From positions 347,623 through 411,622 of the forward strand of contig NZ_KQ034047.1 in assembly GCF_000970855.1 (NCBI RefSeq): DNA of 64,000 nt. Reading direction: 5' to 3'. This document shows positions 1 to 64,000 of the stretch, in pieces. The notes below the pieces were generated by a model. The model had not been told where the DNA came from and did no database searches. It saw only the letters and a list, made by a program, of their open reading frames with translations. Origin of the DNA: Lactobacillus helsingborgensis. Lineage in GTDB: Bacteria > Bacillota > Bacilli > Lactobacillales > Lactobacillaceae. Each line of letters opens with the position of its first letter. The first letter of the stretch is position 1. The translations under genes were made by a program, and so were the position numbers.

Positions 1-508
1 GCTTGGTATTGCCCCCATTGATAGCGGCGTAAACCGTGAGCAGCATTAACGGAATTACTTCTCCCAGCACCGCAGTTAATAAGATAGTTTGTCCTACTGG
101 TCTATCCAAAATATCCTTTTCTTTGAGTGTGGCAATAACCACGCCTAAGGCAATTGTCATAAAAATGATTGTTGCCAGCATTGTATCGCCAAACAGTCCC
201 AGAGATTTTAAGACTAATGCTAAGCAAACCGATAAGAGCGCTACACCAAGAAAAGCTTCAAGAGCAATTTTAAATGGAGTTATTTGACCCGGTTCTTTTT
301 TCTGTTTTCGTCTTGGCTTCAATAATTCAAAATTAATTTCCATCCCTGACAAAAATAGCAAAAGAATGACACCCAAATTTGATAAAAATGACAGGTCATG
401 TGTGGGACGCACAATATTAAAACCACTTGCGCCCAGAATAATGCCAATAATAATCTCGGCCACTGCAGTGGGTACGGCATTAACCTGCTGTTCTTGCTGG
501 CATATTAA
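1..508 (-). pseudogene. CPA2-type Na+/H+ antiporter, 5'-truncated and running off the window
   Basis: The minus strand from 508 to 1 is open and encodes a hydrophobic protein of the CPA2 monovalent cation:proton antiporter family. The start of the frame resembles the usual second helix (AVAEIIIGIILGASGF), followed by VILLLFLSGMEI and a long membrane stretch. The family normally begins with an extra N-terminal helix. Here the frame is closed by TAA at 509-511, and the first codons (TTA ATA TGC CAG) include no usable ATG, GTG or TTG with a ribosome binding site. The frame meets the stop of the amidase gene (505-507) with no intergenic space. I infer that the 5' end was lost by a deletion or rearrangement. 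A late GTG start (GTG GCC GAG) cannot be excluded. The 3' part lies outside the window. Confidence 0.6.
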
Positions 509-1647
509 TTAAAATTTGCCACTTTGACGAAACGGTTAGTGTCGATAGGATAGTACATCTTACCACCGATATTAATGCGCCCGCCATAAGTGCGCACAGT
601 TTTACCCTTTAACAACTTTGTAGTACCTACACGAATGCCGGTAGTATTATAAATATAAGCATTGTGGGTTAAAACACGGTTTGAGCCAACGATATTGCTG
701 GCTACAACATATTCATTTTCCCCAATTTGCAAGTACTTTTTACCGTTAATAACTTTTTCCTGAGCAACTGTTACTACAGTTCCAGCAGTTTTTAAAGCAG
801 CCGCGGTACGTTGACCTTGAGCATTATAAGTGTATGCGTCATGCATCAAAGTTCTTTTGCCGGTTGGCGCTTGTGACACTGGATCGGTATCATCATTACT
901 AGTATCATCTGTAGTCGTATTATCATCAGGGATATTAGAATTGGTTGTCTCTCCTGCCTGCAAGTCATAGTAATACTTCAAAAGGTCGAAGAAGTCATTC
1001 ATCGAATAACCCCACTTGCTAAAGTAACCATCTGGGTCTGTATGATTGGTACCACCTAAAAAGCGTGATACAGCGTGATGCGACCAGATAGTGCCTTTAC
1101 CAGTGTTGGAGGCATGCACCGGCGTAATACCATAGCGGTGTAACAACTTCGCAGCGTATATTGCATCATTATTAACACTCTTAGCAAACTTATTTCTGGT
1201 AGTTTCCTGACAAAGTTCAATTTGGATAAAACGGTTGTTAGCAATCGCGCCCGCACCCCAGACACCATAATTAGGCGTCATCATCTGAATAACCTGCTTG
1301 CTGTCAACAAAAGCGTGAACATAAGAGTACATGTTCTGCCACTCACGGTTAAAGTAAATGGCTTCATTGTATGCGGAAGCTCCCGGAGTTGCGGTTTCAT
1401 GAATTACAATTCCTTCCGGCTTGCCCTTTCTGTACTTAATTTTGTTACCGTTGGCATAAAACTTATTATATTTAATATTTTGCGTTTGCAACATTTTATA
1501 TAAAAACGTAACGCCAACATAACTATTTTGTTTAGCAATTGAGTTAATTGAGGCAGCTTCAACCACCTGAGTACGATTTCCATTAAAAATAGGTGCAACT
1601 AAACCTACTCCGATAGCAATAGTAGTTATTAGTTTCTTTATCTTCAT
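505..1647 (-). CDS. SLAP-anchored N-acetylmuramoyl-L-alanine amidase
   Basis: 380-aa secreted peptidoglycan hydrolase. Residues 1-31 form a signal peptide ending in VEAAS. An Amidase_2 domain spans about residues 70-225, with VIHETAT (His83), IQIELC (Glu144), SHHAVS (His190/191) and HTDPDG (Asp204) as the probable zinc and catalytic residues. An Asp/Thr/Asn-rich linker (about 232-262) leads to two SLAP half-domains (265-380), each built on the HNAYIYN pattern and ending in VKVANF, which attach the enzyme to the wall polymer under the S-layer. By family it cuts the MurNAc-L-Ala amide bond and acts as autolysin or bacteriocin-like lysin. The ATG at 1647 has AAGGAATG upstream. It lies next to another SLAP autolysin in the same direction. 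Its stop is where the truncated antiporter begins. Confidence 0.88.
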   Translation of the reverse strand: MKIKKLITTIAIGVGLVAPIFNGNRTQVVEAASINSIAKQNSYVGVTFLYKMLQTQNIKYNKFYANGNKIKYRKGKPEGIVIHETATPGASAYNEAIYFNREWQNMYSYVHAFVDSKQVIQMMTPNYGVWGAGAIANNRFIQIELCQETTRNKFAKSVNNDAIYAAKLLHRYGITPVHASNTGKGTIWSHHAVSRFLGGTNHTDPDGYFSKWGYSMNDFFDLLKYYYDLQAGETTNSNIPDDNTTTDDTSNDDTDPVSQAPTGKRTLMHDAYTYNAQGQRTAAALKTAGTVVTVAQEKVINGKKYLQIGENEYVVASNIVGSNRVLTHNAYIYNTTGIRVGTTKLLKGKTVRTYGGRINIGGKMYYPIDTNRFVKVANFN

Positions 1648-1692
1648 CTAACTTTTCATTCCTTATTTCTGTGTGCGAGAGTCTGACTTTGT

Positions 1693-2910
1693 CTAAAAAT
1701 TACCTTTCTTAATATATTGGTGAATCCCAATACGATAATACTTTTGGGCGTAGATGGTAATTGCACCGCCAAACGTGGCAACGGATTGTCCTTTTTTCAT
1801 CACCTTCAAGTTGTCACGATTGCCGTAATCGTTGTAAATGAAGGCATTATGCTTCAAGATTCTCATTGTTCCGTCAATATTGCCACTGGCAATATATTGG
1901 TTTTCGCCAATGCGGTAATATTTCTTACCATTAATGGTTTTGGTGCCGTAAGTGGCAATTACCTTGCCGCCATTTCCTACTTTAAGCGCCTTAGTTTTCT
2001 TGACGCGCTTGCCCTTGGAATTATAAATATAAGAGTTGTGCATCAAGGTCTTGTTGACTTTTTTATCACCTTTTGGTGCTTGAGAAGCTGGTGGTAAGGC
2101 ACTGCCCATGTTTAAAATAGTATCATTGACCCAGCCTTTACCGGCGATATACAAACGCTTCTTACCGTTATAAAAAGTAATAGTCTTAGTAACAGTTACA
2201 GCATCGCCTTTAGCTACAGAATCCGTCTTTGCGGATACCGAGTGGTCAGTTGGCCAAGCATAGGTAGCGCCTGCTTTTTTGACAATATAAGTCTTGCTGG
2301 TAATGGAAACGCTAGGATCATATTGGGTTAAGTTACAATTTGTTATTCTAGTATTTAAAATGGTGTTGTAATTATTAGCGGTAGCGTATGTCCCAGTCAA
2401 AGCCTTAGTGGCATCCATATAAGAGGCAGCATTTTCAAGCCATGCTCCTTGGTAGCGATCAGGTTGCCAAGTCACGCCTAAGCGCAGCTTTTTACCGTTG
2501 TCATCAAACGAGTCTTGGTAGCTATCGTATTTTCTGAATTTGGCAGTAACATAATAGCTCTTACCGTTCTTATCTTCTTCTCGAGTTTTAGAAGAATATG
2601 TGGCACCCAGCCAACTATCATCAGCCTTCATACCGAAGAGATTGTTGGCATTGACAGCTAAACCTGATTGCCCCCAGTTAGATTCAACAATTGCTTGTGC
2701 AATCATAACTGATGGATATAAACCATATTTCTTAGAAACTTTTTGTGCCTGTTTAACGGCAGTGTTTAAAAATGTGGTTTCATCTGCGGTAGCTGCAGAA
2801 ACTTCCTCAGCGCGTGCTGGAGAACTGGCAATTAGGTTGTTGGTAACCGGCACTATTGCTGCTGCACCAAGCATGGCGGCAGTAATACCAGTGATTAGTC
2901 TTTTGTTCAT
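1693..2910 (-). CDS. SLAP-anchored N-acetylglucosaminidase (autolysin)
   Basis: 405-aa secreted glucosaminidase of the AcmA/LytG type (glycoside hydrolase 73 family). The signal peptide runs to about residue 35 (ASSPARAEE). The catalytic domain (about 44-190) contains AIVESNWGQSGL with the acid Glu76, and NNLFGMK. A basic SH3/GW-like stretch follows (about 195-265), then two SLAP half-domains (about 280-405) with MHNSYIYN and HNAFIYND motifs. It cleaves GlcNAc-MurNAc bonds, probably in cell separation. I chose the ATG at 2910 because GGAGG lies about 10 bases upstream; an in-frame ATG 45 bases further out lacks a good site. Only 45 bases separate it from the amidase gene, with no terminator visible, so the two may be co-transcribed. 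Confidence 0.88.
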   Translation of the reverse strand: MNKRLITGITAAMLGAAAIVPVTNNLIASSPARAEEVSAATADETTFLNTAVKQAQKVSKKYGLYPSVMIAQAIVESNWGQSGLAVNANNLFGMKADDSWLGATYSSKTREEDKNGKSYYVTAKFRKYDSYQDSFDDNGKKLRLGVTWQPDRYQGAWLENAASYMDATKALTGTYATANNYNTILNTRITNCNLTQYDPSVSITSKTYIVKKAGATYAWPTDHSVSAKTDSVAKGDAVTVTKTITFYNGKKRLYIAGKGWVNDTILNMGSALPPASQAPKGDKKVNKTLMHNSYIYNSKGKRVKKTKALKVGNGGKVIATYGTKTINGKKYYRIGENQYIASGNIDGTMRILKHNAFIYNDYGNRDNLKVMKKGQSVATFGGAITIYAQKYYRIGIHQYIKKGNF

Positions 2911-3031
2911 AAATAATAGTTCCTCCTTAACCGACATCTTTATTGTATCGGGCAATTAAAGTATTAACAATAGGTTCTCCTTATTTGTAGTCAAAAAGTA
3001 ATATTAGTAGTTTTATATTACAAATAGTAAC

Positions 3032-3523
3032 TTACCTTTCTAAAACTTCGCGCAAATGGGCTAATAGATTATGTTTCAATCTTTGCAGCTGCACGCGACT
3101 TATTCCAGTTTGCCGGGCTAAAGCGCTGATTGTCTGCCCTTCGATAAGATGATTAAAAAATAACATCCGCTCTAATTGCGACATTTCCGTGAGTTCTTGG
3201 GCAAGAATTAATTGATTATCCCAGTTATTTAATTGCTCAATTTGCCCAGAAATTTCTGCTGGTACTTCCAACTCAGCTACTTGTTTATCCTTACGCAATA
3301 AATCAATGGTATGCCAGATAATTTTGCGAAAACTCAAGCGATCAACTTCCATTTGCTTCATGTCAGTGAATTTAGTTAACATTTCAGCGTAAACAATAAT
3401 ACCCTCAAGTAAAAAGTCTTCATAATTAGTATAGTCCAATCTGACATGCGCGGACTTCAATGCGCCTCTTACTAATTTTTGATTTTGCCATGCTCTTAAA
3501 AAAGCTTCCTTACTAATCTTCAT
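3032..3523 (-). CDS. Small sigma-70-family factor (ComX/SigH-like)
   Basis: 163-aa protein without signal peptide or membrane segment. The N-terminal half (about 20-75) resembles sigma region 2 (DFLLEGIIVYAEML, then FRKIIWHTIDLLRK). The C-terminal 45 residues form a region 4-like helix-turn-helix (LARQTGISRVQLQRLKHNLL). The size fits the short alternative or competence sigma factors of lactobacilli. I infer that it redirects RNA polymerase to a small regulon. The neighbouring ComK-like gene suggests a competence-related role, but this is not proven by sequence. A perfect 14-base palindrome lies 30 bases upstream of the start. It could alternatively be a phage-type RinA/ArpU-like regulator. 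Confidence 0.55.
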   Translation of the reverse strand: MKISKEAFLRAWQNQKLVRGALKSAHVRLDYTNYEDFLLEGIIVYAEMLTKFTDMKQMEVDRLSFRKIIWHTIDLLRKDKQVAELEVPAEISGQIEQLNNWDNQLILAQELTEMSQLERMLFFNHLIEGQTISALARQTGISRVQLQRLKHNLLAHLREVLER

Positions 3524-3552
3524 TTGTGACTATCCTCTTTTTGCTAATGTGT

Positions 3553-3566
3553 CACAAGCGCTTGTG
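3553..3566. promoter_or_regulatory. 14-bp perfect palindrome upstream of the sigma-factor gene
   Basis: CACAAGCGCTTGTG is a perfect dyad 30 bases before the ATG of the sigma-like gene and close to where its promoter should be. It has no loop and no T-run, so a terminator is unlikely. It is best read as an operator. Confidence 0.45.
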
Positions 3567-3720
3567 CCCCTTTAGATTAGCAAGATAAGGCAAATATTAA
3601 AAAGCAAGAGTTTAACTTAATTTTAATTACATTGGTTTTAATCTAATGCTTATTATTATTTTTAATATACTAGCTACTGATAGCTTATTGAAAGAGAAAG
3701 CATGGGTGAAAAAAAGATTA

Positions 3721-3753
3721 AAAAAATACACGAATTGTGAACTAATTCGTGTA
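3721..3753 (-). terminator. Terminator of the ComK-like gene
   Basis: TACACGAATT and AATTCGTGTA form a perfect 10-bp stem with a 7-base loop. On the minus strand it is followed by a run of T, just after the stop at 3760. Confidence 0.8.
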
Positions 3754-3759
3754 CTGCTT

Positions 3760-4599
3760 TTAAAACAAAGTATCGGGTCTTCTACTATTCGCATAAGCAA
3801 TGTGATGTGCGTCTAGTAATTGCGGCAATTCATAGTAGTCTGCTAGATAATTACCATAGCGAATGTGCTTCTTAGCCAGTAATTCAGACATTACTGTTTT
3901 AAGAGATAACTCTTTAAGAGATTGGTGAGGGTGAAAGTATGATGCTTGATCAATAAGGGACTTACCTTGGAAGCTTTTAACCTGCCAACCTAGATTTTGC
4001 TCTAAGTGGGAAGTACTTAGAAGATAAAGGGCATGATTGAAAAATAAGCTGTCGCTGACTTTATGGGGAATATGACGGCTGCAATCTTCATAGGTAAAGA
4101 TATAACTAAACTGATTGTGCTTGAGCGTTTCAAAAGCGGTGACATTATTCCGCAAGGTCTTGAAGCCAACCATATTATGTAATGCTACCCAATCAATATT
4201 ACCCGTATTATAGCTGCGTAAGGAAAAATAAGCTAAACGACCGGTCGCAATCACGTTGTGTCCCGCTAAGTTAATATGACGGGCGAATTCTCTTTGAAAT
4301 TCCAGACCCGCAAATAAACATCTTTGACTAAATGAAGTCAGATGGGCTTTTGTACTGCGACAACTTAAAATTATGCCCTGCTGACAATCAAAAATCACAC
4401 TTTTATATTTACCTAAGAGCGGTTGCTTTTGAAATTGATATAAAGCAATAGTAGCAGGATTAACACAGTAACAATCATCGTTAACCACATACTTGACTAC
4501 TTCTTTGTCTTCTATTCTTTCTTGCAACAGTTTTTGCGACCAAATACGATACTTCTTATTTGCCGGTAAATTCCAAATATCACTTTCTTTACTAATCAC
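3760..4599 (-). CDS. ComK-like competence transcription factor
   Basis: 279-aa cytoplasmic protein. Residues about 35-190 match the ComK pattern loosely: YCVNPATIALYQ, then GKYKSVIFD, a Cys/Gly-containing CLFAGLEFQREFA, a P/G turn followed by AYFSLRSYN, IDWVALHNM, and NNVTAFETLKHNQFSY, which corresponds to the strand carrying the FSNG/fixed Tyr region in Bacillus ComK. It is longer than Bacillus ComK (192 aa), with an extra C-terminal 80 residues. By family it would be a DNA-binding activator of DNA-uptake genes. The start is GTG at 4599 with GAAGGAG nine bases upstream. It is followed by its own terminator and by the sigma-like gene. The assignment rests on pattern recognition only, and a lactobacillar paralog with another role is possible. 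Confidence 0.5.
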   Translation of the reverse strand: MISKESDIWNLPANKKYRIWSQKLLQERIEDKEVVKYVVNDDCYCVNPATIALYQFQKQPLLGKYKSVIFDCQQGIILSCRSTKAHLTSFSQRCLFAGLEFQREFARHINLAGHNVIATGRLAYFSLRSYNTGNIDWVALHNMVGFKTLRNNVTAFETLKHNQFSYIFTYEDCSRHIPHKVSDSLFFNHALYLLSTSHLEQNLGWQVKSFQGKSLIDQASYFHPHQSLKELSLKTVMSELLAKKHIRYGNYLADYYELPQLLDAHHIAYANSRRPDTLF

Positions 4600-4681
4600 T
4601 GTTTACTTCTCCTTCAATTAAAGTTAAGTAATACAATTATACTAGAATTGTTACCGCTTGCATAGAAGAAAAAGAGCAAAC

Positions 4682-4715
4682 AAAAAACGGGAACGAATAA
4701 TTCGTTTCCGTTTTT
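4682..4715 (-). terminator. Terminator of the S-layer-type gene
   Basis: The inverted repeat AAAACGGGAACGAA/TTCGTTTCCGTTTT has one mismatch and is flanked by A- and T-runs. It lies 20 bases past the stop at 4736. Confidence 0.85.
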
Positions 4716-4735
4716 GTAATTAATTAAACAATTAA

Positions 4736-6517
4736 TTAAAAGTTAGCAACCTTAACGTATTGCTTCTTAGGACCACCGATACGGTAGTAAGCCTTGCCAT
4801 TCTTAAATGTGTAAGGTGAACCGTAAGTAGTAACCTTAGTACCAGCCTTCAATACGCGGCCATCAGCACGCTTCTTGCTGGTCTTGTATACGTAGGCATT
4901 GTGAGTCAATGTACGTGAAGTACCGTCAATGTTGTCAGCCATTACGAATTGGTTGTCACCGATTTGGTAAACCAAGCTGCCGTCAGCAAGCTTAGTAGCT
5001 GCACCGATTACTTCAACAGTGGAGTAAGCACGTAACATGTCAGTACCAACACGCTTGTGATCCTTGTCGTAGATGTATGAGTTGTGCATAACAGTCTTCT
5101 TAACCTTGTCTGCAGGCTTGAATGAACCGTCAACATACTTGCTTTCTACGTAAAGGTCTGAGTCAGCACTGTTAATACGAGTGTATGACTTCTCGCCAAC
5201 CTTGATTGGGTCACCAAAGACAGCAATTGTGTCACCATTCTTAACAGTAGTCTTTGAGTCAGTTACAACGTTACCATCAATCTTGTAAACTGGAATGTCA
5301 CCATCAGATTGAACAGTCTTGTATTCTGCACCCTTAACACCAACAGTTAACATGAAGGTAACCTTAGTAGTCTTACCTTCTGCATTAGTTGCACTTACAG
5401 TAACTGGGTATTTACCAGCAACTTTAGTGTTAACTTTGCTTGCATCAACAGTAGGAATCATAACAGTTGGATCAGTATCACTAACAGTGGTTGTGAAAGC
5501 GTCCTGAATAGCCTTAGTGTCAACTACACCATTTACTGGAACATAATTGAATTTAGCATCACCTATTGAATCAATTGTTTGAGTTCCAAAGTATTTTTGA
5601 CTATTGTAAGTAATCTTCGGGAATGTAGGATCGCCAACAGTTGCTGATGGGTTAACACGTACAGTAAATGTAGCAGTCTTACCATTTGTAGCAAATACAT
5701 GTGTAGTAACTGTAAATGGAGCTGCTGGCTTATCAAAGCTGCCATCAGCTTTTACAGTAACGCCAGCTGCAGTTAAAGCATCTTTAACATCTTGTTCAAG
5801 GTTAAGGAATGAAGCTGTAGCAGCACCATCACCTTTAACACTTACAGAAGCAGTGTACTTACCATTTGTTCCATTTGATGTTCTTGAAGCATCAATCTTA
5901 TCAGCAACACCCTTTACAGAATAGCTATTTGAGTCAAGATCTACAGAACCAGTATCAGCAATTACATCTTTACCGTTATCTTTGTATGTAACGTATGGTG
6001 CACCCTTCAAAGTAGAATCTGGAACAGTAAATGGGCTACTAGTTAATTCAATGCCAGTGGCGATTCCTGAGCCGTTAACATCATAAGCTTTATCGTTAAC
6101 TGTAAGGCCATTAGTCTTTCCTGCAAGACTAGTCAAGCCAGTAATAGAAACAACAACCTTAGCAACATATTTTTGACCACCAACTAATTTATCAGTAGTT
6201 GGTGTAGTTGCTACAGTATCATCTGCTTTCACAGCAAAAATTTGTGCCTTGGCTGGAACAACAGTTGCTCCAGTAGGTAAAGTAGTTGTTGAAATAGAAG
6301 CAGCAACTTTAGATGGTGAATCATTACCTACTAGGCTAGCAGCATTAGTTACATTTAAAGTTAACTTAGCAACATTCGCAGTATTGGTAGTTGTTGATCC
6401 GTCAACACTTACAGGAGTATCAGCAGCAAATACTGTTGATACACCGGTTGCAGCAACTGGAGCAACAGCTAATAAAGCAGCTGCAGCAGCACTAACAATT
6501 CTTAAATTTTTCTTCAT
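4736..6517 (-). CDS. S-layer-type protein with C-terminal SLAP domains
   Basis: 593-aa secreted protein. The signal peptide (MKKNLRIVSAAAAALLAVAP, cleavage near FAAD at about 32) is the canonical one of lactobacillar Slp proteins. The middle (33-460) is low-complexity, rich in Ala, Thr, Val, Lys and Asp, with Ig-like strands (TVTTHVFATNGKTATFTVRV; VSATNAEGKTTKVTF). The last 120 residues are two SLAP half-domains (VMHNSYIYD; LTHNAYVYK) ending in YVKVANF. It is probably a structural or auxiliary S-layer protein held to wall polysaccharide by the SLAP part. Codon use is strongly biased (AAC, GAC, GGT, CCA), as in highly expressed genes. A strong promoter, a 190-base leader and AGGAGG before ATG 6517 support high expression. 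Confidence 0.85.
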   Translation of the reverse strand: MKKNLRIVSAAAAALLAVAPVAATGVSTVFAADTPVSVDGSTTTNTANVAKLTLNVTNAASLVGNDSPSKVAASISTTTLPTGATVVPAKAQIFAVKADDTVATTPTTDKLVGGQKYVAKVVVSITGLTSLAGKTNGLTVNDKAYDVNGSGIATGIELTSSPFTVPDSTLKGAPYVTYKDNGKDVIADTGSVDLDSNSYSVKGVADKIDASRTSNGTNGKYTASVSVKGDGAATASFLNLEQDVKDALTAAGVTVKADGSFDKPAAPFTVTTHVFATNGKTATFTVRVNPSATVGDPTFPKITYNSQKYFGTQTIDSIGDAKFNYVPVNGVVDTKAIQDAFTTTVSDTDPTVMIPTVDASKVNTKVAGKYPVTVSATNAEGKTTKVTFMLTVGVKGAEYKTVQSDGDIPVYKIDGNVVTDSKTTVKNGDTIAVFGDPIKVGEKSYTRINSADSDLYVESKYVDGSFKPADKVKKTVMHNSYIYDKDHKRVGTDMLRAYSTVEVIGAATKLADGSLVYQIGDNQFVMADNIDGTSRTLTHNAYVYKTSKKRADGRVLKAGTKVTTYGSPYTFKNGKAYYRIGGPKKQYVKVANF

Positions 6518-6705
6518 GTGGTCTTTCCTCCTTGTGTATATACAAAATAGTAATAGGCTATAGGTTCAGTCGTGATGAGCCTACATTGTTACAACACCCT
6601 TCAAGCCGAATTCATAAGTTTATAACTCTTATGAGGTAGCTTTCGAGCTGAAGAACGCGCATGCGTACAGGCTTCGAACCTGAAGCATAGCTATTACTTA
6701 CCACA
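6518..6705 (-). promoter_or_regulatory. Long structured 5' untranslated leader of the S-layer-type gene
   Basis: About 190 bases lie between the inferred transcription start and the ATG, with no ORF. The segment folds locally: TAGGCT/AGCCTA (6554-6583), CATAAG/CTTATG (6613-6633) and a GC-rich self-complementary stretch near 6655-6680. Lactobacillar S-layer mRNAs are known for long stabilising leaders, and this fits. Confidence 0.6.
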
Positions 6706-6711
6706 TTTCTT

Positions 6712-6740
6712 ATTGTACCTACCTTTTGCCTAAATTGCAA
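6712..6740 (-). promoter_or_regulatory. Promoter of the S-layer-type gene
   Basis: On the minus strand, TTGCAA (6735-6740) and TACAAT (6712-6717) are separated by 17 bases. They are near consensus and sit about 195 bases before the ATG. Confidence 0.75.
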
Positions 6741-6935
6741 GACAAGCAGTTATTTAACATAGTTTTGTAACAAACGCTTACAGATTGCTAACAAAATCTA
6801 GGTTTTGTCAGTAGTAAAAAACCCGCTTTACAGCAATACATTCAATGTTCTTTTATCTTAATCAAGTTAAAAAAGATATTTTATTTTACATAAAATTTTA
6901 CAAAATAATAACAAAAAAATTTGAAATAAAGTAAA

Positions 6936-6967
6936 AATCACGCCTAACTATTCTTAGACGTGATTTC
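6936..6967 (-). terminator. Terminator of the DUF2922/DUF1659 pair
   Basis: AAATCACGCCTAA/TTAGACGTGATTT forms a stem with a single mismatch. It is followed on the minus strand by TTTTTAC. The region 6741-6935 between it and the S-layer promoter is AT-rich, and I see nothing else in it. Confidence 0.8.
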
Positions 6968-7047
6968 TTCATTTAAGTACTGGCATTTAACGAAAAATCT
7001 GCTTAATCTTAGCAATTAGTCTGCTAACTAGCTCCAACAGCTGGAGA

Positions 7048-7296
7048 TTACATTGGCTGAGCCGCAGTATCATCAAACAAACTAGTGACAGTTCGTTCAA
7101 CGTATGAAGCAGATTGTGGAGTTTGATAGAGATCCACCCCTTCTTGTGCAAACACATTGGCATTTGCTATCGCCGCCATTGCGGCTTTGACTTCTGTTGC
7201 CGCAAGGTTATCAGCGGCATTGGGCAAAGACAGACTAACCTTTTTGTTTGCACCATTTAAGAATACTAATCGTAAAGTTTTGCTTTTTGTTACCAT
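7048..7296 (-). CDS. DUF2922 family protein
   Basis: 82-aa small protein. The pattern (KTLRLVFLNGANKKVSLSLPN, then an Ala-rich helix EVKAAMAAIANANVF and a hydrophobic-aromatic end) is that of DUF2922, a family usually encoded beside DUF1659 in Gram-positives. Its function is unknown. I prefer the ATG at 7296 because GGGAG lies just upstream. An in-frame ATG at 7311 would put that site inside the coding region. It sits 39 bases after the DUF1659 gene and shares its terminator. Confidence 0.75.
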   Translation of the reverse strand: MVTKSKTLRLVFLNGANKKVSLSLPNAADNLAATEVKAAMAAIANANVFAQEGVDLYQTPQSASYVERTVTSLFDDTAAQPM

Positions 7297-7335
7297 ATTA
7301 TTTTCTCCCATCTTGAATATTACTTAGCCAATTTT

Positions 7336-7557
7336 TTATTCTTCATCATCTAAGGGAATGCCCTGCTTTTGCACCAGAGTGGCTGCAGCCAGTTCATCGC
7401 GTTGCAGTTTGGCTAGTGCCGACCCGACTTCTGCCAATCCACCAGCTGCTGCACCCTTTTTAACGTTCTTCAAAACTCGCGTCTTAATTCCTTCACTACC
7501 ATATTTAGAATTTAAAAATGTATATTGGACTGATTGTTCTAGTAATTGAAAATTCAT
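7336..7557 (-). CDS. DUF1659 family protein
   Basis: 73-aa small protein with the DUF1659 layout: an N-terminal strand pair (LEQSVQYTFLNSKYGSEGIK), a V-K-rich segment, then an Ala-rich helix (GLAEVGSALAKLQRDELAA) and an acidic tail. It is found as first gene of a two-gene unit with DUF2922. The function of the pair is not known. The ATG at 7557 is preceded by AAAGG. The nearest upstream feature is a divergent gene at 7766, so the 208-base gap must hold promoters for both directions. Confidence 0.75.
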   Translation of the reverse strand: MNFQLLEQSVQYTFLNSKYGSEGIKTRVLKNVKKGAAAGGLAEVGSALAKLQRDELAAATLVQKQGIPLDDEE

Positions 7558-7765
7558 CTTAATTTACCTTTCATTGCTGCTTTTTTTGTAATCAACTCGC
7601 GCGCTAGCTGCCTTACACTATTACTAACGAATTAAAATGGTAAAATGTAACATTTTTTATGGAGAAAATTTTCTACCCTTATGTGAAAAGCACCATTAAG
7701 TAGTCAAATCTACTTAAACAATCTATAATTAAACTAAGTATTAGTAAGGAGGATAATTTCCTATT

Positions 7766-8629
7766 ATGAAAAAAACGACAATTGGTACGATTGTGGCAGT
7801 AGTAATTATCGCTATCGCTGGTGGCGTTTTTTACGCAACCCAGAAATCAAATAGTGATAAAGTTAATGCTTCCTATAATAGTGCAATGACCACCGGTAAA
7901 AACGCTGTTGCAGACAAGGACTACTCAGAAGCAAGCTCTGCTTTTGCTAAAGCTTTCAAGATCAAAAATACTGACCAAGCCAAAGCCTACAAAAATCAAT
8001 CTGACAATATGCTTTCTGCAATTAGTGCAACTAAAAAGGGTAAATATGATAACGCATTAAGCAAAACAAGCAGCGTAATCAACAAAGCTAATGGTTATGC
8101 AGTCTTAGTTAAACAAGGTAAAAAACTAAAAACTACTATTGAAGATGTCCAAGACAATTATGAACATGAAATTCAACCTATCTTTTTAGCAGCATCTGAA
8201 GCAGAAGTTGCTAAGCAATATCTTAAAGCGGCTGACCAATACCAAAGAGTACTGGACTTACCTTATATTGACGGCAAATATTACACTCAATACAAGCAGA
8301 AAGCCGCAAAAGGACTTGCAGCCAATCAGAAGGCAGCTAAACAAAATAATAATGGTACTTCCAGCCAAGGCTACAATTCTATTTCCGGCAGTGGTCAAGA
8401 CACCGGTAACGCCGGCAAGACTGGCGCAGGTGCAATGGGTAACCACAAAGTACACGGCAAGACAGTTACCAACAAGCAGATTGCGCAATTGCGTAAACGC
8501 GTAGGCAAATTCGGCTATGATTCAATGTCATGGAGTCCGCAAGACTTAATCGACCTCTATAGAAAATCTGGGCGCACTAAGCCAAGCAAAATCACTAGAA
8601 AAGACGTTGAGAATTATCTTAAGCCATAG
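7766..8629 (+). CDS. Membrane-anchored extracellular repeat protein (function unknown)
   Basis: 287 aa. Residues 5-27 form one transmembrane helix (TIVAVVIIAIAGGVFYAT), leaving a large extracellular domain. That domain has helical TPR-like segments (SAFAKAFKIKNTDQAKAYK; KYDNALSKTSSVINKA; AADQYQRVLDLPY) up to about residue 190. A Gly/Ser/Asn-rich linker follows (about 195-230), then a basic C-terminal domain (KQIAQLRKRVGKFGYDSMS). No catalytic motif is visible. The RBS is AAGGAGG before ATG 7766, and a terminator follows the stop. It stands alone between a divergent DUF pair and an unrelated gene. It may bind wall material, but that is inference. Confidence 0.7.
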   Translation: MKKTTIGTIVAVVIIAIAGGVFYATQKSNSDKVNASYNSAMTTGKNAVADKDYSEASSAFAKAFKIKNTDQAKAYKNQSDNMLSAISATKKGKYDNALSKTSSVINKANGYAVLVKQGKKLKTTIEDVQDNYEHEIQPIFLAASEAEVAKQYLKAADQYQRVLDLPYIDGKYYTQYKQKAAKGLAANQKAAKQNNNGTSSQGYNSISGSGQDTGNAGKTGAGAMGNHKVHGKTVTNKQIAQLRKRVGKFGYDSMSWSPQDLIDLYRKSGRTKPSKITRKDVENYLKP

Positions 8630-8657
8630 TTAGTCCTTTTCTTAAAAAGTGATGATT

Positions 8658-8693
8658 AAAAAGCGCCGTAAATTGATGTTATGGTGCTTTTTT
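8658..8693 (+). terminator. Terminator of the repeat-protein gene
   Basis: AAAAAGCGCC/GGTGCTTTTT stem with one G-T pair and a 15-base loop, closed by a T-run. Confidence 0.8.
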
Positions 8694-8867
8694 CTTCCCC
8701 GAGCGCAATTTTTACAAATAGACTAAATGCTCTAATTTGCTAATTTTTGACAAAAACTACTATTATGTAGATAGTAAATTGGTTCAATAGTTGCTTTTAT
8801 AGGTTAAACTCTGTAAAATGACTATTGACTTTCACGTTTCCTATTTTTATTAAAGGAGTGTCTTGCT

Positions 8868-9311
8868 TTGACTGAAAAAGAAAATAATAGCACAGATAAA
8901 GATAACGAAAAAGAACAAGAAAAAGACAAAAAAGAAGAAATCAAGGTTGTGATGCCCGACGCTGAATGGACTACTATGCCACAGGCAGAATTTGCTGAGC
9001 AACCTGAACACTTAACAGTCTTTGCTGATTTTTATATTGCCAAGTTTAATCAACGCGATTTAGAAATCATGAACTTGTACGATGATAACTCCAACATGGT
9101 TGATATTAACCACTATCTTCTGGACAACATTCACTTTAGCCGCAAGGAATTAGTTAAGCATGTATTGCAATATCATGCACAAAACTTCCAAAGTATAATT
9201 GATCAAATTGCAGACAAAGATAATGTTGATGCCACCAAGATGACATCATATGATGATTGGGACAATTGGTACGAAGATCGTCGCAATAATATTCCTACTT
9301 CTTTATCATAA
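8868..9311 (+). CDS. Conserved hypothetical acidic protein
   Basis: 147 aa. The first 26 residues are almost only Glu, Lys, Asp and Asn (a disordered charged head). The rest is a small globular helical domain with aromatic residues (AEFAEQPEHLTVFADFYIAK; SYDDWDNWYEDRRNN). No signal peptide, membrane segment or enzyme motif is visible, and I do not recognise a family. The start is TTG at 8868 with AAGGAG nine bases upstream. A terminator follows, so it is probably monocistronic. It precedes kup, but the terminator argues against co-transcription. Confidence 0.65.
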   Translation: MTEKENNSTDKDNEKEQEKDKKEEIKVVMPDAEWTTMPQAEFAEQPEHLTVFADFYIAKFNQRDLEIMNLYDDNSNMVDINHYLLDNIHFSRKELVKHVLQYHAQNFQSIIDQIADKDNVDATKMTSYDDWDNWYEDRRNNIPTSLS

Positions 9312-9356
9312 TTTACTTGTGTAATAGCAAAAAAAAGAACAAAATAGATACTTAAA

Positions 9357-9384
9357 AGAGAATGCCAAGATGACATTCTTTTTT
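9357..9384 (+). terminator. Terminator between the acidic protein gene and kup
   Basis: AGAATGCCA/TGACATTCT forms a 9-bp stem with one mismatch and a 3-base loop, followed by T6. Confidence 0.8.
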
Positions 9385-9431
9385 ACTTAAAGCAAACTTT
9401 AAAATATTGTCTATGGGAGTACATAATTACT

Positions 9432-11462
9432 ATGGATAAAAATAAGAAGCGGATTTCAGCTGCCGGTTTATTAATTACCATCGGAATTGTATATGGTGAT
9501 ATCGGAACTAGTCCGCTCTATGTAATGAAGTCAATCGTTACGGGAAATGGTGGTATTGCCAACGTTAATCGGGAATTGATTTTAGGTTCAATTTCTTTAA
9601 TTTTTTGGACGGTAACATTATTAACCACCGTGAAGTACGTCCTGATTGCTCTTAGAGCCACTAACCGTGGTGAAGGCGGAATATTTGCGTTATACGCATT
9701 AGTACGTAAAAGGGCCAAGTGGCTGGTCATGCCGGCTCTAATCGGAGGAGCGGCACTCCTAGCTGACGGTACATTGACGCCAGCGGTCACGGTCACCACT
9801 TCGATTGAGGGACTTAAGAATATGCACTTTGGTTCCAGCGTTCCTGTACCTAACCAAAATGCTGTCATTATCATCACGATTGCAATTTTGCTGGTGCTGT
9901 TTTCAATTCAAATGCTTGGCACCAGCAGTATTGGTAAAGCTTTCGGCCCGATCATGTTTGTCTGGTTTACATTTTTGGGAATAATCGGCGTCTACAATAT
10001 GACGAATGACTGGTCGATCTTAGAAGCACTTAATCCTGTATGGGCAATTAAAGTTCTGTTTAGTCCCTCCAACAAGGCAGGTATTTTTATTCTAGGTTCT
10101 ATCTTCCTTGCCACTACTGGTGCGGAAGCCCTCTATTCCGATGTCGGTCATGTCGGTAAAGGCAATATTCGGGGATCATGGCCCTATGTTTTTCTCTGCT
10201 TAACCTTAAATTATCTGGGTCAAGGTGTCTGGATACTGCAAAATCCTAATTATCAGTCTCATGGCGGTGAACTTAACCCGTTCTTTGAAGCTGTGCCCGA
10301 TGATTTGCGTTTATTTGCGATTATCTTAGCTACCATTGCCGCAATCATTGCTTCTCAAGCATTGATTACAGGGTCGTTTACACTGGTTTCAGAAGCCAGT
10401 GGTTTAAAGTTTTTACCGCGAATGAATATTAATTACCCAACGACCAAGCATGGTCAAATTTATATTCCATCGGTAAACAAGATGATCTGTATAGCTACTA
10501 TTGCCATAGTAATTTTTTTCCGGACATCAGAACACATGGAAGCAGCCTACGGTCTGTCAATTACGGTCACCATGTTGATGACTACCCTGCTTTTATTTGA
10601 ATACTTGGGTTCAAAACATCATCCGCTAATATTGCGTCTGTGTTTCCTACTTGCTTTTGGCTTTATTGAAGGCATGTTCTTGATTTCCAGCCTGACCAAA
10701 TTTATGCACGGAGGCTACGTCACTGTCTTAATTGCTGGTTTCATTGGTGTCATTATGTTCATCTGGTACTTCGGTAATAAGGTGCGCGATAAGCACGAAG
10801 GTGCGCATACTTATGTACGGTTAGACGAATATACTGATATGCTGACGGATTTAAGCCACGATGATGATTACCCCACTTACGCTACCAATTTGGTTTACAT
10901 GGCCAAAGTTAAATACAATAAATTTATTAAGCGTGAGATTATGTATTCTATTTTGGATAAAAGACCTAAACGGGCAAAGGCTTATTGGTTTGTAACTGTT
11001 AACATCACTAATGAACCGTTCACTGCCAGATATGCTGTTAATACTTATGGCACTAAAAACGTCATTAACGTGCAGCTCTATCTCGGGTTTAAAAAGCAAA
11101 CCAGCGTTAACGTTTACTTGCGTCAAATAGTTCACGACTTGATCAAAGACGGCACAATTGAAGCACAACCTCAAGATTACACCACTACCCCAGGACGTAA
11201 AGTAGGTGACTTCTCGTTTGTAATCGTCAATGAAGCTGTCAGTCCCCTTACAAGATTGAAAGGCTTTGAAAAAGTGATGTTGAAAGCAAGAGTCTGGTTA
11301 CAGAACCTTTCATCTAATCCAGCATCTTGGTTTGGTTTGGAATACACCGACACTGTTGTCGAACAGGTACCTCTTATCTTAGGCAAACCAAGACATAACT
11401 TACACATCAAGAGAGTTGCGCCGCGCGACTATTCTAATCTAAAGAATAAAGAATTTGATTAA
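9432..11462 (+). CDS. kup: Kup-type potassium:proton symporter
   Basis: 676 aa, the usual Kup/HAK length. The N-terminal two thirds (about 10-440) hold twelve membrane helices, with the family signatures YGDIGTSPLYV (residues 20-30), EGGIFALYAL and TLTPAVTVTTS. The remaining 230 residues form the cytoplasmic domain, including YFGNKVRDK and a flavoprotein-like C-terminal part. By family it takes up K+ (with H+) at the cytoplasmic membrane under low turgor or low pH. ATG at 9432; the upstream site is weak (GGGAG 14 bases before). It is monocistronic, with terminators on both sides. Confidence 0.95.
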   Translation: MDKNKKRISAAGLLITIGIVYGDIGTSPLYVMKSIVTGNGGIANVNRELILGSISLIFWTVTLLTTVKYVLIALRATNRGEGGIFALYALVRKRAKWLVMPALIGGAALLADGTLTPAVTVTTSIEGLKNMHFGSSVPVPNQNAVIIITIAILLVLFSIQMLGTSSIGKAFGPIMFVWFTFLGIIGVYNMTNDWSILEALNPVWAIKVLFSPSNKAGIFILGSIFLATTGAEALYSDVGHVGKGNIRGSWPYVFLCLTLNYLGQGVWILQNPNYQSHGGELNPFFEAVPDDLRLFAIILATIAAIIASQALITGSFTLVSEASGLKFLPRMNINYPTTKHGQIYIPSVNKMICIATIAIVIFFRTSEHMEAAYGLSITVTMLMTTLLLFEYLGSKHHPLILRLCFLLAFGFIEGMFLISSLTKFMHGGYVTVLIAGFIGVIMFIWYFGNKVRDKHEGAHTYVRLDEYTDMLTDLSHDDDYPTYATNLVYMAKVKYNKFIKREIMYSILDKRPKRAKAYWFVTVNITNEPFTARYAVNTYGTKNVINVQLYLGFKKQTSVNVYLRQIVHDLIKDGTIEAQPQDYTTTPGRKVGDFSFVIVNEAVSPLTRLKGFEKVMLKARVWLQNLSSNPASWFGLEYTDTVVEQVPLILGKPRHNLHIKRVAPRDYSNLKNKEFD

Positions 11463-11471
11463 TATAAAATT

Positions 11472-11506
11472 GCACCTGTAGAACAAATTTACAGGTGCGA
11501 TTTTTA
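11472..11506 (+). terminator. Terminator of kup
   Basis: GCACCTGTA/TACAGGTGC is a perfect 9-bp stem with a 9-base loop and a T-rich tail. The following 240 bases to the next gene are AT-rich, and I see no feature there beyond a possible TTGACA at 11692-11697. Confidence 0.85.
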
Positions 11507-11745
11507 TTTCTAAGTAATTAATTATTTTCTCTAGTATTAAGACGGCTTTATTTTTAAAAAAGCAAGAATTAAACACATAAATTATGACAAAATAAAAAAG
11601 AGTTTTTAGCTTATTAATCATACTTATTATTAGAATAGCACGGTAAGTTAATAAAGTTTTATTTCAATTCAAAGAAGCAGATTTAAATCGTTTGACAATA
11701 AATTTAAACCATAGCTTTAGAAGATACAATAGCGCTGGAGGTATA

Positions 11746-12324
11746 ATGCTATCTTGTAAATCAAAATCAAACAATTTCTATAAGAATAATAAATATTGGT
11801 ATCATGGTACTACGTTAAATGCTGCAAAATCAATTTTAAAAAATGGAATAGACCCTCTATTTGCAAAAAAGCATCTTCCCTCTAATACGTATGATTTTGG
11901 ACCAGCTTTTTATTTAACTTCAAATAAAAGTCAGGCTATTAAATGGGCTGTTAGAAAGTCATCTTTAGGTCTATATAACTTAGATCCTGCTATAGTAATT
12001 ATTAATATGAAAAATATACTGACAGGACTTGGAAAAGAATTTCCGGAAATGGACGAAAATTGGGCACGATTTGTATTAAATAATCGTTTGGGCTATAAAC
12101 AACTTGATAGCTTAGAATATGTTTATGGTTGCATAGCCGATGGTAGTTTGACAAGCGCTGTAACTAAATATAAAGAAAATAAAGACTTTGCCTCTTTTAA
12201 AAAGAGCGTCTATAATAAACATTATGAAACAAGTTATGATCAATTAGCTTTAATTAGTGAAAGCTTATGCAAACAGATAACAGTTGATCGAATTAAGATA
12301 GTGAGGTGTAAGTACAATGGATAG
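11746..12324 (+). CDS. DUF3990-type ADP-ribosyltransferase-like protein (putative toxin)
   Basis: 192-aa protein. It has the DUF3990 layout: WYHGTTLNAAKSIL near the N-terminus (His in place of the first ART triad residue), DFGPAFYLTSNKSQAIKWA about 45 residues later, and a later LEYVYGCIADGS carrying a Glu. DUF3990 is classed with ADP-ribosyltransferase folds and is usually encoded with a small DUF3791 protein, as here. I infer an NAD-dependent modifying toxin. The frame is open to a TTG at 11692, but GGAGG at 11737-11741 supports ATG 11746. It overlaps the downstream small gene by 8 bases, so the pair is translationally coupled. The AT-rich composition and isolation between kup and pepO suggest acquisition. 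Confidence 0.62.
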   Translation: MLSCKSKSNNFYKNNKYWYHGTTLNAAKSILKNGIDPLFAKKHLPSNTYDFGPAFYLTSNKSQAIKWAVRKSSLGLYNLDPAIVIINMKNILTGLGKEFPEMDENWARFVLNNRLGYKQLDSLEYVYGCIADGSLTSAVTKYKENKDFASFKKSVYNKHYETSYDQLALISESLCKQITVDRIKIVRCKYNG

Positions 12325-12517
12325 AGATATTTTCCTTAAGCAAATGATCGCCTTTGCTGTGAATAAAGGTATAAGTGAAGACCAAGCCCAGCGAATTATG
12401 AATAAATATATTGACAAGCTTGATACAAGCGACTCCATTGTGCAACACATTGGGCCTGAATATTATGCTTATCAAATATTAATTAACGAAAAGTTGGTAG
12501 ATTTTGTAGCTCTTTAG
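12317..12517 (+). CDS. DUF3791-type small partner protein (putative antitoxin)
   Basis: 66 aa, predicted helical, with no signal peptide or membrane segment (MDRDIFLKQMIAFAVNKG, then DQAQRIMNKYIDKLDT). Size, order and overlap match the DUF3791 partner found with DUF3990 proteins. Its ATG lies within the last codons of the putative toxin gene, with GTGAGGTG upstream. I infer that it neutralises the ADP-ribosyltransferase-like protein. There is no direct sequence evidence of binding. The toxin-first order differs from the common antitoxin-first arrangement. Confidence 0.55.
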   Translation: MDRDIFLKQMIAFAVNKGISEDQAQRIMNKYIDKLDTSDSIVQHIGPEYYAYQILINEKLVDFVAL

Positions 12518-12550
12518 TTTTTAAGTAATAGAGTTTAAAATTAAGCTAAC

Positions 12551-12586
12551 AAAAAAGAAACATTGTCGAGCAATGTTTCTTTTTTG
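12551..12586. terminator. Bidirectional terminator between the DUF3990/3791 pair and pepO
   Basis: AAAAAAGAAACATTG and CAATGTTTCTTTTTT pair perfectly around a short loop. A-runs and T-runs on both sides serve both convergent units. Confidence 0.9.
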
Positions 12587-12599
12587 TTTTTAAAACTAA

Positions 12600-14549
12600 T
12601 TACCAGATGTGTACACGTTTTTCAGGGTCTAGCCACATACCATCTTCCTGCTTAACGTCAAAAGTCTTGTAGAAGTCATCTTGACATTGACTTTGAACGT
12701 TAGCACGCAGAGGACCGGGTGCGTGAACATCAACTGCAGTCTGGCTCTTAATTGCCTCAGTCAATTGCTTATTAGCCCAAATCCGCGCGAAGTTTTCAAA
12801 TAATTTCTTTAAATCATCATTTTCATTCTTAGCGGCTTCAACTGCAGCAGTCAAACCACCTTGATCTGCGATGTTTTCAGAAACGATCTGCTTACCGTTA
12901 AGCTTAACTGGACCGTATTCAATACCATCAAACAAGTCAATTTCAGCTTGCGTCCGCTTCTTAAATTCAGCGTAGTCTTCGTCAGTCCACCAATTCTCCA
13001 TGTTACCTAATTCATCGAATTGAGCACCATTGTTATCAAAGGCGTGGGAAACTTCATGGGCGATAACAGAACCGATACCACCGAAGTTGGCTGCTCTGTC
13101 TTGCTTCAAATCGTAGAATGGTTTTTGCAAAATAGCTGCAGGGAATGTCAGATCATTTCTTTGTGGATCATAGCAGGCATTTACCAAGTTACCTGGCATT
13201 GCCCAAACAGTCCGGTCAACTTCCTTGTGGAGTTGCTCAAGGTTGTACTTTTGCTGCTCAATAGTAAATGCACGTTCATTTGAATAAAGGCTGCCACCCT
13301 CACTAGCTGGAACCACCTTCAAACGATTATAAATTTCTTCAATTTTACTTGGATAACCGATCTTCAAAACCAGTGCGTCTAGTTTAATGATTGCACGTTT
13401 CTTAGTTTGTTCGGAAAGCCAATCATTATTTTGCAGACGCTCCTTATATACCTCAAGCATACGGTGAATCATATCTTCAACGTCTTTTTTGGCATCTTCA
13501 CCAAAATAGGTTTGTCCGTAATAGACACCAACTACTTCACTAAATGCTTCATTTGCAATGTGATAAGCCTGCTTTTCACCACTAGACAACTTAGGCTGGC
13601 CATATAAAGCTTGGCTAAATGGAAACGCTGCTTCTCGGAAGTCTTGTGACAAGGAGTCAGCAGCCGCGTTAATAAAGATAACAATCATCCAGCCCTTGAT
13701 TTCATCAAAGTTTTCTTCATTGATAATTTCGTTAATGTGATCCAAGTAGCGTGGTTCTTCAACAATAATTCGTTCCGGTTCTTCACCAATTGCTTCTTTC
13801 AAGTAGTAAGCAATCTTGAATTGATCAAACTTAGCTTCAAAGTCCTCAATCTTCATTGGATTGTAAGTAGCAGGATAATCTGCCCACTCTTCTGTAGACT
13901 TAACGATCTTAGATAGCTTAGCATCAAACTTAATAGCATCTTCTGCATATTTTTCTGCTTTAGCCTGATCAATACCAGCCATGGTTAAAAGCTTAACTGA
14001 CTGCTTTTGCAAAGTATCTAACAATTGAGGTGCATCAGTAGTTTGATAAGTTGTAGTGTCAGGTAAAAATGTGCCAGGACCCGAGAAGCATAAAACATTA
14101 ACTTTGGTATTCTTCATGTCAGGTGAAACGCCAAAGCTAAATGGGAGTAAGGCAAAAGTTGCTAAGTCAGGCGCATTCAAATTAAAATCTGAAAAGTCCT
14201 TTAATCCGGCAAGCATTTCCAAATCAGCTTGAATTGGTTCAGCACCGTCTTTATTTCTCTTATCAAAGTCTTTGGCAATTTGATACAACTTAACGGCTTC
14301 CGCCAAATTAGGTACATTCGGAATTTCTTTTTTACCAGAAGCAAAATCTGCAAAGTCTTGCATCAAGTTTTTTTCAACTTCAACGTCAATACCGTCAAAA
14401 GAAGCCATCCGTGAACGGTCTTCAGGAATTTTGGTTTTTTCAATCCACTCAGAGTTAATTGCTAAATACAAGTTATCTTGCGGACGCGCCCCAACATTGG
14501 GTTCGATAATATTACCACTACCGCCGCGAACTGCGAAGTTTTTATTCAT
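12600..14549 (-). CDS. pepO: Endopeptidase O (M13 zinc metallopeptidase)
   Basis: 649 aa, the normal length for lactobacillar PepO. It has no signal peptide, so it acts in the cytoplasm, cutting imported oligopeptides (casein-derived in dairy strains). The zinc motif VIAHEVSHAFDNNG and the downstream third ligand motif SENIADQGG are intact. The C-terminal VHAPGPLRANVQSQ and PEKRVHIW are typical of the family. ATG at 14549 with AGGGAGG upstream. It is a single gene in convergent orientation to the DUF pair. Nothing is unusual in the sequence. Confidence 0.95.
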   Translation of the reverse strand: MNKNFAVRGGSGNIIEPNVGARPQDNLYLAINSEWIEKTKIPEDRSRMASFDGIDVEVEKNLMQDFADFASGKKEIPNVPNLAEAVKLYQIAKDFDKRNKDGAEPIQADLEMLAGLKDFSDFNLNAPDLATFALLPFSFGVSPDMKNTKVNVLCFSGPGTFLPDTTTYQTTDAPQLLDTLQKQSVKLLTMAGIDQAKAEKYAEDAIKFDAKLSKIVKSTEEWADYPATYNPMKIEDFEAKFDQFKIAYYLKEAIGEEPERIIVEEPRYLDHINEIINEENFDEIKGWMIVIFINAAADSLSQDFREAAFPFSQALYGQPKLSSGEKQAYHIANEAFSEVVGVYYGQTYFGEDAKKDVEDMIHRMLEVYKERLQNNDWLSEQTKKRAIIKLDALVLKIGYPSKIEEIYNRLKVVPASEGGSLYSNERAFTIEQQKYNLEQLHKEVDRTVWAMPGNLVNACYDPQRNDLTFPAAILQKPFYDLKQDRAANFGGIGSVIAHEVSHAFDNNGAQFDELGNMENWWTDEDYAEFKKRTQAEIDLFDGIEYGPVKLNGKQIVSENIADQGGLTAAVEAAKNENDDLKKLFENFARIWANKQLTEAIKSQTAVDVHAPGPLRANVQSQCQDDFYKTFDVKQEDGMWLDPEKRVHIW

Positions 14550-14642
14550 TAAAAGAGTCCTCCCTTTTCATTTAAATTAAAAATAGACTAAATTAATATT
14601 ATCATTTTAATCATGCTGTTAATATTAAAAAGTCTTTACAAA

Positions 14643-15863
14643 TTACTTGTAAAGAGTAATGTGCTTACGCAATTTAGCATGGAGTGGCAGTAAAAGCACA
14701 ATCATCATAAAAATACCGCAAGCAGCAATTATGAAAAAGGGAATATAACCTGCTCGGTCAATCACTAACCCACCAAACAGTGGTCCAAAAGCTTGTCCTA
14801 TTCCCCGCGCAACATTAATTTCGCCCTGATATTTACCCTTACTGCTAAGAGGTGACAGGTCGTTAATATAAGCTGGAACAGCTGGAAAAGCAGTCGCTTC
14901 ACCCAAAGTCAAAACTACCATTGAGAGTGCGAAATGCGCAAAATCTTTGGCAAAAATCAACGTCGCAAATGAGATAGCAAACATAAGCGTCCCAAAAATT
15001 ATCTGGTGGAAAAGATTTTTAAAAAGATGCGGAAAGCGTGCCAAAATTACTTGCACAGTAACGATAATCGCACCATTTAGCGTCCATAACAAGCTGTATA
15101 AATGAAATGGTATTCCAAGCGAAACCATATAAACGGATAAATTAGACTCCCAGTTCATGTACATGAGCCAAGTCACGGCAAGTGAAATCAAAAATCCGAT
15201 CATGAGCATAAAGTTATACTTAGGCATTGATTCACTTTTATGTTTCTCACCCTTTTCAGCAACATTCTTTTGCCGCTTTTTGTGATAAGTACTAATCGGG
15301 CGATAGTGAATTGCGGCGTTAATGCAGGCAATCGCAAATAATGACGCTGCCAAAAGGAATAGAAATTCGATTGAAAAATCATATAGGTACCCTACTAACA
15401 GCGTACCAGTAACCGTTCCTACATTCTGGGCAAAGTAGACCAAATTAAACACATAACGACCCGAATAATTATGCAGGCTAGTCGCGATTGAGTTGATTAA
15501 AGTCCCATTCCAGCCGCTAATACAACCTGTAAGAATAAGCCAAAACCAGTATTCCGGCCAACCATGGAAAAACGCCATACAGAATAAGACCAGTGCATCA
15601 AGCCCCAGTCCAGTAACGATTAGCGGGTACGGATTAACTCGGTCGTATAGCCGACCTGCTATTAGGGAACCCAAAACGTTACTGGCGCAATTGCAAAATA
15701 AAACAACCCCTATTACAGAAAGGCTGATGTGTAATTGTTTGTTTAAATAAACGGAAGTTAAGGGCCAAACAAAACTCGACCCAATCCACGTTGCTAACTC
15801 CCCCAGTAAAAGCCAGCGCAACTTAATTTCTGTTTCCTCATTAGAATCATGTTTAAGTTTCAT
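14643..15863 (-). CDS. MFS transporter (DHA1-like exporter)
   Basis: 406-aa membrane protein with 12 predicted helices. The first helix pair includes LLLGELATWIGSSFVWPL, and the loop 2-3 motif is recognisable as AGRLYDRVNPYPL. Helix 4/5 carries GWNGTLINSIATS and the second-half loop carries a proline-rich entry (AFPAVPAYINDLS). By family it exports small molecules or drugs with proton exchange. The substrate cannot be read from the sequence. ATG at 15863 with GAAAGGAC upstream. It shares direction with the upstream flavoprotein gene but is separated by 245 bases and a terminator. Confidence 0.8.
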   Translation of the reverse strand: MKLKHDSNEETEIKLRWLLLGELATWIGSSFVWPLTSVYLNKQLHISLSVIGVVLFCNCASNVLGSLIAGRLYDRVNPYPLIVTGLGLDALVLFCMAFFHGWPEYWFWLILTGCISGWNGTLINSIATSLHNYSGRYVFNLVYFAQNVGTVTGTLLVGYLYDFSIEFLFLLAASLFAIACINAAIHYRPISTYHKKRQKNVAEKGEKHKSESMPKYNFMLMIGFLISLAVTWLMYMNWESNLSVYMVSLGIPFHLYSLLWTLNGAIIVTVQVILARFPHLFKNLFHQIIFGTLMFAISFATLIFAKDFAHFALSMVVLTLGEATAFPAVPAYINDLSPLSSKGKYQGEINVARGIGQAFGPLFGGLVIDRAGYIPFFIIAACGIFMMIVLLLPLHAKLRKHITLYK

Positions 15864-16026
15864 TTATTCAGTCCTTTCTATTTTTAGATTCCATTTACCA
15901 GTTTAGCAAGAAGTATTAAAAATGAACACCCTTTTAAATACAAAAAAGACGAGAGATTTTCATTAGTATTCATAACCATGTTTGGTAAAAAGTGGGACTA
16001 TAGCATCCCTGCCAAGCGCAAATAAA

Positions 16027-16067
16027 AAGACTGCTAAACCCGCTAAACATAACGGCTTATCAGTCTT
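16027..16067 (-). terminator. Terminator of the flavoprotein gene
   Basis: AAGACTGCTAA/TTATCAGTCTT stem with one mismatch, followed on the minus strand by TTTTTATT. It lies 41 bases past the stop at 16108. Confidence 0.7.
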
Positions 16068-16107
16068 CTTTATTCATATCTATTAAAGCTGACTTAAATA
16101 GTTTTTA

Positions 16108-17577
16108 TTATTCCCTTACAAACTCACTTGCCTTTTCACCGGCAATCCGACCTGAATTCCACGCAAACGCATTGCTCAAGCCTTCAATTGTTGGATAAGA
16201 CGAATCAAACATTCCGGAGGCATTGTTACCAACCGCATAAACTCCAGGAATAACCTTGCGGCTAGCATTCAGCGCTTCAAAGTTCTCATTCACGAGTCCG
16301 CCACCAACAGTACCCAGTGTAGTCGAATTTGCCCGTACAGCATAGAACGGTGCTTTGACCACCGGAATTGACATAAACGAACTATCTTTATAAAAATCAG
16401 TGTCATCATGCTTTGCGACTAATTCGTTGTAGTGGGCAACATTTTGCTGCAGCACTTTAGCATCAACATTCATCTTATCAGCTAATTCTAAAATAGTATC
16501 AGCCTTATAAGCCGCCTTTTCCTGCACAGCTTCTTGCAAGTCACTTTCAATCTCGGCAAATGGTCCTACCTTATGTGTCATAGGCTGACCGTCTAATAAT
16601 CTAAAAGTTCTTTCAAAAGAGCTGGTCCAATTAAGACTGGCAGTTTTCAAATAATCAACTAGAGCTTGGTCTAACAAGAAATAATAGTAGCCACCATTGG
16701 CATAAACCGTGTCGCCCCAAAGAGCAAAATCGTATACTAAATCTTCATTGGTAAACCTCTTGCCTTCTTTATCTATCCATAAAAAAGGCAAGCACGTTAA
16801 CGTAAATATTGTGTCATTATGCCATTTAGGATTAGAGGCTGAAAAAACCGTAGCGGCATGATTTTCAAATATTCTCTTATAATTATTAATTCCACCAACT
16901 TCTTGCAGCATTCTTAAGCCGTCGCCAGTGGCCTTTCTTTCGCCCATTGAGTATAAATCATCCGGATCAATTGCCAGACTTCGGGCAATTTCCTGTCTAT
17001 TACCAACAAAACCACCATCAGCCAAAATAACTGCCTTAGTTGCTAAAATGCTGGTTTGATTATTTTGGACAACTTCAACTCCAGTGACCCGACCATTTTC
17101 CCGAATTATTTTATTAACGGTTGTTTCAGTCAGTAAGACGCCACCAGCTTTTTTAAAGTTGTTCATTACTCTGTCAAAACCATTAAATTTATCTATAAAC
17201 TGGTGATAAGTCCGAGGGTGATTTTGGTGTACTTCTTGGGTATTGGTTACAAGCTCTGTATCTAAACCATTTTCTTTGAGCCAGTCAATTGTAGAAGCCG
17301 ATTTAGTGACAATAGCTTTAGTCATTCTGGCATTGGAAGAATGGTGGGTATAATTTATTATTTCTTCATAAGCGTCTTTGACAGTATAGTTGACGTTTGC
17401 TGCCTTTTGCTTTGTGCTTTCAGCCGCAAACAGCCCTTGGGCACCGAACTTACCGGCACCGCCAAACTTAGCGCCCTTTTCCAAAAGCGCAACTTTAGCG
17501 CCGTTCTGTGCAGCAGCTAAGCCGGCGCCAATTCCCGAAGCACCAGCACCAATAACGACAATATCAAATTTAGTCAT
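16108..17577 (-). CDS. FAD-dependent oxidoreductase (fumarate reductase flavoprotein family)
   Basis: 489-aa cytoplasmic flavoprotein. An N-terminal Rossmann dinucleotide motif (VVIGAGASGIGAGLAAAQNG, then LLEKG) is followed by AVILADGGFVGN and the C-terminal FAD motif VYAVGNNASGMFDSSYPTIEGLSNAFAWNSGRIAG. No FMN-binding or cytochrome domain is attached, so it resembles the stand-alone fumarate/urocanate-reductase-like enzymes. The substrate is unknown. A LysR-type gene starts divergently 115 bases away and probably controls it. ATG at 17577 with AAAAGGAGTG upstream. Monocistronic. Confidence 0.85.
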   Translation of the reverse strand: MTKFDIVVIGAGASGIGAGLAAAQNGAKVALLEKGAKFGGAGKFGAQGLFAAESTKQKAANVNYTVKDAYEEIINYTHHSSNARMTKAIVTKSASTIDWLKENGLDTELVTNTQEVHQNHPRTYHQFIDKFNGFDRVMNNFKKAGGVLLTETTVNKIIRENGRVTGVEVVQNNQTSILATKAVILADGGFVGNRQEIARSLAIDPDDLYSMGERKATGDGLRMLQEVGGINNYKRIFENHAATVFSASNPKWHNDTIFTLTCLPFLWIDKEGKRFTNEDLVYDFALWGDTVYANGGYYYFLLDQALVDYLKTASLNWTSSFERTFRLLDGQPMTHKVGPFAEIESDLQEAVQEKAAYKADTILELADKMNVDAKVLQQNVAHYNELVAKHDDTDFYKDSSFMSIPVVKAPFYAVRANSTTLGTVGGGLVNENFEALNASRKVIPGVYAVGNNASGMFDSSYPTIEGLSNAFAWNSGRIAGEKASEFVRE

Positions 17578-17692
17578 AACGATTCACTCCTTTTTATATC
17601 TAACTAAATTATATTATTTCCATTAAAAAGCGCTTTCTTGATTGTGCACATGCAGAGTTAAGGTTAGACTTAACACTAGATGAGGTATAAAA

Positions 17693-18529
17693 ATGTATGA
17701 CCATGAAATTGACACTTTTTTCACAGTAGCAGAAGCCGGCAGCTTTTCCGCTGCCTCCAGGACATTATATATATCGCCATCAGCCGTAGTGCAACAGATT
17801 AATTTATTAGAAAATAAAATGGACTGTGAATTATTTAAGCGTGATTCACACGGTGTTACTTTAACCGAAGCTGGCAAATTATTTTTAAAGCAATGCCGTA
17901 AAATTAAGCGGGTATACATAGAAACCGAAGAAATAATGAAAAAATACCAGCGCACGCTAGTAGTAGGAACTGGCTACCTAAGCACGACCAACTTACTTGA
18001 TAAGTTTTGGCTGGATTTTTTACGCGCAAATAATGTCCAACTAAAATTTCAAGAGATTAAAGACTATGAAAAAATCCCGCAAAACATTGACCTTATAGAA
18101 AGCCTGTATTCACAAGAACCGATTCCTAAACAAGGCTTTTTATTCAAAAAGGTAACCACTAGCCCATTGCTAATAGCTATTCCGCCACAAAACAAGCTGG
18201 CGCAAAAAGAAAAATTGACAATTTCCGACTTGGATAAGCAAAAAATACTCATTATTAATAGCTCTGTTTTAAAACAATCGGGACAGATCAGGCATTTTAT
18301 TAAAAGTAATTGTCAAAAGACCCACTTGATTAGCTATTCTGTCTTTAACAAGGCACTCGTCAACGAAGCTATCATCAAAAACTACCTTATTCTAGTCCAT
18401 GAAACTTTAGCCAGTTCTTGTTCTCCACTTATAAGTAAAAAAGTCAATTGGCATTTTAACGCAGACGTTGGGTTCTTTTACCGGAGCGATGCTAATATGA
18501 TTACCAAAAAGCTAATTGCAAAAATCTAA
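17693..18529 (+). CDS. LysR-family transcriptional regulator
   Basis: 278 aa. Residues 1-60 form the LysR winged helix-turn-helix (FFTVAEAGSFSAASRTLYIS, then AVVQQINLLENKMDCELFKR and VTLTEAG). The effector-binding part (about 85-278) is shorter and more divergent than usual. It is transcribed divergently from the flavoprotein gene with only 115 bases between, the classic arrangement for a regulator and its target; the inducer is unknown. ATG at 17693 follows TGAGGTATAAAA. A bidirectional terminator follows the stop. Confidence 0.88.
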   Translation: MYDHEIDTFFTVAEAGSFSAASRTLYISPSAVVQQINLLENKMDCELFKRDSHGVTLTEAGKLFLKQCRKIKRVYIETEEIMKKYQRTLVVGTGYLSTTNLLDKFWLDFLRANNVQLKFQEIKDYEKIPQNIDLIESLYSQEPIPKQGFLFKKVTTSPLLIAIPPQNKLAQKEKLTISDLDKQKILIINSSVLKQSGQIRHFIKSNCQKTHLISYSVFNKALVNEAIIKNYLILVHETLASSCSPLISKKVNWHFNADVGFFYRSDANMITKKLIAKI

Positions 18530-18534
18530 CTAAC

Positions 18535-18576
18535 AAAAAAGATGATTACAGCCATCTGCTGCAATCATCCTTTTTT
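18535..18576. terminator. Bidirectional terminator between lysR and the D-Asp ligase gene
   Basis: GATGATTACAG/CTGCAATCATC stem with one mismatch, with A6 before and T6 after. It serves the two convergent genes. Confidence 0.9.
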
Positions 18577-18579
18577 CTT

Positions 18580-19845
18580 TTAATTAGTTTTAAAAAATTG
18601 ACCCTTATTTTCTTGATAATACTTTTGATAGCGTCCCTTATAGTTATGGAACATGTATTTCAAAAGCAGCCAGCGTTTAAAATTACGGTCCTGATCATAA
18701 AAGACCGTCGTACCGTAACGACCCTCGTGGATCAGTTCTTCTGCCATGTGCTTAGCTTCATTGTCAACCGCATATTCCTTAAATACCTTGACAGGTAACC
18801 CCAACCATAACACGTGCTTTGATTTTAATTTATTGCCATAAACTGCTTCTTTATCGTGCAGGCTATCATAAACATAGTCATCTACATACCACTTGGCCAA
18901 GTTATAGCCGTTAAGGGTGACATAAAAGCTCGAACGCCCTTGGCGCAGGTTAATTTCAAAGAATTTATACTTTCCATCCCGCGTATCATATTTAATATCA
19001 AAGTTAGCCATACCGGTATAATTGATTTTTTCCAAAAATGACTCCACTTGTTCGTAAAGCTTTTCATCATATTCGGGTAAAATCGCCATATAATTGCCGA
19101 TTGACTGAGGTGTTGGGTCTTCTAGCAAAGGGTGTCCCATACACATCATCTTGATATGATGATCCTTGTCAACATAAGCATTTAGCACCCGCATGTATGA
19201 ATCATCACCGGGAATAAAGTCCTGCAGAATTAGGTCTTCTTGATAACCATTCTCATAAATTTTTCCAACAATATCGCGCAATTCAGTTTCATTATGAATG
19301 GTAAAAGCCTTTTTGCGACCTTCAAAATGTACGTCAAGCCAAGAAACTGGATCTTCCGGCTTAAGCTCTAACGGGTAACCAAAGGGTAATTCCAAATAGT
19401 TTTCCGCCTGATAGTCAGCCAGCGTCACAATCTTAGTTTTAGGGTAAGGCAGACCATATTTTTCGGCAATTTGGTAAAAACTTTCTTTAGAAATTAACTT
19501 TTGTAACAGGTCATACTCAATATAAGGAACAATAAAAACTTTTTCCAGTTCACTTTTATGTTTGGCTAAAAGCTCTGAATAACCGTCACCACAAGAAATT
19601 AAGATTACTGGTTCCTGATGATCCTGATATATTTTCATTTGCTCGCGCATAACCTCTATAAAGGTCGGATCTTCGCTAAAGCCTTGATGTAATTCAACAC
19701 TGACGATTTTGGAGTAACGAGTCGCTGCCAGTTGACTATCAGCCAGCGCTTTTACCTTAATGCCATAAGCCTCGTTAAACGATCGGGCCATGCCATACAC
19801 GTTAATGTCACTACCAAGTAAAATTGGGGTAAACTCTTGTTTCAT
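18580..19845 (-). CDS. aslA: D-aspartate ligase for the peptidoglycan cross-bridge (ATP-grasp)
   Basis: 421-aa ATP-grasp enzyme closely resembling Enterococcus/Lactococcus D-aspartate ligase. It starts FTPILLGSDINVYGMARSFN, has the substrate-region ISCGDGYSELL, and the ATP-grasp core with PLELKPEDPVSW, LILQDFIPGDDSYMR and FEINLRQGRSSFYVT (metal-binding Glu/Asn). It adds D-Asp to the Lys side chain of the peptidoglycan precursor. I start at ATG 19845, with GAGGAG 12 bases upstream inside the end of asnB. The frame stays open to 19887, but those codons overlap asnB. The length agrees with the enterococcal enzyme (about 424). It forms an operon with the upstream asparagine synthase. Confidence 0.85.
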   Translation of the reverse strand: MKQEFTPILLGSDINVYGMARSFNEAYGIKVKALADSQLAATRYSKIVSVELHQGFSEDPTFIEVMREQMKIYQDHQEPVILISCGDGYSELLAKHKSELEKVFIVPYIEYDLLQKLISKESFYQIAEKYGLPYPKTKIVTLADYQAENYLELPFGYPLELKPEDPVSWLDVHFEGRKKAFTIHNETELRDIVGKIYENGYQEDLILQDFIPGDDSYMRVLNAYVDKDHHIKMMCMGHPLLEDPTPQSIGNYMAILPEYDEKLYEQVESFLEKINYTGMANFDIKYDTRDGKYKFFEINLRQGRSSFYVTLNGYNLAKWYVDDYVYDSLHDKEAVYGNKLKSKHVLWLGLPVKVFKEYAVDNEAKHMAEELIHEGRYGTTVFYDQDRNFKRWLLLKYMFHNYKGRYQKYYQENKGQFFKTN

Positions 19846-19864
19846 TGATAAATTATGCTCCTCA

Positions 19865-21814
19865 TTAAACCAACTTGCCCTGCTCAATTAAGCTGGCAAC
19901 TTCCGGTTGAACATGCTGGTATTTGGCAACTGTTTTTTCATAATCAACAAAGAACAATTTGTACCATACCAAAAATGTATAGATAGTCCATATTTGTCGA
20001 CGATGCGAACCGTCACCCTTGTAGTTTTCATCTAGTAAGCGCAAGATTTTGTCCTGCTCGAAAATATCCTGCACAAAGTCTTCACTGAAAAGTTCACGTA
20101 CTTGCTTATAAAAGCGTGGTTCCTGCAACCATTCTTTGATTGGGGTCGGGAAACCTAATTTTGGTCGTTTAGCCCATTCATCAGGAAGGACTTTTTCCGA
20201 AGCTTTGCGTAAAGCATACTTAGTATCATACTTATTAACCAGATAATCGGTTGGAATTGAATTAGCTCTTTCTGCAACCTTTTTATCTAAGTAAGGCACA
20301 CGCAGTTCGAGCGAGTGTGCCATTGATATTTTGTCCGCTTTTTGCTCAATGTCATTAAGCATAAAGTGATGCAGGTCAATATATTGCATTTGCCTGACAT
20401 TATCAAGATCTTTTACTTTTTTAAAGTCGCTTTGATAAATACCATTAACAGTTAATTTATTGCGATACGATGGTTTTAAAATTTTATTGGCGTCTTCTGA
20501 AGAAAAGATTGTGGGATAGTCCATATCATAAATAACCGATTGACCAACGTAAAACTCACTTGGTTCAGCCAAATTGGTATACAAATGAACTTTCCCCGGG
20601 AAGTTCGGCATCTTTTTAATTTTATGTGCTAACTTAACCCTGGTCTTCTTCGGCAGCTTTTTGCATTGTGAAGTGAACACTTTAATAATGCTGTTATGCG
20701 TGTGCATCCCGTAATTAACATAACCGGCAAATAGTTCATCCGCACCTTCACCAGATAGGGCCACAGTAACATGCTTACGAGCCATTTTACACAAATACCA
20801 TAATGGAATTATTGACGGATTGGCATCCGGTTCATCCATGTGGTATTGCATTTCTGGAAAATCGTGCATTGCTTCATCAGCTTTTACCTTATCAGAAAAG
20901 AAATGCCAGCCCTTGATGTCAGCTAAAGCTTTTGCCTTAGATGCTTCATCATAAGTGGCATCGTCAAAAGAAATTGAAAAGACATCATCTGGGTTTAAAA
21001 TGCTGGTGATATAACTTGAATCTACGCCTTCTGACAAGAATGCGCCAACGGGAACATCGGCAATATGATGCAATTTAACTGATTCATGCAAATCTTCGTC
21101 AATTTTGTTTACTGTTTCTTCAAAGCTTAAAGTATTAGCCTTGTATTCTGCATCCCAGTATTGGTGGATTTTCATTGCACCATCTTTATATTCAAACCAG
21201 TGACCAGCAGGAAAGCGGTAAATACCTTTGAAGAATGTTTCGTGCAAATCATTGTACTGGTTCATCAAATATGGTTTGACTGCTTCAATGTTTAAGCGGC
21301 GCTTAAAGCCGGGTAACGCCAAAAAGCTTTTAATTTCTGACCCAATAGTTAGATGACCGTTCTCATCACTGTAGTAGAGCGGCTTAATGCCAAAGAAATC
21401 ACGGGCACCATACAATGTCTGAGTATTATCATCCCAGATCGCAAAAGCAAACATGCCACGGACTCTCTTAAGCAGGCCATCCATGCCCCATTCTTCGTAG
21501 CCGTGTAAAAGGACTTCTGTATCGGACTTAGTGGTAAATGTGTGCCCAGCAGCAATTAATTCTTTTCTTAATGGCTCAAAGTTATATATTTCACCATTAA
21601 AAATAATTGCCCGCGTTTGATCTTCGTTATAAATCGGCTGACTGCCGCCACGTAAATCAATTATTGACAATCTTCTAAAACCCAGAGCGACCTTATCATT
21701 GGTGTAAAAACCATCTGAATCAGGACCACGGTGCTTAATTGTTGCCATCATTTTACCAATGGCAGCTTGCTTATCATTTATTTCCGGATTATAAAATGCA
21801 ACAATCCCGCACAT
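19865..21814 (-). CDS. asnB: Glutamine-dependent asparagine synthase, likely amidating bridge D-Asp
   Basis: 649 aa. The N-terminal glutaminase domain starts MCGIVAFYNP with the catalytic Cys2, and has RGPDSDGFY and NGEIYNFEPL. The C-terminal synthase domain carries the ATP pyrophosphatase P-loop-like VGAFLSEGVDSSYI (SEGVDSS rather than the usual SGGVDSS) and ALSGEGADELFAGY. The pairing with D-aspartate ligase, 20 bases downstream, suggests that it amidates the bridge D-Asp to D-Asn as AsnH does in lactococci, rather than only making free asparagine. ATG at 21814 with AAGGGAAG upstream. The alternative, ordinary asparagine synthesis, cannot be excluded from sequence. Confidence 0.85.
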   Translation of the reverse strand: MCGIVAFYNPEINDKQAAIGKMMATIKHRGPDSDGFYTNDKVALGFRRLSIIDLRGGSQPIYNEDQTRAIIFNGEIYNFEPLRKELIAAGHTFTTKSDTEVLLHGYEEWGMDGLLKRVRGMFAFAIWDDNTQTLYGARDFFGIKPLYYSDENGHLTIGSEIKSFLALPGFKRRLNIEAVKPYLMNQYNDLHETFFKGIYRFPAGHWFEYKDGAMKIHQYWDAEYKANTLSFEETVNKIDEDLHESVKLHHIADVPVGAFLSEGVDSSYITSILNPDDVFSISFDDATYDEASKAKALADIKGWHFFSDKVKADEAMHDFPEMQYHMDEPDANPSIIPLWYLCKMARKHVTVALSGEGADELFAGYVNYGMHTHNSIIKVFTSQCKKLPKKTRVKLAHKIKKMPNFPGKVHLYTNLAEPSEFYVGQSVIYDMDYPTIFSSEDANKILKPSYRNKLTVNGIYQSDFKKVKDLDNVRQMQYIDLHHFMLNDIEQKADKISMAHSLELRVPYLDKKVAERANSIPTDYLVNKYDTKYALRKASEKVLPDEWAKRPKLGFPTPIKEWLQEPRFYKQVRELFSEDFVQDIFEQDKILRLLDENYKGDGSHRRQIWTIYTFLVWYKLFFVDYEKTVAKYQHVQPEVASLIEQGKLV

Positions 21815-21921
21815 TACTTATCTTCCCTTAATTTATTTTTTTGTATAGTTTTGCTTCTATTTTAACTTTTCCATTATATGCTAAAAACCGGGCAATTTCC
21901 AAATTGCCCGTCGCGATTTTA

Positions 21922-23319
21922 CTAAATATAAAAGATTCTGCGTTTGCTGGCTGCACCATAACCAAAGGCCTGAATATAGTGCCTTTGTAAATCAATATTG
22001 ACAATGTAACCCGCAAATTCAGTTTGATGGTCTATTTGCCGCTTCCAATTTTTGTTATATTTGGTAGTCAAAGCATGATTTAGACCCATCAATGCTGAAC
22101 AATTAAACAAAATATATTGAATACCATTAATACGATATTGATCCTCCCTGTGTCTATGACCGCAAAAGTAGGCGATAATGCGGGCATTTTTCACATTAGT
22201 AAAATCAAAGTCATTAGCTAAGCGAAATTCAGGAGGTATGCCGCGGCTGGAATGCATCTGGCCCTTTTCACCCTGATTAAATGCGACGAGTAATTCGTGC
22301 AAAGAACGACCATTATATTTTAAGGCGTTTGATCCCTTGCGATTAATCGGATTAGCATGGCTCATAAAGACGATATGCTTATTCGAAGATTGCTCTAAAA
22401 TCTCAATAATTTCTTCGATTTGATCTTCTCTTACTGCCAATGTGAGCTTTACGTCATATTTTTTTCTGCCTTGAGCGTCCAAGTAGTAAGGTATGTCTGA
22501 AGTGTTAACGGAAATAAACCGCAAATCATCAACATCATAATAACAGACCCCATGCTGGCGGGTAATATAATGAATACCATTTTGTTTATATAAAGCAGGC
22601 CACATAATTCCCTCAAATTCATTTTCGGGGAAAGACGCCCTTAAATCATGATGTTCATCAAACTTATCGTTTTCATCATGATTGCCTTTAATCAGCATAT
22701 AAGGTACTTTGTCAGAAATAAATGAATCACGTAATTTAGTTAATTCACTTTCACCTAAAAAGCCAGCATCTGAGCCATCAATCCAGTCACCCAAATGGAT
22801 CTTTAGACTAAGAAGACCAGAATCATCAAGATAAGAAAATTCATTAACATGAGTCAGGCCGTTCCAACCATAAAAGTCCATACTGTTACGGTCTTTATAA
22901 TGGGTATCGGTAATGACGCTCACATTAACCGAATTTTTACCAGTACGAATATGACCTTTGACCCTTGCCACGAACCGCTCTAAATACTCCTCTACAACGT
23001 AGCGGCGCCCATTTTTACGGCTCACAAATGCGCGATAGCGCTGCAGTTCGGGACTAAAACGACGGACATATTCAGGTTCTAACTTATCAGTGCTTTCCAA
23101 ACTAAGGGCTTGGTGTAAAATTTTATTTTCATCTTGATAGACGGTCAGAGTATAAGGTTGTTCATTGGGCGTACCTTGTTCTCCGTCAACATGGTATTCT
23201 CCCACCGTTAAATACTCCTGCATCGGATCCAGCTGTTCGTCTTTTCTCTTGAACACAGCATGTAATTTAGCTCCGTTAATTTTATCTGCTAGTCCTTTAG
23301 CATACTTAAAAACACCCAT
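21922..23319 (-). CDS. Calcineurin-like metallophosphoesterase
   Basis: 465-aa cytoplasmic protein. An N-terminal 120-residue domain of unknown type is followed by a complete metallophosphoesterase core: VSVITDTHY, IHLGDWIDGSD, LIKGNHDEND, VFMSHANP and YFCGHRHRED supply the metal-binding Asp, His and Asn residues. The family hydrolyses phosphomonoesters or diesters; the substrate here is unknown. I start at ATG 23319. The frame is open to 23358, but that start would lie inside the terminator hairpin of the preceding gene. The ribosome binding site is poor (TTGGGG). It has no partner gene downstream before asnB. Confidence 0.8.
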   Translation of the reverse strand: MGVFKYAKGLADKINGAKLHAVFKRKDEQLDPMQEYLTVGEYHVDGEQGTPNEQPYTLTVYQDENKILHQALSLESTDKLEPEYVRRFSPELQRYRAFVSRKNGRRYVVEEYLERFVARVKGHIRTGKNSVNVSVITDTHYKDRNSMDFYGWNGLTHVNEFSYLDDSGLLSLKIHLGDWIDGSDAGFLGESELTKLRDSFISDKVPYMLIKGNHDENDKFDEHHDLRASFPENEFEGIMWPALYKQNGIHYITRQHGVCYYDVDDLRFISVNTSDIPYYLDAQGRKKYDVKLTLAVREDQIEEIIEILEQSSNKHIVFMSHANPINRKGSNALKYNGRSLHELLVAFNQGEKGQMHSSRGIPPEFRLANDFDFTNVKNARIIAYFCGHRHREDQYRINGIQYILFNCSALMGLNHALTTKYNKNWKRQIDHQTEFAGYIVNIDLQRHYIQAFGYGAASKRRIFYI

Positions 23320-23340
23320 TTTTTTGCCCCAACCAGAAAC

Positions 23341-23370
23341 AAAAAGAGCTGAGCACACTGCTCAGCCCTT
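23341..23370 (-). terminator. Terminator of the 161-aa hypothetical gene
   Basis: On the minus strand GGGCTGAGC and GCTCAGCTC form a strong GC-rich stem with a 5-base loop, followed by T5. It begins two bases past the stop at 23373. Confidence 0.9.
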
Positions 23371-23372
23371 AA

Positions 23373-23858
23373 CTATAAACTCTTTTCTAAAGCGTGTGCT
23401 GCCAAACCAATTGCTAAAAGAGCATCTTTAGACAATACTCCTTGTAATGTTTTGGGTGCTACTTCTTGAACTGCCCCAATTACCTTAAAGCCGTAAGAAA
23501 CAACGTGAAAATCAACCACTGCATTGTAAAACCCATCTTCATAAGGATTTTCATGATTATAAGTTAGATTAATTTCATTTTTATCAACGAAACCATCAAC
23601 ATGGTTGGTTAAAATCCGATCATGTAAATCGGTCAATTGTTCTGACAATTTGATTAAAGTTAATTTATGATCACTTTCAGTATCATAATACTGTTCTTGC
23701 GTCATTTTGAAGTATTCTTTAATCGGCTTATGTAAAACGTGCAAACTGTCAATTACACGATAAACTGCCTCAGCATCAAAATCCGTTTCTTTATTTAAAA
23801 TACTCTCTTGATTTGCGGCCAAGTCATCGGCCAAAGTTACTATCTCTAACTTCTCCAT
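23373..23858 (-). CDS. Conserved hypothetical protein
   Basis: 161 aa, acidic and mostly helical, with no signal peptide or clear membrane helix. Visible features are an N-terminal LADDLAANQESILNKETDFD, a central region rich in Asp/His/Asn, and a hydrophobic C-terminal helix (LSKDALLAIGLAAHALEKSL). I do not recognise a family. ATG at 23858 has AGGAGG seven bases upstream. It lies upstream of the phosphoesterase gene, but a strong terminator separates them, so it is probably expressed alone. Confidence 0.6.
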   Translation of the reverse strand: MEKLEIVTLADDLAANQESILNKETDFDAEAVYRVIDSLHVLHKPIKEYFKMTQEQYYDTESDHKLTLIKLSEQLTDLHDRILTNHVDGFVDKNEINLTYNHENPYEDGFYNAVVDFHVVSYGFKVIGAVQEVAPKTLQGVLSKDALLAIGLAAHALEKSL

Positions 23859-24062
23859 GGTTTCCTCCTAAAGTTCATTATATATTATAACAAAAAAACT
23901 ACTATTGCACTTCTTGAAGGAAAAGTTTCTCTAACTTTTCCAAATACTGATACTGTCAAAGTCAATTATTTTATTAATTCTAAGTAATATATTTTTAAAA
24001 AAGAAAAAAATATTTTTTACGTATTTATCTTTAAGCGCTACGATAAAGCAAAGGAGAAAAAG

Positions 24063-24629
24063 ATGAACAATATTACTCGCTGTCCGTGGAGTGATCATGA
24101 CGACCCCTTAATTAAAGAGTATCACGATCATGAGTGGGGCAAACTTAATTTAGATGAACATTATTTGTATGAGATGCTGCTGCTAGAATCATTTCAGTCA
24201 GGCCTAAGTTGGTCGACCATTTTGCATAAGCGGGCCCATTTTCGGACAGCTTTTAAAAACTTTGTGCCAGAAGAAGTTGCGCAAATGTCGGCAAGCGATA
24301 TTGAACAATTAATGCAGGATAAAGGGATTATCCGCAACAAGCGCAAAATCACGGCGGCAATTACCAATGCTCGCGCTCTGTTAATTATTGACGCACAGTA
24401 TGGCAGTTTTGCCCATTATCTACAACAATTTATTAAGACGCCAATTATGCACCATCCACAAACAAGTTCAGAGGTGCCAACTACAAATAAAGTAGCACAA
24501 AAACTAGCTGGGCAAATGAAAAAAGACGGCTTTACGTTTGTGGGTCCAGTGATTATTTATTCTTTTTTAGAAGGAGTTGGCTTAATCAATGATCACTTAG
24601 AAAATTGTCCGTTTAAATATCACGGATAA
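24063..24629 (+). CDS. tag: DNA-3-methyladenine glycosylase I
   Basis: 188 aa, the full family length. It starts with RCPWSDHDDPLIKEYHDHEWG, where Cys and the later His residues (LINDHLENCPFKYH) form the Tag zinc site. LLLESFQSGLSWSTILHKR is the substrate-pocket signature. It excises 3-methyladenine from alkylated DNA in base excision repair. ATG at 24063 with AAAGGAG upstream. It is monocistronic. A TTTAAGCGCTACG element lies 30 bases upstream, but I do not assign it. Confidence 0.93.
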   Translation: MNNITRCPWSDHDDPLIKEYHDHEWGKLNLDEHYLYEMLLLESFQSGLSWSTILHKRAHFRTAFKNFVPEEVAQMSASDIEQLMQDKGIIRNKRKITAAITNARALLIIDAQYGSFAHYLQQFIKTPIMHHPQTSSEVPTTNKVAQKLAGQMKKDGFTFVGPVIIYSFLEGVGLINDHLENCPFKYHG

Positions 24630-24630
24630 A

Positions 24631-24656
24631 AAAAGATTGAATTAAATCAATCTTTT
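24631..24656. terminator. Bidirectional terminator between tag and the PTS operon
   Basis: AAAAGATTGA/TCAATCTTTT perfect stem with a 6-base loop. It serves tag on the plus strand and the end of the PTS operon on the minus strand. Confidence 0.85.
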
Positions 24657-24684
24657 ATCTTACTATTTAATTTGCCTGCAAATT

Positions 24685-25362
24685 TTATAATGTCGAAATA
24701 GTTGTTTTGCCAAATATTGATTCCCAGTCAGAAGTAAAGTCTGAGATGGCATCTGTAATAAGGTGTGACTCCAGCCCTTCAGCAATAAAGCTGGGAGCTA
24801 CAGTAACAGCTTGCGCGCCGTTTGCAATTGCGCTGGTTATTTGACTGACGGTGTGAAAACTAGCAGCTAGAATTTTAGTATTTCTCTGTTCGTGATTAAT
24901 TACTTAGTTAAGGTCGCTGATAACTTTATTTGCATCAATATTATTATTTTCCATTCTATTATAATAAGGTGCTAAATAATCGGCGCCAGCAGCTATTGCA
25001 AGAAAGCCTTGAAGTTCAGTATAAATTGAGGTTGCAGTAATTCGCACATTTTCTTTTTTTAAAATTTTGATTGCTGCCAAACCAGCTTGGTTAACCGGAA
25101 TTTTGATATAAACATCTTTTTCTAACTTAGCTAAAACTGCATGGGCGTCAGCCACTATCCCTTCAGTAGTAGTGGCTACCACCTGAACGTGCAATGAACG
25201 TTTATTCCCAATCAGTTGTTTTATTTGTGCTAAACGGTCAAAGAAATCGGCTTTGCCTTCTTTTTTAATTATTGAAGGATTGGTAGTAACCCCAGATAAA
25301 GGAATAATTTCTTGGTATTTTTTGATGTCATCAATATTTGCTGTATCTAATAAAAATTCCAT
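24685..25362 (-). pseudogene. Transaldolase/fructose-6-phosphate aldolase with a premature in-frame stop
   Basis: The frame from ATG 25362 encodes a TalC/FSA-type aldolase. It has LDTANIDDIKKY, SGVTTNPSIIKKEG and VYIKIPVNQ with the Schiff-base Lys, then TATSIYTELQGFLAIAAGADYL. A TAA at 24904-24906 stops it after residue 152. The same frame then continues without another stop for 72 codons, with the expected family end (ILAASFHTVSQITSAIANG, VTVAPSFIAEGLE, SDWESIFGK), to TAA at 24685. The full frame (225 codons) fits the family length of about 220. The stop most simply came from CAA (Gln). The 152-aa product would lack the last barrel strands. It is the last gene of the PTS operon. Confidence 0.85.
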
Positions 25363-25398
25363 TATAGTTTTCTCCCCATAAATTAAAGTAAATTATAT

Positions 25399-26013
25399 CT
25401 ATTTACCTACATTATACTTTAATTTTTGTCCTACTTCTCCACCGGGGTGAATTTTTAAGAACTCTTTTTGAGAATAGTGCTTGCTCCGCGCTATCATGAC
25501 TGAAATAGCGTCAAATACGGAAATAACGGCTAAAGTACTGGAAGTAGCCATCATATGAAAATCATCTGCTTCCTGATCGACAATGACCTGTAGAATGCAC
25601 TCTGAGTTCTGGGCTAAAAAGGAATCAGCTTTTTCAGTTACACCAATAATTTTAGCTTGACGACTCTTACTAATCTCAAGCACTTTATTAATTTCTTCTG
25701 TTTGACCACCTTTAGATATTAAGATAACCACATCATTTTGACTGACTACTCCGCCGCCACCATGTGGTGTATCAGCTGGCGAAAGGTAGAGTGCAGGCTG
25801 CTCAATTACGTTTAAAGTATGGGCAATTTTTTTAGCAGCCATTCCAGAAGTGCCACAACCAGAAATAATCACTTTTCCCTGACAATTTTTTATCAAATTA
25901 AATACTTGTAAAACCTGATTATAGTCAATATTAGCAGCAACATATTTGAGAGTATTTCCTTCTTTAGTAATAATGTCTTCGAAATCTGCACTTTTAATCT
26001 GTTTTTCTGCCAT
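25399..26013 (-). CDS. SIS-domain sugar-phosphate isomerase
   Basis: 204 aa, one SIS domain: VIISGCGTSGMAAKKIAHTL at about 50, LSPADTPHGGGGVVSQNDVVILISKGGQTEE at about 77-108, and KIIGVTEKADSFLAQNSE. There is no CBS domain. It resembles KpsF/GutQ and HxlB-type ketose/aldose phosphate isomerases and would interconvert the sugar phosphate brought in by the PTS encoded just upstream. ATG at 26013 with AAGGAAC. Two bases separate it from the IIB gene, so it is part of the operon. Confidence 0.8.
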   Translation of the reverse strand: MAEKQIKSADFEDIITKEGNTLKYVAANIDYNQVLQVFNLIKNCQGKVIISGCGTSGMAAKKIAHTLNVIEQPALYLSPADTPHGGGGVVSQNDVVILISKGGQTEEINKVLEISKSRQAKIIGVTEKADSFLAQNSECILQVIVDQEADDFHMMATSSTLAVISVFDAISVMIARSKHYSQKEFLKIHPGGEVGQKLKYNVGK

Positions 26014-26015
26014 AA

Positions 26016-26303
26016 TTATTGTTCCTTAACCCTTTTTGCAATTTCCTGATATACTTGTTCAGCATTGACGCCGGTCAGAAGTGGCACGGCTGAGATTACC
26101 TTATCTTTGATACCTGCTGGAACTACTGTAGTCGATAAAATAATATCGTAATCATCTAAACTGCTCATCTTTTCGCTAATGCTGGCATGTGAAATGCTGA
26201 CATTGTTTCCCAGACCCTGTTTGTTCAAATATTCTTTAATGCGGTTGGCAACAACAGTTGATGTGGCTATTCCAGTGCCGCACATTACTAAAATCTTTTT
26301 CAT
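26016..26303 (-). CDS. PTS system IIB component, galactitol family
   Basis: 95 aa. The phosphocysteine loop is at the N-terminus (MKKILVMCGTGIATSTVVAN, Cys8), as in GatB/SgcB. The rest is a Rossmann-like IIB fold. It passes phosphate from IIA to the incoming sugar bound by IIC. It is directly followed by the SIS gene and preceded by the IIC gene (23-base gap). ATG with TTGGAG upstream. Confidence 0.92.
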   Translation of the reverse strand: MKKILVMCGTGIATSTVVANRIKEYLNKQGLGNNVSISHASISEKMSSLDDYDIILSTTVVPAGIKDKVISAVPLLTGVNAEQVYQEIAKRVKEQ

Positions 26304-26326
26304 TAGTTTAATTCTCCAATTTGTAT

Positions 26327-27658
26327 TTAGCTTTCCTTAACAGCTTTTCTCTTATTAAGGAAATATAGTCCTATTAATGAAACAATTAAAATTGCGCCAG
26401 TTATGATCCACGGCAGATATTTTGCTCCCCAAACAAAGAGGAAGGTGGACCACAAACCACCTTCTATTAGTGAAGTGATACTGGTTGCGTGCCCAATATT
26501 AAAGCTGGCAGCTTCCGCCATCTTGGTAACTAATGGTGCCATCCATGAAGTGACGTATAAAATACTGGTCATATAAATCACGCCACCTACAACGGAGCGA
26601 ACAATGTTGCCGCCAAATACTGGTACCATAAGACAAACGGCAAATGGGATAGTGGAAAAGTCGCCGAAAGGAATAGTTTTATTTCCTGGAAGAATCACAG
26701 CCAGTAAAAGAGTTAACGGAATCATCAAAAGTGAAACAGCTAGAACAGCTTGATCGCCTACGGCTAAAGCTGAGTCCATACCGATATAAAGTTCACGTCC
26801 CGGAAAGCGTTTCTTGATAAAGTCATTTGCGGCATCAGAAACAGGTGTCAAACCTTCCATTAAAACCGAAACCATCTTTGGTAACAACACCATAATGGCT
26901 GCTGTTTGCACTCCCAAATTTAAAACTTTACCCACATCATAACCAGCAAGAATGCCAACTACTAAGCCGATAATTAAACCCATAACGGACGTTTCACCTA
27001 AAATGCCAAATTTTTTCTGGATAGTTTCTGGATTAGCCTTTAATTTGTTAAAGCCGGGAATGCGGTCAAATACCCAGTTTAATGGTAGTGCCACCAGATA
27101 ACCCGGTGCAGAAGTTCCGTGCGGGAACGTGATATTTGGAAAGCCGTAGTATTTGTTCAAAACTGGCGCGCTTAAGTCGCCTAAGAAGTACAACATTACT
27201 TGGTACGCTACCATTGAAAAAACTGCTAACGGAAAACTGTTAGACATACCATAGACTAGTCCACCAACAAAAGCAGCGTGCCAAAAGTTCCAAATGTCAA
27301 TATTCAATGTTTTGGTTAAGCCAAACAAAAGTAAAAAGATGTCGATTGCAATGCCAATAGGGATTGCTGAAATACCCAAGATCGTACCATAAGAAATAGC
27401 CGATGCAGCGGGCCAACCAATATCAAGTGTCACTAATGATAAGCCAAAGCGTTTAACCATTACCTGAGCTGCTTTGCCCAAAGTATCTCCCAGCAAACCG
27501 GTTACTAAATTTAAGCCAATAAAGCCGATACCTACAGTTAAACCCGCTACAAATGATTTTTTAAATCCTGCACCTAAAATCATTGCAAAAATAGCAATAA
27601 TAATAGGCAATATAACTGGAGCACCCCAGTTAACTATAGTTTGTAATGCCTGTAACAT
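26327..27658 (-). CDS. PTS system IIC component, galactitol family
   Basis: 443-aa membrane permease with about ten hydrophobic helices. It matches GatC/SgcC-type IIC proteins: an N-terminal NWGAPVILPIIIAIFAMILG, GLNLVTGLLG, a GFPNITFPHGTSAPGYLVALPLN loop, and MDSALAVGDQAVLAVSLL. It translocates a sugar or polyol while phosphorylating it with IIB. The exact substrate is unknown. RBS AGGAGAAG before ATG 27658. It lies within the operon between YjbQ and IIB. Confidence 0.9.
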   Translation of the reverse strand: MLQALQTIVNWGAPVILPIIIAIFAMILGAGFKKSFVAGLTVGIGFIGLNLVTGLLGDTLGKAAQVMVKRFGLSLVTLDIGWPAASAISYGTILGISAIPIGIAIDIFLLLFGLTKTLNIDIWNFWHAAFVGGLVYGMSNSFPLAVFSMVAYQVMLYFLGDLSAPVLNKYYGFPNITFPHGTSAPGYLVALPLNWVFDRIPGFNKLKANPETIQKKFGILGETSVMGLIIGLVVGILAGYDVGKVLNLGVQTAAIMVLLPKMVSVLMEGLTPVSDAANDFIKKRFPGRELYIGMDSALAVGDQAVLAVSLLMIPLTLLLAVILPGNKTIPFGDFSTIPFAVCLMVPVFGGNIVRSVVGGVIYMTSILYVTSWMAPLVTKMAEAASFNIGHATSITSLIEGGLWSTFLFVWGAKYLPWIITGAILIVSLIGLYFLNKRKAVKES

Positions 27659-27691
27659 TTTTCTTCTCCTTAAATTTCACTGCGGTCAATG

Positions 27692-28210
27692 TTATTCACC
27701 CAAAATGACTACGTTGCATTTACGTGATCTGGCGCGGTTTTGATCCCAGTCGACAAAATAAACATAGCCCACAGAACCAATCAGCAGCTCATTTTCTTTT
27801 AACGCAAATGTTTGGTTAGAACCAAAAAGTGAGCCTTTGATATGTGCATCCCCATTGAGAATCGTATTTTTTTCATTGGGATAATTTTTATCTTTTTGAG
27901 ACAATTCTTCCAAAAAGCGCACATGCTCTGGACCGGGATAGCGGTAATTAGAGTTTTCACTCTTTTCTGGTGGAATTATTTTGTCCAAAATATTATTCAA
28001 ATCTACCTGTAAAAATTCGTCGCCGTTAAAATCATGGTCATGCACATACTCTTCAAACAAAACTGAGCATGTCGTATGTGGAGTTTGAACTAAGCAAATG
28101 CCATTGTTGATAGCACTATTTTTGACAATTTGCTTTAACTGCTCGGTGATATTCTGATAAGTGACCCTAGCGGCTGTTTTGATTTTGATTTCATCTTGAT
28201 AAACTTTCAT
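27692..28210 (-). CDS. YjbQ/UPF0047 family protein
   Basis: 172 aa. It shows the UPF0047 signature (NGICLVQTPHTTCSVLFEEY, DFNGDEFLQVDLNNIL, NAHIKGSLFGS-like GDAHIKGSLFGSN, and GYVYFVDWDQNRARSRKCNV). Members have been linked to thiamin-phosphate-synthase-like activity, but the true role is uncertain. Its location inside a sugar PTS operon suggests a phosphate- or sugar-related function. ATG 28210 is preferred (AAAGGGG eight bases upstream). A GTG three codons earlier would overlap the TIM stop. Confidence 0.8.
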   Translation of the reverse strand: MKVYQDEIKIKTAARVTYQNITEQLKQIVKNSAINNGICLVQTPHTTCSVLFEEYVHDHDFNGDEFLQVDLNNILDKIIPPEKSENSNYRYPGPEHVRFLEELSQKDKNYPNEKNTILNGDAHIKGSLFGSNQTFALKENELLIGSVGYVYFVDWDQNRARSRKCNVVILGE

Positions 28211-28211
28211 T

Positions 28212-28898
28212 TTATTCACCCCTTTGAAATTGCTTCATTGGTTCCAGCATTTCACTTATTTTTTTCTCCCAATCAGCAGCACAAACAATTCCGCTGGTGC
28301 CACCTGTACCATCAGCACCCAGTTGCAAAACTTTTTGTACGTCAGCACCTGTACTTACACCTGCTGCTTCTAAAACCATGATGTTTGAATTAATTGCCTT
28401 AATTGCCTGAACCGTGCTGGTGATGTATTCGTCATCACTTGTTTGGTGAGTACCAATTAAGCTGGTGGGCTCACAGATCATCATATTCGGCTCAAGCTCA
28501 GCTATTGCTCGGCACTCCGCAACGCTATCAGCACAAACAATACTATATAAACCGAGTTCTTTAGCTCTTTTAATAGTGCGTGCTAAGACATTCACCGTCA
28601 GCGGATTTTCCGCATGATTTAAAACAACGGCTTTTACACCTGCTGCTTTAAGCCCTTCGGGAAGAACATGCCCCATTCCTCTGCCAGCAACTACGGGATC
28701 CATGTGTTGGGCCGTTAAAAGCAAGTGATTGGTAGCAGCTTTAATTGCGGGCAAATCTATAAGTGGTGCAGTAAAAAGGATGTCAATCTGATACTTTTGC
28801 GCTAAGTTATCAGCAATTTTGGCTAATTTAACCAATTCTTCACCGTATAAATAAACTTTAGGATTGACCATCAAAAACGGCTTTTGTACTAATTTCAT
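28212..28898 (-). CDS. Triosephosphate isomerase paralog
   Basis: 228 aa, a TIM-barrel of the TpiA family. It starts FLMVNPKVYLYGEELVKLAK (Asn/Lys in the substrate site), has VVLNHAEN (His95-type), and CEPTSLIGTH in place of the housekeeping YEPxWAIGTG (Glu kept). It ends with LGADGTGGTSGIV in the phosphate loop. It is shorter than housekeeping TpiA (about 250) and lies in a PTS operon with a class II aldolase. I infer an accessory enzyme acting on the aldolase products or a related ketose phosphate. ATG 28898 with AGGAGG. Confidence 0.78.
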   Translation of the reverse strand: MKLVQKPFLMVNPKVYLYGEELVKLAKIADNLAQKYQIDILFTAPLIDLPAIKAATNHLLLTAQHMDPVVAGRGMGHVLPEGLKAAGVKAVVLNHAENPLTVNVLARTIKRAKELGLYSIVCADSVAECRAIAELEPNMMICEPTSLIGTHQTSDDEYITSTVQAIKAINSNIMVLEAAGVSTGADVQKVLQLGADGTGGTSGIVCAADWEKKISEMLEPMKQFQRGE

Positions 28899-28913
28899 TT
28901 CTGCTTTTTCCTC

Positions 28914-29741
28914 CTAAAAAGAATATTTGGCGGTGTCAAAGACATCATAATAGTGTTCTGCTAGTGAACACACAGCTTTTTCTTGTGCCGCAAGAAGATC
29001 GAATAATGACGGATAATCATTTTCTTTTGCGACGTTTAATGCCGCATTAGCCAAATCGGTGAAGATATTAATCTTAGTAATGCCGCTTGCCGCTGCCTTC
29101 TTCAGATTTGCGTCACCTGATGATGAGCCGCCATGACAAACAAGTGGCACTGCAACTGCGTCCCTTAATTCTTTTATTCTGGCAAAATTGAGTTTCGGCG
29201 TGCCTTGTTGATAAACACCGTGAGAAGTGCCGATAGAAACAGCTAAAGAATCAACGTTTGTCTCGCTCACAAATTTAGTGGCTGCTGCAACTTCCGTATA
29301 AATGGTATTGTCATCAGAAGCATTGGTACCAACGTGACCAATCTCAGCTTCTACTACCACACCTAAACTGTGACAATAATCAACTACATCTTTGGTAATC
29401 TGCACATTTTTACTAAATTCTTCATTTGAAGCATCAATCATCACCGAAGTAAAGCCATGTGCAGCGCCCCATTTGACCAGTTCGGGATCTGTACCGTGGT
29501 CTAAATGCAAGACGACGGGCACATGTGCTCTTTCTCCATAAAATTTACCTAAAGATAGTGCTTCATTAATATCTAAGCGTGATTCATGCTTTTCTGCCCA
29601 AGCCAAAATAATTGGCAATTTTTTATTCTCTGCAGCTGCCAATTCGGCCCTAATTGATAGTTCGTCCCAATAATTAAAGTGGGGAAAAGCGTAGCCGCCT
29701 TTTTTTGCTGAATTTAAAATTTCGTTTGCTGAAATTAACAT
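28914..29741 (-). CDS. Class II ketose-bisphosphate aldolase (GatY/Fba family)
   Basis: 275 aa. The zinc and catalytic motifs are intact: VVLHLDHGTDPELV (His and Asp), VEAEIGHVG (Glu), SIGTSHGVYQ, and LVCHGGSSSGDANLKKAAASGITKINIFTD with the zinc His. It splits a ketose 1,6-bisphosphate into dihydroxyacetone phosphate and an aldehyde. With a galactitol-family PTS, tagatose or fructose 1,6-bisphosphate is a likely substrate. ATG 29741 with GAGG upstream. It lies 16 bases from the TIM gene. Confidence 0.88.
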   Translation of the reverse strand: MLISANEILNSAKKGGYAFPHFNYWDELSIRAELAAAENKKLPIILAWAEKHESRLDINEALSLGKFYGERAHVPVVLHLDHGTDPELVKWGAAHGFTSVMIDASNEEFSKNVQITKDVVDYCHSLGVVVEAEIGHVGTNASDDNTIYTEVAAATKFVSETNVDSLAVSIGTSHGVYQQGTPKLNFARIKELRDAVAVPLVCHGGSSSGDANLKKAAASGITKINIFTDLANAALNVAKENDYPSLFDLLAAQEKAVCSLAEHYYDVFDTAKYSF

Positions 29742-29759
29742 TTTTTATTCCTCTATCTC

Positions 29760-30218
29760 TTAATTTACAATTGCCAAAAATTCAGCCCTCGTGGTTGAAT
29801 TCTGAATTTCCTTCATCGTCACCGTGTCGGTAAACATGGTCATTAGGCTCTTGAGCATATTGAGCTGCTTATCAGGACTTTTTAGACACAAGATGAATAT
29901 CATTGAAACATTCACATAACTGTCTATATCACCCATTTGCCTGAATTTGACCGGCTCCTTCAGTGAAATGAACCCAAGCTGCTCTTTTTCCACCTTATCA
30001 GGATCAGTATGCGGAATGGCCACGCCTAAACCTCCTTCAAGTGCCAGACCTGTAGGATATTTTTCTTCACGCTTTAAAATAGCAGGCAAAAATTCTGCAT
30101 TGACAACATTTTTCCTTTGCAATTCATTTGCCAGAATAGTTAATGCTGCTTGTTTGTTCTTCATTTCTTGTTGCTGCAAAATTACTTGTTCACTAAACAA
30201 TTTCTTATCTATATACAA
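29760..30218 (-). CDS. PTS system IIA component, galactitol/fructose type
   Basis: 152 aa. It matches the PTS_EIIA_2 domain. The phosphoryl-accepting His lies in GVAIPHTDPDKV (about residue 70), followed by a typical FISLKEPVKFRQMG and MIFILCLKSPDKQLNMLKSL. It accepts phosphate from HPr and passes it to IIB. The start is TTG at 30218 (AAAAGGAAA upstream); no ATG is available nearby. It is in the operon between the EIIA-like gene and the aldolase gene. Confidence 0.88.
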   Translation of the reverse strand: MYIDKKLFSEQVILQQQEMKNKQAALTILANELQRKNVVNAEFLPAILKREEKYPTGLALEGGLGVAIPHTDPDKVEKEQLGFISLKEPVKFRQMGDIDSYVNVSMIFILCLKSPDKQLNMLKSLMTMFTDTVTMKEIQNSTTRAEFLAIVN

Positions 30219-30233
30219 ATTAATTTCCTTTTT

Positions 30234-30653
30234 CTACTTTATTTGGTAAATTTTGTTCTTCTCAAGACCAAAATCATGCTCAACTTGTTCTGGTCGACAA
30301 TTAAAGAATTTAAGCAAAAACTTAAACTCGGGACTTGTAAGTTTGGGGTTAACACACATCACCATGACCTTATTGATGGGATATATTTTTTTACTGTATA
30401 AAGATTCCCAATGGGCAATATTTAACAAAAACAGGTACAGCCCGAAATCAGCAGTTATTTGTGTACTAATTACATGCAAGATGATGGTTTTATGACCAAC
30501 ATAGGTTTCCCCTAATTTTTCGCGCTCAATTATTTTGCGTTTGATATAACTTGAGCTTAAATACGGCGCTTTTTTTCTGATATAAATTTCAGCAAGTTCC
30601 AAAATATCTGTTGTTTGCGTAACTACCGCATAAAATTCAGCCGTAGATGGCAT
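30234..30653 (-). CDS. Stand-alone EIIA-like regulatory domain
   Basis: 139 aa that align with the C-terminal EIIA-like module normally fused to PRD regulators of the LicR/MtlR type. Conserved-looking segments are AEIYIRKKAPYLSSSYIKR-like helix, GETYVGHKTIILHVIS with candidate His residues, and MVMCVNPKLTSPEFKFLL. The classic LPHA-type site is absent, so phosphoryl transfer is doubtful. It starts 17 bases inside the end of the regulator gene, in another frame, with AAGGAG upstream, which points to translational coupling. The two proteins together (625 aa) equal one usual fused regulator. Confidence 0.6.
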   Translation of the reverse strand: MPSTAEFYAVVTQTTDILELAEIYIRKKAPYLSSSYIKRKIIEREKLGETYVGHKTIILHVISTQITADFGLYLFLLNIAHWESLYSKKIYPINKVMVMCVNPKLTSPEFKFLLKFFNCRPEQVEHDFGLEKNKIYQIK

Positions 30654-32097
30654 TTTTTATCTTCTCCTTGTCTTGTTTATTCAACATCGCACTAACCAAG
30701 ACATATTTATTCGATATATATGAAGGCAGTTCTACAGTAGAAATAATGAGATCTGTTTTAGAGCCGTTGTTCAGCCGGTAAAGCTGTTCATCAAGCGAGG
30801 AAATCACTTTGTCGACAACAATATTGCTAAACTCTTTTTGAATTTTTAGCTTCAATAATTCAGAAGTTCCCACTCCGCTGGCGCAAACCACCCAAACATG
30901 ATATTTTTTTGTAATCTCCTCGATATTTTTTTCAAAATATAAAGTAATAAACCCCACTTCATTTTTTGAAATTAAGGGTATTTTCATTTGCAGGCATAAC
31001 TGCTTAGATTCTTGCTCAATCGCTGCAAACAAATCTTTATATTCAACTTGAATATCCGGTAAAAGTTCATTTTCTACTGAAATATTGTTTTTAATCCGGT
31101 TCATCATTGGCCCAATATGGCTGATCAGTTCCTTCTTTAATACCGGCTCATCGATTTGAGGTTTTATTTTCTGAGCCACACGTTGAATCAACTGGGAGGT
31201 AAAGGTTTCAACGCTTTTAGAGTAGAGGGATTTTTGATCCGGCTGACTTGACCTGCCAATAAAGCGGGAGGAAAGCAAATACTTAAACAAATAATTGATT
31301 TCAAACTTCGAAATCTTTTTGACAATGAATTTCTCTACATTTTCAATCACTATTTCCGCAATTCTGTATAAATCATGATTTTGTTTGATTTCATGTTCGG
31401 GAACAAAAATTTTATTACTGTAATTTTTGTCAATCTGCTTTCTTGCTCTCTGAATTAAAATATATAAATGTGAACAAATATTAATGTCATAGGGATAAGG
31501 AATCTTGGTCGCACTTAATTGTTCGATGATATTGATTTGTTCTTGAATGAAAGTTAAATCAATTTCACTAATCCCATCAATTGGCACCCTATTATTTTTT
31601 CCCTTATGCCAATGTAAAAGGGAATTGATTTTTTCACGAATATCATCTTCTTTGCCCAGCACCGCAACCTTCTTGCTTTTCTGAGTTAACGTTAAATTTG
31701 ACTTACTGAGAATATTCTTGATTTTGAGCAAATCAGCGTTGATCGTTGACTCGCTGACATACTCATCTTTATACAAACTGTAAATTGCTATTGGTTGAGG
31801 TGAATTAAACAAGATTTTCAAAATTACTTTTTTCCTGCGAAGCTCGGGACTTTCCTTATCAGAAAAAGAAGCAGCTTGCTGAAATTTCTTGAGTGCCGTA
31901 TTTTTGCTTAATGTGTAGCCCTTGCTTTTTTCGGAGTTGATGATTTTAACTTTTTTATTTCCGTTAACGCTGTTAACATGGCGATAAACAGTTTTAACAG
32001 ATACGTCAAAAGCTGCAGCAATCTTGGCAGCACTCGTATATCCAGTTTGTTTTTCTAAAAAATTTAACAGCTCCTTATCATTCATCTTGTTTTTCAA
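30637..32097 (-). CDS. PRD-containing BglG/LicR-type transcriptional regulator
   Basis: 486 aa. The N-terminal helix-turn-helix (TSAAKIAAAFDVSVKTVYRH, about 17-36) is followed by a second HTH-like part, two PTS regulation domains (about 180-400; ICSHLYILIQRARKQ and SHIGPMMNRI carry His residues), and a C-terminal EIIB-like domain (VWVVCASGVGTSELLKLKI) with its Cys. It is an activator of the downstream PTS operon, phosphorylated by HPr/EIIB. The start is TTG at 32097, seven bases after AAAGGAGG. The usual EIIA tail is encoded separately downstream. A 12-bp inverted repeat and a cre-like site lie just upstream. Confidence 0.85.
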   Translation of the reverse strand: MKNKMNDKELLNFLEKQTGYTSAAKIAAAFDVSVKTVYRHVNSVNGNKKVKIINSEKSKGYTLSKNTALKKFQQAASFSDKESPELRRKKVILKILFNSPQPIAIYSLYKDEYVSESTINADLLKIKNILSKSNLTLTQKSKKVAVLGKEDDIREKINSLLHWHKGKNNRVPIDGISEIDLTFIQEQINIIEQLSATKIPYPYDINICSHLYILIQRARKQIDKNYSNKIFVPEHEIKQNHDLYRIAEIVIENVEKFIVKKISKFEINYLFKYLLSSRFIGRSSQPDQKSLYSKSVETFTSQLIQRVAQKIKPQIDEPVLKKELISHIGPMMNRIKNNISVENELLPDIQVEYKDLFAAIEQESKQLCLQMKIPLISKNEVGFITLYFEKNIEEITKKYHVWVVCASGVGTSELLKLKIQKEFSNIVVDKVISSLDEQLYRLNNGSKTDLIISTVELPSYISNKYVLVSAMLNKQDKEKIKNAIYG

Positions 32098-32152
32098 CCA
32101 AGTACCTCCTTTTCATACCTACATTTTATTTCTGAAATTATTCATAAAAATT

Positions 32153-32184
32153 ATTTGAATGTCCCCTTTAGCGGACATTCAAAT
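32153..32184. promoter_or_regulatory. 12-bp perfect inverted repeat (operator) before the PTS operon
   Basis: ATTTGAATGTCC and GGACATTCAAAT are perfect inverted repeats with an 8-base spacer, 56 bases before the regulator start. There is no T-run, so an operator (self-binding of the PRD regulator) is more likely than a terminator. Confidence 0.55.
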
Positions 32185-32197
32185 AAACCGCTTACAT
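32182..32197 (-). promoter_or_regulatory. cre-like CcpA site
   Basis: Read on the minus strand, ATGTAAGCGGTTTATT matches the cre consensus at 14 of 16 positions and lies just downstream of a TATACT -10-like element. It abuts the inverted repeat, which fits carbon catabolite control of the PTS operon. Confidence 0.5.
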
Positions 32198-32246
32198 ATA
32201 GAAAGTATAATTGCTGAAAAAAGGTGCTATTAAGAGCAGCTTGAAA

Positions 32247-32289
32247 ACAAAAAAGCGTAATAGCAACTATAAAAAGTTGATATTACGCT
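32247..32289 (-). terminator. Terminator of the phn operon
   Basis: AGCGTAATAGCAACT pairs with AGTTGATATTACGCT (14 of 15) around a 6-base loop, followed on the minus strand by TTTTTTG. It lies 22 bases past the last phnE stop. Confidence 0.9.
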
Positions 32290-32310
32290 AATAAATTTAT
32301 TTTTTAATTT

Positions 32311-33123
32311 TTATACTAATTTTTTACGAATCCAGCCGGAAATCCAATCAATCACAATAACCATAATAATGATGCCAAGTAAGATTATTCCTACCCGGTT
32401 CCATTGCCGGTACTGCAATGCGATGATTAACGGATAACCGATACCGCCGGCGCCAACCAGGCCCAAGATTGAAGCAGACCTGATAGAAACATCAAAGCGG
32501 TATAACGTATTTGAAATTAGAGCAGGCATCAGATTAGGCAAAGTAGAAAACATAATGATATTAGTTTTGGAACCGCCGACCGCAGTTACTGCTTCGTTAG
32601 GACCATCATCCAAGTTTTCTATTGCTTCAGAAAACAGTTTGGCAAGCATCCCCACTGAGTGAAAGCCAAGAGCCATCACTCCGGCGGCAGAGCCTGGTCC
32701 TACTGCCTTAATAAACATCAATGCCAAAACAATTTCTGGAAACGATCTAATTATTGCCAGTACGATTTTACCAGTCCGTGACACATACCAATGCTTGTGT
32801 TTAGTATTTGCTGCCCAGAAGGCAAAGGGCAGTGAAATAATAGCAGAAATAAAAGTTCCTAAAAACGCAATGCAGACAGTTTCCCACAGTTGTGAAACCA
32901 AATCTTCTCCACTACCGTTATAAACATAGGACCAGTCAGGGTGAAAAATGCCAGAGAAAATCGCACCAGCAATTTGACCGGCTGTTTCTTTAATCCCGCC
33001 AAAGTCAATTCCAGTGCAGGACCATATCACCAGCCCAATAGTCACAATTGTGATCAGCCAGTGCAAGATACGTTTTTTAACATCAATCGGCCTAGGAGGC
33101 AGCTTTTTCATAATTGTATCCAT
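32311..33123 (-). CDS. phnE: Phosphonate-type ABC transporter permease (PhnE-like, second copy)
   Basis: 270-aa permease with about six helices. The EAA-loop-like ALGFHSVGMLAKLFSEAIEN and GPNEAVTAVGGSKTNIIMFSTLPNLMPAL are typical of PhnE. It pairs with the upstream PhnE to form the channel. Its ATG overlaps the stop of the preceding gene (TAATG). No C-P lyase genes are present in the window, so the true substrate may be phosphite, a phosphate ester or another organic ligand. Confidence 0.88.
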   Translation of the reverse strand: MDTIMKKLPPRPIDVKKRILHWLITIVTIGLVIWSCTGIDFGGIKETAGQIAGAIFSGIFHPDWSYVYNGSGEDLVSQLWETVCIAFLGTFISAIISLPFAFWAANTKHKHWYVSRTGKIVLAIIRSFPEIVLALMFIKAVGPGSAAGVMALGFHSVGMLAKLFSEAIENLDDGPNEAVTAVGGSKTNIIMFSTLPNLMPALISNTLYRFDVSIRSASILGLVGAGGIGYPLIIALQYRQWNRVGIILLGIIIMVIVIDWISGWIRKKLV

Positions 33124-33926
33124 TATTGCATCAACGCCTCCCGTGATTTAGAAGAAACATAATCTATCAGTACCACTACAATGATAATCACAATGATAAT
33201 TGTGCCCGTCTTAGGGTAATCAAAGACTTGCAGCGTTTGTTGCAGGTATAAACCGATACCACCGGCACCGATATAACCCAGAACGGTAGATGCTCTGACA
33301 TTTATTTCAAATGCGTACAAACAATAAGAAATAAAATACGTAATTACTTGTGGCAGAACTGCAAAAACTATAATTTGCAATTTGTTGGCGCCAACAGCTG
33401 TTAATGCTTCAATCGGACCGGGATCAATAGTTTCAATAGCCTCATAAAACAGCTTGACTACAATTCCGAAAGTACAGATAGCTAGTGCCAAGACACCAGC
33501 TACAGGTCCAATCCCGACAATAGCAACGAAAATGGCACCTAATAATAGATCAGGGATAGTTCTGATGATATTCATGATTACCCTGAGAATGCCAGTAATC
33601 GCCTTATTTTTAACAATATTGCGGGCAATTAATAAAGAATAGATAAAGGCTACAGCTGAGCCGATTACGGTTCCTAAAATTGCCATTTTAATTGTTTCAA
33701 GCAAAAGCGGAATTACTGTTGCCATGTATGACCAATCGGGATGCAGCATTTGCAGAAAAATATCAGCAAATTGACCGAAGTTGGCAAATAACGCACCTAA
33801 ATCTGTTTTAGTTTCATTAGTAGAGATAAATAAACCCGCAATGAAAATTATGACCCACAGTAAATTTAAAATCTTAAACTTTTTCTTAGGCAAAGCCAGC
33901 AGCTTTTCCTGTTCCGTGCTACTCAT
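33123..33926 (-). CDS. phnE: Phosphonate-type ABC transporter permease (PhnE-like)
   Basis: 267-aa membrane permease. It has a similar layout to the second copy, with [42 protein letters not shown] as the ATPase-contact loop. I start at ATG 33926 (MSSTEQ), which overlaps the phnC stop (ATGAGTAG). The frame is open to 34010, but that part runs inside phnC. The overlap implies translational coupling. Confidence 0.88.
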
Positions 33927-34692
33927 CTTGGTCACCACCGGAATAAATCTGATCAAACGTTGATGCTGGCGTATCGGACATCTTGCCGTCATAAATAATT
34001 TCACCAGCACGAACGCCGATTACCCTTTTACCAAATTCCTGTGCGAGCTGAACGCTGTGCAAGTTAATAACAACAGTCATACCATGCTTTTCATTCAGCA
34101 TTTGTAAATCTTTCATTACACGACGAGAGGTTTGCGGATCAAGTGAAGCTGTCGGCTCGTCCGCCAAAATGATATCAGGGTTCTGTGTCAATACCCGGGC
34201 AATAGCCACGCGTTGCTGCTGCCCCCCAGATAGTTCATCAGCACGAGAATAAACTTTATCTGCCAAATCAACTTGCTGTAAAGCATCATAGGCACGCTGT
34301 TTATCTTCCTTTGTAAAAAGGTTTAACGACGATTTCCAAGTTGGATAGTACCCTACTCTACCCGTTAAAACATTACGCAAAACACTTGAGCGTTTAACTA
34401 AATTAAAGCTTTGGAAAATCATACCGATATGCCTGCGCAACGTTCTTAATTTTTTACCTTTGGCCTTAGTAATTGACTCACCGTTAATCAAGATATCGCC
34501 CTCGGTAATATCAATTAAACGGTTAATCGACCTTAAAAGCGTTGATTTGCCGGCGCCGGATAAACCTACAATAACAACAAATTCACCCTTATTAATAGTT
34601 AAATTGACGTCTTTTAAACCAACAACATCTTTGCCATAAACTTTCTTTACGTTTTTTAATTCAATTATTGGCTTAACTACAGAATCTGCCAT
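33919..34692 (-). CDS. phnC: Phosphonate-type ABC transporter ATPase (PhnC-like)
   Basis: 257 aa with a complete ABC domain: Walker [17 protein letters not shown]-loop MIFQSFNLV, signature [13 protein letters not shown], Walker [14 protein letters not shown] and the switch His in [11 protein letters not shown]. It powers the PhnE pair. RBS AAGGAAG before ATG 34692. It is the second gene of the operon after the binding protein (21-base gap). Confidence 0.93.
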
Positions 34693-34713
34693 TATAAACT
34701 TCCTTTGTATCCC

Positions 34714-35640
34714 TTATTTTTTGGTTGATTCGATAATATCTTCATACTTGCGTACAACGTTAAAGTCACTGTCCTTAGTGTGGACGTATCCTTCATGAGT
34801 ATAGATACTCTCGATAATCTTTTTACCCTTTTTAGACTTACCAATATCAATAAATGCGTTAGCCAATTTCTTTCTAAATGACTTAGACATACTTGGAACT
34901 ACAGAAATAGTATCGTTCGGAATTGGTTTAGTAAAGTAAATTGGCACCACTTGACTCATAATTTTAGGGTTGTCATCTTTAACAATTGTCCGCGCATCTT
35001 CAAACACGAAAGCAGCATCAGTATCACCGTTAAGCACATTTAAAACTGCTTGATCTTGACCAGTAACAGTTACTAACTTGCAGCTCTTGCGCACATCAAG
35101 GCCTTTTTCCTTTAATTCAGCAATGGGGAAAACGTAGCCGGCTGAGGATGTGGGACTTTGAATAGAGATTGACTTGCCCTTTAAATCTTTCCAGCTCTTA
35201 ATTTTAGAATTCTTCTTAGCTACAATTTCGGCACGATAGAAGTTAACTAAATCTTTAGTTGGACGCCCGTTTGGTTGCTTAACACCATATCTTTGTGCCT
35301 GCAGTAAAACATCTGCAGCACCTTGCTTATGAGCTAAAATGTAACCATTTGGCGGTAAGAAGCCCACATCAACTTTTTTGGACTTCATGGCCTCAACCAC
35401 CGTATTGTAATCAGTTGACATCGACACATGTACTGGAATGCCCAGCCGATCGGATAACATTTTTTCCAAAGGCTTTGCACGTGATTCCAGCTTAGTGGCA
35501 GCCTGGCTAGGAACGAATTGCACGTTCAGAGACTTAGGCGTACCGCTATCTTTGCTCTTTTCCTTATTAGAGCAAGCTGCCGTCATGAATGCCACCAAAA
35601 AAACAGCAGCAAAAGCTAATATTTTTCTAAATTTTTTCAT
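34714..35640 (-). CDS. phnD: Phosphonate-type ABC transporter binding lipoprotein (PhnD-like, copy 1)
   Basis: 308 aa. A lipoprotein signal peptide ends at the lipobox TAACS (Cys about 22). The mature part is a PhnD-type binding domain (LNVQFVPSQAATKLESRAKP, MKSKKVDVGFLPPNGY, GKSISIQSPTSSAGYVFP). I chose ATG 35640 (MKKF) because GGGAGG lies 5 bases upstream. An ATG directly before it is too close to the site. It has about the same length as, and high similarity to, the second copy at 35977. It is first in the phnDCEE operon and preceded by a small ORF and an attenuator-like hairpin. Confidence 0.9.
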   Translation of the reverse strand: MKKFRKILAFAAVFLVAFMTAACSNKEKSKDSGTPKSLNVQFVPSQAATKLESRAKPLEKMLSDRLGIPVHVSMSTDYNTVVEAMKSKKVDVGFLPPNGYILAHKQGAADVLLQAQRYGVKQPNGRPTKDLVNFYRAEIVAKKNSKIKSWKDLKGKSISIQSPTSSAGYVFPIAELKEKGLDVRKSCKLVTVTGQDQAVLNVLNGDTDAAFVFEDARTIVKDDNPKIMSQVVPIYFTKPIPNDTISVVPSMSKSFRKKLANAFIDIGKSKKGKKIIESIYTHEGYVHTKDSDFNVVRKYEDIIESTKK

Positions 35641-35660
35641 CATGCCCTCCCAGACATAAA

Positions 35661-35707
35661 AAAAGACTTTAGCCAAAAACACAAACGTGAATTAAACTAA
35701 GTCTTTT
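35661..35707 (-). promoter_or_regulatory. Attenuator-like terminator hairpin before phnD
   Basis: On the minus strand AAAAGACTTAG and CTAAAGTCTTTT form a stem (one bulge) followed by T7, located between a 48-codon ORF and the phnD ribosome binding site. The stop of the small ORF falls within the distal arm. Confidence 0.55.
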
Positions 35708-35815
35708 AATAACACTTTTACTAAAAAAGCGAACAATACCTTCTTTTTGAAGAAAGTGAAAAGGCTTTTTTGCAAAAAAGTCAATGAACGCTAGGCGCCG
35801 TTGATATTTTTGCAT
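35669..35815 (-). CDS. Putative 48-aa leader peptide upstream of phnD
   Basis: 48-codon frame starting ATG CAA AAA TAT with AAAGGAG ten bases upstream. The peptide is basic and rich in Phe (8 of 48), begins MQKYQRRLAFIDFF, and ends LIHVCVFG. It lies 28 bases before the phnD start and its end is built into a terminator-like stem. That is the arrangement of a leader peptide that controls transcription by ribosome position. It has no recognisable family. It may instead be a chance frame with a good RBS. Confidence 0.45.
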   Translation of the reverse strand: MQKYQRRLAFIDFFAKKPFHFLQKEGIVRFFSKSVIKRLSLIHVCVFG

Positions 35816-35976
35816 TACCTTCACACTCCTTTCAACATACTGTATTTATTCTATCAAATAATAGCAGAAATATTTTATTTAGAAAAGAGAATAGGTTGGA
35901 AAAATTATTTTTGCTGATGAAAAATTTTCAAGTTTGTTTTATTGACGCTTTTTTGAGAGTGTTATTTGTCTGGAAT

Positions 35977-36903
35977 TTATTTTTTGGTAGAAGCGATTAA
36001 CTTATCATACTTTCTGATGATGTTATAGTCACTATCTTTGGCATAAGTGTAGCCTTCGTGACTGTAAATACTTTCAATCAATTTTCTACCATCTTTGGAT
36101 TTGGCAATTGAAATAAATGCTTTAGCTAATTTCTTTCTAAATGACTTAGGCATACTTGGAAGAACTGAAATGGTATCGTTAGGTATTCTCTTGGTAAAGT
36201 AAATTGGCACTACTTTACTCATAATTTTTGGTTCGTCCTTTAAGACATCATTTCTAGCATCTTCATAAACAAAAGCTGCATCAGTATCGCCGTTTAAAAC
36301 GTCTATCACTGCTTGATCAGCACCAGTAACAGTGACTAATTTACATTTTTTAGTTACATCTAAACCTTTTTGCTTTAACTCAGCAATAGGGAAAATATAG
36401 CCGGAGTCAGAAGTAACATCGGTAACAGAAATTGATTTGCCCTTTAAGTCTTTCCAACTCTTAATTTTTGAGCCTTTCTTGACTAGGATTTCACCACGGT
36501 ATGAATTAACTAATTCCTTAGTTCTCTTACCATTTGGTTGTGTAACGCGGTAGCGCTCAGCTTGCAATAATAAGTCTGCTGCTCCTTGCTTATGCGCCAT
36601 GATATAGCCGTCTGAAGGTAAAAAGCCCACATCTACTTTTTTAGACTTCATAGCTTCAACTAGACCATTATAGTTAGTTGACATTGAAACATGTACTGGA
36701 ATGCCAAGACGTTTAGAAAGCATCTTTTCCATTGGCTTAGCTCTTGCTTCTAGTTTATTGGCAGCAACGCTAGGTACGAACTGAACGTTGATTGATTTGG
36801 GTGTATTGCTGCTTGAAGACGACTTTTTATTTGAACAAGCCGTAGCTCCGACTGTTAATAATAGTAAAAAACAGGTTATCAGAAATTTTTTGATTTTGGT
36901 CAT
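35977..36903 (-). CDS. phnD: Phosphonate-type ABC transporter binding lipoprotein (PhnD-like, copy 2)
   Basis: 308 aa with lipobox ATACS and the same domain as the copy at 34714. The motifs INVQFVPSVAANKLEARAKP and MKSKKVDVGFLPSDGY match nearly residue for residue. It is therefore a duplication with divergence at the ligand site (VTDVTSDSGYIFP instead of IQSPTSSAGYVFP), which may allow a second ligand to use the same PhnCE. RBS AAGGAG before ATG 36903. It has its own promoter and leader. Confidence 0.9.
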   Translation of the reverse strand: MTKIKKFLITCFLLLLTVGATACSNKKSSSSSNTPKSINVQFVPSVAANKLEARAKPMEKMLSKRLGIPVHVSMSTNYNGLVEAMKSKKVDVGFLPSDGYIMAHKQGAADLLLQAERYRVTQPNGKRTKELVNSYRGEILVKKGSKIKSWKDLKGKSISVTDVTSDSGYIFPIAELKQKGLDVTKKCKLVTVTGADQAVIDVLNGDTDAAFVYEDARNDVLKDEPKIMSKVVPIYFTKRIPNDTISVLPSMPKSFRKKLAKAFISIAKSKDGRKLIESIYSHEGYTYAKDSDYNIIRKYDKLIASTKK

Positions 36904-37032
36904 TTGTTCTTTTACTCCTTAAAAATGATATTCACAATGACTTTATTTTCAGGTTAAATACCAAAAGTTTTACTAAATTTAACGTATTCTTCTTTTCCCT
37001 GAAAATATTAAATTACAAACTAACGACCTTCA

Positions 37033-37056
37033 TTAACACCCGTTTTTGTTATTCAT
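37033..37056 (-). CDS. Possible 7-codon leader ORF upstream of the second phnD
   Basis: ATG AAT AAC AAA AAC GGG TGT TAA is preceded by GGAGG at ideal distance. It overlaps (TAATG) a second tiny frame of 6 codons ending at 37013. The strong site with no longer frame behind it suggests a translated leader, but it is too short for certainty. Confidence 0.3.
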   Translation of the reverse strand: MNNKNGC

Positions 37057-37084
37057 TATTTCCTCCAAAATTAACAACTAAAAA

Positions 37085-37120
37085 AGGGCAGAATATGACC
37101 TAAATCATATAAAGCCCTTG
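37085..37120 (-). promoter_or_regulatory. Attenuator-like terminator in the second phnD leader
   Basis: On the minus strand AAGGGCTTTATATGA pairs with TCATATTCTGCCCTT (one internal loop), followed by T6. It lies about 95 bases downstream of the predicted promoter and before the GGAGG of the tiny ORF, which is the position of a riboswitch or attenuator expression platform. Confidence 0.5.
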
Positions 37121-37222
37121 AATTTCTATTTGATAAAAATGAACAGCTTAGACTGTAAATAATAAACTTATTCTCTATTACTACTAGCCTTTAATTAACA
37201 CAACTGCGTTCATTCAGTGAAT

Positions 37223-37251
37223 AATATACCAAAAGGTTCGTAAAAATTCAA
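37223..37251 (-). promoter_or_regulatory. Promoter of the second phnD leader
   Basis: On the minus strand TTGAAT (37246-37251), 17 bases, TATATT (37223-37228). Transcription would start near 37216, leaving a 310-base leader before phnD. Confidence 0.5.
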
Positions 37252-37348
37252 CTATTTAATTTAAGTTAGTCATTTTATTGCTCAGTATAAATAATAATCA
37301 CGAACATTTTTGAGAGCAAAAAGCTATTGTTAAAAGTAATCCAGCCAA

Positions 37349-37376
37349 CAAAAAAAGCACACAAAGAGTTGTATGC
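37349..37376 (-). terminator. Terminator of the universal stress protein gene
   Basis: GCATAC/GTGTGC stem (one G-T pair) with an 8-base loop, followed on the minus strand by T7. It lies 35 bases past the stop. Confidence 0.75.
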
Positions 37377-37410
37377 CATTAGCAACTTTTAAAAATATCA
37401 AATTTCTAAA

Positions 37411-37902
37411 TTATTTCTTTTTCCGTTCTAGTTTAAGTGGTTTATTGTCAATGTCCGTTCTGACGATCAAAACATCTGCTAATGCATGCTGGTTAACATA
37501 CTCAGTTACTGAACCCATTAACATTCTTTCAACTGCATTTAATCCAGTTGCACCCATAATAATTAAATCATTGTGGTGATCTTTAATAAAGTCATAGGAA
37601 ATAATTGCTTTGGGGCTGCCATAACGGATGTGATAATCAATATCATCAAAACCCAAATTATCATGAGCCCATTCAGTTAGACTCTTAAGGTACTTTTCTG
37701 TATCCTGCGTCATCTGATAAACCGTGTCCCCAGTAATTAAGGTATCCTGCATTTGTCCCAGAAATTGTCTGGTATCAATTACGCTTAAAACATCAATATG
37801 GGCGTTTTCAGTCATTGCAATTTTAACTGCTTTATCAAAGGATCTTTCTGCCGATTCTGAACCGTCGACTGGAACTAAAATATTAGCTTTTTTTGTTTCC
37901 AT
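37411..37902 (-). CDS. Universal stress protein (UspA family)
   Basis: 163 aa. It starts ANILVPVDGSESAERSFDKA and has the ATP-binding signature LIIMGATGLNAVERMLMGSVTEYV (G-2X-G-9X-G-S type) near residues 115-140. Such proteins bind ATP and rise during stress or stationary phase. A basic 15-residue tail (NKPLKLERKKK) extends beyond the domain. ATG at 37902 with AAAAGGGTG. Monocistronic. Confidence 0.9.
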   Translation of the reverse strand: METKKANILVPVDGSESAERSFDKAVKIAMTENAHIDVLSVIDTRQFLGQMQDTLITGDTVYQMTQDTEKYLKSLTEWAHDNLGFDDIDYHIRYGSPKAIISYDFIKDHHNDLIIMGATGLNAVERMLMGSVTEYVNQHALADVLIVRTDIDNKPLKLERKKK

Positions 37903-38044
37903 GTTCTCACCCTTTTGAAATATATTATTCTTTTATCCATTTTACCATATTTTAGATAACAACTATGTTTTTTTATAATTGTTTATATACTAGTTTATTG
38001 CTAAAATTAAGTGTAATTGTCAAACGCAAAGGTGGAGGTATTTA

Positions 38045-38845
38045 ATGACCCAAAAACTTAAAAATCAACTAATTGGCGTAAAAAGTGGCCGTAATTTTCG
38101 CGAATTGGGTGGCTATCAAACCAGTATCGGTAAAACAGTCAAAATGCATAAATTACTGAGAACTGCTAACTTGGCAACGCTTGATCAAACTGATCTGAAG
38201 TTTTTACAAGACTATGGCGTAAAATATGTCGTTGACTTTAGAAGTAAAGACGAAGCTGAAAAAGAACCTGATCGCATTCCTGAAGGTGCTATCTATAACT
38301 TCGATCCCGTCTTCAGCGAAGACTTGACGGAATCTTCAAAAGGCATTGACGAAATTCTCAGTCAAAAAAACCAAGATCCTAAAGCTGGATTTGACCACAT
38401 GTTTTTGGCATACGACGATATGATCAAGAGTGAATCGGCGCAAAAAGCATACCGGCACTTTTTTGATGTACTGCTAGCTAATGATCAGGAAAATCAAAGT
38501 GTAATATTCCACTGTACTGCTGGTAAAGATAGAACTGGTTTTGCGGCATTGTTGATTTTATCAGCACTTGAAGTGCCTTTTGAAACTATCAAAAAAGATT
38601 ATCTTTTGACAAACGTTGCTACTAAAGACTTTGTCCAGAAATTTTTACAAAAAGCAAAAGATGAAGGTGCTGACGAGGCCACTTTAAACATCTTAAAAGA
38701 TTTACAAACCGTTCATTCTGAGTATATTGACTTTGTCATTTCAACTATAAATAAAAATTATGGTAGCGTTGAAAACTACTTACATGATATTATGAGATTA
38801 ACTGATGATGAAATCAGTAAGTTGCGTGAAATATATTTAAAATAG
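38045..38845 (+). CDS. Tyrosine/serine protein phosphatase (Y_phosphatase3 family)
   Basis: 266 aa. The catalytic loop VIFHCTAGKDRTGFAALL (Cys-X5-Arg) sits near residue 158-175, with the general-acid region earlier. The N-terminal GVKSGRNFRELGGYQT and TANLATLDQTDLKFLQDYGV are typical. No signal peptide is visible. By family it dephosphorylates phosphotyrosine or phosphoinositides. It is followed after 24 bases by the deoxyribosyltransferase gene, probably in one transcript. ATG 38045 with GGTGGAGG. Confidence 0.88.
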   Translation: MTQKLKNQLIGVKSGRNFRELGGYQTSIGKTVKMHKLLRTANLATLDQTDLKFLQDYGVKYVVDFRSKDEAEKEPDRIPEGAIYNFDPVFSEDLTESSKGIDEILSQKNQDPKAGFDHMFLAYDDMIKSESAQKAYRHFFDVLLANDQENQSVIFHCTAGKDRTGFAALLILSALEVPFETIKKDYLLTNVATKDFVQKFLQKAKDEGADEATLNILKDLQTVHSEYIDFVISTINKNYGSVENYLHDIMRLTDDEISKLREIYLK

Positions 38846-38869
38846 TTTTAAATGGTAAGGAGAAATTTT

Positions 38870-39346
38870 ATGACTAAGACAAAAACTGTTTATTTTGGTG
38901 CTGGTTGGTTTAATGATAAGCAAAATGATGCTTATAAGAAGACAATGAAAGCTTTAGAAGAAAACCCAACCATTGACCTAGAAAACAGTTATGTTCCTCT
39001 AGATCATCAATATAAAGGCATTAATGTCGAGGAACATCCCGAATATCTGCGTGATCGTGAATGGGAAACCGCTACTTACCGCGGTGATTTAACCGGTATT
39101 AAGACCAGCGATGTTATGATCGGCGTCTATTTACCAGATGAAGAAGATGTAGGTCTTGGTATGGAATTAGGTTATGCTTTGTCTCAAGGAAAATACATTG
39201 TATTGGTTATTCCTGATGAAGACTACGGTAAACCAATCAATTTAATGAGCTGGGGCGTTTGCGATATTGCCCTTAAACTGAGTGAAGTAAAAGACTTTGA
39301 CTTTAATAAGCCTCGCTTTGACTTTTACGACGGTGCTGCTTATTAA
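38870..39346 (+). CDS. ntd: Nucleoside 2-deoxyribosyltransferase
   Basis: 158 aa, the length of lactobacillar type I/II enzymes. It starts TVYFGAGWFNDKQNDAYKK, contains the catalytic Glu region VGLGMELGYALSQGKYIVLV, and ends FDFYDGAAY with the terminal carboxylate used in base recognition. It transfers 2-deoxyribose between bases in the cytoplasm for purine and pyrimidine salvage. ATG 38870 with AAGGAG eight bases upstream is preferred to an in-frame ATG at 38852. A strong terminator follows. Confidence 0.93.
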   Translation: MTKTKTVYFGAGWFNDKQNDAYKKTMKALEENPTIDLENSYVPLDHQYKGINVEEHPEYLRDREWETATYRGDLTGIKTSDVMIGVYLPDEEDVGLGMELGYALSQGKYIVLVIPDEDYGKPINLMSWGVCDIALKLSEVKDFDFNKPRFDFYDGAAY

Positions 39347-39380
39347 AGCTGTGTTTAAACAAAATTAAATAAGACATATA

Positions 39381-39408
39381 AAAACCGTTTCTATTGAAAC
39401 GGTTTTTG
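39381..39408 (+). terminator. Terminator of the ntd transcript
   Basis: AAAACCGTTTC/GAAACGGTTTT stem with a loop of 4-5 bases and a T-run. Confidence 0.9.
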
Positions 39409-39546
39409 TGTGAGCAAGATATGATTCTTCAAGGCATTTTAGCTTAATGCGTAAAATTAACTGCATATTATTAAATTAATGCTAGCTTTGCAAATTAAAA
39501 TACCTTGTATTATTTTACGCTATGAATACTGCTCTATAATACTTAA

Positions 39547-39575
39547 TTGCACCATAAAAGTATCCATGCTAAAAT
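39547..39575 (+). promoter_or_regulatory. Promoter of the antisense antitoxin RNA
   Basis: TTGCAC (39547-39552), exactly 17 bases, TAAAAT (39570-39575). It points toward the convergent toxin gene. Confidence 0.6.
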
Positions 39576-39581
39576 ACATAT

Positions 39582-39703
39582 GTAAGAAAAAGGAAGACTT
39601 ACGCCGTATGTCTTCCTCACGTAGAGCCGCCACAAAGGACGGTAACTGCGCTTATATTAGTTTTACATTAAAACCGCCCAGCTAGTCTCTAGGGCGGTTT
39701 TTG
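39582..39703 (+). ncRNA. Putative antitoxin RNA of a type I toxin-antitoxin locus
   Basis: A transcript from the promoter at 39547-39575 to the shared terminator would be about 120 nt and contain no convincing ORF. It includes CTTCCTCACGTAGAGCCGC (39612-39630), an imperfect direct repeat of 39864-39882, so the RNA can pair with the 5' end of the toxin mRNA. It also contains AAAGGACGGTAACTGC, which recurs inverted at 39881-39896. Convergent RNAs sharing a terminator and flanking direct repeats is the par/Fst-type layout. Confidence 0.6.
39670..39702. terminator. Bidirectional terminator shared by toxin mRNA and antitoxin RNA
   Basis: AAAACCGCCC/GGGCGGTTTT, a perfect 10-bp GC-rich stem, with A- and T-runs on both sides. 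Confidence 0.9.
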
Positions 39704-39709
39704 ATTTGC

Positions 39710-39802
39710 TCATTTATCATGATGCTTGTCAATAAACATTAACAAGGTCAAGATAAACATGCCAAAGTTAAGCATTAAACTTAACGCTTCGGCAGTGCTC
39801 AT
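39710..39802 (-). CDS. Holin-like small hydrophobic type I toxin
   Basis: 30-aa peptide: MSTAEALSLM followed by one hydrophobic helix (NFGMFILTLLMFI) and a charged tail (DKHHDK). This is the pattern of the Hol_Tox/TxpA-like small membrane toxins common in lactobacilli. GGGAG lies upstream of ATG 39802. The mRNA would start from a TATAAT -10 at 39918-39923, giving a 110-base structured leader, and end at the terminator it shares with the antisense RNA. By family the peptide inserts in the membrane when the RNA antitoxin is lost. It is far shorter than any ordinary gene-calling cutoff. Confidence 0.75.
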   Translation of the reverse strand: MSTAEALSLMLNFGMFILTLLMFIDKHHDK

Positions 39803-39980
39803 CAACTGCTGCTCCCTTCTTTTGGGAGATTGGAGTATGAATCAAGATAGTTCATAGGCCTCACTTCCTTCATGAAAGCGGCAGCTACCGTCCTTTTAAC
39901 TTTTCTACGCTAATTAAATTATAACAAACCAATCTCAAATATTAACCAGATTTTAGGAAAATTACCTATAATCATATAGG

Positions 39981-40007
39981 CCAAGCCATTAAAATGGCTT
40001 GGTTTTT
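39981..40007 (+). terminator. Terminator-like hairpin without a clear upstream gene
   Basis: CCAAGCCATT/AATGGCTTGG stem followed by TTTTTATTTT on the plus strand. No plus-strand gene is seen between 39710 and here, so it may stop read-through. Confidence 0.6.
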
Positions 40008-40060
40008 ATTTTGAAGGTTATTTCAGTAGTTACAATACTTATTAATATACGCCCCAAATG

Positions 40061-40207
40061 CTAATCATGCCTCTGCCATGGTATCTGCCGTTTATAATTT
40101 TGAAGTAAGGTCTGTCCCATCAGATAGTTCGTTTCTCGTAGTATAGCAATTAAAGTTATAGGAACAAATAAAGCGACACTTTTTAAAACAAATTTTCTAA
40201 ATCTAAA
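40061..40207 (-). pseudogene. C-terminal remnant of a membrane protein
   Basis: An open frame of 47 codons after the amidotransferase end reads as a hydrophobic helix (KSVALFVPITLIAILRETN) and a polar tail (QNYKRQIPWQRHD), ending in TAG at 40061. There is no ATG, GTG or TTG in frame near the start, so it looks like the 3' end of a lost membrane protein gene. Uncertain. Confidence 0.35.
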
Positions 40208-40211
40208 TTAT

Positions 40212-40880
40212 TTATTCTGTCAAATAATCTAAAATGCGAAACATTGCCCTTTTATTTTCTTTAGGAACAGGATGTTCAATAATTTGCTTAGCTGTTTGTT
40301 TAAACATCGACCCAGAAAGATATTGAGAATCGTTAACCACAATCTCTTTGATATTATCTTTTTCTGGTTCTAAGTGAAACTGCAAACCAACAGCTTGCTT
40401 GCCTAAAACAAAACCTTGATTTTGTAAATTAGCATTAGAAAATAAAACGTCAGCCTCTTTTGGAATGTCAAACATTTCTTCATGCCAATGCAATACTTCT
40501 AAACTTTCAGGTAAGCCGGTAATTAATTTGGATTGCAATTTGACTGGCCCCCAGCCTACTTCCTTAACCGGCGCCTTTTTAACCTAATAGCCTAAAGTTT
40601 TAACAATTTGTTGGGCGCCAAAGCATACTCCCAAAATAGGCTTTTCCTCCTGAAATAGCTGCTTAATTAACTGGCGCTCTTGCTTAATCCATGGCAGATC
40701 GTCATTTGGACTCATTGGACTACCTAAGATAACTAGTAAATCTGTTGTGGCAGCTTCAGGCAAAATGCCAAACTGATAGGGATGATATACATAAAAGCCA
40801 TACTGATGCAGGTCGGCCCATTCCTGAATTGAACCGGGGCCTTCGTTTGGCGTGTGTTGTAAAACATTAACTCTCATCAC
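40212..40880 (-). pseudogene. Class I glutamine amidotransferase with an in-frame TAG
   Basis: From ATG 40880 the frame encodes a GMP-synthase-like glutamine amidotransferase: LVILGSPMSPNDDLPWI, then the nucleophile loop ILGVCFGAQQIV (Cys), ending at TAG (40584-40586) after KTLGY. The same frame goes on without another stop: VKKAPVKEVGWGPVKL, VLHWHEEMFDIP, GLQFHLEPEKD (His and Glu of the triad), to TAA at 40212. The full frame is 222 codons, the usual size. A single CAG to TAG change explains it. Neither part alone has the full triad. A downstream restart at 40538 would lack the Cys. Confidence 0.85.
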
Positions 40881-41021
40881 TTTGTTCCTTTAAAATAAAT
40901 TAGCACCACAGTGTTTTTACTAAAATATTCAAATAATAATTTAATATTATTATAATTTAATGATAAAATGAAGTTTAAGTCAATTAAAGCTTTTTATATT
41001 CCAATGTACCGGGAGAATGCA

Positions 41022-42632
41022 ATGTCTTTCAAAACTTTTTTTAAAACACTACCTAAGTCGTTATTATTGGGAATTCTAATTGCAACTATAATTTATTCTT
41101 TTGATGGCGTGGTTTTATCTTCAGTAGTTTCAAATGTGACGTTTTTCAACTGCCATACACCCGCTATAAAAGCAGTGTTGTATATCATAAGCAGTTTGCT
41201 GGCTCTGGGATTAGTTTATTTCGCCATGACCCTAAAGCAAATCTGGATCAATCAGGCAATCAAATTAATGAATATCAAAATAAAAGACAGCTTTGTTTAC
41301 GGTCAGATAGTTAACCCAGACTTTGCAGCAGTTGCTTCAGATAATGTTTCAAAGATTTTTAATGACTTCAAGCTGATTGAAACTAATTATTTTAAAAATT
41401 TTTTTGAATTGTGTGGTGCCATTTTGATGGCTGCAATATCCAGCTTTTATATTCTTTGGCTTAATTTTGCAATTGGGATTTTATTCATTTTATTTTCACT
41501 GCTGCCAATGCTTTCATCCAAAATTTTTGGCAAAGTATTAAGTGATTCCTCTGAAACTTGGCAAAAAAGTAGCAGCACTTATTTAGGCAAAGTAACCGAC
41601 TTGTTTAATGGTATTCGCACAATTAAAACTTATTTAGCTGAAAAAGCAATGTTTGCAGATACCGAAAACTACTTGCAGCAAACAGAAAATTCGTACAAAA
41701 AGATGAATGACTATCAAGCTTGGGCAATTTTTCTCAGCGCTATTCTTTCTGCATTGAGTTTTATTCTTCCTCTTGGTGCAGGTTTGTTTTTTGTTATCAA
41801 TGGTCAGGCTGAACCAGCAGCTATTATCGCCATTTTCTTAGCCAGTGACCGTGTCGTTGGGCCTCTGAGAAATGCCGCACAATGCCTAAATGAGATGAAG
41901 ACGACAGAAAATATTCGTAAAAGTCTCAAACTGTATCCGCTTGAATTTGCAGAAAACAAGAATAGTCACCTTAATTCTCCTAGCATCAAGATAGATGATG
42001 TCAGTTTTGCTTATAATGACAAAAAGGTGATTTTGACAAATTTAAGTTTAACAATTCCATTCAGAACCAAAATTTTAATTACTGGTAAATCCGGTGCAGG
42101 CAAATCAACAATCTTCAACTTAATAGAAGGCTTCATCAAACCTACAAGCGGACAAATTTTTCTTCAAGATGGTTCTCAAGTAGTTAAAAATATCGCTGGT
42201 TCTGGTGAACTTGCTTATATTGCTCAAAGTCCATTCATGTTCAATGACACTTTGCGTCTTAATCTGACTCTAGGTAAAGAGTTTTCGGATGAAGAATGCG
42301 TAAAAGCACTAAAAGCAGTCGGTTTATCAGCAGAACTAGGTGATAATTGTTTAGACAAAAAGTATGGTGAAAATGGTGCAAATCTGTCAGGTGGACAAAA
42401 GCAAAGAATTGAAATTGCTCGTGCACTGATTTACCGTAAAAAGATTATTTTAGTAGATGAGGCCACCTCGGCTTTAGATAATGAAACAGGTAAAAAAGTG
42501 CAACAAGTAATAAACAGGTTGAACTGCACTGTGTTGGAAATTGCACACCATTACGATGAGCAAATATTTAAAGACAATAACTTTAAACATTACGAGTTAA
42601 AAGATAACACTCTTTTGGAACGGAATAACTAA
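41022..42632 (+). CDS. ABC transporter, fused membrane and ATPase domains
   Basis: 536-aa half-transporter. The membrane domain has about six helices in residues 10-290. The ATPase has Walker A ITGKSGAGKSTIFNLIEG, signature LSGGQKQRIEIARAL, Walker B IILVDEATSALD and the switch His in VLEIAHHYDEQIF. It is an exporter of the MsbA/LanT type without a peptidase domain. Substrate unknown. I start at ATG 41022 (GGGAG upstream); the open frame begins at 40968 without a site. It resembles the minus-strand ABC protein at 58085 (FNDTLRLNLTLGKEFSDEE recurs), so the two are paralogs. Confidence 0.88.
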   Translation: MSFKTFFKTLPKSLLLGILIATIIYSFDGVVLSSVVSNVTFFNCHTPAIKAVLYIISSLLALGLVYFAMTLKQIWINQAIKLMNIKIKDSFVYGQIVNPDFAAVASDNVSKIFNDFKLIETNYFKNFFELCGAILMAAISSFYILWLNFAIGILFILFSLLPMLSSKIFGKVLSDSSETWQKSSSTYLGKVTDLFNGIRTIKTYLAEKAMFADTENYLQQTENSYKKMNDYQAWAIFLSAILSALSFILPLGAGLFFVINGQAEPAAIIAIFLASDRVVGPLRNAAQCLNEMKTTENIRKSLKLYPLEFAENKNSHLNSPSIKIDDVSFAYNDKKVILTNLSLTIPFRTKILITGKSGAGKSTIFNLIEGFIKPTSGQIFLQDGSQVVKNIAGSGELAYIAQSPFMFNDTLRLNLTLGKEFSDEECVKALKAVGLSAELGDNCLDKKYGENGANLSGGQKQRIEIARALIYRKKIILVDEATSALDNETGKKVQQVINRLNCTVLEIAHHYDEQIFKDNNFKHYELKDNTLLERNN

Positions 42633-42746
42633 ACTCAATACATATTTTTTATTAGTCAACTACACAATGTCCTAATAAGTAGTAGTTACAAAAAAGATTG
42701 CTTTTTTATTATGTAATCTTATTAAATTTAATTTTGAAAGGTTCAA

Positions 42747-43088
42747 ATGATGCTGAAGTATAAACTTAATCCGAAAATCGCCTTATTTTTAATGGGTATT
42801 TTACAATTTTTAATTGGCATTCTTTTTATTTATTATCACAAAAATAAGATAGCTATATATACTTATTTTTTCTTTGGTGTGATATTACTGCTAGGTGCTA
42901 TTTTCATTAAAACCACCCACCCTGTAAAAATTATTCAAAAGGCTAATCTGGATGGCGGAGAAAAGTTTTGCAATTGCTCAATTTTAGCACTTTTAGCATT
43001 TTCTCTACTAGCAATACTTTTTGATAGGACTAATCGAACTTCATATATTCCGCAGATTGATGCATACTTATTTCTTATCCTATTTTAA
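42747..43088 (+). CDS. Small membrane protein (function unknown)
   Basis: 113 aa with about four hydrophobic segments (IALFLMGILQFLIGILFIYY; IYTYFFFGVILLLGAIFI; SILALLAFSLLAILF; AYLFLILF). It shares its plan with the protein at 47775: a basic start, two helices, a polar loop, a further helix pair. I do not recognise a family. RBS GAAAGG before ATG 42747. It follows the ABC transporter by 114 bases in the same direction, but a link is only suggested by position. Confidence 0.6.
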   Translation: MMLKYKLNPKIALFLMGILQFLIGILFIYYHKNKIAIYTYFFFGVILLLGAIFIKTTHPVKIIQKANLDGGEKFCNCSILALLAFSLLAILFDRTNRTSYIPQIDAYLFLILF

Positions 43089-43194
43089 CCTGCCGGTTTT
43101 AGGAAAAGTAGACCAATGTTCATTTTTAATATTGGAAGATGTTTACCCAACGTCAATCGCAATTATTGTGCTGAATTAAAAAAGTACCTGAAAA

Positions 43195-44589
43195 TTAAAA
43201 CAAATTTTGAGATGCTTTATTTTTTAATTTAGTAAAAATAAAGCAAACTAAAATGCAAACCAGTACGATCAAAGATAGGAATACTAACATATTGTAATTT
43301 AGTTTTAGACCTGCCAATGCCGCCAACTTTTTGTTTTTAAAACCTGTTTGCGCCAAGGTTACTAAAGAAGCTGCTAGTGCTGTGCCTATCGCCCCAGAAT
43401 ATGATTGGACGGTCATAAAAATAACATTCCCATCATTTTTGACATCAGTCGGAATATGGGATAAACAAAAAGTCATGATATTACCGTAGCTAAATCCCAA
43501 GCCAAATATAAAGCTGATATAAATAAAGGCCATGTTGGTAATATTTGGGTTTAAAAAATTAGCAATTATAAAAGTGAGAAGAATTATTACTACTCCAAAT
43601 ATTATAGGTAATTTTTGATTAACCTTATCATAAATTATTCCAGCAAACGCTGAAACAACCGCATCTGTAATAGCAGCAGGTAAAACCAGCAAACCAGCTG
43701 TGGCCGTTGTTTGTGCAAAAGCTGTCTGTAACACGTTGGGTATCAAAAATGACATGCTTAGTGACATTAATTGCAACAGAAAAAATGCCAGCAAAAAGAA
43801 AGTAAACTGCCAGTTTTTAAATAAACTAACTTTTAAAACTGCATGCTGACTATGCTTTTCAACCAAAATAAAGAAAGATCCAGTAATAATAGTGATTAAT
43901 GCCAGTATTAATTGCAGGCAAATATTATTGCCACTGGTAAAACCCAAAAGTACAAATAAAGCGGACAGGAGAAACGCAATTAAAAGTAATCCACCCTGAA
44001 AATCAAATGGAATTTTTTCAGTTTTAGTAGTTTGAGTGATACTAAACTCGCCTAATACCCAGATCAATATAATTACTGGGATAATAAACAAAAATAAATT
44101 CTGCCACTGAAATAGTTTTAGAACTATTCCACCGTATACTGGACCAACTGCAGGAGCAAAAGCAATAACAAGAGTACCGAGCCCCATAAACATGCCAACT
44201 TGCTTTTGAGGTGATTCTCTTAAGATTATTGAAAACATTAGTGGCAAACCAATGCCGGCAGCAACTCCTTGTAAAAGACGCCCAAATAGCAATAAAGTGA
44301 AACTTGATGAAATACCTGCTAAAAAAGTACCCAGCAAAAAGCATAAAACAGCTATTCTAAATAAAGAAACAGCTTTGAATCTCTTTTGTAAATAGGAACC
44401 AAAAGGAATAATGATCGTAGATACCAACATATAGCCTGTTGTTAGCCACTGAACCGTTCTGGCAGAAATATTAAATTCAGTCATTAATTGGGGAAAAGCA
44501 ATATTGAGTGCTGTTTCTATCACAATTCCCAAAAAACTAAGTATTCCCACTGAGAGTATTGAGCCAATTAGCTTACTATTTTTTACCAT
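43195..44589 (-). CDS. MFS drug transporter (DHA2/EmrB-like)
   Basis: 464 aa with 14 predicted helices. Motifs: ALNIAFPQLMTEFNISARTVQWLTTGYML at the start, GRLLQGVAAGIGLPLMFSI, and the helix 5 motif PAVGPVYGGIVL. It is a proton-coupled drug or bile-salt exporter by family. The start is ambiguous. I use ATG 44589, with an AAGGA about 13 bases upstream; a TTG four codons earlier is nearer to it but too close. Single gene in opposite direction to its neighbours. Confidence 0.85.
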   Translation of the reverse strand: MVKNSKLIGSILSVGILSFLGIVIETALNIAFPQLMTEFNISARTVQWLTTGYMLVSTIIIPFGSYLQKRFKAVSLFRIAVLCFLLGTFLAGISSSFTLLLFGRLLQGVAAGIGLPLMFSIILRESPQKQVGMFMGLGTLVIAFAPAVGPVYGGIVLKLFQWQNLFLFIIPVIILIWVLGEFSITQTTKTEKIPFDFQGGLLLIAFLLSALFVLLGFTSGNNICLQLILALITIITGSFFILVEKHSQHAVLKVSLFKNWQFTFFLLAFFLLQLMSLSMSFLIPNVLQTAFAQTTATAGLLVLPAAITDAVVSAFAGIIYDKVNQKLPIIFGVVIILLTFIIANFLNPNITNMAFIYISFIFGLGFSYGNIMTFCLSHIPTDVKNDGNVIFMTVQSYSGAIGTALAASLVTLAQTGFKNKKLAALAGLKLNYNMLVFLSLIVLVCILVCFIFTKLKNKASQNLF

Positions 44590-44809
44590 TGAAATTCTCA
44601 ATTCCTTTTATCATTATTTTTTAGATACGATATCTAATTAAATAAGTATATTACAGTAATATGTTGTACCAGTTAAGAAAAAGCGATTGAGTAGAATATT
44701 GTTTTATAATACAAAATTTAAATTGACAACTAAAAAAGCAACATAATAAATTGCTGTTAATTTTGACAAAGTCATCTATACTTCTGCTAGAGCAATTGTT
44801 TTTGTACTT

Positions 44810-44840
44810 AAAAAGCTCCAAGCTATATCTAGCTTGGAGC
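44810..44840 (-). terminator. Terminator of the 87-aa membrane protein gene
   Basis: AGCTCCAAGCT/AGCTTGGAGC, perfect 10-bp stem, 6-base loop, T5 on the minus strand. It lies 60 bases past the stop. The rest of 44590-44899 is AT-rich, and I see no gene in it. Confidence 0.85.
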
Positions 44841-44899
44841 CAAAATATTAGCAAAAAGATTTGTTAAAAATCTGTCAGCTAATTTTGATTAGCAAACGT

Positions 44900-45163
44900 T
44901 TATTTTATTGCCCGACGATCTTTTAAAATATAAAAAAGACCTAACAAAATAAGCAAAACCATTACAGAATAAAAAGACGGCAAAATTTGACCAAATTGAA
45001 AATCATATATTACCATTTTATAGGCTAATAAGGAAACGGAGGCTAATATCAACACCATTCCGCGATTAGTTCTAAGAAATTTGATTATTGGATTATCTTT
45101 ATAAGTTTTACCCAAAAGCCAACATGCATTGATCAAGGCTATCAATGCAACTATTTCAGTCAT
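44900..45163 (-). CDS. Small membrane protein (function unknown)
   Basis: 87 aa with three hydrophobic helices: an N-terminal one (IVALIALINACWLLG), a middle one (MVLILASVSLLAYKMVIY), and a C-terminal one (FYSVMVLLILLGLFYILK), separated by short basic loops. ATG 45163 is preceded by AAAGGAGG, so it is very likely translated. It has its own terminator. No family recognised. The size and charge pattern resemble small immunity-like or accessory membrane proteins of lactobacilli, but there is no bacteriocin gene beside it. Confidence 0.6.
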   Translation of the reverse strand: MTEIVALIALINACWLLGKTYKDNPIIKFLRTNRGMVLILASVSLLAYKMVIYDFQFGQILPSFYSVMVLLILLGLFYILKDRRAIK

Positions 45164-45345
45164 GTATTTATCCTCCTTTCCAAATTAGCATATAAAAGCC
45201 AAACTGTTACGTCTTTATAAATAAGTTAACGACTTTTTGATCGACGAAATAAATCTGATGTAATTATTGATTTACCTCTAAAATAAGAATAACACTAAAT
45301 TATTATTTTTAGTGTGAAAAATCGGCACATTTTTGAGCACAATAA

Positions 45346-45510
45346 GCAAAGAAAGAATACGATTATGATAAATTGCTGGTTGCTAATGCTCGCATAGCAA
45401 TTTGTCAAAATGACAAACAAACGGCTCTAGACCAAGTCAGTTTATTACAAAAAATTGGTGCCGCAAAGCTAGCAAAAAGTTTAAAACAGGAAGTTAAACA
45501 GTTTTTATGA
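45346..45510 (+). pseudogene. C-terminal fragment of a regulator-like helical protein
   Basis: After TAA at 45343-45345 the frame reads about 54 codons ending TGA at 45510. It has alternating helices (YDKLLVANARIAICQNDKQT; LDQVSLLQKIGAAKLAKSLK) like the C-terminal TPR part of Rgg/XRE-type regulators. It has no start codon or RBS and is followed by a strong terminator, which suggests the end of a deleted gene. Confidence 0.45.
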
Positions 45511-45550
45511 TTAAAGCTCCTCTTTAAAATTAACTGTACTTACCTACAGA

Positions 45551-45595
45551 ACTAAAGCCCTTGAAACTAAGAATTTCAAGGGCTTTAGTTTTTTT
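45551..45595 (+). terminator. Strong terminator after the regulator-like fragment
   Basis: ACTAAAGCCCTTGAAA/TTTCAAGGGCTTTAGT, a perfect 16-bp stem, followed by T7. An intact terminator behind a fragment supports loss of the upstream gene. Confidence 0.92.
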
Positions 45596-45630
45596 AGCAA
45601 CTGTATCATCAATGTAGCAAGTATCATTTT

Positions 45631-45777
45631 TTAGAATTCATTATAAATAAAATGAGCAGAACTGATACCCAAATATTGATACAAATAAATCAAAAAAAAG
45701 ATAATGACAGCATAAATAAATATTTTTAAAGTAAAACCTATTATATTTTTCCAAGAAGTTCGATGCATTTTGCTCAT
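45631..45777 (-). CDS. dltX: Orphan DltX (D-alanylation accessory peptide)
   Basis: 48-aa peptide: a basic N-terminus (MSKMHRTSWKN), one helix (FTLKIFIYAVIIFFLIYLYQ), and the C-terminal sequence SSAHFIYNEF. The FIYNEF end is the hallmark of DltX, the small protein that starts most dlt operons and works with DltB/DltD to put D-Ala on teichoic acids. Here no dltABCD follows; the next genes are unrelated. GAAAGAG lies just before ATG 45777. It is either a stray paralog that acts on the main Dlt system elsewhere or a leftover of a displaced dlt operon. The larger frame on the same strand is a shadow of this gene. Confidence 0.75.
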   Translation of the reverse strand: MSKMHRTSWKNIIGFTLKIFIYAVIIFFLIYLYQYLGISSAHFIYNEF

Positions 45778-46009
45778 TTACTCTTTCACATCCTATCAAT
45801 CTATCTAATACTTTAACTAAGATAATATATTGTATAATATAGTTCAAGATAGTATAATATGTTTATTAATAAGTAATGGTAATTTTTATAATTAATAAAT
45901 AGTTGTCTTACTGACATTCCTATAAACATTACAACTTTTTACGCAACTAAAAAGTCTGGCACATTGCCAGGCTATTCCTACGTTAAAAGCTTTATAACGG
46001 AGGCATAAA

Positions 46010-46861
46010 ATGAAAAAAATTTATAAAATAGGGATATTTTGTGGAATAATCGGTGTGCTCTTATTTGCGTGTGTGAAAATAAATGGTGCTTTGCAAAAGC
46101 CTCAAGTAACAGAAGCCGATACCAATCAAACTACCAAAAGAGTTTACACAGTTAAAAAATTTAATAAAATCAAATTTTCTTCCTATAGACCTAATACTAT
46201 TGTTACTTTAGGTAATAAATACCAAGTCACAATTAAAGCAAAACGTGGCGGAAATGCACAAAAAATTAAAACTAAAGTTAAAGATGAACAATTGACTATT
46301 TATGATAAGCCGGAAAAACATTTTAATGATGGCTATTATGAAGTCACTGTCACTGTACCAAGTAAAAACGCTCTGAAAAAAGTGTCAGGTTATTTGCGGG
46401 GGGGCTGCGCACTATTAGAGAAATTGGATATTCCTGTTATCAACCTTAAGTCAAACATTGCTTATTTGGCCCTCGATCATATTTCTTCTCAAAACGTTAA
46501 GTTAAAGATTAAACATCAAGTTTTAGACGTATTGGATTCAAATTTACAAAATTGTTCCATTAATATCGGTAAAGGCAATATGACTTTTGACGATAGCAAG
46601 ATCAAAACTAAAGTATTCATTGCCAAAGGCGGCATGCTTATTAATGATTGTACTTTCTCTGGTAATAGCTCGTTTACTCTTAATAAGGGAGTATTTTCAA
46701 TGACGGGTGCACCAAAAATTAGTTATGATTTGCGCGTTGATCCTAAGCATAAAATCGAAACTGACACTAAAGATTATCATCATCGCTTATCTATTTTCGC
46801 AGCGAACAAACCAATTGTTAAAGTAACTAGCAAAAATGCGAATATAGAATTTTACAAATAA
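46010..46861 (+). CDS. Membrane-anchored DUF4097-like beta-helix protein
   Basis: 283 aa. Residues 6-24 are a signal anchor (IGIFCGIIGVLLFACV). The rest is extracellular, rich in beta strands with repeating hydrophobic/Asn patterns (LKSNIAYLALDHISSQNVKL; NCSINIGKGNMTFDDSKIKT; GGMLINDCTFSGNSSFTL), as in the DUF4097/putative adhesin family. Function unknown; the family often accompanies cell-envelope stress regulators. RBS GGAGG before ATG 46010. Directly downstream lies a decayed copy of its last 60-odd residues. Confidence 0.6.
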   Translation: MKKIYKIGIFCGIIGVLLFACVKINGALQKPQVTEADTNQTTKRVYTVKKFNKIKFSSYRPNTIVTLGNKYQVTIKAKRGGNAQKIKTKVKDEQLTIYDKPEKHFNDGYYEVTVTVPSKNALKKVSGYLRGGCALLEKLDIPVINLKSNIAYLALDHISSQNVKLKIKHQVLDVLDSNLQNCSINIGKGNMTFDDSKIKTKVFIAKGGMLINDCTFSGNSSFTLNKGVFSMTGAPKISYDLRVDPKHKIETDTKDYHHRLSIFAANKPIVKVTSKNANIEFYK

Positions 46862-47090
46862 ATATAGTGGCTTTTTACCTGTAGTAAAGCTATTGGCCAA
46901 AGTACAATTAACCTTAATACCGGTAATTTTAGTATGTTCGATATGTTTGATTAGCCAAAAATCAATTGTGACCTTACAACTGATTCTACACAAAAAAATA
47001 CTATTATCGTCATTTTCTACCCCTTCTCAAACTAATTCACTGCTTAAAGTTACCTATAACAGTGGTAAGATTTTAGTATCTAAGGATTAA
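46862..47090 (+). pseudogene. Decayed duplicate of the DUF4097-like C-terminus
   Basis: In one frame the DNA reads WLFTCSKAIGQSTINLNTGN then FSMFDMFD and a stop. This aligns without gaps to MLINDCTFSGNSSFTLNKGVFSM of the upstream gene. After the stop, PKINCDLTTDSTQKN follows the parent PKISYDLRVDPKHK. The end (LKVTYNSGKILVSKD) appears in another frame and matches VKVTSKNANIEFYK. So this is a partial tandem copy with one stop and at least one frameshift. Confidence 0.6.
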
Positions 47091-47207
47091 ACTTTAGAGT
47101 CTACCTTCAAAACTCATACAGCAAAATTAATTAAGTATAAGTTCATATATTGTGCACACTCTAAAAGCACGAATTCAAACTACCAAGTCATAATTTAGGA
47201 GTCAAAA

Positions 47208-47519
47208 TTGATCATAGATACTAAGAAACTGCAAAAAGCAGTCATGGAAAATAAGAAAAAGCACGGCTTCAATACCACAGATATTGAGTTTGAATTATTG
47301 CGCTTACATGGAGAAGCTAATGAGTTATTTGAAGCCTGGCGCAAGAATAATAAGAAAAATATCAATGAAGAATTAGCGGATGTGGGAATATTCTTATTAG
47401 GCATTGCAGAAATGCTTGGCAGTGATTTGGGTGAAGACATTGTTAATAAAATGAAAATAAACGAAAAAAGAATATACAAAAATGGCGTTAAAATCAGTCC
47501 ATATGATAACGATAAATAA
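47208..47519 (+). CDS. MazG-like nucleotide pyrophosphohydrolase domain protein
   Basis: 103 aa. The MazG helical pattern is visible: FELLRLHGEANELFEAWRKN, then NEELADVGIFLLGIAEMLG, where E-X2-E and E-X2-D supply Mg2+ ligands. Small single-domain members hydrolyse non-canonical or surplus NTPs to NMP and PPi. The start is TTG at 47208 with AGGAG six bases upstream; no ATG is better. It is not beside a MazEF pair. Monocistronic. Confidence 0.75.
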   Translation: MIIDTKKLQKAVMENKKKHGFNTTDIEFELLRLHGEANELFEAWRKNNKKNINEELADVGIFLLGIAEMLGSDLGEDIVNKMKINEKRIYKNGVKISPYDNDK

Positions 47520-47774
47520 AATAATAGCTTTGGCTTAATAACAGCATGGTCAAACTATCAGCTACTCATTCAATTCTTACAAAAGTTGATGACCAATCTT
47601 TTTCTAGCTATTTACGTTAAATCTTGTACCTTTTGGCAACTCTAATTATTAATGAAAAATAGAGTTGCTTTTTTAATTATCAAGGTTTAATATACCCAAA
47701 TATAATATAAATACAGTCTTTGATATTAAGTTATATACAAGATTATTTGATAATAGAGAAAGTGCCATACTATT

Positions 47775-48122
47775 ATGGTTTTAAAAAAATTATCTTTCAC
47801 AACCAAAAGTATAATATGCGGTTTTATACAAATTCTACTAGGTTTCTTTGCAATTTTTATTCTAAAAAAAGACTTTAGCTTCCTAATTGTTTTTTCTATT
47901 TTTGCACTCATGTGTTTTGCATCAGCTTTTTTTGGAAAAAATTCAAGTACAAAACCCAAGAAATATTCTGAAAGAGTCTATAGAAATAGGAGAATAACTT
48001 CTTATGCTATGGGTTTATTTATGATTTTCATGAGTATAATGGGATTTTTATTTGATCCGAAGCATTCTCTAAATTTAATTTATTTAGATTCTGGTCTAGC
48101 ATGCTTATTATTTCCCGAATGA
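47775..48122 (+). CDS. Small membrane protein, relative of the one at 42747
   Basis: 115 aa with a basic start (MVLKKLSFTTKSI), then helices (CGFIQILLGFFAIFIL; FLIVFSIFALMCFASAFFG), a polar basic loop (KPKKYSERVYRNRR), and another helix pair (SYAMGLFMIFMSIMGFLF). The layout equals that of 42747-43088, so the two may be distant paralogs. No family known. The ribosome binding site is weak (GAGAAAG). A terminator follows. The 255 bases before it contain no gene I can support. Confidence 0.55.
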   Translation: MVLKKLSFTTKSIICGFIQILLGFFAIFILKKDFSFLIVFSIFALMCFASAFFGKNSSTKPKKYSERVYRNRRITSYAMGLFMIFMSIMGFLFDPKHSLNLIYLDSGLACLLFPE

Positions 48123-48171
48123 AATGTACAGAAACGGTTATTTTTAAAAAGTACAATCTTAACTTGACAAA

Positions 48172-48205
48172 GGTTCCGAAATTTTCTCAATTTCGGGACT
48201 TTTTT
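48172..48205 (+). terminator. Terminator of the 115-aa membrane protein gene
   Basis: GTTCCGAAATT/AATTTCGGGAC stem with one mismatch, 5-base loop, T6. Confidence 0.85.
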
Positions 48206-48215
48206 ATAATACAAA

Positions 48216-48253
48216 AATGCACCTAATAGCTGATTTTTACTATTAGGTGCATT
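48216..48253 (-). terminator. Terminator of the BspA-repeat adhesin gene
   Basis: AATGCACCTAATAG/CTATTAGGTGCATT perfect 14-bp stem, followed on the minus strand by T5. It lies 90 bases past the stop. Confidence 0.8.
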
Positions 48254-48340
48254 TAAGTTATGAATTTTTCTCTTAATCGTTCTTACTTAGCAGTTATAAA
48301 CATATTTATGCTGTACTACTGGGCTAATTAATCAAAAATT

Positions 48341-50638
48341 CTAAAAGTTAGCTATCTTCACATATCGCTTCAATCCGGTGATGTAATAATAACGACCTTT
48401 CCGTTTTACTGCACCACCAAATGTTCTAACTTTGCGTCCACGCTTCAGACTGGCATGTCTTATTTTCTTTACTTTTTGATTATAGATCAGAGCCTTGTGC
48501 TTTAACTTACGCTTTTGGCCTGTAATATTAGTAGCCTTCACAAACGTATTATTACCTAAAAGATAATACTTCTTACCTTTTATGTTTTCGGTACCATAAG
48601 TAATAATTATCTGGCCTGACATAAATTCGCCCGGTTTCCGCTTACCATTAATATCATAAAGATAAGAATTATGCATTACCGTTCTTTCAGTCCCGTTAAA
48701 GTTAGCTTTCTTCACGTAGCGGTTCAATCCGATGATATAGTAATAGCGACCTTTTCGCTTTACTGCACCGCCATATGTTGTAACTTTGCGTCCACGTTTC
48801 AGAATAGCATGTCTTATTTTCTTTACTTTTTGATTATAGATGAGTGCATTATGCTTTAACTTACGCTTTTGGCCTGTAATATTATTGGCCTTCACAAACG
48901 TATTATTACCTAAAAAATAATACTTCTTACCGTTTATGTTTTCGGTATCATAGGTAGTTATTATCTGGCCTGACATAAATTCGCCTGGTTTCCGCTTACC
49001 ATCAATATCATAGAGATACGAATTATGCATTACCATTCTTTCAGTCCCTTTAAGGTAAGTAAAAGATACAGTCTGAGGCTGGTAGCTGAAGAAACCTGTT
49101 GCATTATAAGGTCTTGCCTTTAATAAATAACCAGCAAATTTCAATTCTTGGGTAATGTACCCATCACCAACATTACCACTCAAGATTTTATCAGGTGCCA
49201 ATTTAAGGCCATTTTTATCTTCATAATGAACTCTGACCTCAGCTCCTGCAATCGGCTCTATAGTACCGGATGAATGACTTGGTGGGGTTGGCGTTGGCGT
49301 CGGGGTTGGCGGATTGACTGGTGGCTTAGGCTCATCAAAGTGTGTACCCTCGCGAACATAAGTATCTGCATCATTAGCTGGATCATAGTTTGCCATTAAC
49401 TCTTTCGAACTCCACCTATTCTTGCCCTGAGGGTCATTAAGTGTACCATTAGCAACATTGCGCCAAGTGCCATCAGCATCAAATCCAGTACCCTTGACAA
49501 TATTATCTTTTCCTAGTTTTAACAAGTTTAAACTTTGCAAATCATTTAGCATATCGGAAATGTATATAATTTTGCTCATATCAAAACCGCTAATATCAAG
49601 CCTTTGCAACCGAAAATCATACTGAAACATCTCTTTCATATTAAAAACATTCGCGGTATTAAATTTACTGAGATCAAGCTCTGTAATATTCTCGCAGTCC
49701 ATAAACATGTTATTCATTACAGTTACTTTATCAGTATTAAAGTTGCTAACATCAATTTTTGTTAAGCTTTGGCAGGCCCCAAACATATATGACATAGTCT
49801 TAACGTTAGCAGTTGAAAAGCCGCTAACATCTAGGTCAGTTAAGACAAAGCAATTGTTAAACATCCCGTTCATATCAGTGACATTATCAGTTTTGAAATC
49901 TTTACCAAACTTAATACTTTTTAGTGACCAGCAATTCTGGAACATAGTACTGGTATTAGTCACCTTACTAGTTTTAAAGTTGCTTAAATCAATTGCATTT
50001 AAACTTCTGCATTCTTCAAACATGCCACTTAATTCCGAAACATTTTCGGTATTAAAGGAACTGACATCAATATTTTTAAGACTTACGCAAGAATAAAACA
50101 TGCTTGACATTGTGATAACATTGGCAGTATTAAAGTTTTTTAGATTAACATCGCTCAAACGATAACATGATGAAAACATGCTTGTCATATCAGTAATTTT
50201 ACTAGTATCAAGCTTGTCCAAGCCGTCTATATTAGTTAGATAAGTAAAGCCTTTAAATAGATACCTGACTGACCCGCTAAGTGCCAAGGGACCCTGAATA
50301 ACAATATGGTTAACATTTACAGGATCAAGCCCTACATTATATAAAGCATTTGCCAGCGGTTTCGGGTCATTAAAAGCTGTGGAGTTACCAGGAATAGTTA
50401 ATGTTTTACTGGTCGAATCATAGCTAAGTGACAGTTCACTATTATCATCAATATCAGTACTGACCCATGGAACTGTCTTAGTTTCTCTTGTTGCAATTTT
50501 CGTTTCTTTTGCTAAATTTGCAGGAGATGAAGCCGATGCAAATATTGTTTGCGGTTTAATAATACTTAAACCTACCACAGTCATAGCAATAGTAGCTAAG
50601 TACGTTGTAAGTTTAATCCTAAAATGGTGTTTATTCAT
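48341..50638 (-). CDS. BspA-type leucine-rich repeat surface protein with SLAP anchor
   Basis: 765 aa. The signal peptide spans residues 1-36 (ending FASASS). About residues 120-385 consist of about ten BspA/DUF285 repeats of 23-24 residues (pattern FNTANVxxMSxMFxxCxSLxxIDVSx). A Pro/Thr linker (PTPTPTPTPPS) follows, then a MucBP-like domain (VRVHYEDKNGLKLAPDKIL), and two near-identical SLAP units (531-765). BspA repeats mediate binding to host proteins; the SLAP units hold the protein in the S-layer lattice. ATG at 50638 with AAAGGAGAC. The duplicated anchor is described separately. It is likely an adhesin. Confidence 0.85.
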   Translation of the reverse strand: MNKHHFRIKLTTYLATIAMTVVGLSIIKPQTIFASASSPANLAKETKIATRETKTVPWVSTDIDDNSELSLSYDSTSKTLTIPGNSTAFNDPKPLANALYNVGLDPVNVNHIVIQGPLALSGSVRYLFKGFTYLTNIDGLDKLDTSKITDMTSMFSSCYRLSDVNLKNFNTANVITMSSMFYSCVSLKNIDVSSFNTENVSELSGMFEECRSLNAIDLSNFKTSKVTNTSTMFQNCWSLKSIKFGKDFKTDNVTDMNGMFNNCFVLTDLDVSGFSTANVKTMSYMFGACQSLTKIDVSNFNTDKVTVMNNMFMDCENITELDLSKFNTANVFNMKEMFQYDFRLQRLDISGFDMSKIIYISDMLNDLQSLNLLKLGKDNIVKGTGFDADGTWRNVANGTLNDPQGKNRWSSKELMANYDPANDADTYVREGTHFDEPKPPVNPPTPTPTPTPPSHSSGTIEPIAGAEVRVHYEDKNGLKLAPDKILSGNVGDGYITQELKFAGYLLKARPYNATGFFSYQPQTVSFTYLKGTERMVMHNSYLYDIDGKRKPGEFMSGQIITTYDTENINGKKYYFLGNNTFVKANNITGQKRKLKHNALIYNQKVKKIRHAILKRGRKVTTYGGAVKRKGRYYYIIGLNRYVKKANFNGTERTVMHNSYLYDINGKRKPGEFMSGQIIITYGTENIKGKKYYLLGNNTFVKATNITGQKRKLKHKALIYNQKVKKIRHASLKRGRKVRTFGGAVKRKGRYYYITGLKRYVKIANF
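48344..49045 (-). repeat. Tandem 354-bp duplication encoding the SLAP anchor
   Basis: The last 234 codons are two copies of a 118-codon unit (48692-49045 and 48344-48691). They differ at few residues (for example ILKRGRKVTTYGG versus SLKRGRKVRTFGG). DNA identity is visibly high along the whole unit, so the duplication is recent compared with SLAP repeats elsewhere in the window. Confidence 0.8.
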
Positions 50639-50828
50639 TATTTGTCTCCTTTAAGCAATATACTTCTACTTAACCAAAGTGTAGCATAAATAACCTTTAA
50701 TATAAAATATATTTTTAGAAATATATATGTAATTTATTGTTTTTAGTAGATTTATGTACTAAGTTAAATTTCAAGGACTAACTTATATTGGAACATTTAA
50801 TCTGTTTTAAAAAATTAATATATAAATG

Positions 50829-50864
50829 CGTTAGCTATACTGGTGCATCTTTGTATAACTAACG
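50829..50864. promoter_or_regulatory. Inverted repeat upstream of the NADH-oxidase-like gene
   Basis: CGTTAGCTATAC and GTATAACTAACG are inverted repeats (11 of 12) with a 12-base spacer. No T-run follows, so it may be a regulator site or mRNA leader fold. Confidence 0.4.
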
Positions 50865-50892
50865 TATTTCTTGTGTTACCATAGAATACAGT

Positions 50893-50911
50893 AAAGCGCT
50901 ACAAGCGCTTT
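50893..50911. promoter_or_regulatory. AAAGCGCT-ACA-AGCGCTTT dyad before the NADH-oxidase-like gene
   Basis: A perfect 8-bp inverted repeat with a 3-base spacer, 30 bases before the start codon. It resembles a cre-like or redox-regulator operator. The AGCGCTT core also occurs in the palindrome at 3553. Confidence 0.5.
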
Positions 50912-50940
50912 CAGATATTGATAAAAAGGGGATTTTTTCT

Positions 50941-52293
50941 ATGAATCAAAAAGTAGTTATCATTGGTGCTTCTCATCCGGGTCATGAAGCAGCTATCGAG
51001 TTATTAGACAGATATCAAGATCTTGATGTCACTATTTATGAAACAAGTGACTTTGTTTCATTTATGTCTTGCGGAATGAAGCTCTTTTTAGAAGAAAAAA
51101 CTACCGGACAAGACAATGTACGCAATTTTTCACCTGCTGATTTGGAAAAATTAGGTGGTAAGGTCATTAATAATTCGCAAGCAGTTGCTTTAAATCCGGC
51201 AAACAAGCAAGTTACAATTAAAAATACCCAAACTGGTCAGACTGAAGAAGTTAATTATGACAAATTAATCTTGTCTCCAGGAGTTGATCCACTCCAATTA
51301 CCTGTTCCAGGGGCAGATTTAGACTATGTTTATTTAATGCGGGGCTACAGTTGGGCTAAAAAGATCAATGAAGCTCTTCATAATGATGAAATTAAAAATA
51401 TCGTTGTGGTGGGTGCTGGTAACGGAATTGCTGCCGTTGAAGCTGGTGTTTTAGCTGGTAAAAACATGACTTTGGTTGATGCCAGCAACCATATTTTGGC
51501 TAATTATTTTTCAAAAGACTTTACCGATGTTTTTGAACAAGAAATGCGCGACAAGGGAGTCGATTTAAAGCTTGCTACAAAAGTTACTGGCTTTACCAAT
51601 GACCACCTAGTCCAAACTGATCATGGTGATATTAAAGCCGATTTAGTCATCGTTGCTGCAGGCATTGTTGCTAATACAGACTGGCTTAAAGATACTATTA
51701 ATTTAAACCAACGTGGTTATATTGAAACCGACGAGTATTTAAGGACTAATCAAAAAGATGTTTATGCCCTGGGTGATGCTATTTGGCCACTGTCAATCCC
51801 GGCTAATAAAAGAATGCCAATTCCATCAGCAGTTGCTGCTCGCCATGAAGCAAATTATTTAGTACAACATTTGTTTGAAGAAAAGCCAAGCCGCCCATTC
51901 CCAGGTTTAGTGGGTGGACAATTACTAGAATTTGGTGATGTACATGCGGTAGTTAGCGGCCTCCCACAAAAATCTGCTGAATTTGCCGGCATTAATGCTG
52001 CAACTAGCATCTACATCGATCATTTGCGTCCAGACTTTATTCCTGCAGATGATAATCCGTTAGGATATATTTCCTTAACTTATAATAAGGATACTCATCA
52101 GATTCTGGGAGGTGCAGTTATGTCCAAGCATGATATCACCGCTCAAGGCAATGTCTTAAGTTTAGCAATTGGTCATAAATTAACATTAGAAGATTTAGCT
52201 GAGCAAGACTTCTTCTTCTCACCAAGTTTTGATCGGCAATGGAATATTTTAAACTTAGCCGCACAACATGCGTTAGGTTTACACAAGTTTTAA
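50941..52293 (+). CDS. nox: NADH oxidase / NADH peroxidase-like flavoprotein
   Basis: 450 aa. It has an N-terminal FAD Rossmann motif (VVIIGASHPGHEAAIELL), the redox Cys in VSFMSCGMKLFL, a central NADH-binding fold (IVVVGAGNGIAAVEAGVLAG), the second FAD motif VYALGDAIWP, and a C-terminal dimer domain. It reduces O2 or H2O2 with NADH, regenerating NAD+ and protecting from oxygen. The first glycine motif is G-A-S-H-P-G rather than G-X-G-X-X-G, as in Npr/Nox. ATG 50941 with AAGGGG. A strong terminator ends the unit. Confidence 0.9.
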   Translation: MNQKVVIIGASHPGHEAAIELLDRYQDLDVTIYETSDFVSFMSCGMKLFLEEKTTGQDNVRNFSPADLEKLGGKVINNSQAVALNPANKQVTIKNTQTGQTEEVNYDKLILSPGVDPLQLPVPGADLDYVYLMRGYSWAKKINEALHNDEIKNIVVVGAGNGIAAVEAGVLAGKNMTLVDASNHILANYFSKDFTDVFEQEMRDKGVDLKLATKVTGFTNDHLVQTDHGDIKADLVIVAAGIVANTDWLKDTINLNQRGYIETDEYLRTNQKDVYALGDAIWPLSIPANKRMPIPSAVAARHEANYLVQHLFEEKPSRPFPGLVGGQLLEFGDVHAVVSGLPQKSAEFAGINAATSIYIDHLRPDFIPADDNPLGYISLTYNKDTHQILGGAVMSKHDITAQGNVLSLAIGHKLTLEDLAEQDFFFSPSFDRQWNILNLAAQHALGLHKF

Positions 52294-52417
52294 TTAATTT
52301 TGGATATTACTGAGCCTTGCGAAATAGCCTTGCTGCGTTCAGTAAATTTAAAAAAGAAGTTTTGTAGCTCTTTAAAAATAATTAGCCGCTTGATAAGTGG
52401 TAAGTTGATGAAGAAAT

Positions 52418-52466
52418 AAAAGACTGTCCTTAACCTGCTAAAGTATGATTGGGACAGTCTTTTTTA
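52418..52466 (+). terminator. Terminator of the NADH-oxidase-like gene
   Basis: AGACTGTCC/GGACAGTCT stem, followed by T6, 125 bases past the stop. Confidence 0.8.
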
Positions 52467-52478
52467 TTCTTAGAGTTA

Positions 52479-52691
52479 CTACTGCTTGAAAATGACTAAA
52501 AGAGAGACCACTAAATAAGTTTTCATGAGTTGATAAATTTTCACTTTATTTGTAAACTCCTTTACTTTTATGTTGCCTTGCTTCAATTTGATGCGATAAA
52601 CCAATTTGACATCTTTTGCCTTGACATAGCCATCGCCTACGTCTATCTGATTAACATTACCGGTCATATAATATTTATGAACAGGTATACA
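52479..52691 (-). pseudogene. Fragment of a SLAP-like surface protein
   Basis: The frame (after an in-frame TAG at 52692-52694) reads IPVHKYYMTG then NVNQIDVGDGYVKAKDVKLV and a Lys-rich tail. KYYMTG and GYVKAKDV resemble the middle of a SLAP half-domain (KYYRIG; YVKAANV). No ribosome binding site or signal peptide is present. It is probably the 3' remnant of a lost SLAP protein near the intact one at 53249. Confidence 0.35.
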
Positions 52692-52735
52692 CTAAAATGA
52701 TATATACATGATACAATTATTAAGAGGTGGTGAAA

Positions 52736-52929
52736 ATGAAAAAAGCATTTATAAACTTATTTGGGAATTCTTTTCTTTTTTGATATTAATCCTCTTTATA
52801 GGGTGGTTAATGGATCCCAAAAATACTTTTACAATGAAAAATATTGCTGGGTGTGTAATTAGTTCAATTATTTGGACGTTTATTATGTATTTTTTCGAAG
52901 TGAAACTCAAAAATAAGGAAAAAGTTTAA
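52736..52929 (+). pseudogene. Small membrane protein with a frame disruption after the start
   Basis: AAGAGGTGG sits at the right distance before ATG AAA AAA at 52736, but this frame closes after 15 codons (TGA at 52781-52783). The longer frame, shifted by one base, gives a helix (FFSFLILILFIGWLM), a loop and a second helix (IAGCVISSIIWTFIMYFFEV), ending at 52929. One extra A in the A6 tract (52739-52744), or one base in the T6 tract (52776-52781), would join them into a 64-aa two-helix protein. Alternatively the frame starts at ATG 52708, but that has no RBS. Confidence 0.55.
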
Positions 52930-52984
52930 AAAGTAAAACAGTGTAATAATTAGAATTCATACAATAGCATGACGTTGTACTAAA

Positions 52985-53010
52985 CCCCAAAAGTTGGATA
53001 ACTTTTGGGA
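52985..53010 (+). terminator. Terminator-like hairpin after the small membrane gene
   Basis: CCCAAAAGTT/AACTTTTGGG stem with a 4-base loop. The T-run is poor, so efficiency is doubtful. The rest of 52930-53248 is AT-rich, with no gene that I can support. Confidence 0.55.
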
Positions 53011-53248
53011 CTACTTTTATGACAAAATTATCTATAGGGTCAAAAAAACTATAACTAAATAAAACTCTTATCTTGATTAACTTCACTATTATTAGGAAGT
53101 TAATTTTTTATCTGCTTTCAAATTTAAATAGCTTTAGCTTATTTTCAATTCATTAAATTAGTATTAATCTCTTTGAAAGCCTATTCAAAGACAGCTATAC
53201 TGCTCTATAATGAATAGTAGATATTTAATCAGTTTTTGAGGTGATTAC

Positions 53249-54709
53249 ATGAAATTAAATAAAAAGTTTGTTTATGGTTCCATAGCAAGCATTCTTGCTA
53301 TTAGTCCTATGCTACCCCCAATAATGCCAAGCAATACAGAAGTATTAGCTGCTAAGACTGATACTCTCACGTTGAATCATAATTCTTATGTTTATACGGC
53401 TCAGGGCAAGCGCACCTATTATAACGGTAAAGGGACATTGCGTATGGGTACCACCGTAAACGGTAATGCCAAAACAACTTCGATTAATGGTAAAAGCTAC
53501 TATCCTTTAACCGGTGGTGCCTACATTAAGGCGGCTAATGTTGGTGTTGTTAACAAACAGGTACAAGATGGCAACTTGGAGCTCAATTACAATTCTTATG
53601 TTTACGATAAGAATGGTAAACGGCTATACAAATTCCGTGGCAGTAAAAAGAATACGCATTTGCGCAAAGGAACCCCTTTGAAATACTCTGGCTCTGTAGA
53701 AAAAATTGACCGGAATAGCAAACAGTATTTCCTAGTCAATGATGACAACTATAATCAGTCATGGCTCCCTTATAAAAAAATCGGTGGTAAATATTACTAC
53801 AATATTGGAGCCGGTGGCTATGTTAATGCGGCAAATGTTGGCAACATTGATAACAAGCCCCTTTATGTCTCAGAAGCAACTGTAACAATTAGTCCAAAAG
53901 TCATTGACTCCAAAGGAGTTCAGATCGGTTTGGACAAAGAACAAAGGACAGTTAAGTCTCTGCAAAAAATAAAAGTCAACCGTGAAACGCTATTTATGTA
54001 TAATCCAACCAGTTCACCTAGTTACATTATTAGTGGAACAAAAACTGGCTGGTTTCCTAAATCATACGTACAAAAAGAGCCAAGACAAAGGCTGCTGACT
54101 TTTACCGCTGACACCTATGTTTTAATTACTGCTGGAACTGATATTTTTGATGCTAATGGAGATTTACGACCAAATCAAGATTATAAAGCTGGTCTAACCA
54201 CCTTTATTGAAGGCGAGAAAATTCCGGTTGATGAATTATTATACATTTGGTCAAATAAGGACAATAAAGCTGAACTCTACTATCATTTAGGCGACGCCAA
54301 TAACTTTTCGAACAGCAATTTTGAAGAAAACAATGAAGAACATATGTCATTCATTAAAGCTGCTGACAGTAAATATGTTTCCGGTCCATTTTTGAAACCT
54401 CTTAATACGGTTGATGAAGCTAAAGCAGATGCGAAAGTAGCAACTGCAGCAGATAAAAAAGATCTCCAAAAGGAAATTGATCAGGAAAATGCAGTTCACA
54501 ATACTGATGGATACAAATTTTACCACTTTAATTTTTATGATGATGCACTAAAAAGAGCCAAAGAAATTAATAGTTCAGATAAAGCAACAGTTTCAGAAGT
54601 TAAAGAAGCCACGAGACGTTTACAGATGAAAGCAAAACTAGCCTACTTAACAGTTGATGAATATGCGGCTTATAGCAATTCAAGAAACTCAATGCCAGAA
54701 AAATATTAA
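53249..54709 (+). CDS. Secreted protein with N-terminal SLAP repeats
   Basis: 486 aa. The signal peptide runs to about residue 35 (EVLAAKTD). SLAP half-domains occupy the N-terminal part (LNHNSYVYTAQGKR at 43; LNYNSYVYDKNGKR at 113; YINVGAGGYVNAANV-like near 195), unlike the other SLAP proteins here, which carry them at the C-terminus. The middle has SH3-like strands (WFPKSYVQ). The end (about 385-486) is helical and charged. It is probably held to the wall by the N-terminal repeats and displays an unknown C-terminal domain. ATG 53249 follows TGAGGTGATTAC. A terminator follows. Confidence 0.8.
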   Translation: MKLNKKFVYGSIASILAISPMLPPIMPSNTEVLAAKTDTLTLNHNSYVYTAQGKRTYYNGKGTLRMGTTVNGNAKTTSINGKSYYPLTGGAYIKAANVGVVNKQVQDGNLELNYNSYVYDKNGKRLYKFRGSKKNTHLRKGTPLKYSGSVEKIDRNSKQYFLVNDDNYNQSWLPYKKIGGKYYYNIGAGGYVNAANVGNIDNKPLYVSEATVTISPKVIDSKGVQIGLDKEQRTVKSLQKIKVNRETLFMYNPTSSPSYIISGTKTGWFPKSYVQKEPRQRLLTFTADTYVLITAGTDIFDANGDLRPNQDYKAGLTTFIEGEKIPVDELLYIWSNKDNKAELYYHLGDANNFSNSNFEENNEEHMSFIKAADSKYVSGPFLKPLNTVDEAKADAKVATAADKKDLQKEIDQENAVHNTDGYKFYHFNFYDDALKRAKEINSSDKATVSEVKEATRRLQMKAKLAYLTVDEYAAYSNSRNSMPEKY

Positions 54710-54792
54710 AAATTACAAAGCAAAATAACTTAAAAGTTGTTCAATTTTGATATGAAACCTACAAGCAAAACACTTTATCAGTTGTAAACGGA

Positions 54793-54830
54793 GGACTAAC
54801 TGACTATATTCAATCAAAGTTAGTTCTTTT
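54793..54830 (+). terminator. Terminator of the N-terminal SLAP protein gene
   Basis: GGACTAACT and AGTTAGTTC pair around a loop, followed by a T-run. The remaining 54831-55075 contains no gene that I can see. Confidence 0.7.
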
Positions 54831-55075
54831 TGTTTTACTCTAGATTTTTGACTGAGATTTTTTATGACTATCCACTTGCTATTTACAATAAAAACAGAAA
54901 TTAGCCTTATGATCTCTAAACTTAAAAAAAGCCCTTATCATCTAATAGGTTATTTGTTTAGTTTTATGTTGGTTTTTAGATTATTTTGACTTTTAATTAT
55001 TTATCTGCCTATAATTTATCTATCAACCACAGGCTAGTTATATTAATATGTAATTTTATTTGTAAGGACTTACTT

Positions 55076-55732
55076 ATGGCGAATAATCAGAATAACGAAA
55101 AAAATGAGAAAACAAAACAATTTTATGATTTTTTAAAATATACAATAGTCTTATTTGCGATTTTTATTTTAATTAATTTTTTACTGACAAAATATTTAAT
55201 AGTCAAATGTTCTGTGTCTGGTATCTCGATGCAACCAACTTTTGAAAACCAAGAAAGAGTTATAGCTAATCGCAATAGCAAATTGAAACGAAATGAAATT
55301 GTCATTTTAAAGGCTCCGGATGAACGTAATTCCTTTTATATAAAAAGAATTATAGGATTACCAGGTGAAACTGTTACTGGAAAAAATAATAAGATTTATG
55401 TTAATGGCAAAAAAATAAATCAAGACTATTTAAACCCAGGATTTAAGCTGACAGATAATGAAGACGGCTTTCATGGTACAAAATATTCCTATACCGCTGA
55501 CTTTTCGATTCGATCTTTAGCAAGAACAAAAGAATATAAAAGTATTTATTCCCCTTCTCAATTAAAAGAAATGAAAAATACTAACAAAGTTCCCAAAGGT
55601 TCATATTTTGTAATGGGAGATCATAGGAGCGTTTCAAAAGATAGTCGTTATATAGGAGCAATCCCTAGAAGTAAAATTGAAGGTGTTGTTAAGTATCGTT
55701 ATTGGCCACTTAACAGAATCAAAGTATATTAA
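55076..55732 (+). CDS. lepB: Signal peptidase I
   Basis: 218 aa with one N-terminal transmembrane segment (TIVLFAIFILINFLLT). The catalytic Ser is in CSVSGISMQPTFEN and the general-base Lys in SFYIKRIIGLPGETV. The box E motif VMGDHRSVSKDSRYIG is intact. It cleaves signal peptides of exported proteins on the outer membrane face. The ATG at 55076 (TAAGGAC upstream) is preferred to the 30-codon longer open frame, which has no site. It lies among accessory genes, so it may be an additional peptidase beside a housekeeping one elsewhere. Confidence 0.92.
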   Translation: MANNQNNEKNEKTKQFYDFLKYTIVLFAIFILINFLLTKYLIVKCSVSGISMQPTFENQERVIANRNSKLKRNEIVILKAPDERNSFYIKRIIGLPGETVTGKNNKIYVNGKKINQDYLNPGFKLTDNEDGFHGTKYSYTADFSIRSLARTKEYKSIYSPSQLKEMKNTNKVPKGSYFVMGDHRSVSKDSRYIGAIPRSKIEGVVKYRYWPLNRIKVY

Positions 55733-55769
55733 AAAGGATTAAGTCCAAATTTAGGACTTAATCCTTTTT
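55731..55769. terminator. Bidirectional terminator after the signal peptidase gene
   Basis: AAAAAGGATTAAGTCC/GGACTTAATCCTTTTT, perfect 16-bp stem. A related hairpin occurs at 63281-63319. Confidence 0.93.
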
Positions 55770-55780
55770 CCTTTCACTTT

Positions 55781-56008
55781 TTATAACTCTGCTAATCGTT
55801 TTTCATCTAAATGAAACATAATCATGCAATAAAGTAATAATATTGCAGTCATAAACACCACCACATAGATGTTAGTAGTTCCAGGAAGTTCACGTAAGAA
55901 ATCAGCCGGTGAATAACTTATAAAATATGGCAAATGGATAGTTGCATTCATTAATAATAAAATTATTTGCCATAAATATAGTAATTGATTCCAAAATAGA
56001 CGTTTCAT
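55781..56008 (-). CDS. Small two-helix membrane protein (function unknown)
   Basis: 75 aa. The N-terminal WNQLLYLWQIILLLMNATIH resembles the start of the upstream 247-aa protein (WDQFLFLWQLIKSRFLF). The C-terminal helix (VVVFMTAILLLYCMIMFHL) ends with DEKRLAEL. It follows the 247-aa gene by 143 bases on the same strand and may be an accessory subunit of it. No family recognised. A decayed copy is seen at 63350-63590. RBS AAGAAGG before ATG 56008. Confidence 0.55.
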   Translation of the reverse strand: MKRLFWNQLLYLWQIILLLMNATIHLPYFISYSPADFLRELPGTTNIYVVVFMTAILLLYCMIMFHLDEKRLAEL

Positions 56009-56151
56009 AAAGACCTTCTTTTTAAAAGTGAGGACAGCCGCAGCAATAAAGATAAATTAATTTGACTATTATAAATATCCAGTTTTTGTTTCTTATTTTT
56101 TCATTATCGTTTAATTCTATACATTCATAGTACCATTTTAGAATTAGACTT

Positions 56152-56895
56152 TTAATAATTCGGTTCACTGTAACGGTCAGTAATTAAATAAACAATTAGC
56201 ATTAATAGCGTTGTAGCTAATAACAGCAGAATATTGTTCTTATTGACTCGCAACAACATTAAACTATTGAGCGGATTATATTTCCAAGTGGTATAAATCG
56301 TGAGAATACACAGGCTAAAAGGAATAATTATACCCAATGGAGCATTGAAGTGACCAATAGTGGTTTGAATTATCAACAGCAGAAATATCCCTGAAAAATT
56401 AATAATGAACAGTACTAATAAAGCTAATATTCCCTGAAATTGCATCAGTTTAAAATTTCTTAGCCAAGAAAAATCAGTCATTAAAGTCATGATTCCTTCT
56501 GTTAGTACCACATAAATGAGGGTGATCAATCCCATTAAACCAACGTTAACTGCAGCGAAACTTAAGGGTGAGTATCTGAGCCCTCGCAATTGCATTCCTC
56601 TTACTTGCCACAATTGTTTAAAACTGCTTAAGACTATCAATAGCGGCACTACAAAATAAACAAACCAAAAAACAGGCAAAACTACTTGGCATGATTTGAC
56701 AGCTTTAAAATCAACACCCATGAAAAAAAGAGGAACTATAGCAGAATTAGGCATCAATTTCAGCATCAGTATTACAAAGCTGATTAAGCCTAGCCAAAAA
56801 AGAAAGCGTGATTTTATTAGTTGCCACAAAAATAAAAATTGGTCCCAAAATAAATTTACAAGAGATGCTTTTGAGTTTATTGCTTTATAGTGCAA
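56152..56895 (-). CDS. ABC-2-like membrane permease
   Basis: 247 aa with six hydrophobic helices (FLFWLGLISFVILML; VFWFVYFVVPLLIVL; AAVNVGLMGLITLIYVVL; GILALLVLFIINFSGIFLLL; IIPFSLCILTIYTTW; ILLLLATTLLMLIVYL). The layout is that of ABC-2 type or lantibiotic-immunity permeases, but no ATPase gene is adjacent in the same direction. The start is TTG at 56895, with AAGGAG about seven bases upstream. I infer a transport or resistance role; an orphan permease whose ATPase was lost is possible. Confidence 0.55.
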   Translation of the reverse strand: MHYKAINSKASLVNLFWDQFLFLWQLIKSRFLFWLGLISFVILMLKLMPNSAIVPLFFMGVDFKAVKSCQVVLPVFWFVYFVVPLLIVLSSFKQLWQVRGMQLRGLRYSPLSFAAVNVGLMGLITLIYVVLTEGIMTLMTDFSWLRNFKLMQFQGILALLVLFIINFSGIFLLLIIQTTIGHFNAPLGIIIPFSLCILTIYTTWKYNPLNSLMLLRVNKNNILLLLATTLLMLIVYLITDRYSEPNY

Positions 56896-57024
56896 TTTTT
56901 TCTCCTTACCCGTTTAGATATGCACTTTTTAAAAATGAAATAGCTTACATCAAGGGTACCACTTGTATAGGATTTAAAAAATACGATCGGTAGAATTAAA
57001 ATATTAAATTCTTTTAGTTAAAGC

Positions 57025-57072
57025 AAAAATGCTCTAGGTGTTAATCAACTGATTAACTTTCTAGGGCATTTT
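57025..57072 (-). terminator. Terminator of the YafQ/DinJ-type pair
   Basis: A long imperfect stem: AAATGCTCTAGG/TCTAGGGCATTT and GTTAATC/GATTAAC around a short loop. On the minus strand it ends in T5. The plus-strand tail is less T-rich. Confidence 0.65.
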
Positions 57073-57191
57073 AATAAAAAGGCTAGCTATTATTTTCATT
57101 CTTCTATTTCTTTTTAATTTTGGTTGTATATCATATTAAAATGAGTATTTCTATTGGCTTGGAATAACTTTTTTTAACTCTTATAGATACC

Positions 57192-57569
57192 TCATTTGAA
57201 TAATTCACTATGCGTTCCTATACCAATTAAAAAAACTGTTTCTTGTGTAGGAGCATATACTAATAAATGGTCACCACTATGACCTTCAAAATGAAGTTCC
57301 AGAATAATTACTGTTGCTCTTTTATCACTTAGCTGTTTTTTAACTTGTTTCTTTATATTGATTAAATTTTCCAAAGCATGCGGATGAAAATAATTAGGTA
57401 TTTTATTATCTTCAATCAAACATTGAATAATGAATTCCCAAGGGCTTCGTTCCTGATTATCAAGCTCTTGTGGAAGAGATCCTTTAAATACAGAATGCCA
57501 TTTCGGATCCTGCCTTCGCTTTTTTAACTGCTTTTTAAATACCTTAGTATATTTGATTGTTTTATCCAT
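57192..57569 (-). CDS. Type II toxin, YafQ/RelE family
   Basis: 125 aa, basic. It starts YTKVFKKQLKKRRQDPKW like YafQ/RelE mRNA interferases, has HALENLINIKKQVKKQL and a C-terminal strand set with LELHFEGHSGDHLLVYAPT where the His residues fit the YafQ active-site region. It is 30 residues longer than typical YafQ (about 92), with the extra part between the N-terminal helices and the core (VFKGSLPQELDNQER, IIQCLIEDNKIPN). It lies 18 bases downstream of the antitoxin gene. By family it cleaves mRNA on the ribosome. Confidence 0.75.
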   Translation of the reverse strand: MDKTIKYTKVFKKQLKKRRQDPKWHSVFKGSLPQELDNQERSPWEFIIQCLIEDNKIPNYFHPHALENLINIKKQVKKQLSDKRATVIILELHFEGHSGDHLLVYAPTQETVFLIGIGTHSELFK

Positions 57570-57587
57570 TTATCATATAAGATCCAA

Positions 57588-57854
57588 CTATTCATTTGAC
57601 TTGAGTAACTTTTCTAATTCTTTAAAATTATGAGCTTCTGGCAACTTTTCTTTTCCAGATAAATCATCAAGCATTTCTTCTAACGAACTGCTTAATTCTT
57701 GGTTAGGTAAAAAATAATATTTTGGTAAGCCCTGATTAGCCACAGTAGTTACCGTCATTCTAACAAATTCTGAAATTGTTAAACCATGGCTGGCAAGTAC
57801 TGTTTTCGCTTTATTTTTGATAGCTGGATCTATTCTAGCTTCTATTCTAGCCAT
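57588..57854 (-). CDS. Type II antitoxin, RelB/DinJ family
   Basis: 88 aa. The N-terminal ribbon-helix-helix (ARIEARIDPAIKNKAKTVLA, then HGLTISEFVRMTVTTVA) is typical of RelB/DinJ. The C-terminal acidic helical tail (EEMLDDLSGKEKLPEAHNF) would wrap the toxin. I start at ATG 57854 with GAGGTG upstream; the frame is open to 57893. It is the first gene of the pair and probably represses the operon by binding its own promoter. Confidence 0.8.
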   Translation of the reverse strand: MARIEARIDPAIKNKAKTVLASHGLTISEFVRMTVTTVANQGLPKYYFLPNQELSSSLEEMLDDLSGKEKLPEAHNFKELEKLLKSNE

Positions 57855-58084
57855 TTTTATCACCTCATTATCATTGTACGTCGAATGCCACACATGGTCA
57901 ATTACATAATTTTTCTTGTTTCAGGTGAATTTATAATTTCCTTTATTGATCATTCTTTTCACAATGTTAAGCAGTTTAAAGCTTTGATAAACCCCGCTAT
58001 TTTTAAATAGTGACTTAATTACTTTTCCATAACTAAGTCATTAAATTAACAGTTAAAATCTGGTATCATTTCATTCCTGTACTT

Positions 58085-59671
58085 TTAACTAATTGGGATT
58101 AGCTGCTTATCTTCTAATTTGTAAGCATGGGTGAACTTACTTTGCAAGTCCTCTGGAATATGGTGATCAATCTCAACCACTGTCAAGTCGGAAGATAAAA
58201 TCATTTCATGAATTTCATGAGCAGTTTGTGGGTCTAATGATGCGGTACCTTCATCAATTAATAAAAAGTTGCGATTATATAAAAAGGCACGAGCAATTTC
58301 TATACGTTTCTTTTCCCCACCTGACAAGTTAATGCCGTCTTCTTGAATTACGGCGTCAAGACCAATCTTTTGCATTAATGGCGTTAAACCCGCTTCTTGA
58401 ATGGCATGCTTAATCTCTTGGTCAGAAAAGTCACGCCCCAAAGTCAGGTTAAAACGCAAGGTATCATGAAAAATATTCGAATCCTGATTGACTTCGCCAA
58501 AGTAATCAGGCTGAGGAGAAACAACCTTACCATTTGGTTCAACTAATTCCACTGTTCCCTTATTTGGTTGGATAATATTTGCCATTAACCTGAGCAAGGT
58601 GCTCTTACCCTGCCCGCTGCGGCCAGTCAGCAGAATTTTATCACCACGATTAACCGTCAAGCTGGCATTTTGAATAATAGTCTTATCCTGATAGCCAAAA
58701 GTCACATCATTAAGTTGCAAGTCTTTGAAATCTATTGTCGTCATCTCGTCACTGAGAGTAGACTGTGGTAATTCCTTGATATTAGTCAGTTTCGTTAACA
58801 AGGGCTTAGCTGAGTTAATCGTTGTCATTGACCGGTTGATGGCCAAGATAGAATTTACGATCCAAGAACTGGAATACTGAACCATAATAAAGGAAGAAAG
58901 AGGCAAGCGCTTGTCTAAAACAAATAAAATACCAATCCCAATGGGCAGAAATGATAAGGTATAAGCCAGAATACCAGCCAGTAAATTGCTCATGGCAATC
59001 GTATTTTCCCGTTTCTGCTTCGCTTCAGCTGTTTCAGTAATTGCCTTCTTACCTTTCAGTAAAAAGAAAGGCATCGCATTATAATCCAAGATTAGGTCAA
59101 TGTGCTTGAGATAATCCGACATAAATCCTGTGTATTTGCCAACACTAGCACTCCAAGCTTTAGAACTTTCCATAACCCGTTTGGCCATAATTTTTGGAGC
59201 AATTGCTGAAATAACTGAGAAAAGCATAAAAATAAGAGTCAAGATAAAGTTTGCATTGATAGCCATAACCAAGCATAGCAGTAGGTTAACAATACAAGTA
59301 ATTAAATTAAATACTTCTTTGACATAATTATTTTCTACCAACTCTAAATCATTGGTGACAAATGACAACTTATCAGAAACTGGTCCTTGTTGTTTAACAA
59401 AATCTGAAGATAGCAGATCACTGCGTACGTTTTTATTGAAGAGGTAGATGTTCCGATTTAGTGTCCTCTCGTAAAAGTAGCGGGCAACAGTTAATAAGAA
59501 AATAATCAGAACAATCAAACAGACTTCTAGAACTACTCGTCTTTTATCACCAGCTTCAACCATGGCAAAGATTTGCGAATAAGACCACGTATTAAAAGGA
59601 GTAGCAAGACCTACGATCAGAGTCAACAAAAAACACAGGATTATGCTTTTGTTATCAAAATATTTTTTCAT
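58085..59671 (-). CDS. ABC exporter, fused membrane and ATPase domains
   Basis: 528 aa half-transporter. Membrane domain residues 8-290 with about six helices. ATPase with Walker A LTGRSGQGKSTLLRLMAN, signature LSGGEKKRIEIARAFL, Walker B FLLIDEGTASLD and a switch His in VVEIDHHIPED. There is no N-terminal peptidase domain. It is a paralog of the exporter at 41022. It is divergent from the lanthipeptide genes (600 bases apart) and is the nearest candidate for lanthipeptide export, but this is inference only. ATG 59671 with AAGGGAAC upstream is preferred to the in-frame ATG 59689, which overlaps the site. Confidence 0.85.
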   Translation of the reverse strand: MKKYFDNKSIILCFLLTLIVGLATPFNTWSYSQIFAMVEAGDKRRVVLEVCLIVLIIFLLTVARYFYERTLNRNIYLFNKNVRSDLLSSDFVKQQGPVSDKLSFVTNDLELVENNYVKEVFNLITCIVNLLLCLVMAINANFILTLIFMLFSVISAIAPKIMAKRVMESSKAWSASVGKYTGFMSDYLKHIDLILDYNAMPFFLLKGKKAITETAEAKQKRENTIAMSNLLAGILAYTLSFLPIGIGILFVLDKRLPLSSFIMVQYSSSWIVNSILAINRSMTTINSAKPLLTKLTNIKELPQSTLSDEMTTIDFKDLQLNDVTFGYQDKTIIQNASLTVNRGDKILLTGRSGQGKSTLLRLMANIIQPNKGTVELVEPNGKVVSPQPDYFGEVNQDSNIFHDTLRFNLTLGRDFSDQEIKHAIQEAGLTPLMQKIGLDAVIQEDGINLSGGEKKRIEIARAFLYNRNFLLIDEGTASLDPQTAHEIHEMILSSDLTVVEIDHHIPEDLQSKFTHAYKLEDKQLIPIS

Positions 59672-59865
59672 AATTGTTGTTCCCTTCATTTATATTTAAC
59701 TTTTTCCTGCTAAATTAAGCTTGTTGCAAAGATAAAATAAGATTTTTTATGTTCTAAAACATTTTTCATTATTATTTATTATTTAATTAAATCATAATCT
59801 AGTTTTAAAATATATAACTATTTACTAAGAGGTAGTTTTTTAAGACTAAGTGGTTATCAACAGCT

Positions 59866-59917
59866 AAAAAAACGCTCACTAATAGTTAAAAATTAATTTA
59901 ACCATTAGCAGCGCTTT
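59866..59917 (-). terminator. Orphan terminator hairpin between the ABC exporter and the lanthipeptide promoter
   Basis: CTAATAGTTAAA/TTTAACCATTAG (one mismatch), extended by AAACGCT/AGCGCTTT-like arms, forms a long stem with T7 on the minus strand. No minus-strand gene is seen upstream of it (59918-60274), so it may end an unannotated RNA or be a relic. The rest of 59672-60222 is very AT-rich, and I see nothing else. Confidence 0.5.
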
Positions 59918-60222
59918 GTAGTTAATTGGCATTAAACTTAGTTCTTCTAGATCATTACAATTTAAATTTCACCGTCAGATTGAAAATAAAAAAATTTAGT
60001 TTTATTTTAGTAAGATAGTCGAAATATAACTATTGACTTATTAAAGTTTTAAATATCTACATAACTATAAAAAACGATTAACAATAATTTTAATCATTAT
60101 TTTATTTAAATTAAGCAACATTAACATATACCGTAGCCAGGCAAAGCCGATTTTTATTATGCTTTATCTTGAATTTAACTATCTAATTCATAAATATTAA
60201 ATAATAATTTAATATTTTTCTA

Positions 60223-60251
60223 TTGACAATAACTATATCTGGCAATACAAT
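60223..60251 (+). promoter_or_regulatory. Promoter of the lanthipeptide precursor gene
   Basis: TTGACA (60223-60228), exactly 17 bases, TACAAT (60246-60251). Near-consensus and 24 bases before the precursor ATG. Confidence 0.75.
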
Positions 60252-60274
60252 TAAAACAAAAGGAGGTGTTAGTG

Positions 60275-60394
60275 ATGAGTTTTGAACAAGCTTTACAAAA
60301 AGAGGCAGCAGGTAAGAATAGAAATTCTGAAGGATTAGTTAATAATAGATGGTCAACTTGTAGTTGCCCATGTCAATTAATACCTACTGACTAA
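60275..60394 (+). CDS. lanA: Class III lanthipeptide precursor peptide (LanA)
   Basis: 39-aa peptide just upstream of LanKC, with a strong AGGAGG eight bases before ATG. The N-terminal part is a helical, charged leader (MSFEQALQKEAAGKNRNSEG). The C-terminal WSTCSCPCQLIPTD holds Ser27, Thr28, Cys29, Ser30, Cys31 and Cys33. Ser27-X2-Ser30-X2-Cys33 is the labionin motif of class III lanthipeptides. Two extra cysteines and Thr28 could form further rings or a disulfide. There is no double-Gly site and no dedicated peptidase gene nearby, so leader removal may rely on general peptidases. The final core border is unknown. This small gene is easily missed by annotation. Confidence 0.8.
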   Translation: MSFEQALQKEAAGKNRNSEGLVNNRWSTCSCPCQLIPTD

Positions 60395-60436
60395 ATTTTT
60401 ATATTCATAAGATATTCAAGAAATATCGTTAAATAG

Positions 60437-60467
60437 GTGTCGTACTCAATAGTTCGACACTTTTTTT
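60437..60467 (+). terminator. Terminator/attenuator between lanA and lanKC
   Basis: GTGTCGTACT/AGTTCGACAC stem (one T-T mismatch) with a CAAT loop and T7, 42 bases past the precursor stop and 13 bases before the lanKC start. Partial read-through would give much more precursor than enzyme mRNA. Confidence 0.8.
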
Positions 60468-60480
60468 GAAAGAGAAAAAA

Positions 60481-63102
60481 ATGGACATACTTACTACCAA
60501 ATTAAATAATGATAAATATAATTATTATTTCTATAAAAAAAGCGATAATTCTACAGGATGTTTTATTAACTTAGAACAATATCAATCAAAATATCACTGT
60601 CTAATAAAAAGACAGGGAATTTTTACTAATATATTTTTCCCTACTAAAACTCAGTATCCTGCCCAAGGATGGAAAATACATGTATCTACTGATATATATA
60701 ATTCTCATGAGATAATAAAAATTGTTTCATCATACTTAGGATGTAAAAAAATACTATTCAAATTTATTACTAATATGTCTACATTATTAAAAACCACTGG
60801 TAAAAACTTCCCAGAAATGCAATTTGGAAAATTTATTACCATTTATACATGTAGCAGAACTCAAACAAAAAATATCGGAGAAGAATTAACTAGGCTACTC
60901 AAGAAATTCAGTGGAATTAAAGTATTAACAGATCGAAACTTTCCAAACTCTGAAATAGTTTCTTATCGCTATGGCGGAATAAATCCTGAGTGGAAAATAA
61001 GCAACAACAATGACCGAGTTTATAAAATTAAAGATGGCAATAATAGTAATATTACAGACAGTAGAAAAAATTTCTTTTACTTACCAAATGGCGTAAAAGA
61101 TATTTATCCAATGGAAGAAACAGAAGAATCTGACTTAAATAAGTACTTTCCAAATATAAAAATATTGGAAGTTATCAGAAATACCAATGAGGGAATAAAC
61201 CTCATTGCGGAATTTGACCAACAAAAGAAAACGAAAGTTATCCTTAAGGAAGGGAAGCACCTATCTATTTTAACCAGTGAACATTCAAAATTTGATGGGT
61301 CTTATTTTAAACAAAATGAAGCCAAAGTTTTAAAAAAATTTGATGAGTGTAATTTCACTCCTAAATTTATTGATGCTAAAATTATTGATAATAATTTTTA
61401 CTTAATCGAACAAAAAATGCCTGGTATTTCTCTTAAAGAATTCGGACCTACAAACCCTATTCTAAAAAGCAATCATACAGGAACAGAAGTAAGACAATAT
61501 TTAAATGACTGCTTTATTATTACAGAGAATCTAATTAAAATACTTATCTATTTTACAAAACACAACATGATTATTAGTGACATTTCTCCTGATAATTTTA
61601 TGTATGATAAACAAAAAAACAAGCTATTTATCGTTGATTTAGAATCCGTACAAAGTATCAACAATACACATATCCCTCTAATGAGAACTGATGGCTTTTT
61701 CAATCCAAAAACCAAATTAGGCACAATAGAGAGTGATATAAGTGGCATAGGCTTAACGATATTTTATCTTTTCTTTTCTAAGAGCATCGAAATAGAGTTC
61801 AGACCTGAAGAAATAATGTTAGATATTAAATATGTGAAAAATATTTTTAAACAAAAAGAACTAGACTCTTATTTTGAAATAGTCGAGCAACTAATCTTTT
61901 CCCCTCAAAAGATAAATCTTGATGATGTATTAAATAAGGTAAAATATTTACATAATAATTTTTTAAATAATAAGGATTTAACAATCAATAAAAATCCTTT
62001 ATTTGATAAAAAATTTTTAAAAAATCAAATTGAGGAAACTTTTAATTCCTTACTTAATCAGACAAAGAATCAATGCAAGCAAAATTATCATTTTTCAAAA
62101 AAAAGGATAACTCCATACTATAAAAATGTTTTTTCTTATTCCTATGGACTAGCTGGAATTGAGAACGTACTTTTTAACATTACAAAAGACAAAAAATATA
62201 AAAAATTATTTTATAAAGAATTTAAAAACTTTAATTATACAGATAATTTATCATTAACTTTAAGCGGTGGGTTAGCAGGTATATTATATTCTTTACCCTC
62301 GCAAAGCAAATTACATGCCACAATTATTAAAAAGTTAGTTGATTACATCAATAAAAGTGAAGATTCAAATTTTGGACTATTCAATGGCTACTCGGGAGTG
62401 GGATTATCCCTAATTAATAATTCAAAGCTTAATAAAAGTACAAGATCTACTCTTTCATTATTAGCGACTAAATTAACAAGTGAAGAAATTTTACTCAATA
62501 ACGATTTCGTTGGCTTAGCTGAAGGGGGCGCTGGTATAGCATATTTTTTATTAAGATATGAGCAAAAAATGGAATCCCATGAGTATGATGATTTTATTTA
62601 TAAATGGATTTTACATGATTTTAATTGTGCAATATCTGACAAAAACGAAAAATTTGTCGGCCTGCCGTCAAAAAAGGGTAAAACCATAGCCTACCCATAT
62701 TTACTATATGGAACAGCTGGGTTACTCCGAGTAACTTTAGAAACTTATGACCATTGCCCTAAATTAAGACCTTATTTAAAAGAAAAAATTATTCAAATGG
62801 CAGAAAGTTTAGACCTACCATATACTGCATATTATGGCTATTTTTTTGGAGCTGCTGGAATTGTAGACACGATGATTGAGTTTAATAATCGTTTTCCTTC
62901 AAATAAAGCTCAACGTATCATTAATCGTCTTTTATCATATATTATGCTTCATAAATTTAAAGCACCTTTTGGTGACATTTTAATTTTGTCTGACCAATTA
63001 CAAGGAGTTGGAACAGATTTAGGATCAGGTATGATTGGTATGCTCAAAGTCTTTGGCAAATATTGCAATGATTTAGAATATGATAGTTTGTGGAAAATAT
63101 AG
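60481..63102 (+). CDS. lanKC: Class III lanthipeptide synthetase (LanKC)
   Basis: 873 aa with the three-part class III plan. The lyase domain (about 1-215) has AQGWKIHVSTD, FGKFITIYTCS and YRYGGINPEW. The kinase domain (about 225-520) has Lys256 (VILKEG), the catalytic loop MIISDISPDNFM (Asp367, Asn372) and Asp386 (VDLES). The LanC-like cyclase (about 555-873) has FNGYSGVGLS, GLAEGGAGIAYFLLRYE, LLYGTAGLLRV and YGYFFGAAGIVD. The zinc Cys and Cys-His positions of LanC/LanL are replaced (Tyr-Gly-Thr-Ala-Gly; Phe-Phe-Gly), which separates class III from class IV. It phosphorylates and eliminates Ser/Thr in the precursor, then forms the rings. I start at ATG 60481; a TTG at 60466 is in frame but overlaps the terminator. 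The gene is distinctly AT-rich. Confidence 0.9.
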   Translation: MDILTTKLNNDKYNYYFYKKSDNSTGCFINLEQYQSKYHCLIKRQGIFTNIFFPTKTQYPAQGWKIHVSTDIYNSHEIIKIVSSYLGCKKILFKFITNMSTLLKTTGKNFPEMQFGKFITIYTCSRTQTKNIGEELTRLLKKFSGIKVLTDRNFPNSEIVSYRYGGINPEWKISNNNDRVYKIKDGNNSNITDSRKNFFYLPNGVKDIYPMEETEESDLNKYFPNIKILEVIRNTNEGINLIAEFDQQKKTKVILKEGKHLSILTSEHSKFDGSYFKQNEAKVLKKFDECNFTPKFIDAKIIDNNFYLIEQKMPGISLKEFGPTNPILKSNHTGTEVRQYLNDCFIITENLIKILIYFTKHNMIISDISPDNFMYDKQKNKLFIVDLESVQSINNTHIPLMRTDGFFNPKTKLGTIESDISGIGLTIFYLFFSKSIEIEFRPEEIMLDIKYVKNIFKQKELDSYFEIVEQLIFSPQKINLDDVLNKVKYLHNNFLNNKDLTINKNPLFDKKFLKNQIEETFNSLLNQTKNQCKQNYHFSKKRITPYYKNVFSYSYGLAGIENVLFNITKDKKYKKLFYKEFKNFNYTDNLSLTLSGGLAGILYSLPSQSKLHATIIKKLVDYINKSEDSNFGLFNGYSGVGLSLINNSKLNKSTRSTLSLLATKLTSEEILLNNDFVGLAEGGAGIAYFLLRYEQKMESHEYDDFIYKWILHDFNCAISDKNEKFVGLPSKKGKTIAYPYLLYGTAGLLRVTLETYDHCPKLRPYLKEKIIQMAESLDLPYTAYYGYFFGAAGIVDTMIEFNNRFPSNKAQRIINRLLSYIMLHKFKAPFGDILILSDQLQGVGTDLGSGMIGMLKVFGKYCNDLEYDSLWKI

Positions 63103-63280
63103 TTGACCTTAAATAATTTTCATTACTTAGTTTCACCAAATGTACTTTTAGAACTCAAAATAGTAACTGAACTGAGAACATGATTAATGTAGGAAAAAGA
63201 AAATTTGCTAGGTTCTCATAGCTCAATGATAATAAAAAAACAAAACTTTAATTTCAAATTAGTAAAATCAAAACACTATA

Positions 63281-63319
63281 AAAGGATTAACTCTTTAATA
63301 ATCAGAGCTAATCCTTTTT
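63281..63319. terminator. Terminator after lanKC
   Basis: AAAGGATTAACTCT/AGAGCTAATCCTTT stem (one mismatch) with a T-run, 180 bases past the lanKC stop. It resembles the hairpin at 55731-55769. The stretch 63103-63280 is AT-rich and I see no gene. Confidence 0.8.
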
Positions 63320-63349
63320 ACTTGCTGTTAATTTTTACAGCCCCAACAA

Positions 63350-63590
63350 TCATTCTATTAAATGAAATATAACCATACAACAAAATAATAGTGCAGCAAA
63401 TTTAACTTTTGTTTGTACAATGTCCGTGCTTTTCTCATCCACAGCTTTATGAACAACAAAACTTGATAGCCTTTACTTATTTATTTGTGGATAAATTATC
63501 CTCGAGTTACAACATAATTGTTTCTGCCAGTGCAGCATAAATTAGTGCCCAAACGAATACTGTTAGCAAAATCTACTAAAGTAGTTTTGT
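63350..63590 (-). pseudogene. Decayed copy of the 75-aa membrane protein at 55781
   Basis: The end reads TDIVQTKVKFAALLFCCMVI then FHLIE and a stop. This aligns with TNIYVVVFMTAILLLYCMIMFHLDE of the intact protein. Further upstream, in another frame, VFVWALIYAALAETIML matches its start (LFWNQLLYLWQIILLLM). Stops and frameshifts separate the parts. The flanking hairpin (63281-63319) is also related to the one beside the intact gene, so a whole block was duplicated. Confidence 0.5.
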
Positions 63591-63635
63591 TGCTGTGTGC
63601 TTATAAGAAAGTTTAACAGACTATATTTTAAGAAT

Positions 63636-64000
63636 TTATTCAACCACATTTAGCCAGGAATCAATTGTTGATGCATTACCTTTATTTAATTCTGATTCAA
63701 TTATACTGTCTGGTATTACTTTACCGTTCTTTACAATTGGCTCAAGTTCATCATTATCACTCAAACTTGTAATAAATTGATATCCACTACACCAGTCATC
63801 TCTATTAGTGTATTTTTGGCAAATTTTTTTATAGATCGTAAAATAACTATTAAAGTAAAAGTTTCCTTGCTTTCTAACTAAATAATATTGATTATCCCTT
63901 CTTATTTTATAAAAATGGTAATTTTCTTTTAATTTATTTAGATATTTTTTACCTCGTTTAGATATTGAGCTTTTAGAAGTATCATTGAAAAGTTTATTTA
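63636..64000 (-). CDS. Hypothetical protein, C-terminal 121 codons (start beyond the window)
   Basis: An open frame on the minus strand enters from the right end and stops with TAA at 63636. The visible 120 residues are basic and Tyr/Lys/Asn-rich first (RGKKYLNKLKENYHFYKIRR; FYFNSYFTIYKKICQKY). Then comes a Trp/Cys segment (RDDWCSGYQF) and an acidic end (SDNDELEPIVKNGKV; STIDSWLNVVE). There is no membrane helix and no recognised family. It is convergent with lanKC and AT-rich like it. Whether it belongs to the lanthipeptide locus is unknown. Confidence 0.5.
   Translation of the reverse strand, partial: NKLFNDTSKSSISKRGKKYLNKLKENYHFYKIRRDNQYYLVRKQGNFYFNSYFTIYKKICQKYTNRDDWCSGYQFITSLSDNDELEPIVKNGKVIPDSIIESELNKGNASTIDSWLNVVE

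Follow-up and report, generated by a model that had tools for sequence, protein, structure and literature searches.

The window analysed here, a 64-kb stretch of the Lactobacillus helsingborgensis contig NZ_KQ034047.1, probably carries a two-gene class III lanthipeptide operon in which a short precursor gene, lanA, is followed by a lanthionine synthetase gene, lanKC, of a divergent enzyme branch (Table 1). Judged by sequence, the LanKC branch, which falls below the NCBI cut-off for LanKC, is new, and so is the unusual presence of cysteines inside the ring motif of the precursor.

Table 1. Features of the lanA-lanKC locus and of the neighbouring exporter gene, in window positions
Feature	Position	Strand	Remarks
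Locus, lanA then lanKC	60223..63102	+
Promoter, sigma-70-type, TTGACA-17-TACAAT	60223..60251	+	Consensus match only
Ribosome-binding site AAGGAGG	60260..60266	+	Ends 8 bases 5' of the lanA ATG; read from sequence
lanA, class III precursor, 39 aa, MSFEQALQKEAAGKNRNSEGLVNNRWSTCSCPCQLIPTD	60275..60394	+	Homologous frame in G069; codon pattern
Leader, residues 1-25, with LQK box (LQ half of the class III LxLQ motif)	60275..60349	+
Core WSTCSCPCQLIPTD, S27-x2-S30-x2-C33, extra Cys29 and Cys31	60350..60391	+
Stem-loop and T run in the lanA/lanKC gap	60435..60467	+	Possible partial terminator
lanKC, 873 aa, lanthionine synthetase of class III type with lyase, kinase and zinc-less cyclase	60481..63102	+
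ABC exporter, divergent to the operon; membrane and ATPase domains	58085..59689	-	Pfam ABC_membrane, ABC_tran

A sequence-only reading of this DNA had proposed the 39-residue frame and a full LanKC, with core residues numbered from Ser27 to Cys33; both genes are present as described and the numbering is correct. We regard lanA as a real gene because a homologous frame occupies the same position in Lactobacillus genome G069 (E 4.4e-5, 49% over residues 1-35) and because the changes between the two cores are mostly silent (six silent changes and one replacement in nine core codons). The G069 frame is also preceded by a ribosome-binding site similar to AAGGAGG. As a control, the window was shuffled 40 times by mononucleotides and both strands were read: of 374 small frames led by a ribosome-binding site, 5 had S/T-x2-S/T-x(2-5)-C within the final 20 residues, a rate of about 0.13 in 64 kb. 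The real window holds four small frames led by such a site; one of them has the motif, and it stands 86 bases 5' of lanKC. The homology, the shuffle control and the codon pattern rule out lanA as a chance frame. The pairing of close enzyme homologues with a different precursor was also checked; since the precursor in G069 is homologous, the proposed pair stands.

We infer that the boundary of leader and core lies between residues 25 and 26. The leader reads QALQK at the place of the LxLQ motif described as frequent in class III (PMC7268733): the LQ half is present, and Gln5 stands at the place of the first Leu. The corresponding G069 sequence is QILQK, and MSFxQxLQK is common to both leaders. 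The core of about 14 residues contains three Cys and four Ser/Thr, and the ring motif S/T-x2-S/T-x(2-5)-C is present as STCSCPC. The promoter and strong ribosome-binding site ascribed to lanA from sequence were confirmed. The promoter matches 11 of 12 consensus bases; of the 15 promoter-like sites between 59690 and 60700, against 8.0 expected, it ranks first. The predicted folding energy of 60395-60480 is -15.6 kcal/mol (z -2.15; equalled or bettered by 5 of 200 shuffles), and the stem-loop of this region is not among the sites listed by the terminator scan.

The lanKC frame runs through 873 codons without an internal stop. Its product matches the Pfam families RamC_N in the lyase (E 6.7e-36) and LANC_like (E 8.8e-13, 48 bits), with a Pkinase match (E 0.001, 19 bits) under the Pfam cut-off of 31.7. 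All 14 catalytic residues compared in the lyase and kinase are retained: K65, H67, K94, K108, K117, D151, R163 and R195, equated by motif with eight residues given for the ThurKC lyase (PMC10604976), and Lys256, Glu280, Asp367, Asn372, Asp386 and Glu388 of the kinase. By alignment, Leu742, Phe788 and Phe789 occupy the zinc-ligand places of the cyclase, and neither CHG nor C.G..G occurs in the C-terminal part, where CHG is found in 4 of 97 alignment rows. The whole length of LanKC matches by profile the PDB LanKC chains 8sam/8sap/8sao (E about 1e-199), which we take to be ThurKC. Domain matches, active-site conservation and this full-length match to solved structures back the earlier assignment to class III with a zinc-less cyclase. 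NCBIfam models give 335.5 bits for lanthi_synth_III against 178.6 for lanthi_synth_IV; class IV (LanL) was rejected on the absence of zinc ligands and on the latter score, 650 bits being required. A defence kinase was likewise rejected, the PADLOC PD-T4-6 matches reaching at most 48 bits and being confined to the kinase part.

The 97-row alignment, from which proteins shorter than 750 or longer than 1050 aa, X-containing sequences, duplicates and the window's own copies were excluded (an alignment with fragments, A1, gave a consensus of no use), reveals departures from the common pattern. The second P-loop glycine, Gly in 89 of the 96 other rows, is Ile239; Leu241 stands where 92 of 96 have Tyr, and Thr359 where 95 of 96 have His. 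Phe789 takes the place of Asp771, proposed as the general base in ThurKC (PMC10604976); of the 96 others, 15 have Asp at that place and 10 have Phe. Together with the loss of the pathway in the nearest relative, G069, and the narrow distribution, the P-loop and catalytic-loop departures would fit an inactive relic whose genes are read but whose impaired kinase yields no product. We consider this quite improbable, given the uninterrupted frame, the near-consensus promoter and strong ribosome site, the retained kinase residues, and a lanKC dN/dS of about 0.12 against G069 (dN 0.21, dS 1.81 over 183 codons), a comparison limited by a dS close to saturation and by a G069 branch that in part represents a broken gene. 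Substitution patterns, as read from sequence, show purifying selection on both lanA and lanKC.

At 335.5 bits LanKC lies below the 575-bit cut-off of NF038151, the LanKC equivalog, and is therefore not filed under that equivalog; we place it in a divergent branch. The LanKCs of L. pasteurii (264.1) and G628 (502.7) also score below it; four of the five other Lactobacillus LanKCs scored are above it, with 631-684 bits. The nearest enzyme relative is the broken LanKC copy of G069. In trees of the lyase-kinase part, the L. pasteurii enzyme (L042/L109) is the sister of the window LanKC (0.989; 0.979), and that of G628 stands apart. A W-S-T-x-S-x-x-C core theme also precedes LanKC in both; since G628 shares this core yet groups elsewhere, the theme is either old or convergent, and we do not claim it as a clade marker. 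A contig search with the single LanKC protein found no relative; with a two-row alignment, L. pasteurii was the only Lactobacillus by title among the best 80 of 212 relatives. A phage origin was rejected in the absence of phage matches, and the precursor pattern occurred in none of the viral contigs. A plasmid origin was rejected as well: 77 plasmid records match, all below 60% identity and none over more than 80% of the query.

An inner Cys within the ring motif was found in 2 of 22 candidate precursors, and in addition in the broken G069 copy. The 22 frames were picked by hand for a leader-like start; motif frames lacking one were excluded, as were second starts and the G006 copy, and the G069 frame is tallied separately. 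As all 22 have the ring motif by selection, only the share with an inner Cys or with WST is informative, and because the search demanded both this motif and a ribosome site, it passed over precursors built differently. The core had been described as unlike the class III cores known. This holds for the inner Cys; a core with a single short S-x2-S-x(2-5)-C motif, in contrast, is a known Bacillota layout reported to give labionin (PMC8960859), and WSTxSxxC recurs in L. pasteurii, G628 and Paenibacillus lentus (PMC11594732).

The two extra cysteines differ in their conservation. Cys31 is shared with the cores of G069 and G016 (the G006 copy is identical to the latter), with a silent codon difference between the window and G069. 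Cys29 is seen in the window alone, its place being taken by Gly in G069, Leu in L. pasteurii, Phe in G628, and Leu in G059 and G016; Cys29 was therefore rejected as a conserved part of a ring. Residue 28 is Thr or Ser in the window and in all these cores. The joint presence of Thr/Ser28 and Cys31 in the window, G069 and G016, the silent change that retained Cys31, and the lack in LanKC of the base proposed for ThurKC would agree with two interlocked thioether rings and no labionin, formed by Thr28-Cys31 (methyllanthionine) and Ser30-Cys33 (lanthionine) with Ser27 used or not. Such rings seem unlikely to us: L. pasteurii, G628 and G059 keep Thr/Ser28 and all lack Cys31, so residue 28 does not track Cys31, and single-motif Bacillota cores are reported to yield labionin (PMC8960859).

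A second ring or a disulfide through the extra cysteines, as envisaged in the sequence-only reading, is possible. A labionin or lanthionine over 27/30/33 might be joined by a lasting disulfide, either Cys29-Cys31 or intermolecular via Cys31, an arrangement we rate as conceivable but on the unlikely side. It has a parallel in paenithopeptins, where labionin is reported within a larger disulfide ring (PMC8960859), and Cys31 is shared by G069 and by G016/G006. Against it, the G069 and G016 cores hold no partner Cys beyond the ring Cys, and the genome has no match to DSBA (PF01323) or Thioredoxin_4 (PF13462), for which 8 and 9 of 14 control genomes were positive, the control Lactococcus lactis not being among the positives. 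As the paenithopeptin disulfide ring is larger than the labionin, its extra Cys lies, on our present reading of that report, outside the motif, unlike those of lanA. The CxCxC spacing might further suggest that free cysteines bind a metal ion and that the product serves as a metallophore or as a signal related to metals instead of as an antagonist. This is very improbable: Cys29 is replaced in each of the other cores listed above, and no metal-related Pfam family was matched by the ten scanned proteins, among them those of lanA and lanKC. A final variant, which we find doubtful, is a caged seven-residue ring system, with labionin 27/30/33 cross-braced via Cys31 (by a Thr28 thioether, or a disulfide to Cys29 or a second molecule) and formed without zinc, a ThurKC-type Asp base, or a known protease or oxidase partner.

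The divergent ABC gene is a candidate exporter of the product. Its best NCBIfam match is the streptosactin exporter GggC (190.8 bits, below the 750 cut-off), it is 28% identical to the ABC gene adjoining the G069 LanKC remnant, and no peptidase domain was matched in it. The gene order is lanA-lanKC-ABC in G628 and LanKC remnant then ABC in G069; here, unlike in the relatives compared, the ABC gene lies outside the operon. No protease gene was seen adjoining lanA-lanKC, and the M16 peptidase family M16_C (PF05193) has no match in the genome (G000, 99.98% complete), with 9 of 14 control genomes positive. The ten proteins scanned gave no methyltransferase Pfam match.

In the two-gene class III reading that we prefer, lanA would be driven by the promoter in front of it, and the hairpin 3' of lanA would lower the expression of lanKC. 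The leader would dock on LanKC via its LQK box; Ser27 and Ser30, perhaps also Thr28, would be phosphorylated by the kinase and eliminated by the lyase to dehydro residues. Cys33 would then add to residue 30, and the enolate would either attack residue 27 to give labionin 27/30/33 or be protonated to lanthionine. Cys29 and Cys31, variable positions inside the motif, would remain thiols inside the cell and might undergo oxidation once exported, pairing with each other or across molecules. The product would leave via the divergent ABC exporter, with housekeeping peptidases, perhaps the M1 aminopeptidase, trimming the leader. Antagonism of close relatives, or signalling to them, is the likely role; against antagonism stands the report that Melissococcus plutonius was not inhibited by supernatants from bee-gut Lactobacillus strains that carry lanthipeptide loci (PMC10673953). 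Points against the overall reading are the score of 335.5/575, the P-loop, catalytic-loop and Asp771-place departures, the half LxLQ motif, the missing adjoining protease and M16_C, the exporter outside the operon, and a sole close relative that is broken.

ThurKC/ThurA of Bacillus thuringiensis, as described (PMC10604976), resembles the locus in its three-domain LanKC without zinc ligands and with conserved lyase and kinase residues, in the LQ of its LELQL leader motif, and in a cluster without a protease. It differs in its general-base Asp771 and second P-loop Gly, both replaced here, in its use of M16B proteases, and in the ThurA1 core, with Cys at 23 and 11 dehydrations. The two enzymes are remote (phmmer E 9e-22 over residues 16-433). 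Bacinapeptins and paenithopeptins likewise have one motif and one labionin per core, with an M16B protease pair that the window genome lacks (PMC8960859). Labionin has been demonstrated for bacinapeptins (PMC8960859) and for andalusicin (PMC11557216), a Bacillus class III product with a single C-terminal labionin made by AncKC; andalusicin differs from lanA in its 23 residues, 11 dehydro residues and cluster methyltransferase. The P. lentus P8CEA5 LP core ends in WSTASNHC, and colony MALDI-TOF reportedly gave a mass consistent with the dehydrated peptide (PMC11594732), but this core is long and Thr-rich, with a single Cys, and belongs to another genus. The L. pasteurii locus shares with the window a sister enzyme below the NCBI cut-off and has the core SWSTLSQNC; its LanKC is only 27% identical, its core has a single Cys, and an ABC gene follows in the same run. 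The bee-gut Firm5 class III/IV loci (PMC10673953) and the Lactobacillus precursor group Pre_181 (PMC8960859) are reported LanKC loci of the same genus.

Few class III products from lactobacilli had been thought known, and our literature search found none from Lactobacillus that had been characterised; the genes, however, are common, with matches to this LanKC, some partial, in 34 of 199 genomes searched, the genome of the window counted. What decides labionin formation is described as an open question (PMC10604976). With one short peptide, one enzyme and a divergent cyclase without the base proposed for ThurKC, the locus is a compact test object, bearing on the determinant of labionin formation and on how class III enzymes handle competing cysteines in the target motif.

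The 39-codon frame lanA is a real gene. Across 199 relatives, 397 family and 395 order genomes (overlapping sets), the closest relative of the window LanKC lies in genome G069 (56% over residues 19-207). The G069 lanKC is broken by stops and a frame break, has lost its kinase and cyclase parts, and is directly followed by an ABC gene. Upstream of this remnant stands MSFKQILQKKVENMSIDNE, then an in-frame stop and SVVYSWSTGSCPCQVGGIR; the frame matches the window precursor with E 4.4e-5, the sole match below 0.01 besides the window among 75 genus genomes. Seven of the nine codons for WSTxSCPCQ differ between the two, six silently and one by replacement, the Cys at position 29 of the window precursor being Gly in G069, a silent excess with a probability of 0.0013 if a quarter of changes are silent by chance. 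The homologous frame and this excess bear out the precursor proposed in the sequence-only reading. Between the lanKC genes, dN is 0.21 and dS 1.81 over 183 codons, with dS near saturation and the G069 branch partly that of a broken gene. Of the 397 family genomes, two contain a DNA match to the WSTxSCPC pattern, the window's and G069.

Features of the lanA-lanKC region (G000:C3:347623-411622, genome of 2.0 Mb), in window positions
Feature	Position	Strand	Remark
Hydrophobic protein and 75-aa frame	55781-56895		247 aa; no family match (Pfam, NCBIfam)
DinJ/YafQ-type toxin-antitoxin pair	57192-57893		Pfam RelB, YafQ_toxin; between divergent exporter and membrane-protein genes
Divergent ABC gene, candidate exporter	58085-59689	-	Pfam membrane and ATPase domains
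Promoter TTGACA-17-TACAAT	5' of lanA	+	consensus match
Ribosome site AAGGAGG	5' of lanA	+	sequence
lanA	60275-60394	+	39-codon frame, downstream of promoter and ribosome site
RNA stem-loop with T run	60395-60480		lanA-lanKC gap; -15.6 kcal/mol, z -2.15 (folding)
lanKC	60481-63102	+	873 aa; starts 86 bases past lanA
363-aa protein	63636 onward (L037 9259-10350)	-	3' of lanKC

The terminator scan does not list the stem-loop between the two genes, so its role as a partial terminator is a suggestion only. The G+C content of lanKC is 27.8% against 35.3% for the window, which may be in keeping with arrival from elsewhere. Residues 21-74 of the 75-aa frame are 47% identical to L052 664-828, about 6 kb from another G069 LanKC. 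The 363-aa protein has a CxxC...DHIVP...CxxC layout, which we take to be like that of HNH nucleases, and had no match among the compared loci outside its own genome. Elsewhere in this genome, contig C4 carries a second LanKC-like gene (L038 3167-6322) with RamC_N matches and a run of N inside, and a small Cys-bearing frame (3167-3277) shortly 5' of it. At L039 7709-11804 (C3, about 21.7-25.8 kb), a 986-aa frame, presumably LanB-like from its look, precedes a 385-aa LanC whose zinc motif letters are SWCNG and CHG; this is probably a class I locus.

The lanKC product matches RamC_N and LANC_like over the Pfam cut-offs and Pkinase under its cut-off; in NCBIfam, class III (335.5 bits) exceeds class IV (178.6 bits), each under its own cut-off. 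A profile from 13 LanKCs gave whole-length matches to several PDB LanKC chains, with 9wj0 at the top (E 5.8e-207) and 8sam, 8sap and 8sao next (E about 1e-199). We take the latter three to be ThurKC, the Bacillus thuringiensis enzyme, because their entries are called class III LanKC and leader-LanKC fusion, and because Ser726, Phe770 and Asp771 of ThurKC coincide with the same letters in 8sap at a constant shift of 3 in the profile alignment. The conserved lyase residues reported for ThurKC (Lys65, His67, Lys94, Lys108, Lys117, Asp152, Arg163 and Arg191; PMC10604976) have counterparts by motif in K65, H67, K94, K108, K117, D151, R163 and R195 of the window enzyme, found in 96, 96, 96, 86, 96, 96, 96 and 91 of 96 other LanKCs. 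The kinase residues K256, E280, D367, N372, D386 and E388 (92, 95, 95, 95, 96 and 91 of 96) are likewise retained, making 14 of 14 compared. The zinc-ligand places of the cyclase are occupied by Leu742, Phe788 and Phe789; at the last place 15 of the 96 have Asp and 10 have Phe. Four of 97 alignment rows carry CHG in their C-terminal part, the window not among them. The lyase, kinase and zinc-less cyclase first read from the sequence are thus upheld, the Pkinase match staying below cut-off. Other positions count against this reading: the second P-loop glycine, kept in 89 of 96 others, is replaced by Ile239, the Tyr of 92 by Leu241 and the His of 95 by Thr359, and the window enzyme departs at 24 columns of the 97-row alignment where at least 85% of the others share one residue.

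Trees built from the lyase-kinase part place the window LanKC as sister to that of L. pasteurii (support 0.989), with G059, G006 and G016, whose enzymes are split, joining next (0.629). Another taxon choice gave 0.979 for the pair and 0.875 for the grouping with G016 and G059; the G628 LanKC falls outside the group. Three enzymes score under the NCBI LanKC cut-off of 575 bits (window 335.5, L. pasteurii 264.1, G628 502.7), and the remaining four same-genus LanKCs scored (G034, G007, G068, G032) reach 631-684 bits. Annotation by this cut-off would probably leave the window gene unnamed as a LanKC. In the split synthetases of G016, G006 and G059 (L047 7455-10068; L043; L106), one frame of about 505 aa encodes the lyase-kinase part and another the cyclase; the precursor comes next, then an ABC gene.

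Core peptides of the window precursor and its kin
Source	Core
Window	RWSTCSCPCQLIPTD
G069	SWSTGSCPCQVGGIR
L. pasteurii	SWSTLSQNCFNQTN
G628	GWSTFSIVCHLG
G059	RFASSLSVGCSVG
G016 and G006	HFASSLSCGCSAFH

The six cores have S-(T/S)-x-S-x-x-C in common, with variable x positions. Cys31 is present in the window, G069 and G016/G006 cores, and Cys29 in the window core only. Among 22 candidate precursors, hand-picked for a leader-like start, two have Cys within the motif (window, G016) and three have WSTxSxxC (window, L. pasteurii, G628). The window core shares W-S-T-x-S-x-x-C with a Paenibacillus lentus precursor reported to end in ATWSTASNHC (PMC11594732).

The chemistry, export and role of the product are all predicted. 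The ring proposed for the window core would follow from single-motif precedents: bacinapeptin and paenithopeptin precursors are described with one S-x2-S-x(2-5)-C motif each and labionin in the product, paenithopeptins with a disulfide besides (PMC8960859), and andalusicin with a single C-terminal labionin (PMC11557216). The divergent ABC gene is a candidate exporter from its domains; the Pfam scan gave no peptidase domain match in it, and it is 28% identical to the ABC gene adjoining the G069 remnant. A LanKC is followed by an ABC gene in L042, L043, L047, L089 and L199. A leader-like frame (MADVLALQALQ...) with zero Cys is found 5' of the LanKC of G327, at L089 4149-4256. M16_C, DSBA and Thioredoxin_4, partners known from Bacillota, have no match in the window's own genome. 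That genome does encode a Peptidase_M1 enzyme; M1-type proteases trim class III leaders in actinobacteria, and AplP-like proteases are described as having failed on a Firmicutes precursor.

LanKC genes (PMC10673953) and a precursor group, Pre_181 (PMC8960859), have already been reported in Lactobacillus, and passages of a lactic acid bacteria survey (PMC10134562) do not name LanKC. No characterised class III product from Lactobacillus was found in the literature searched, which mostly excluded subscription papers and does not imply absence from print. New here are the divergent LanKC branch and the Cys within the motif, one kept in kin and one seen in the window alone.
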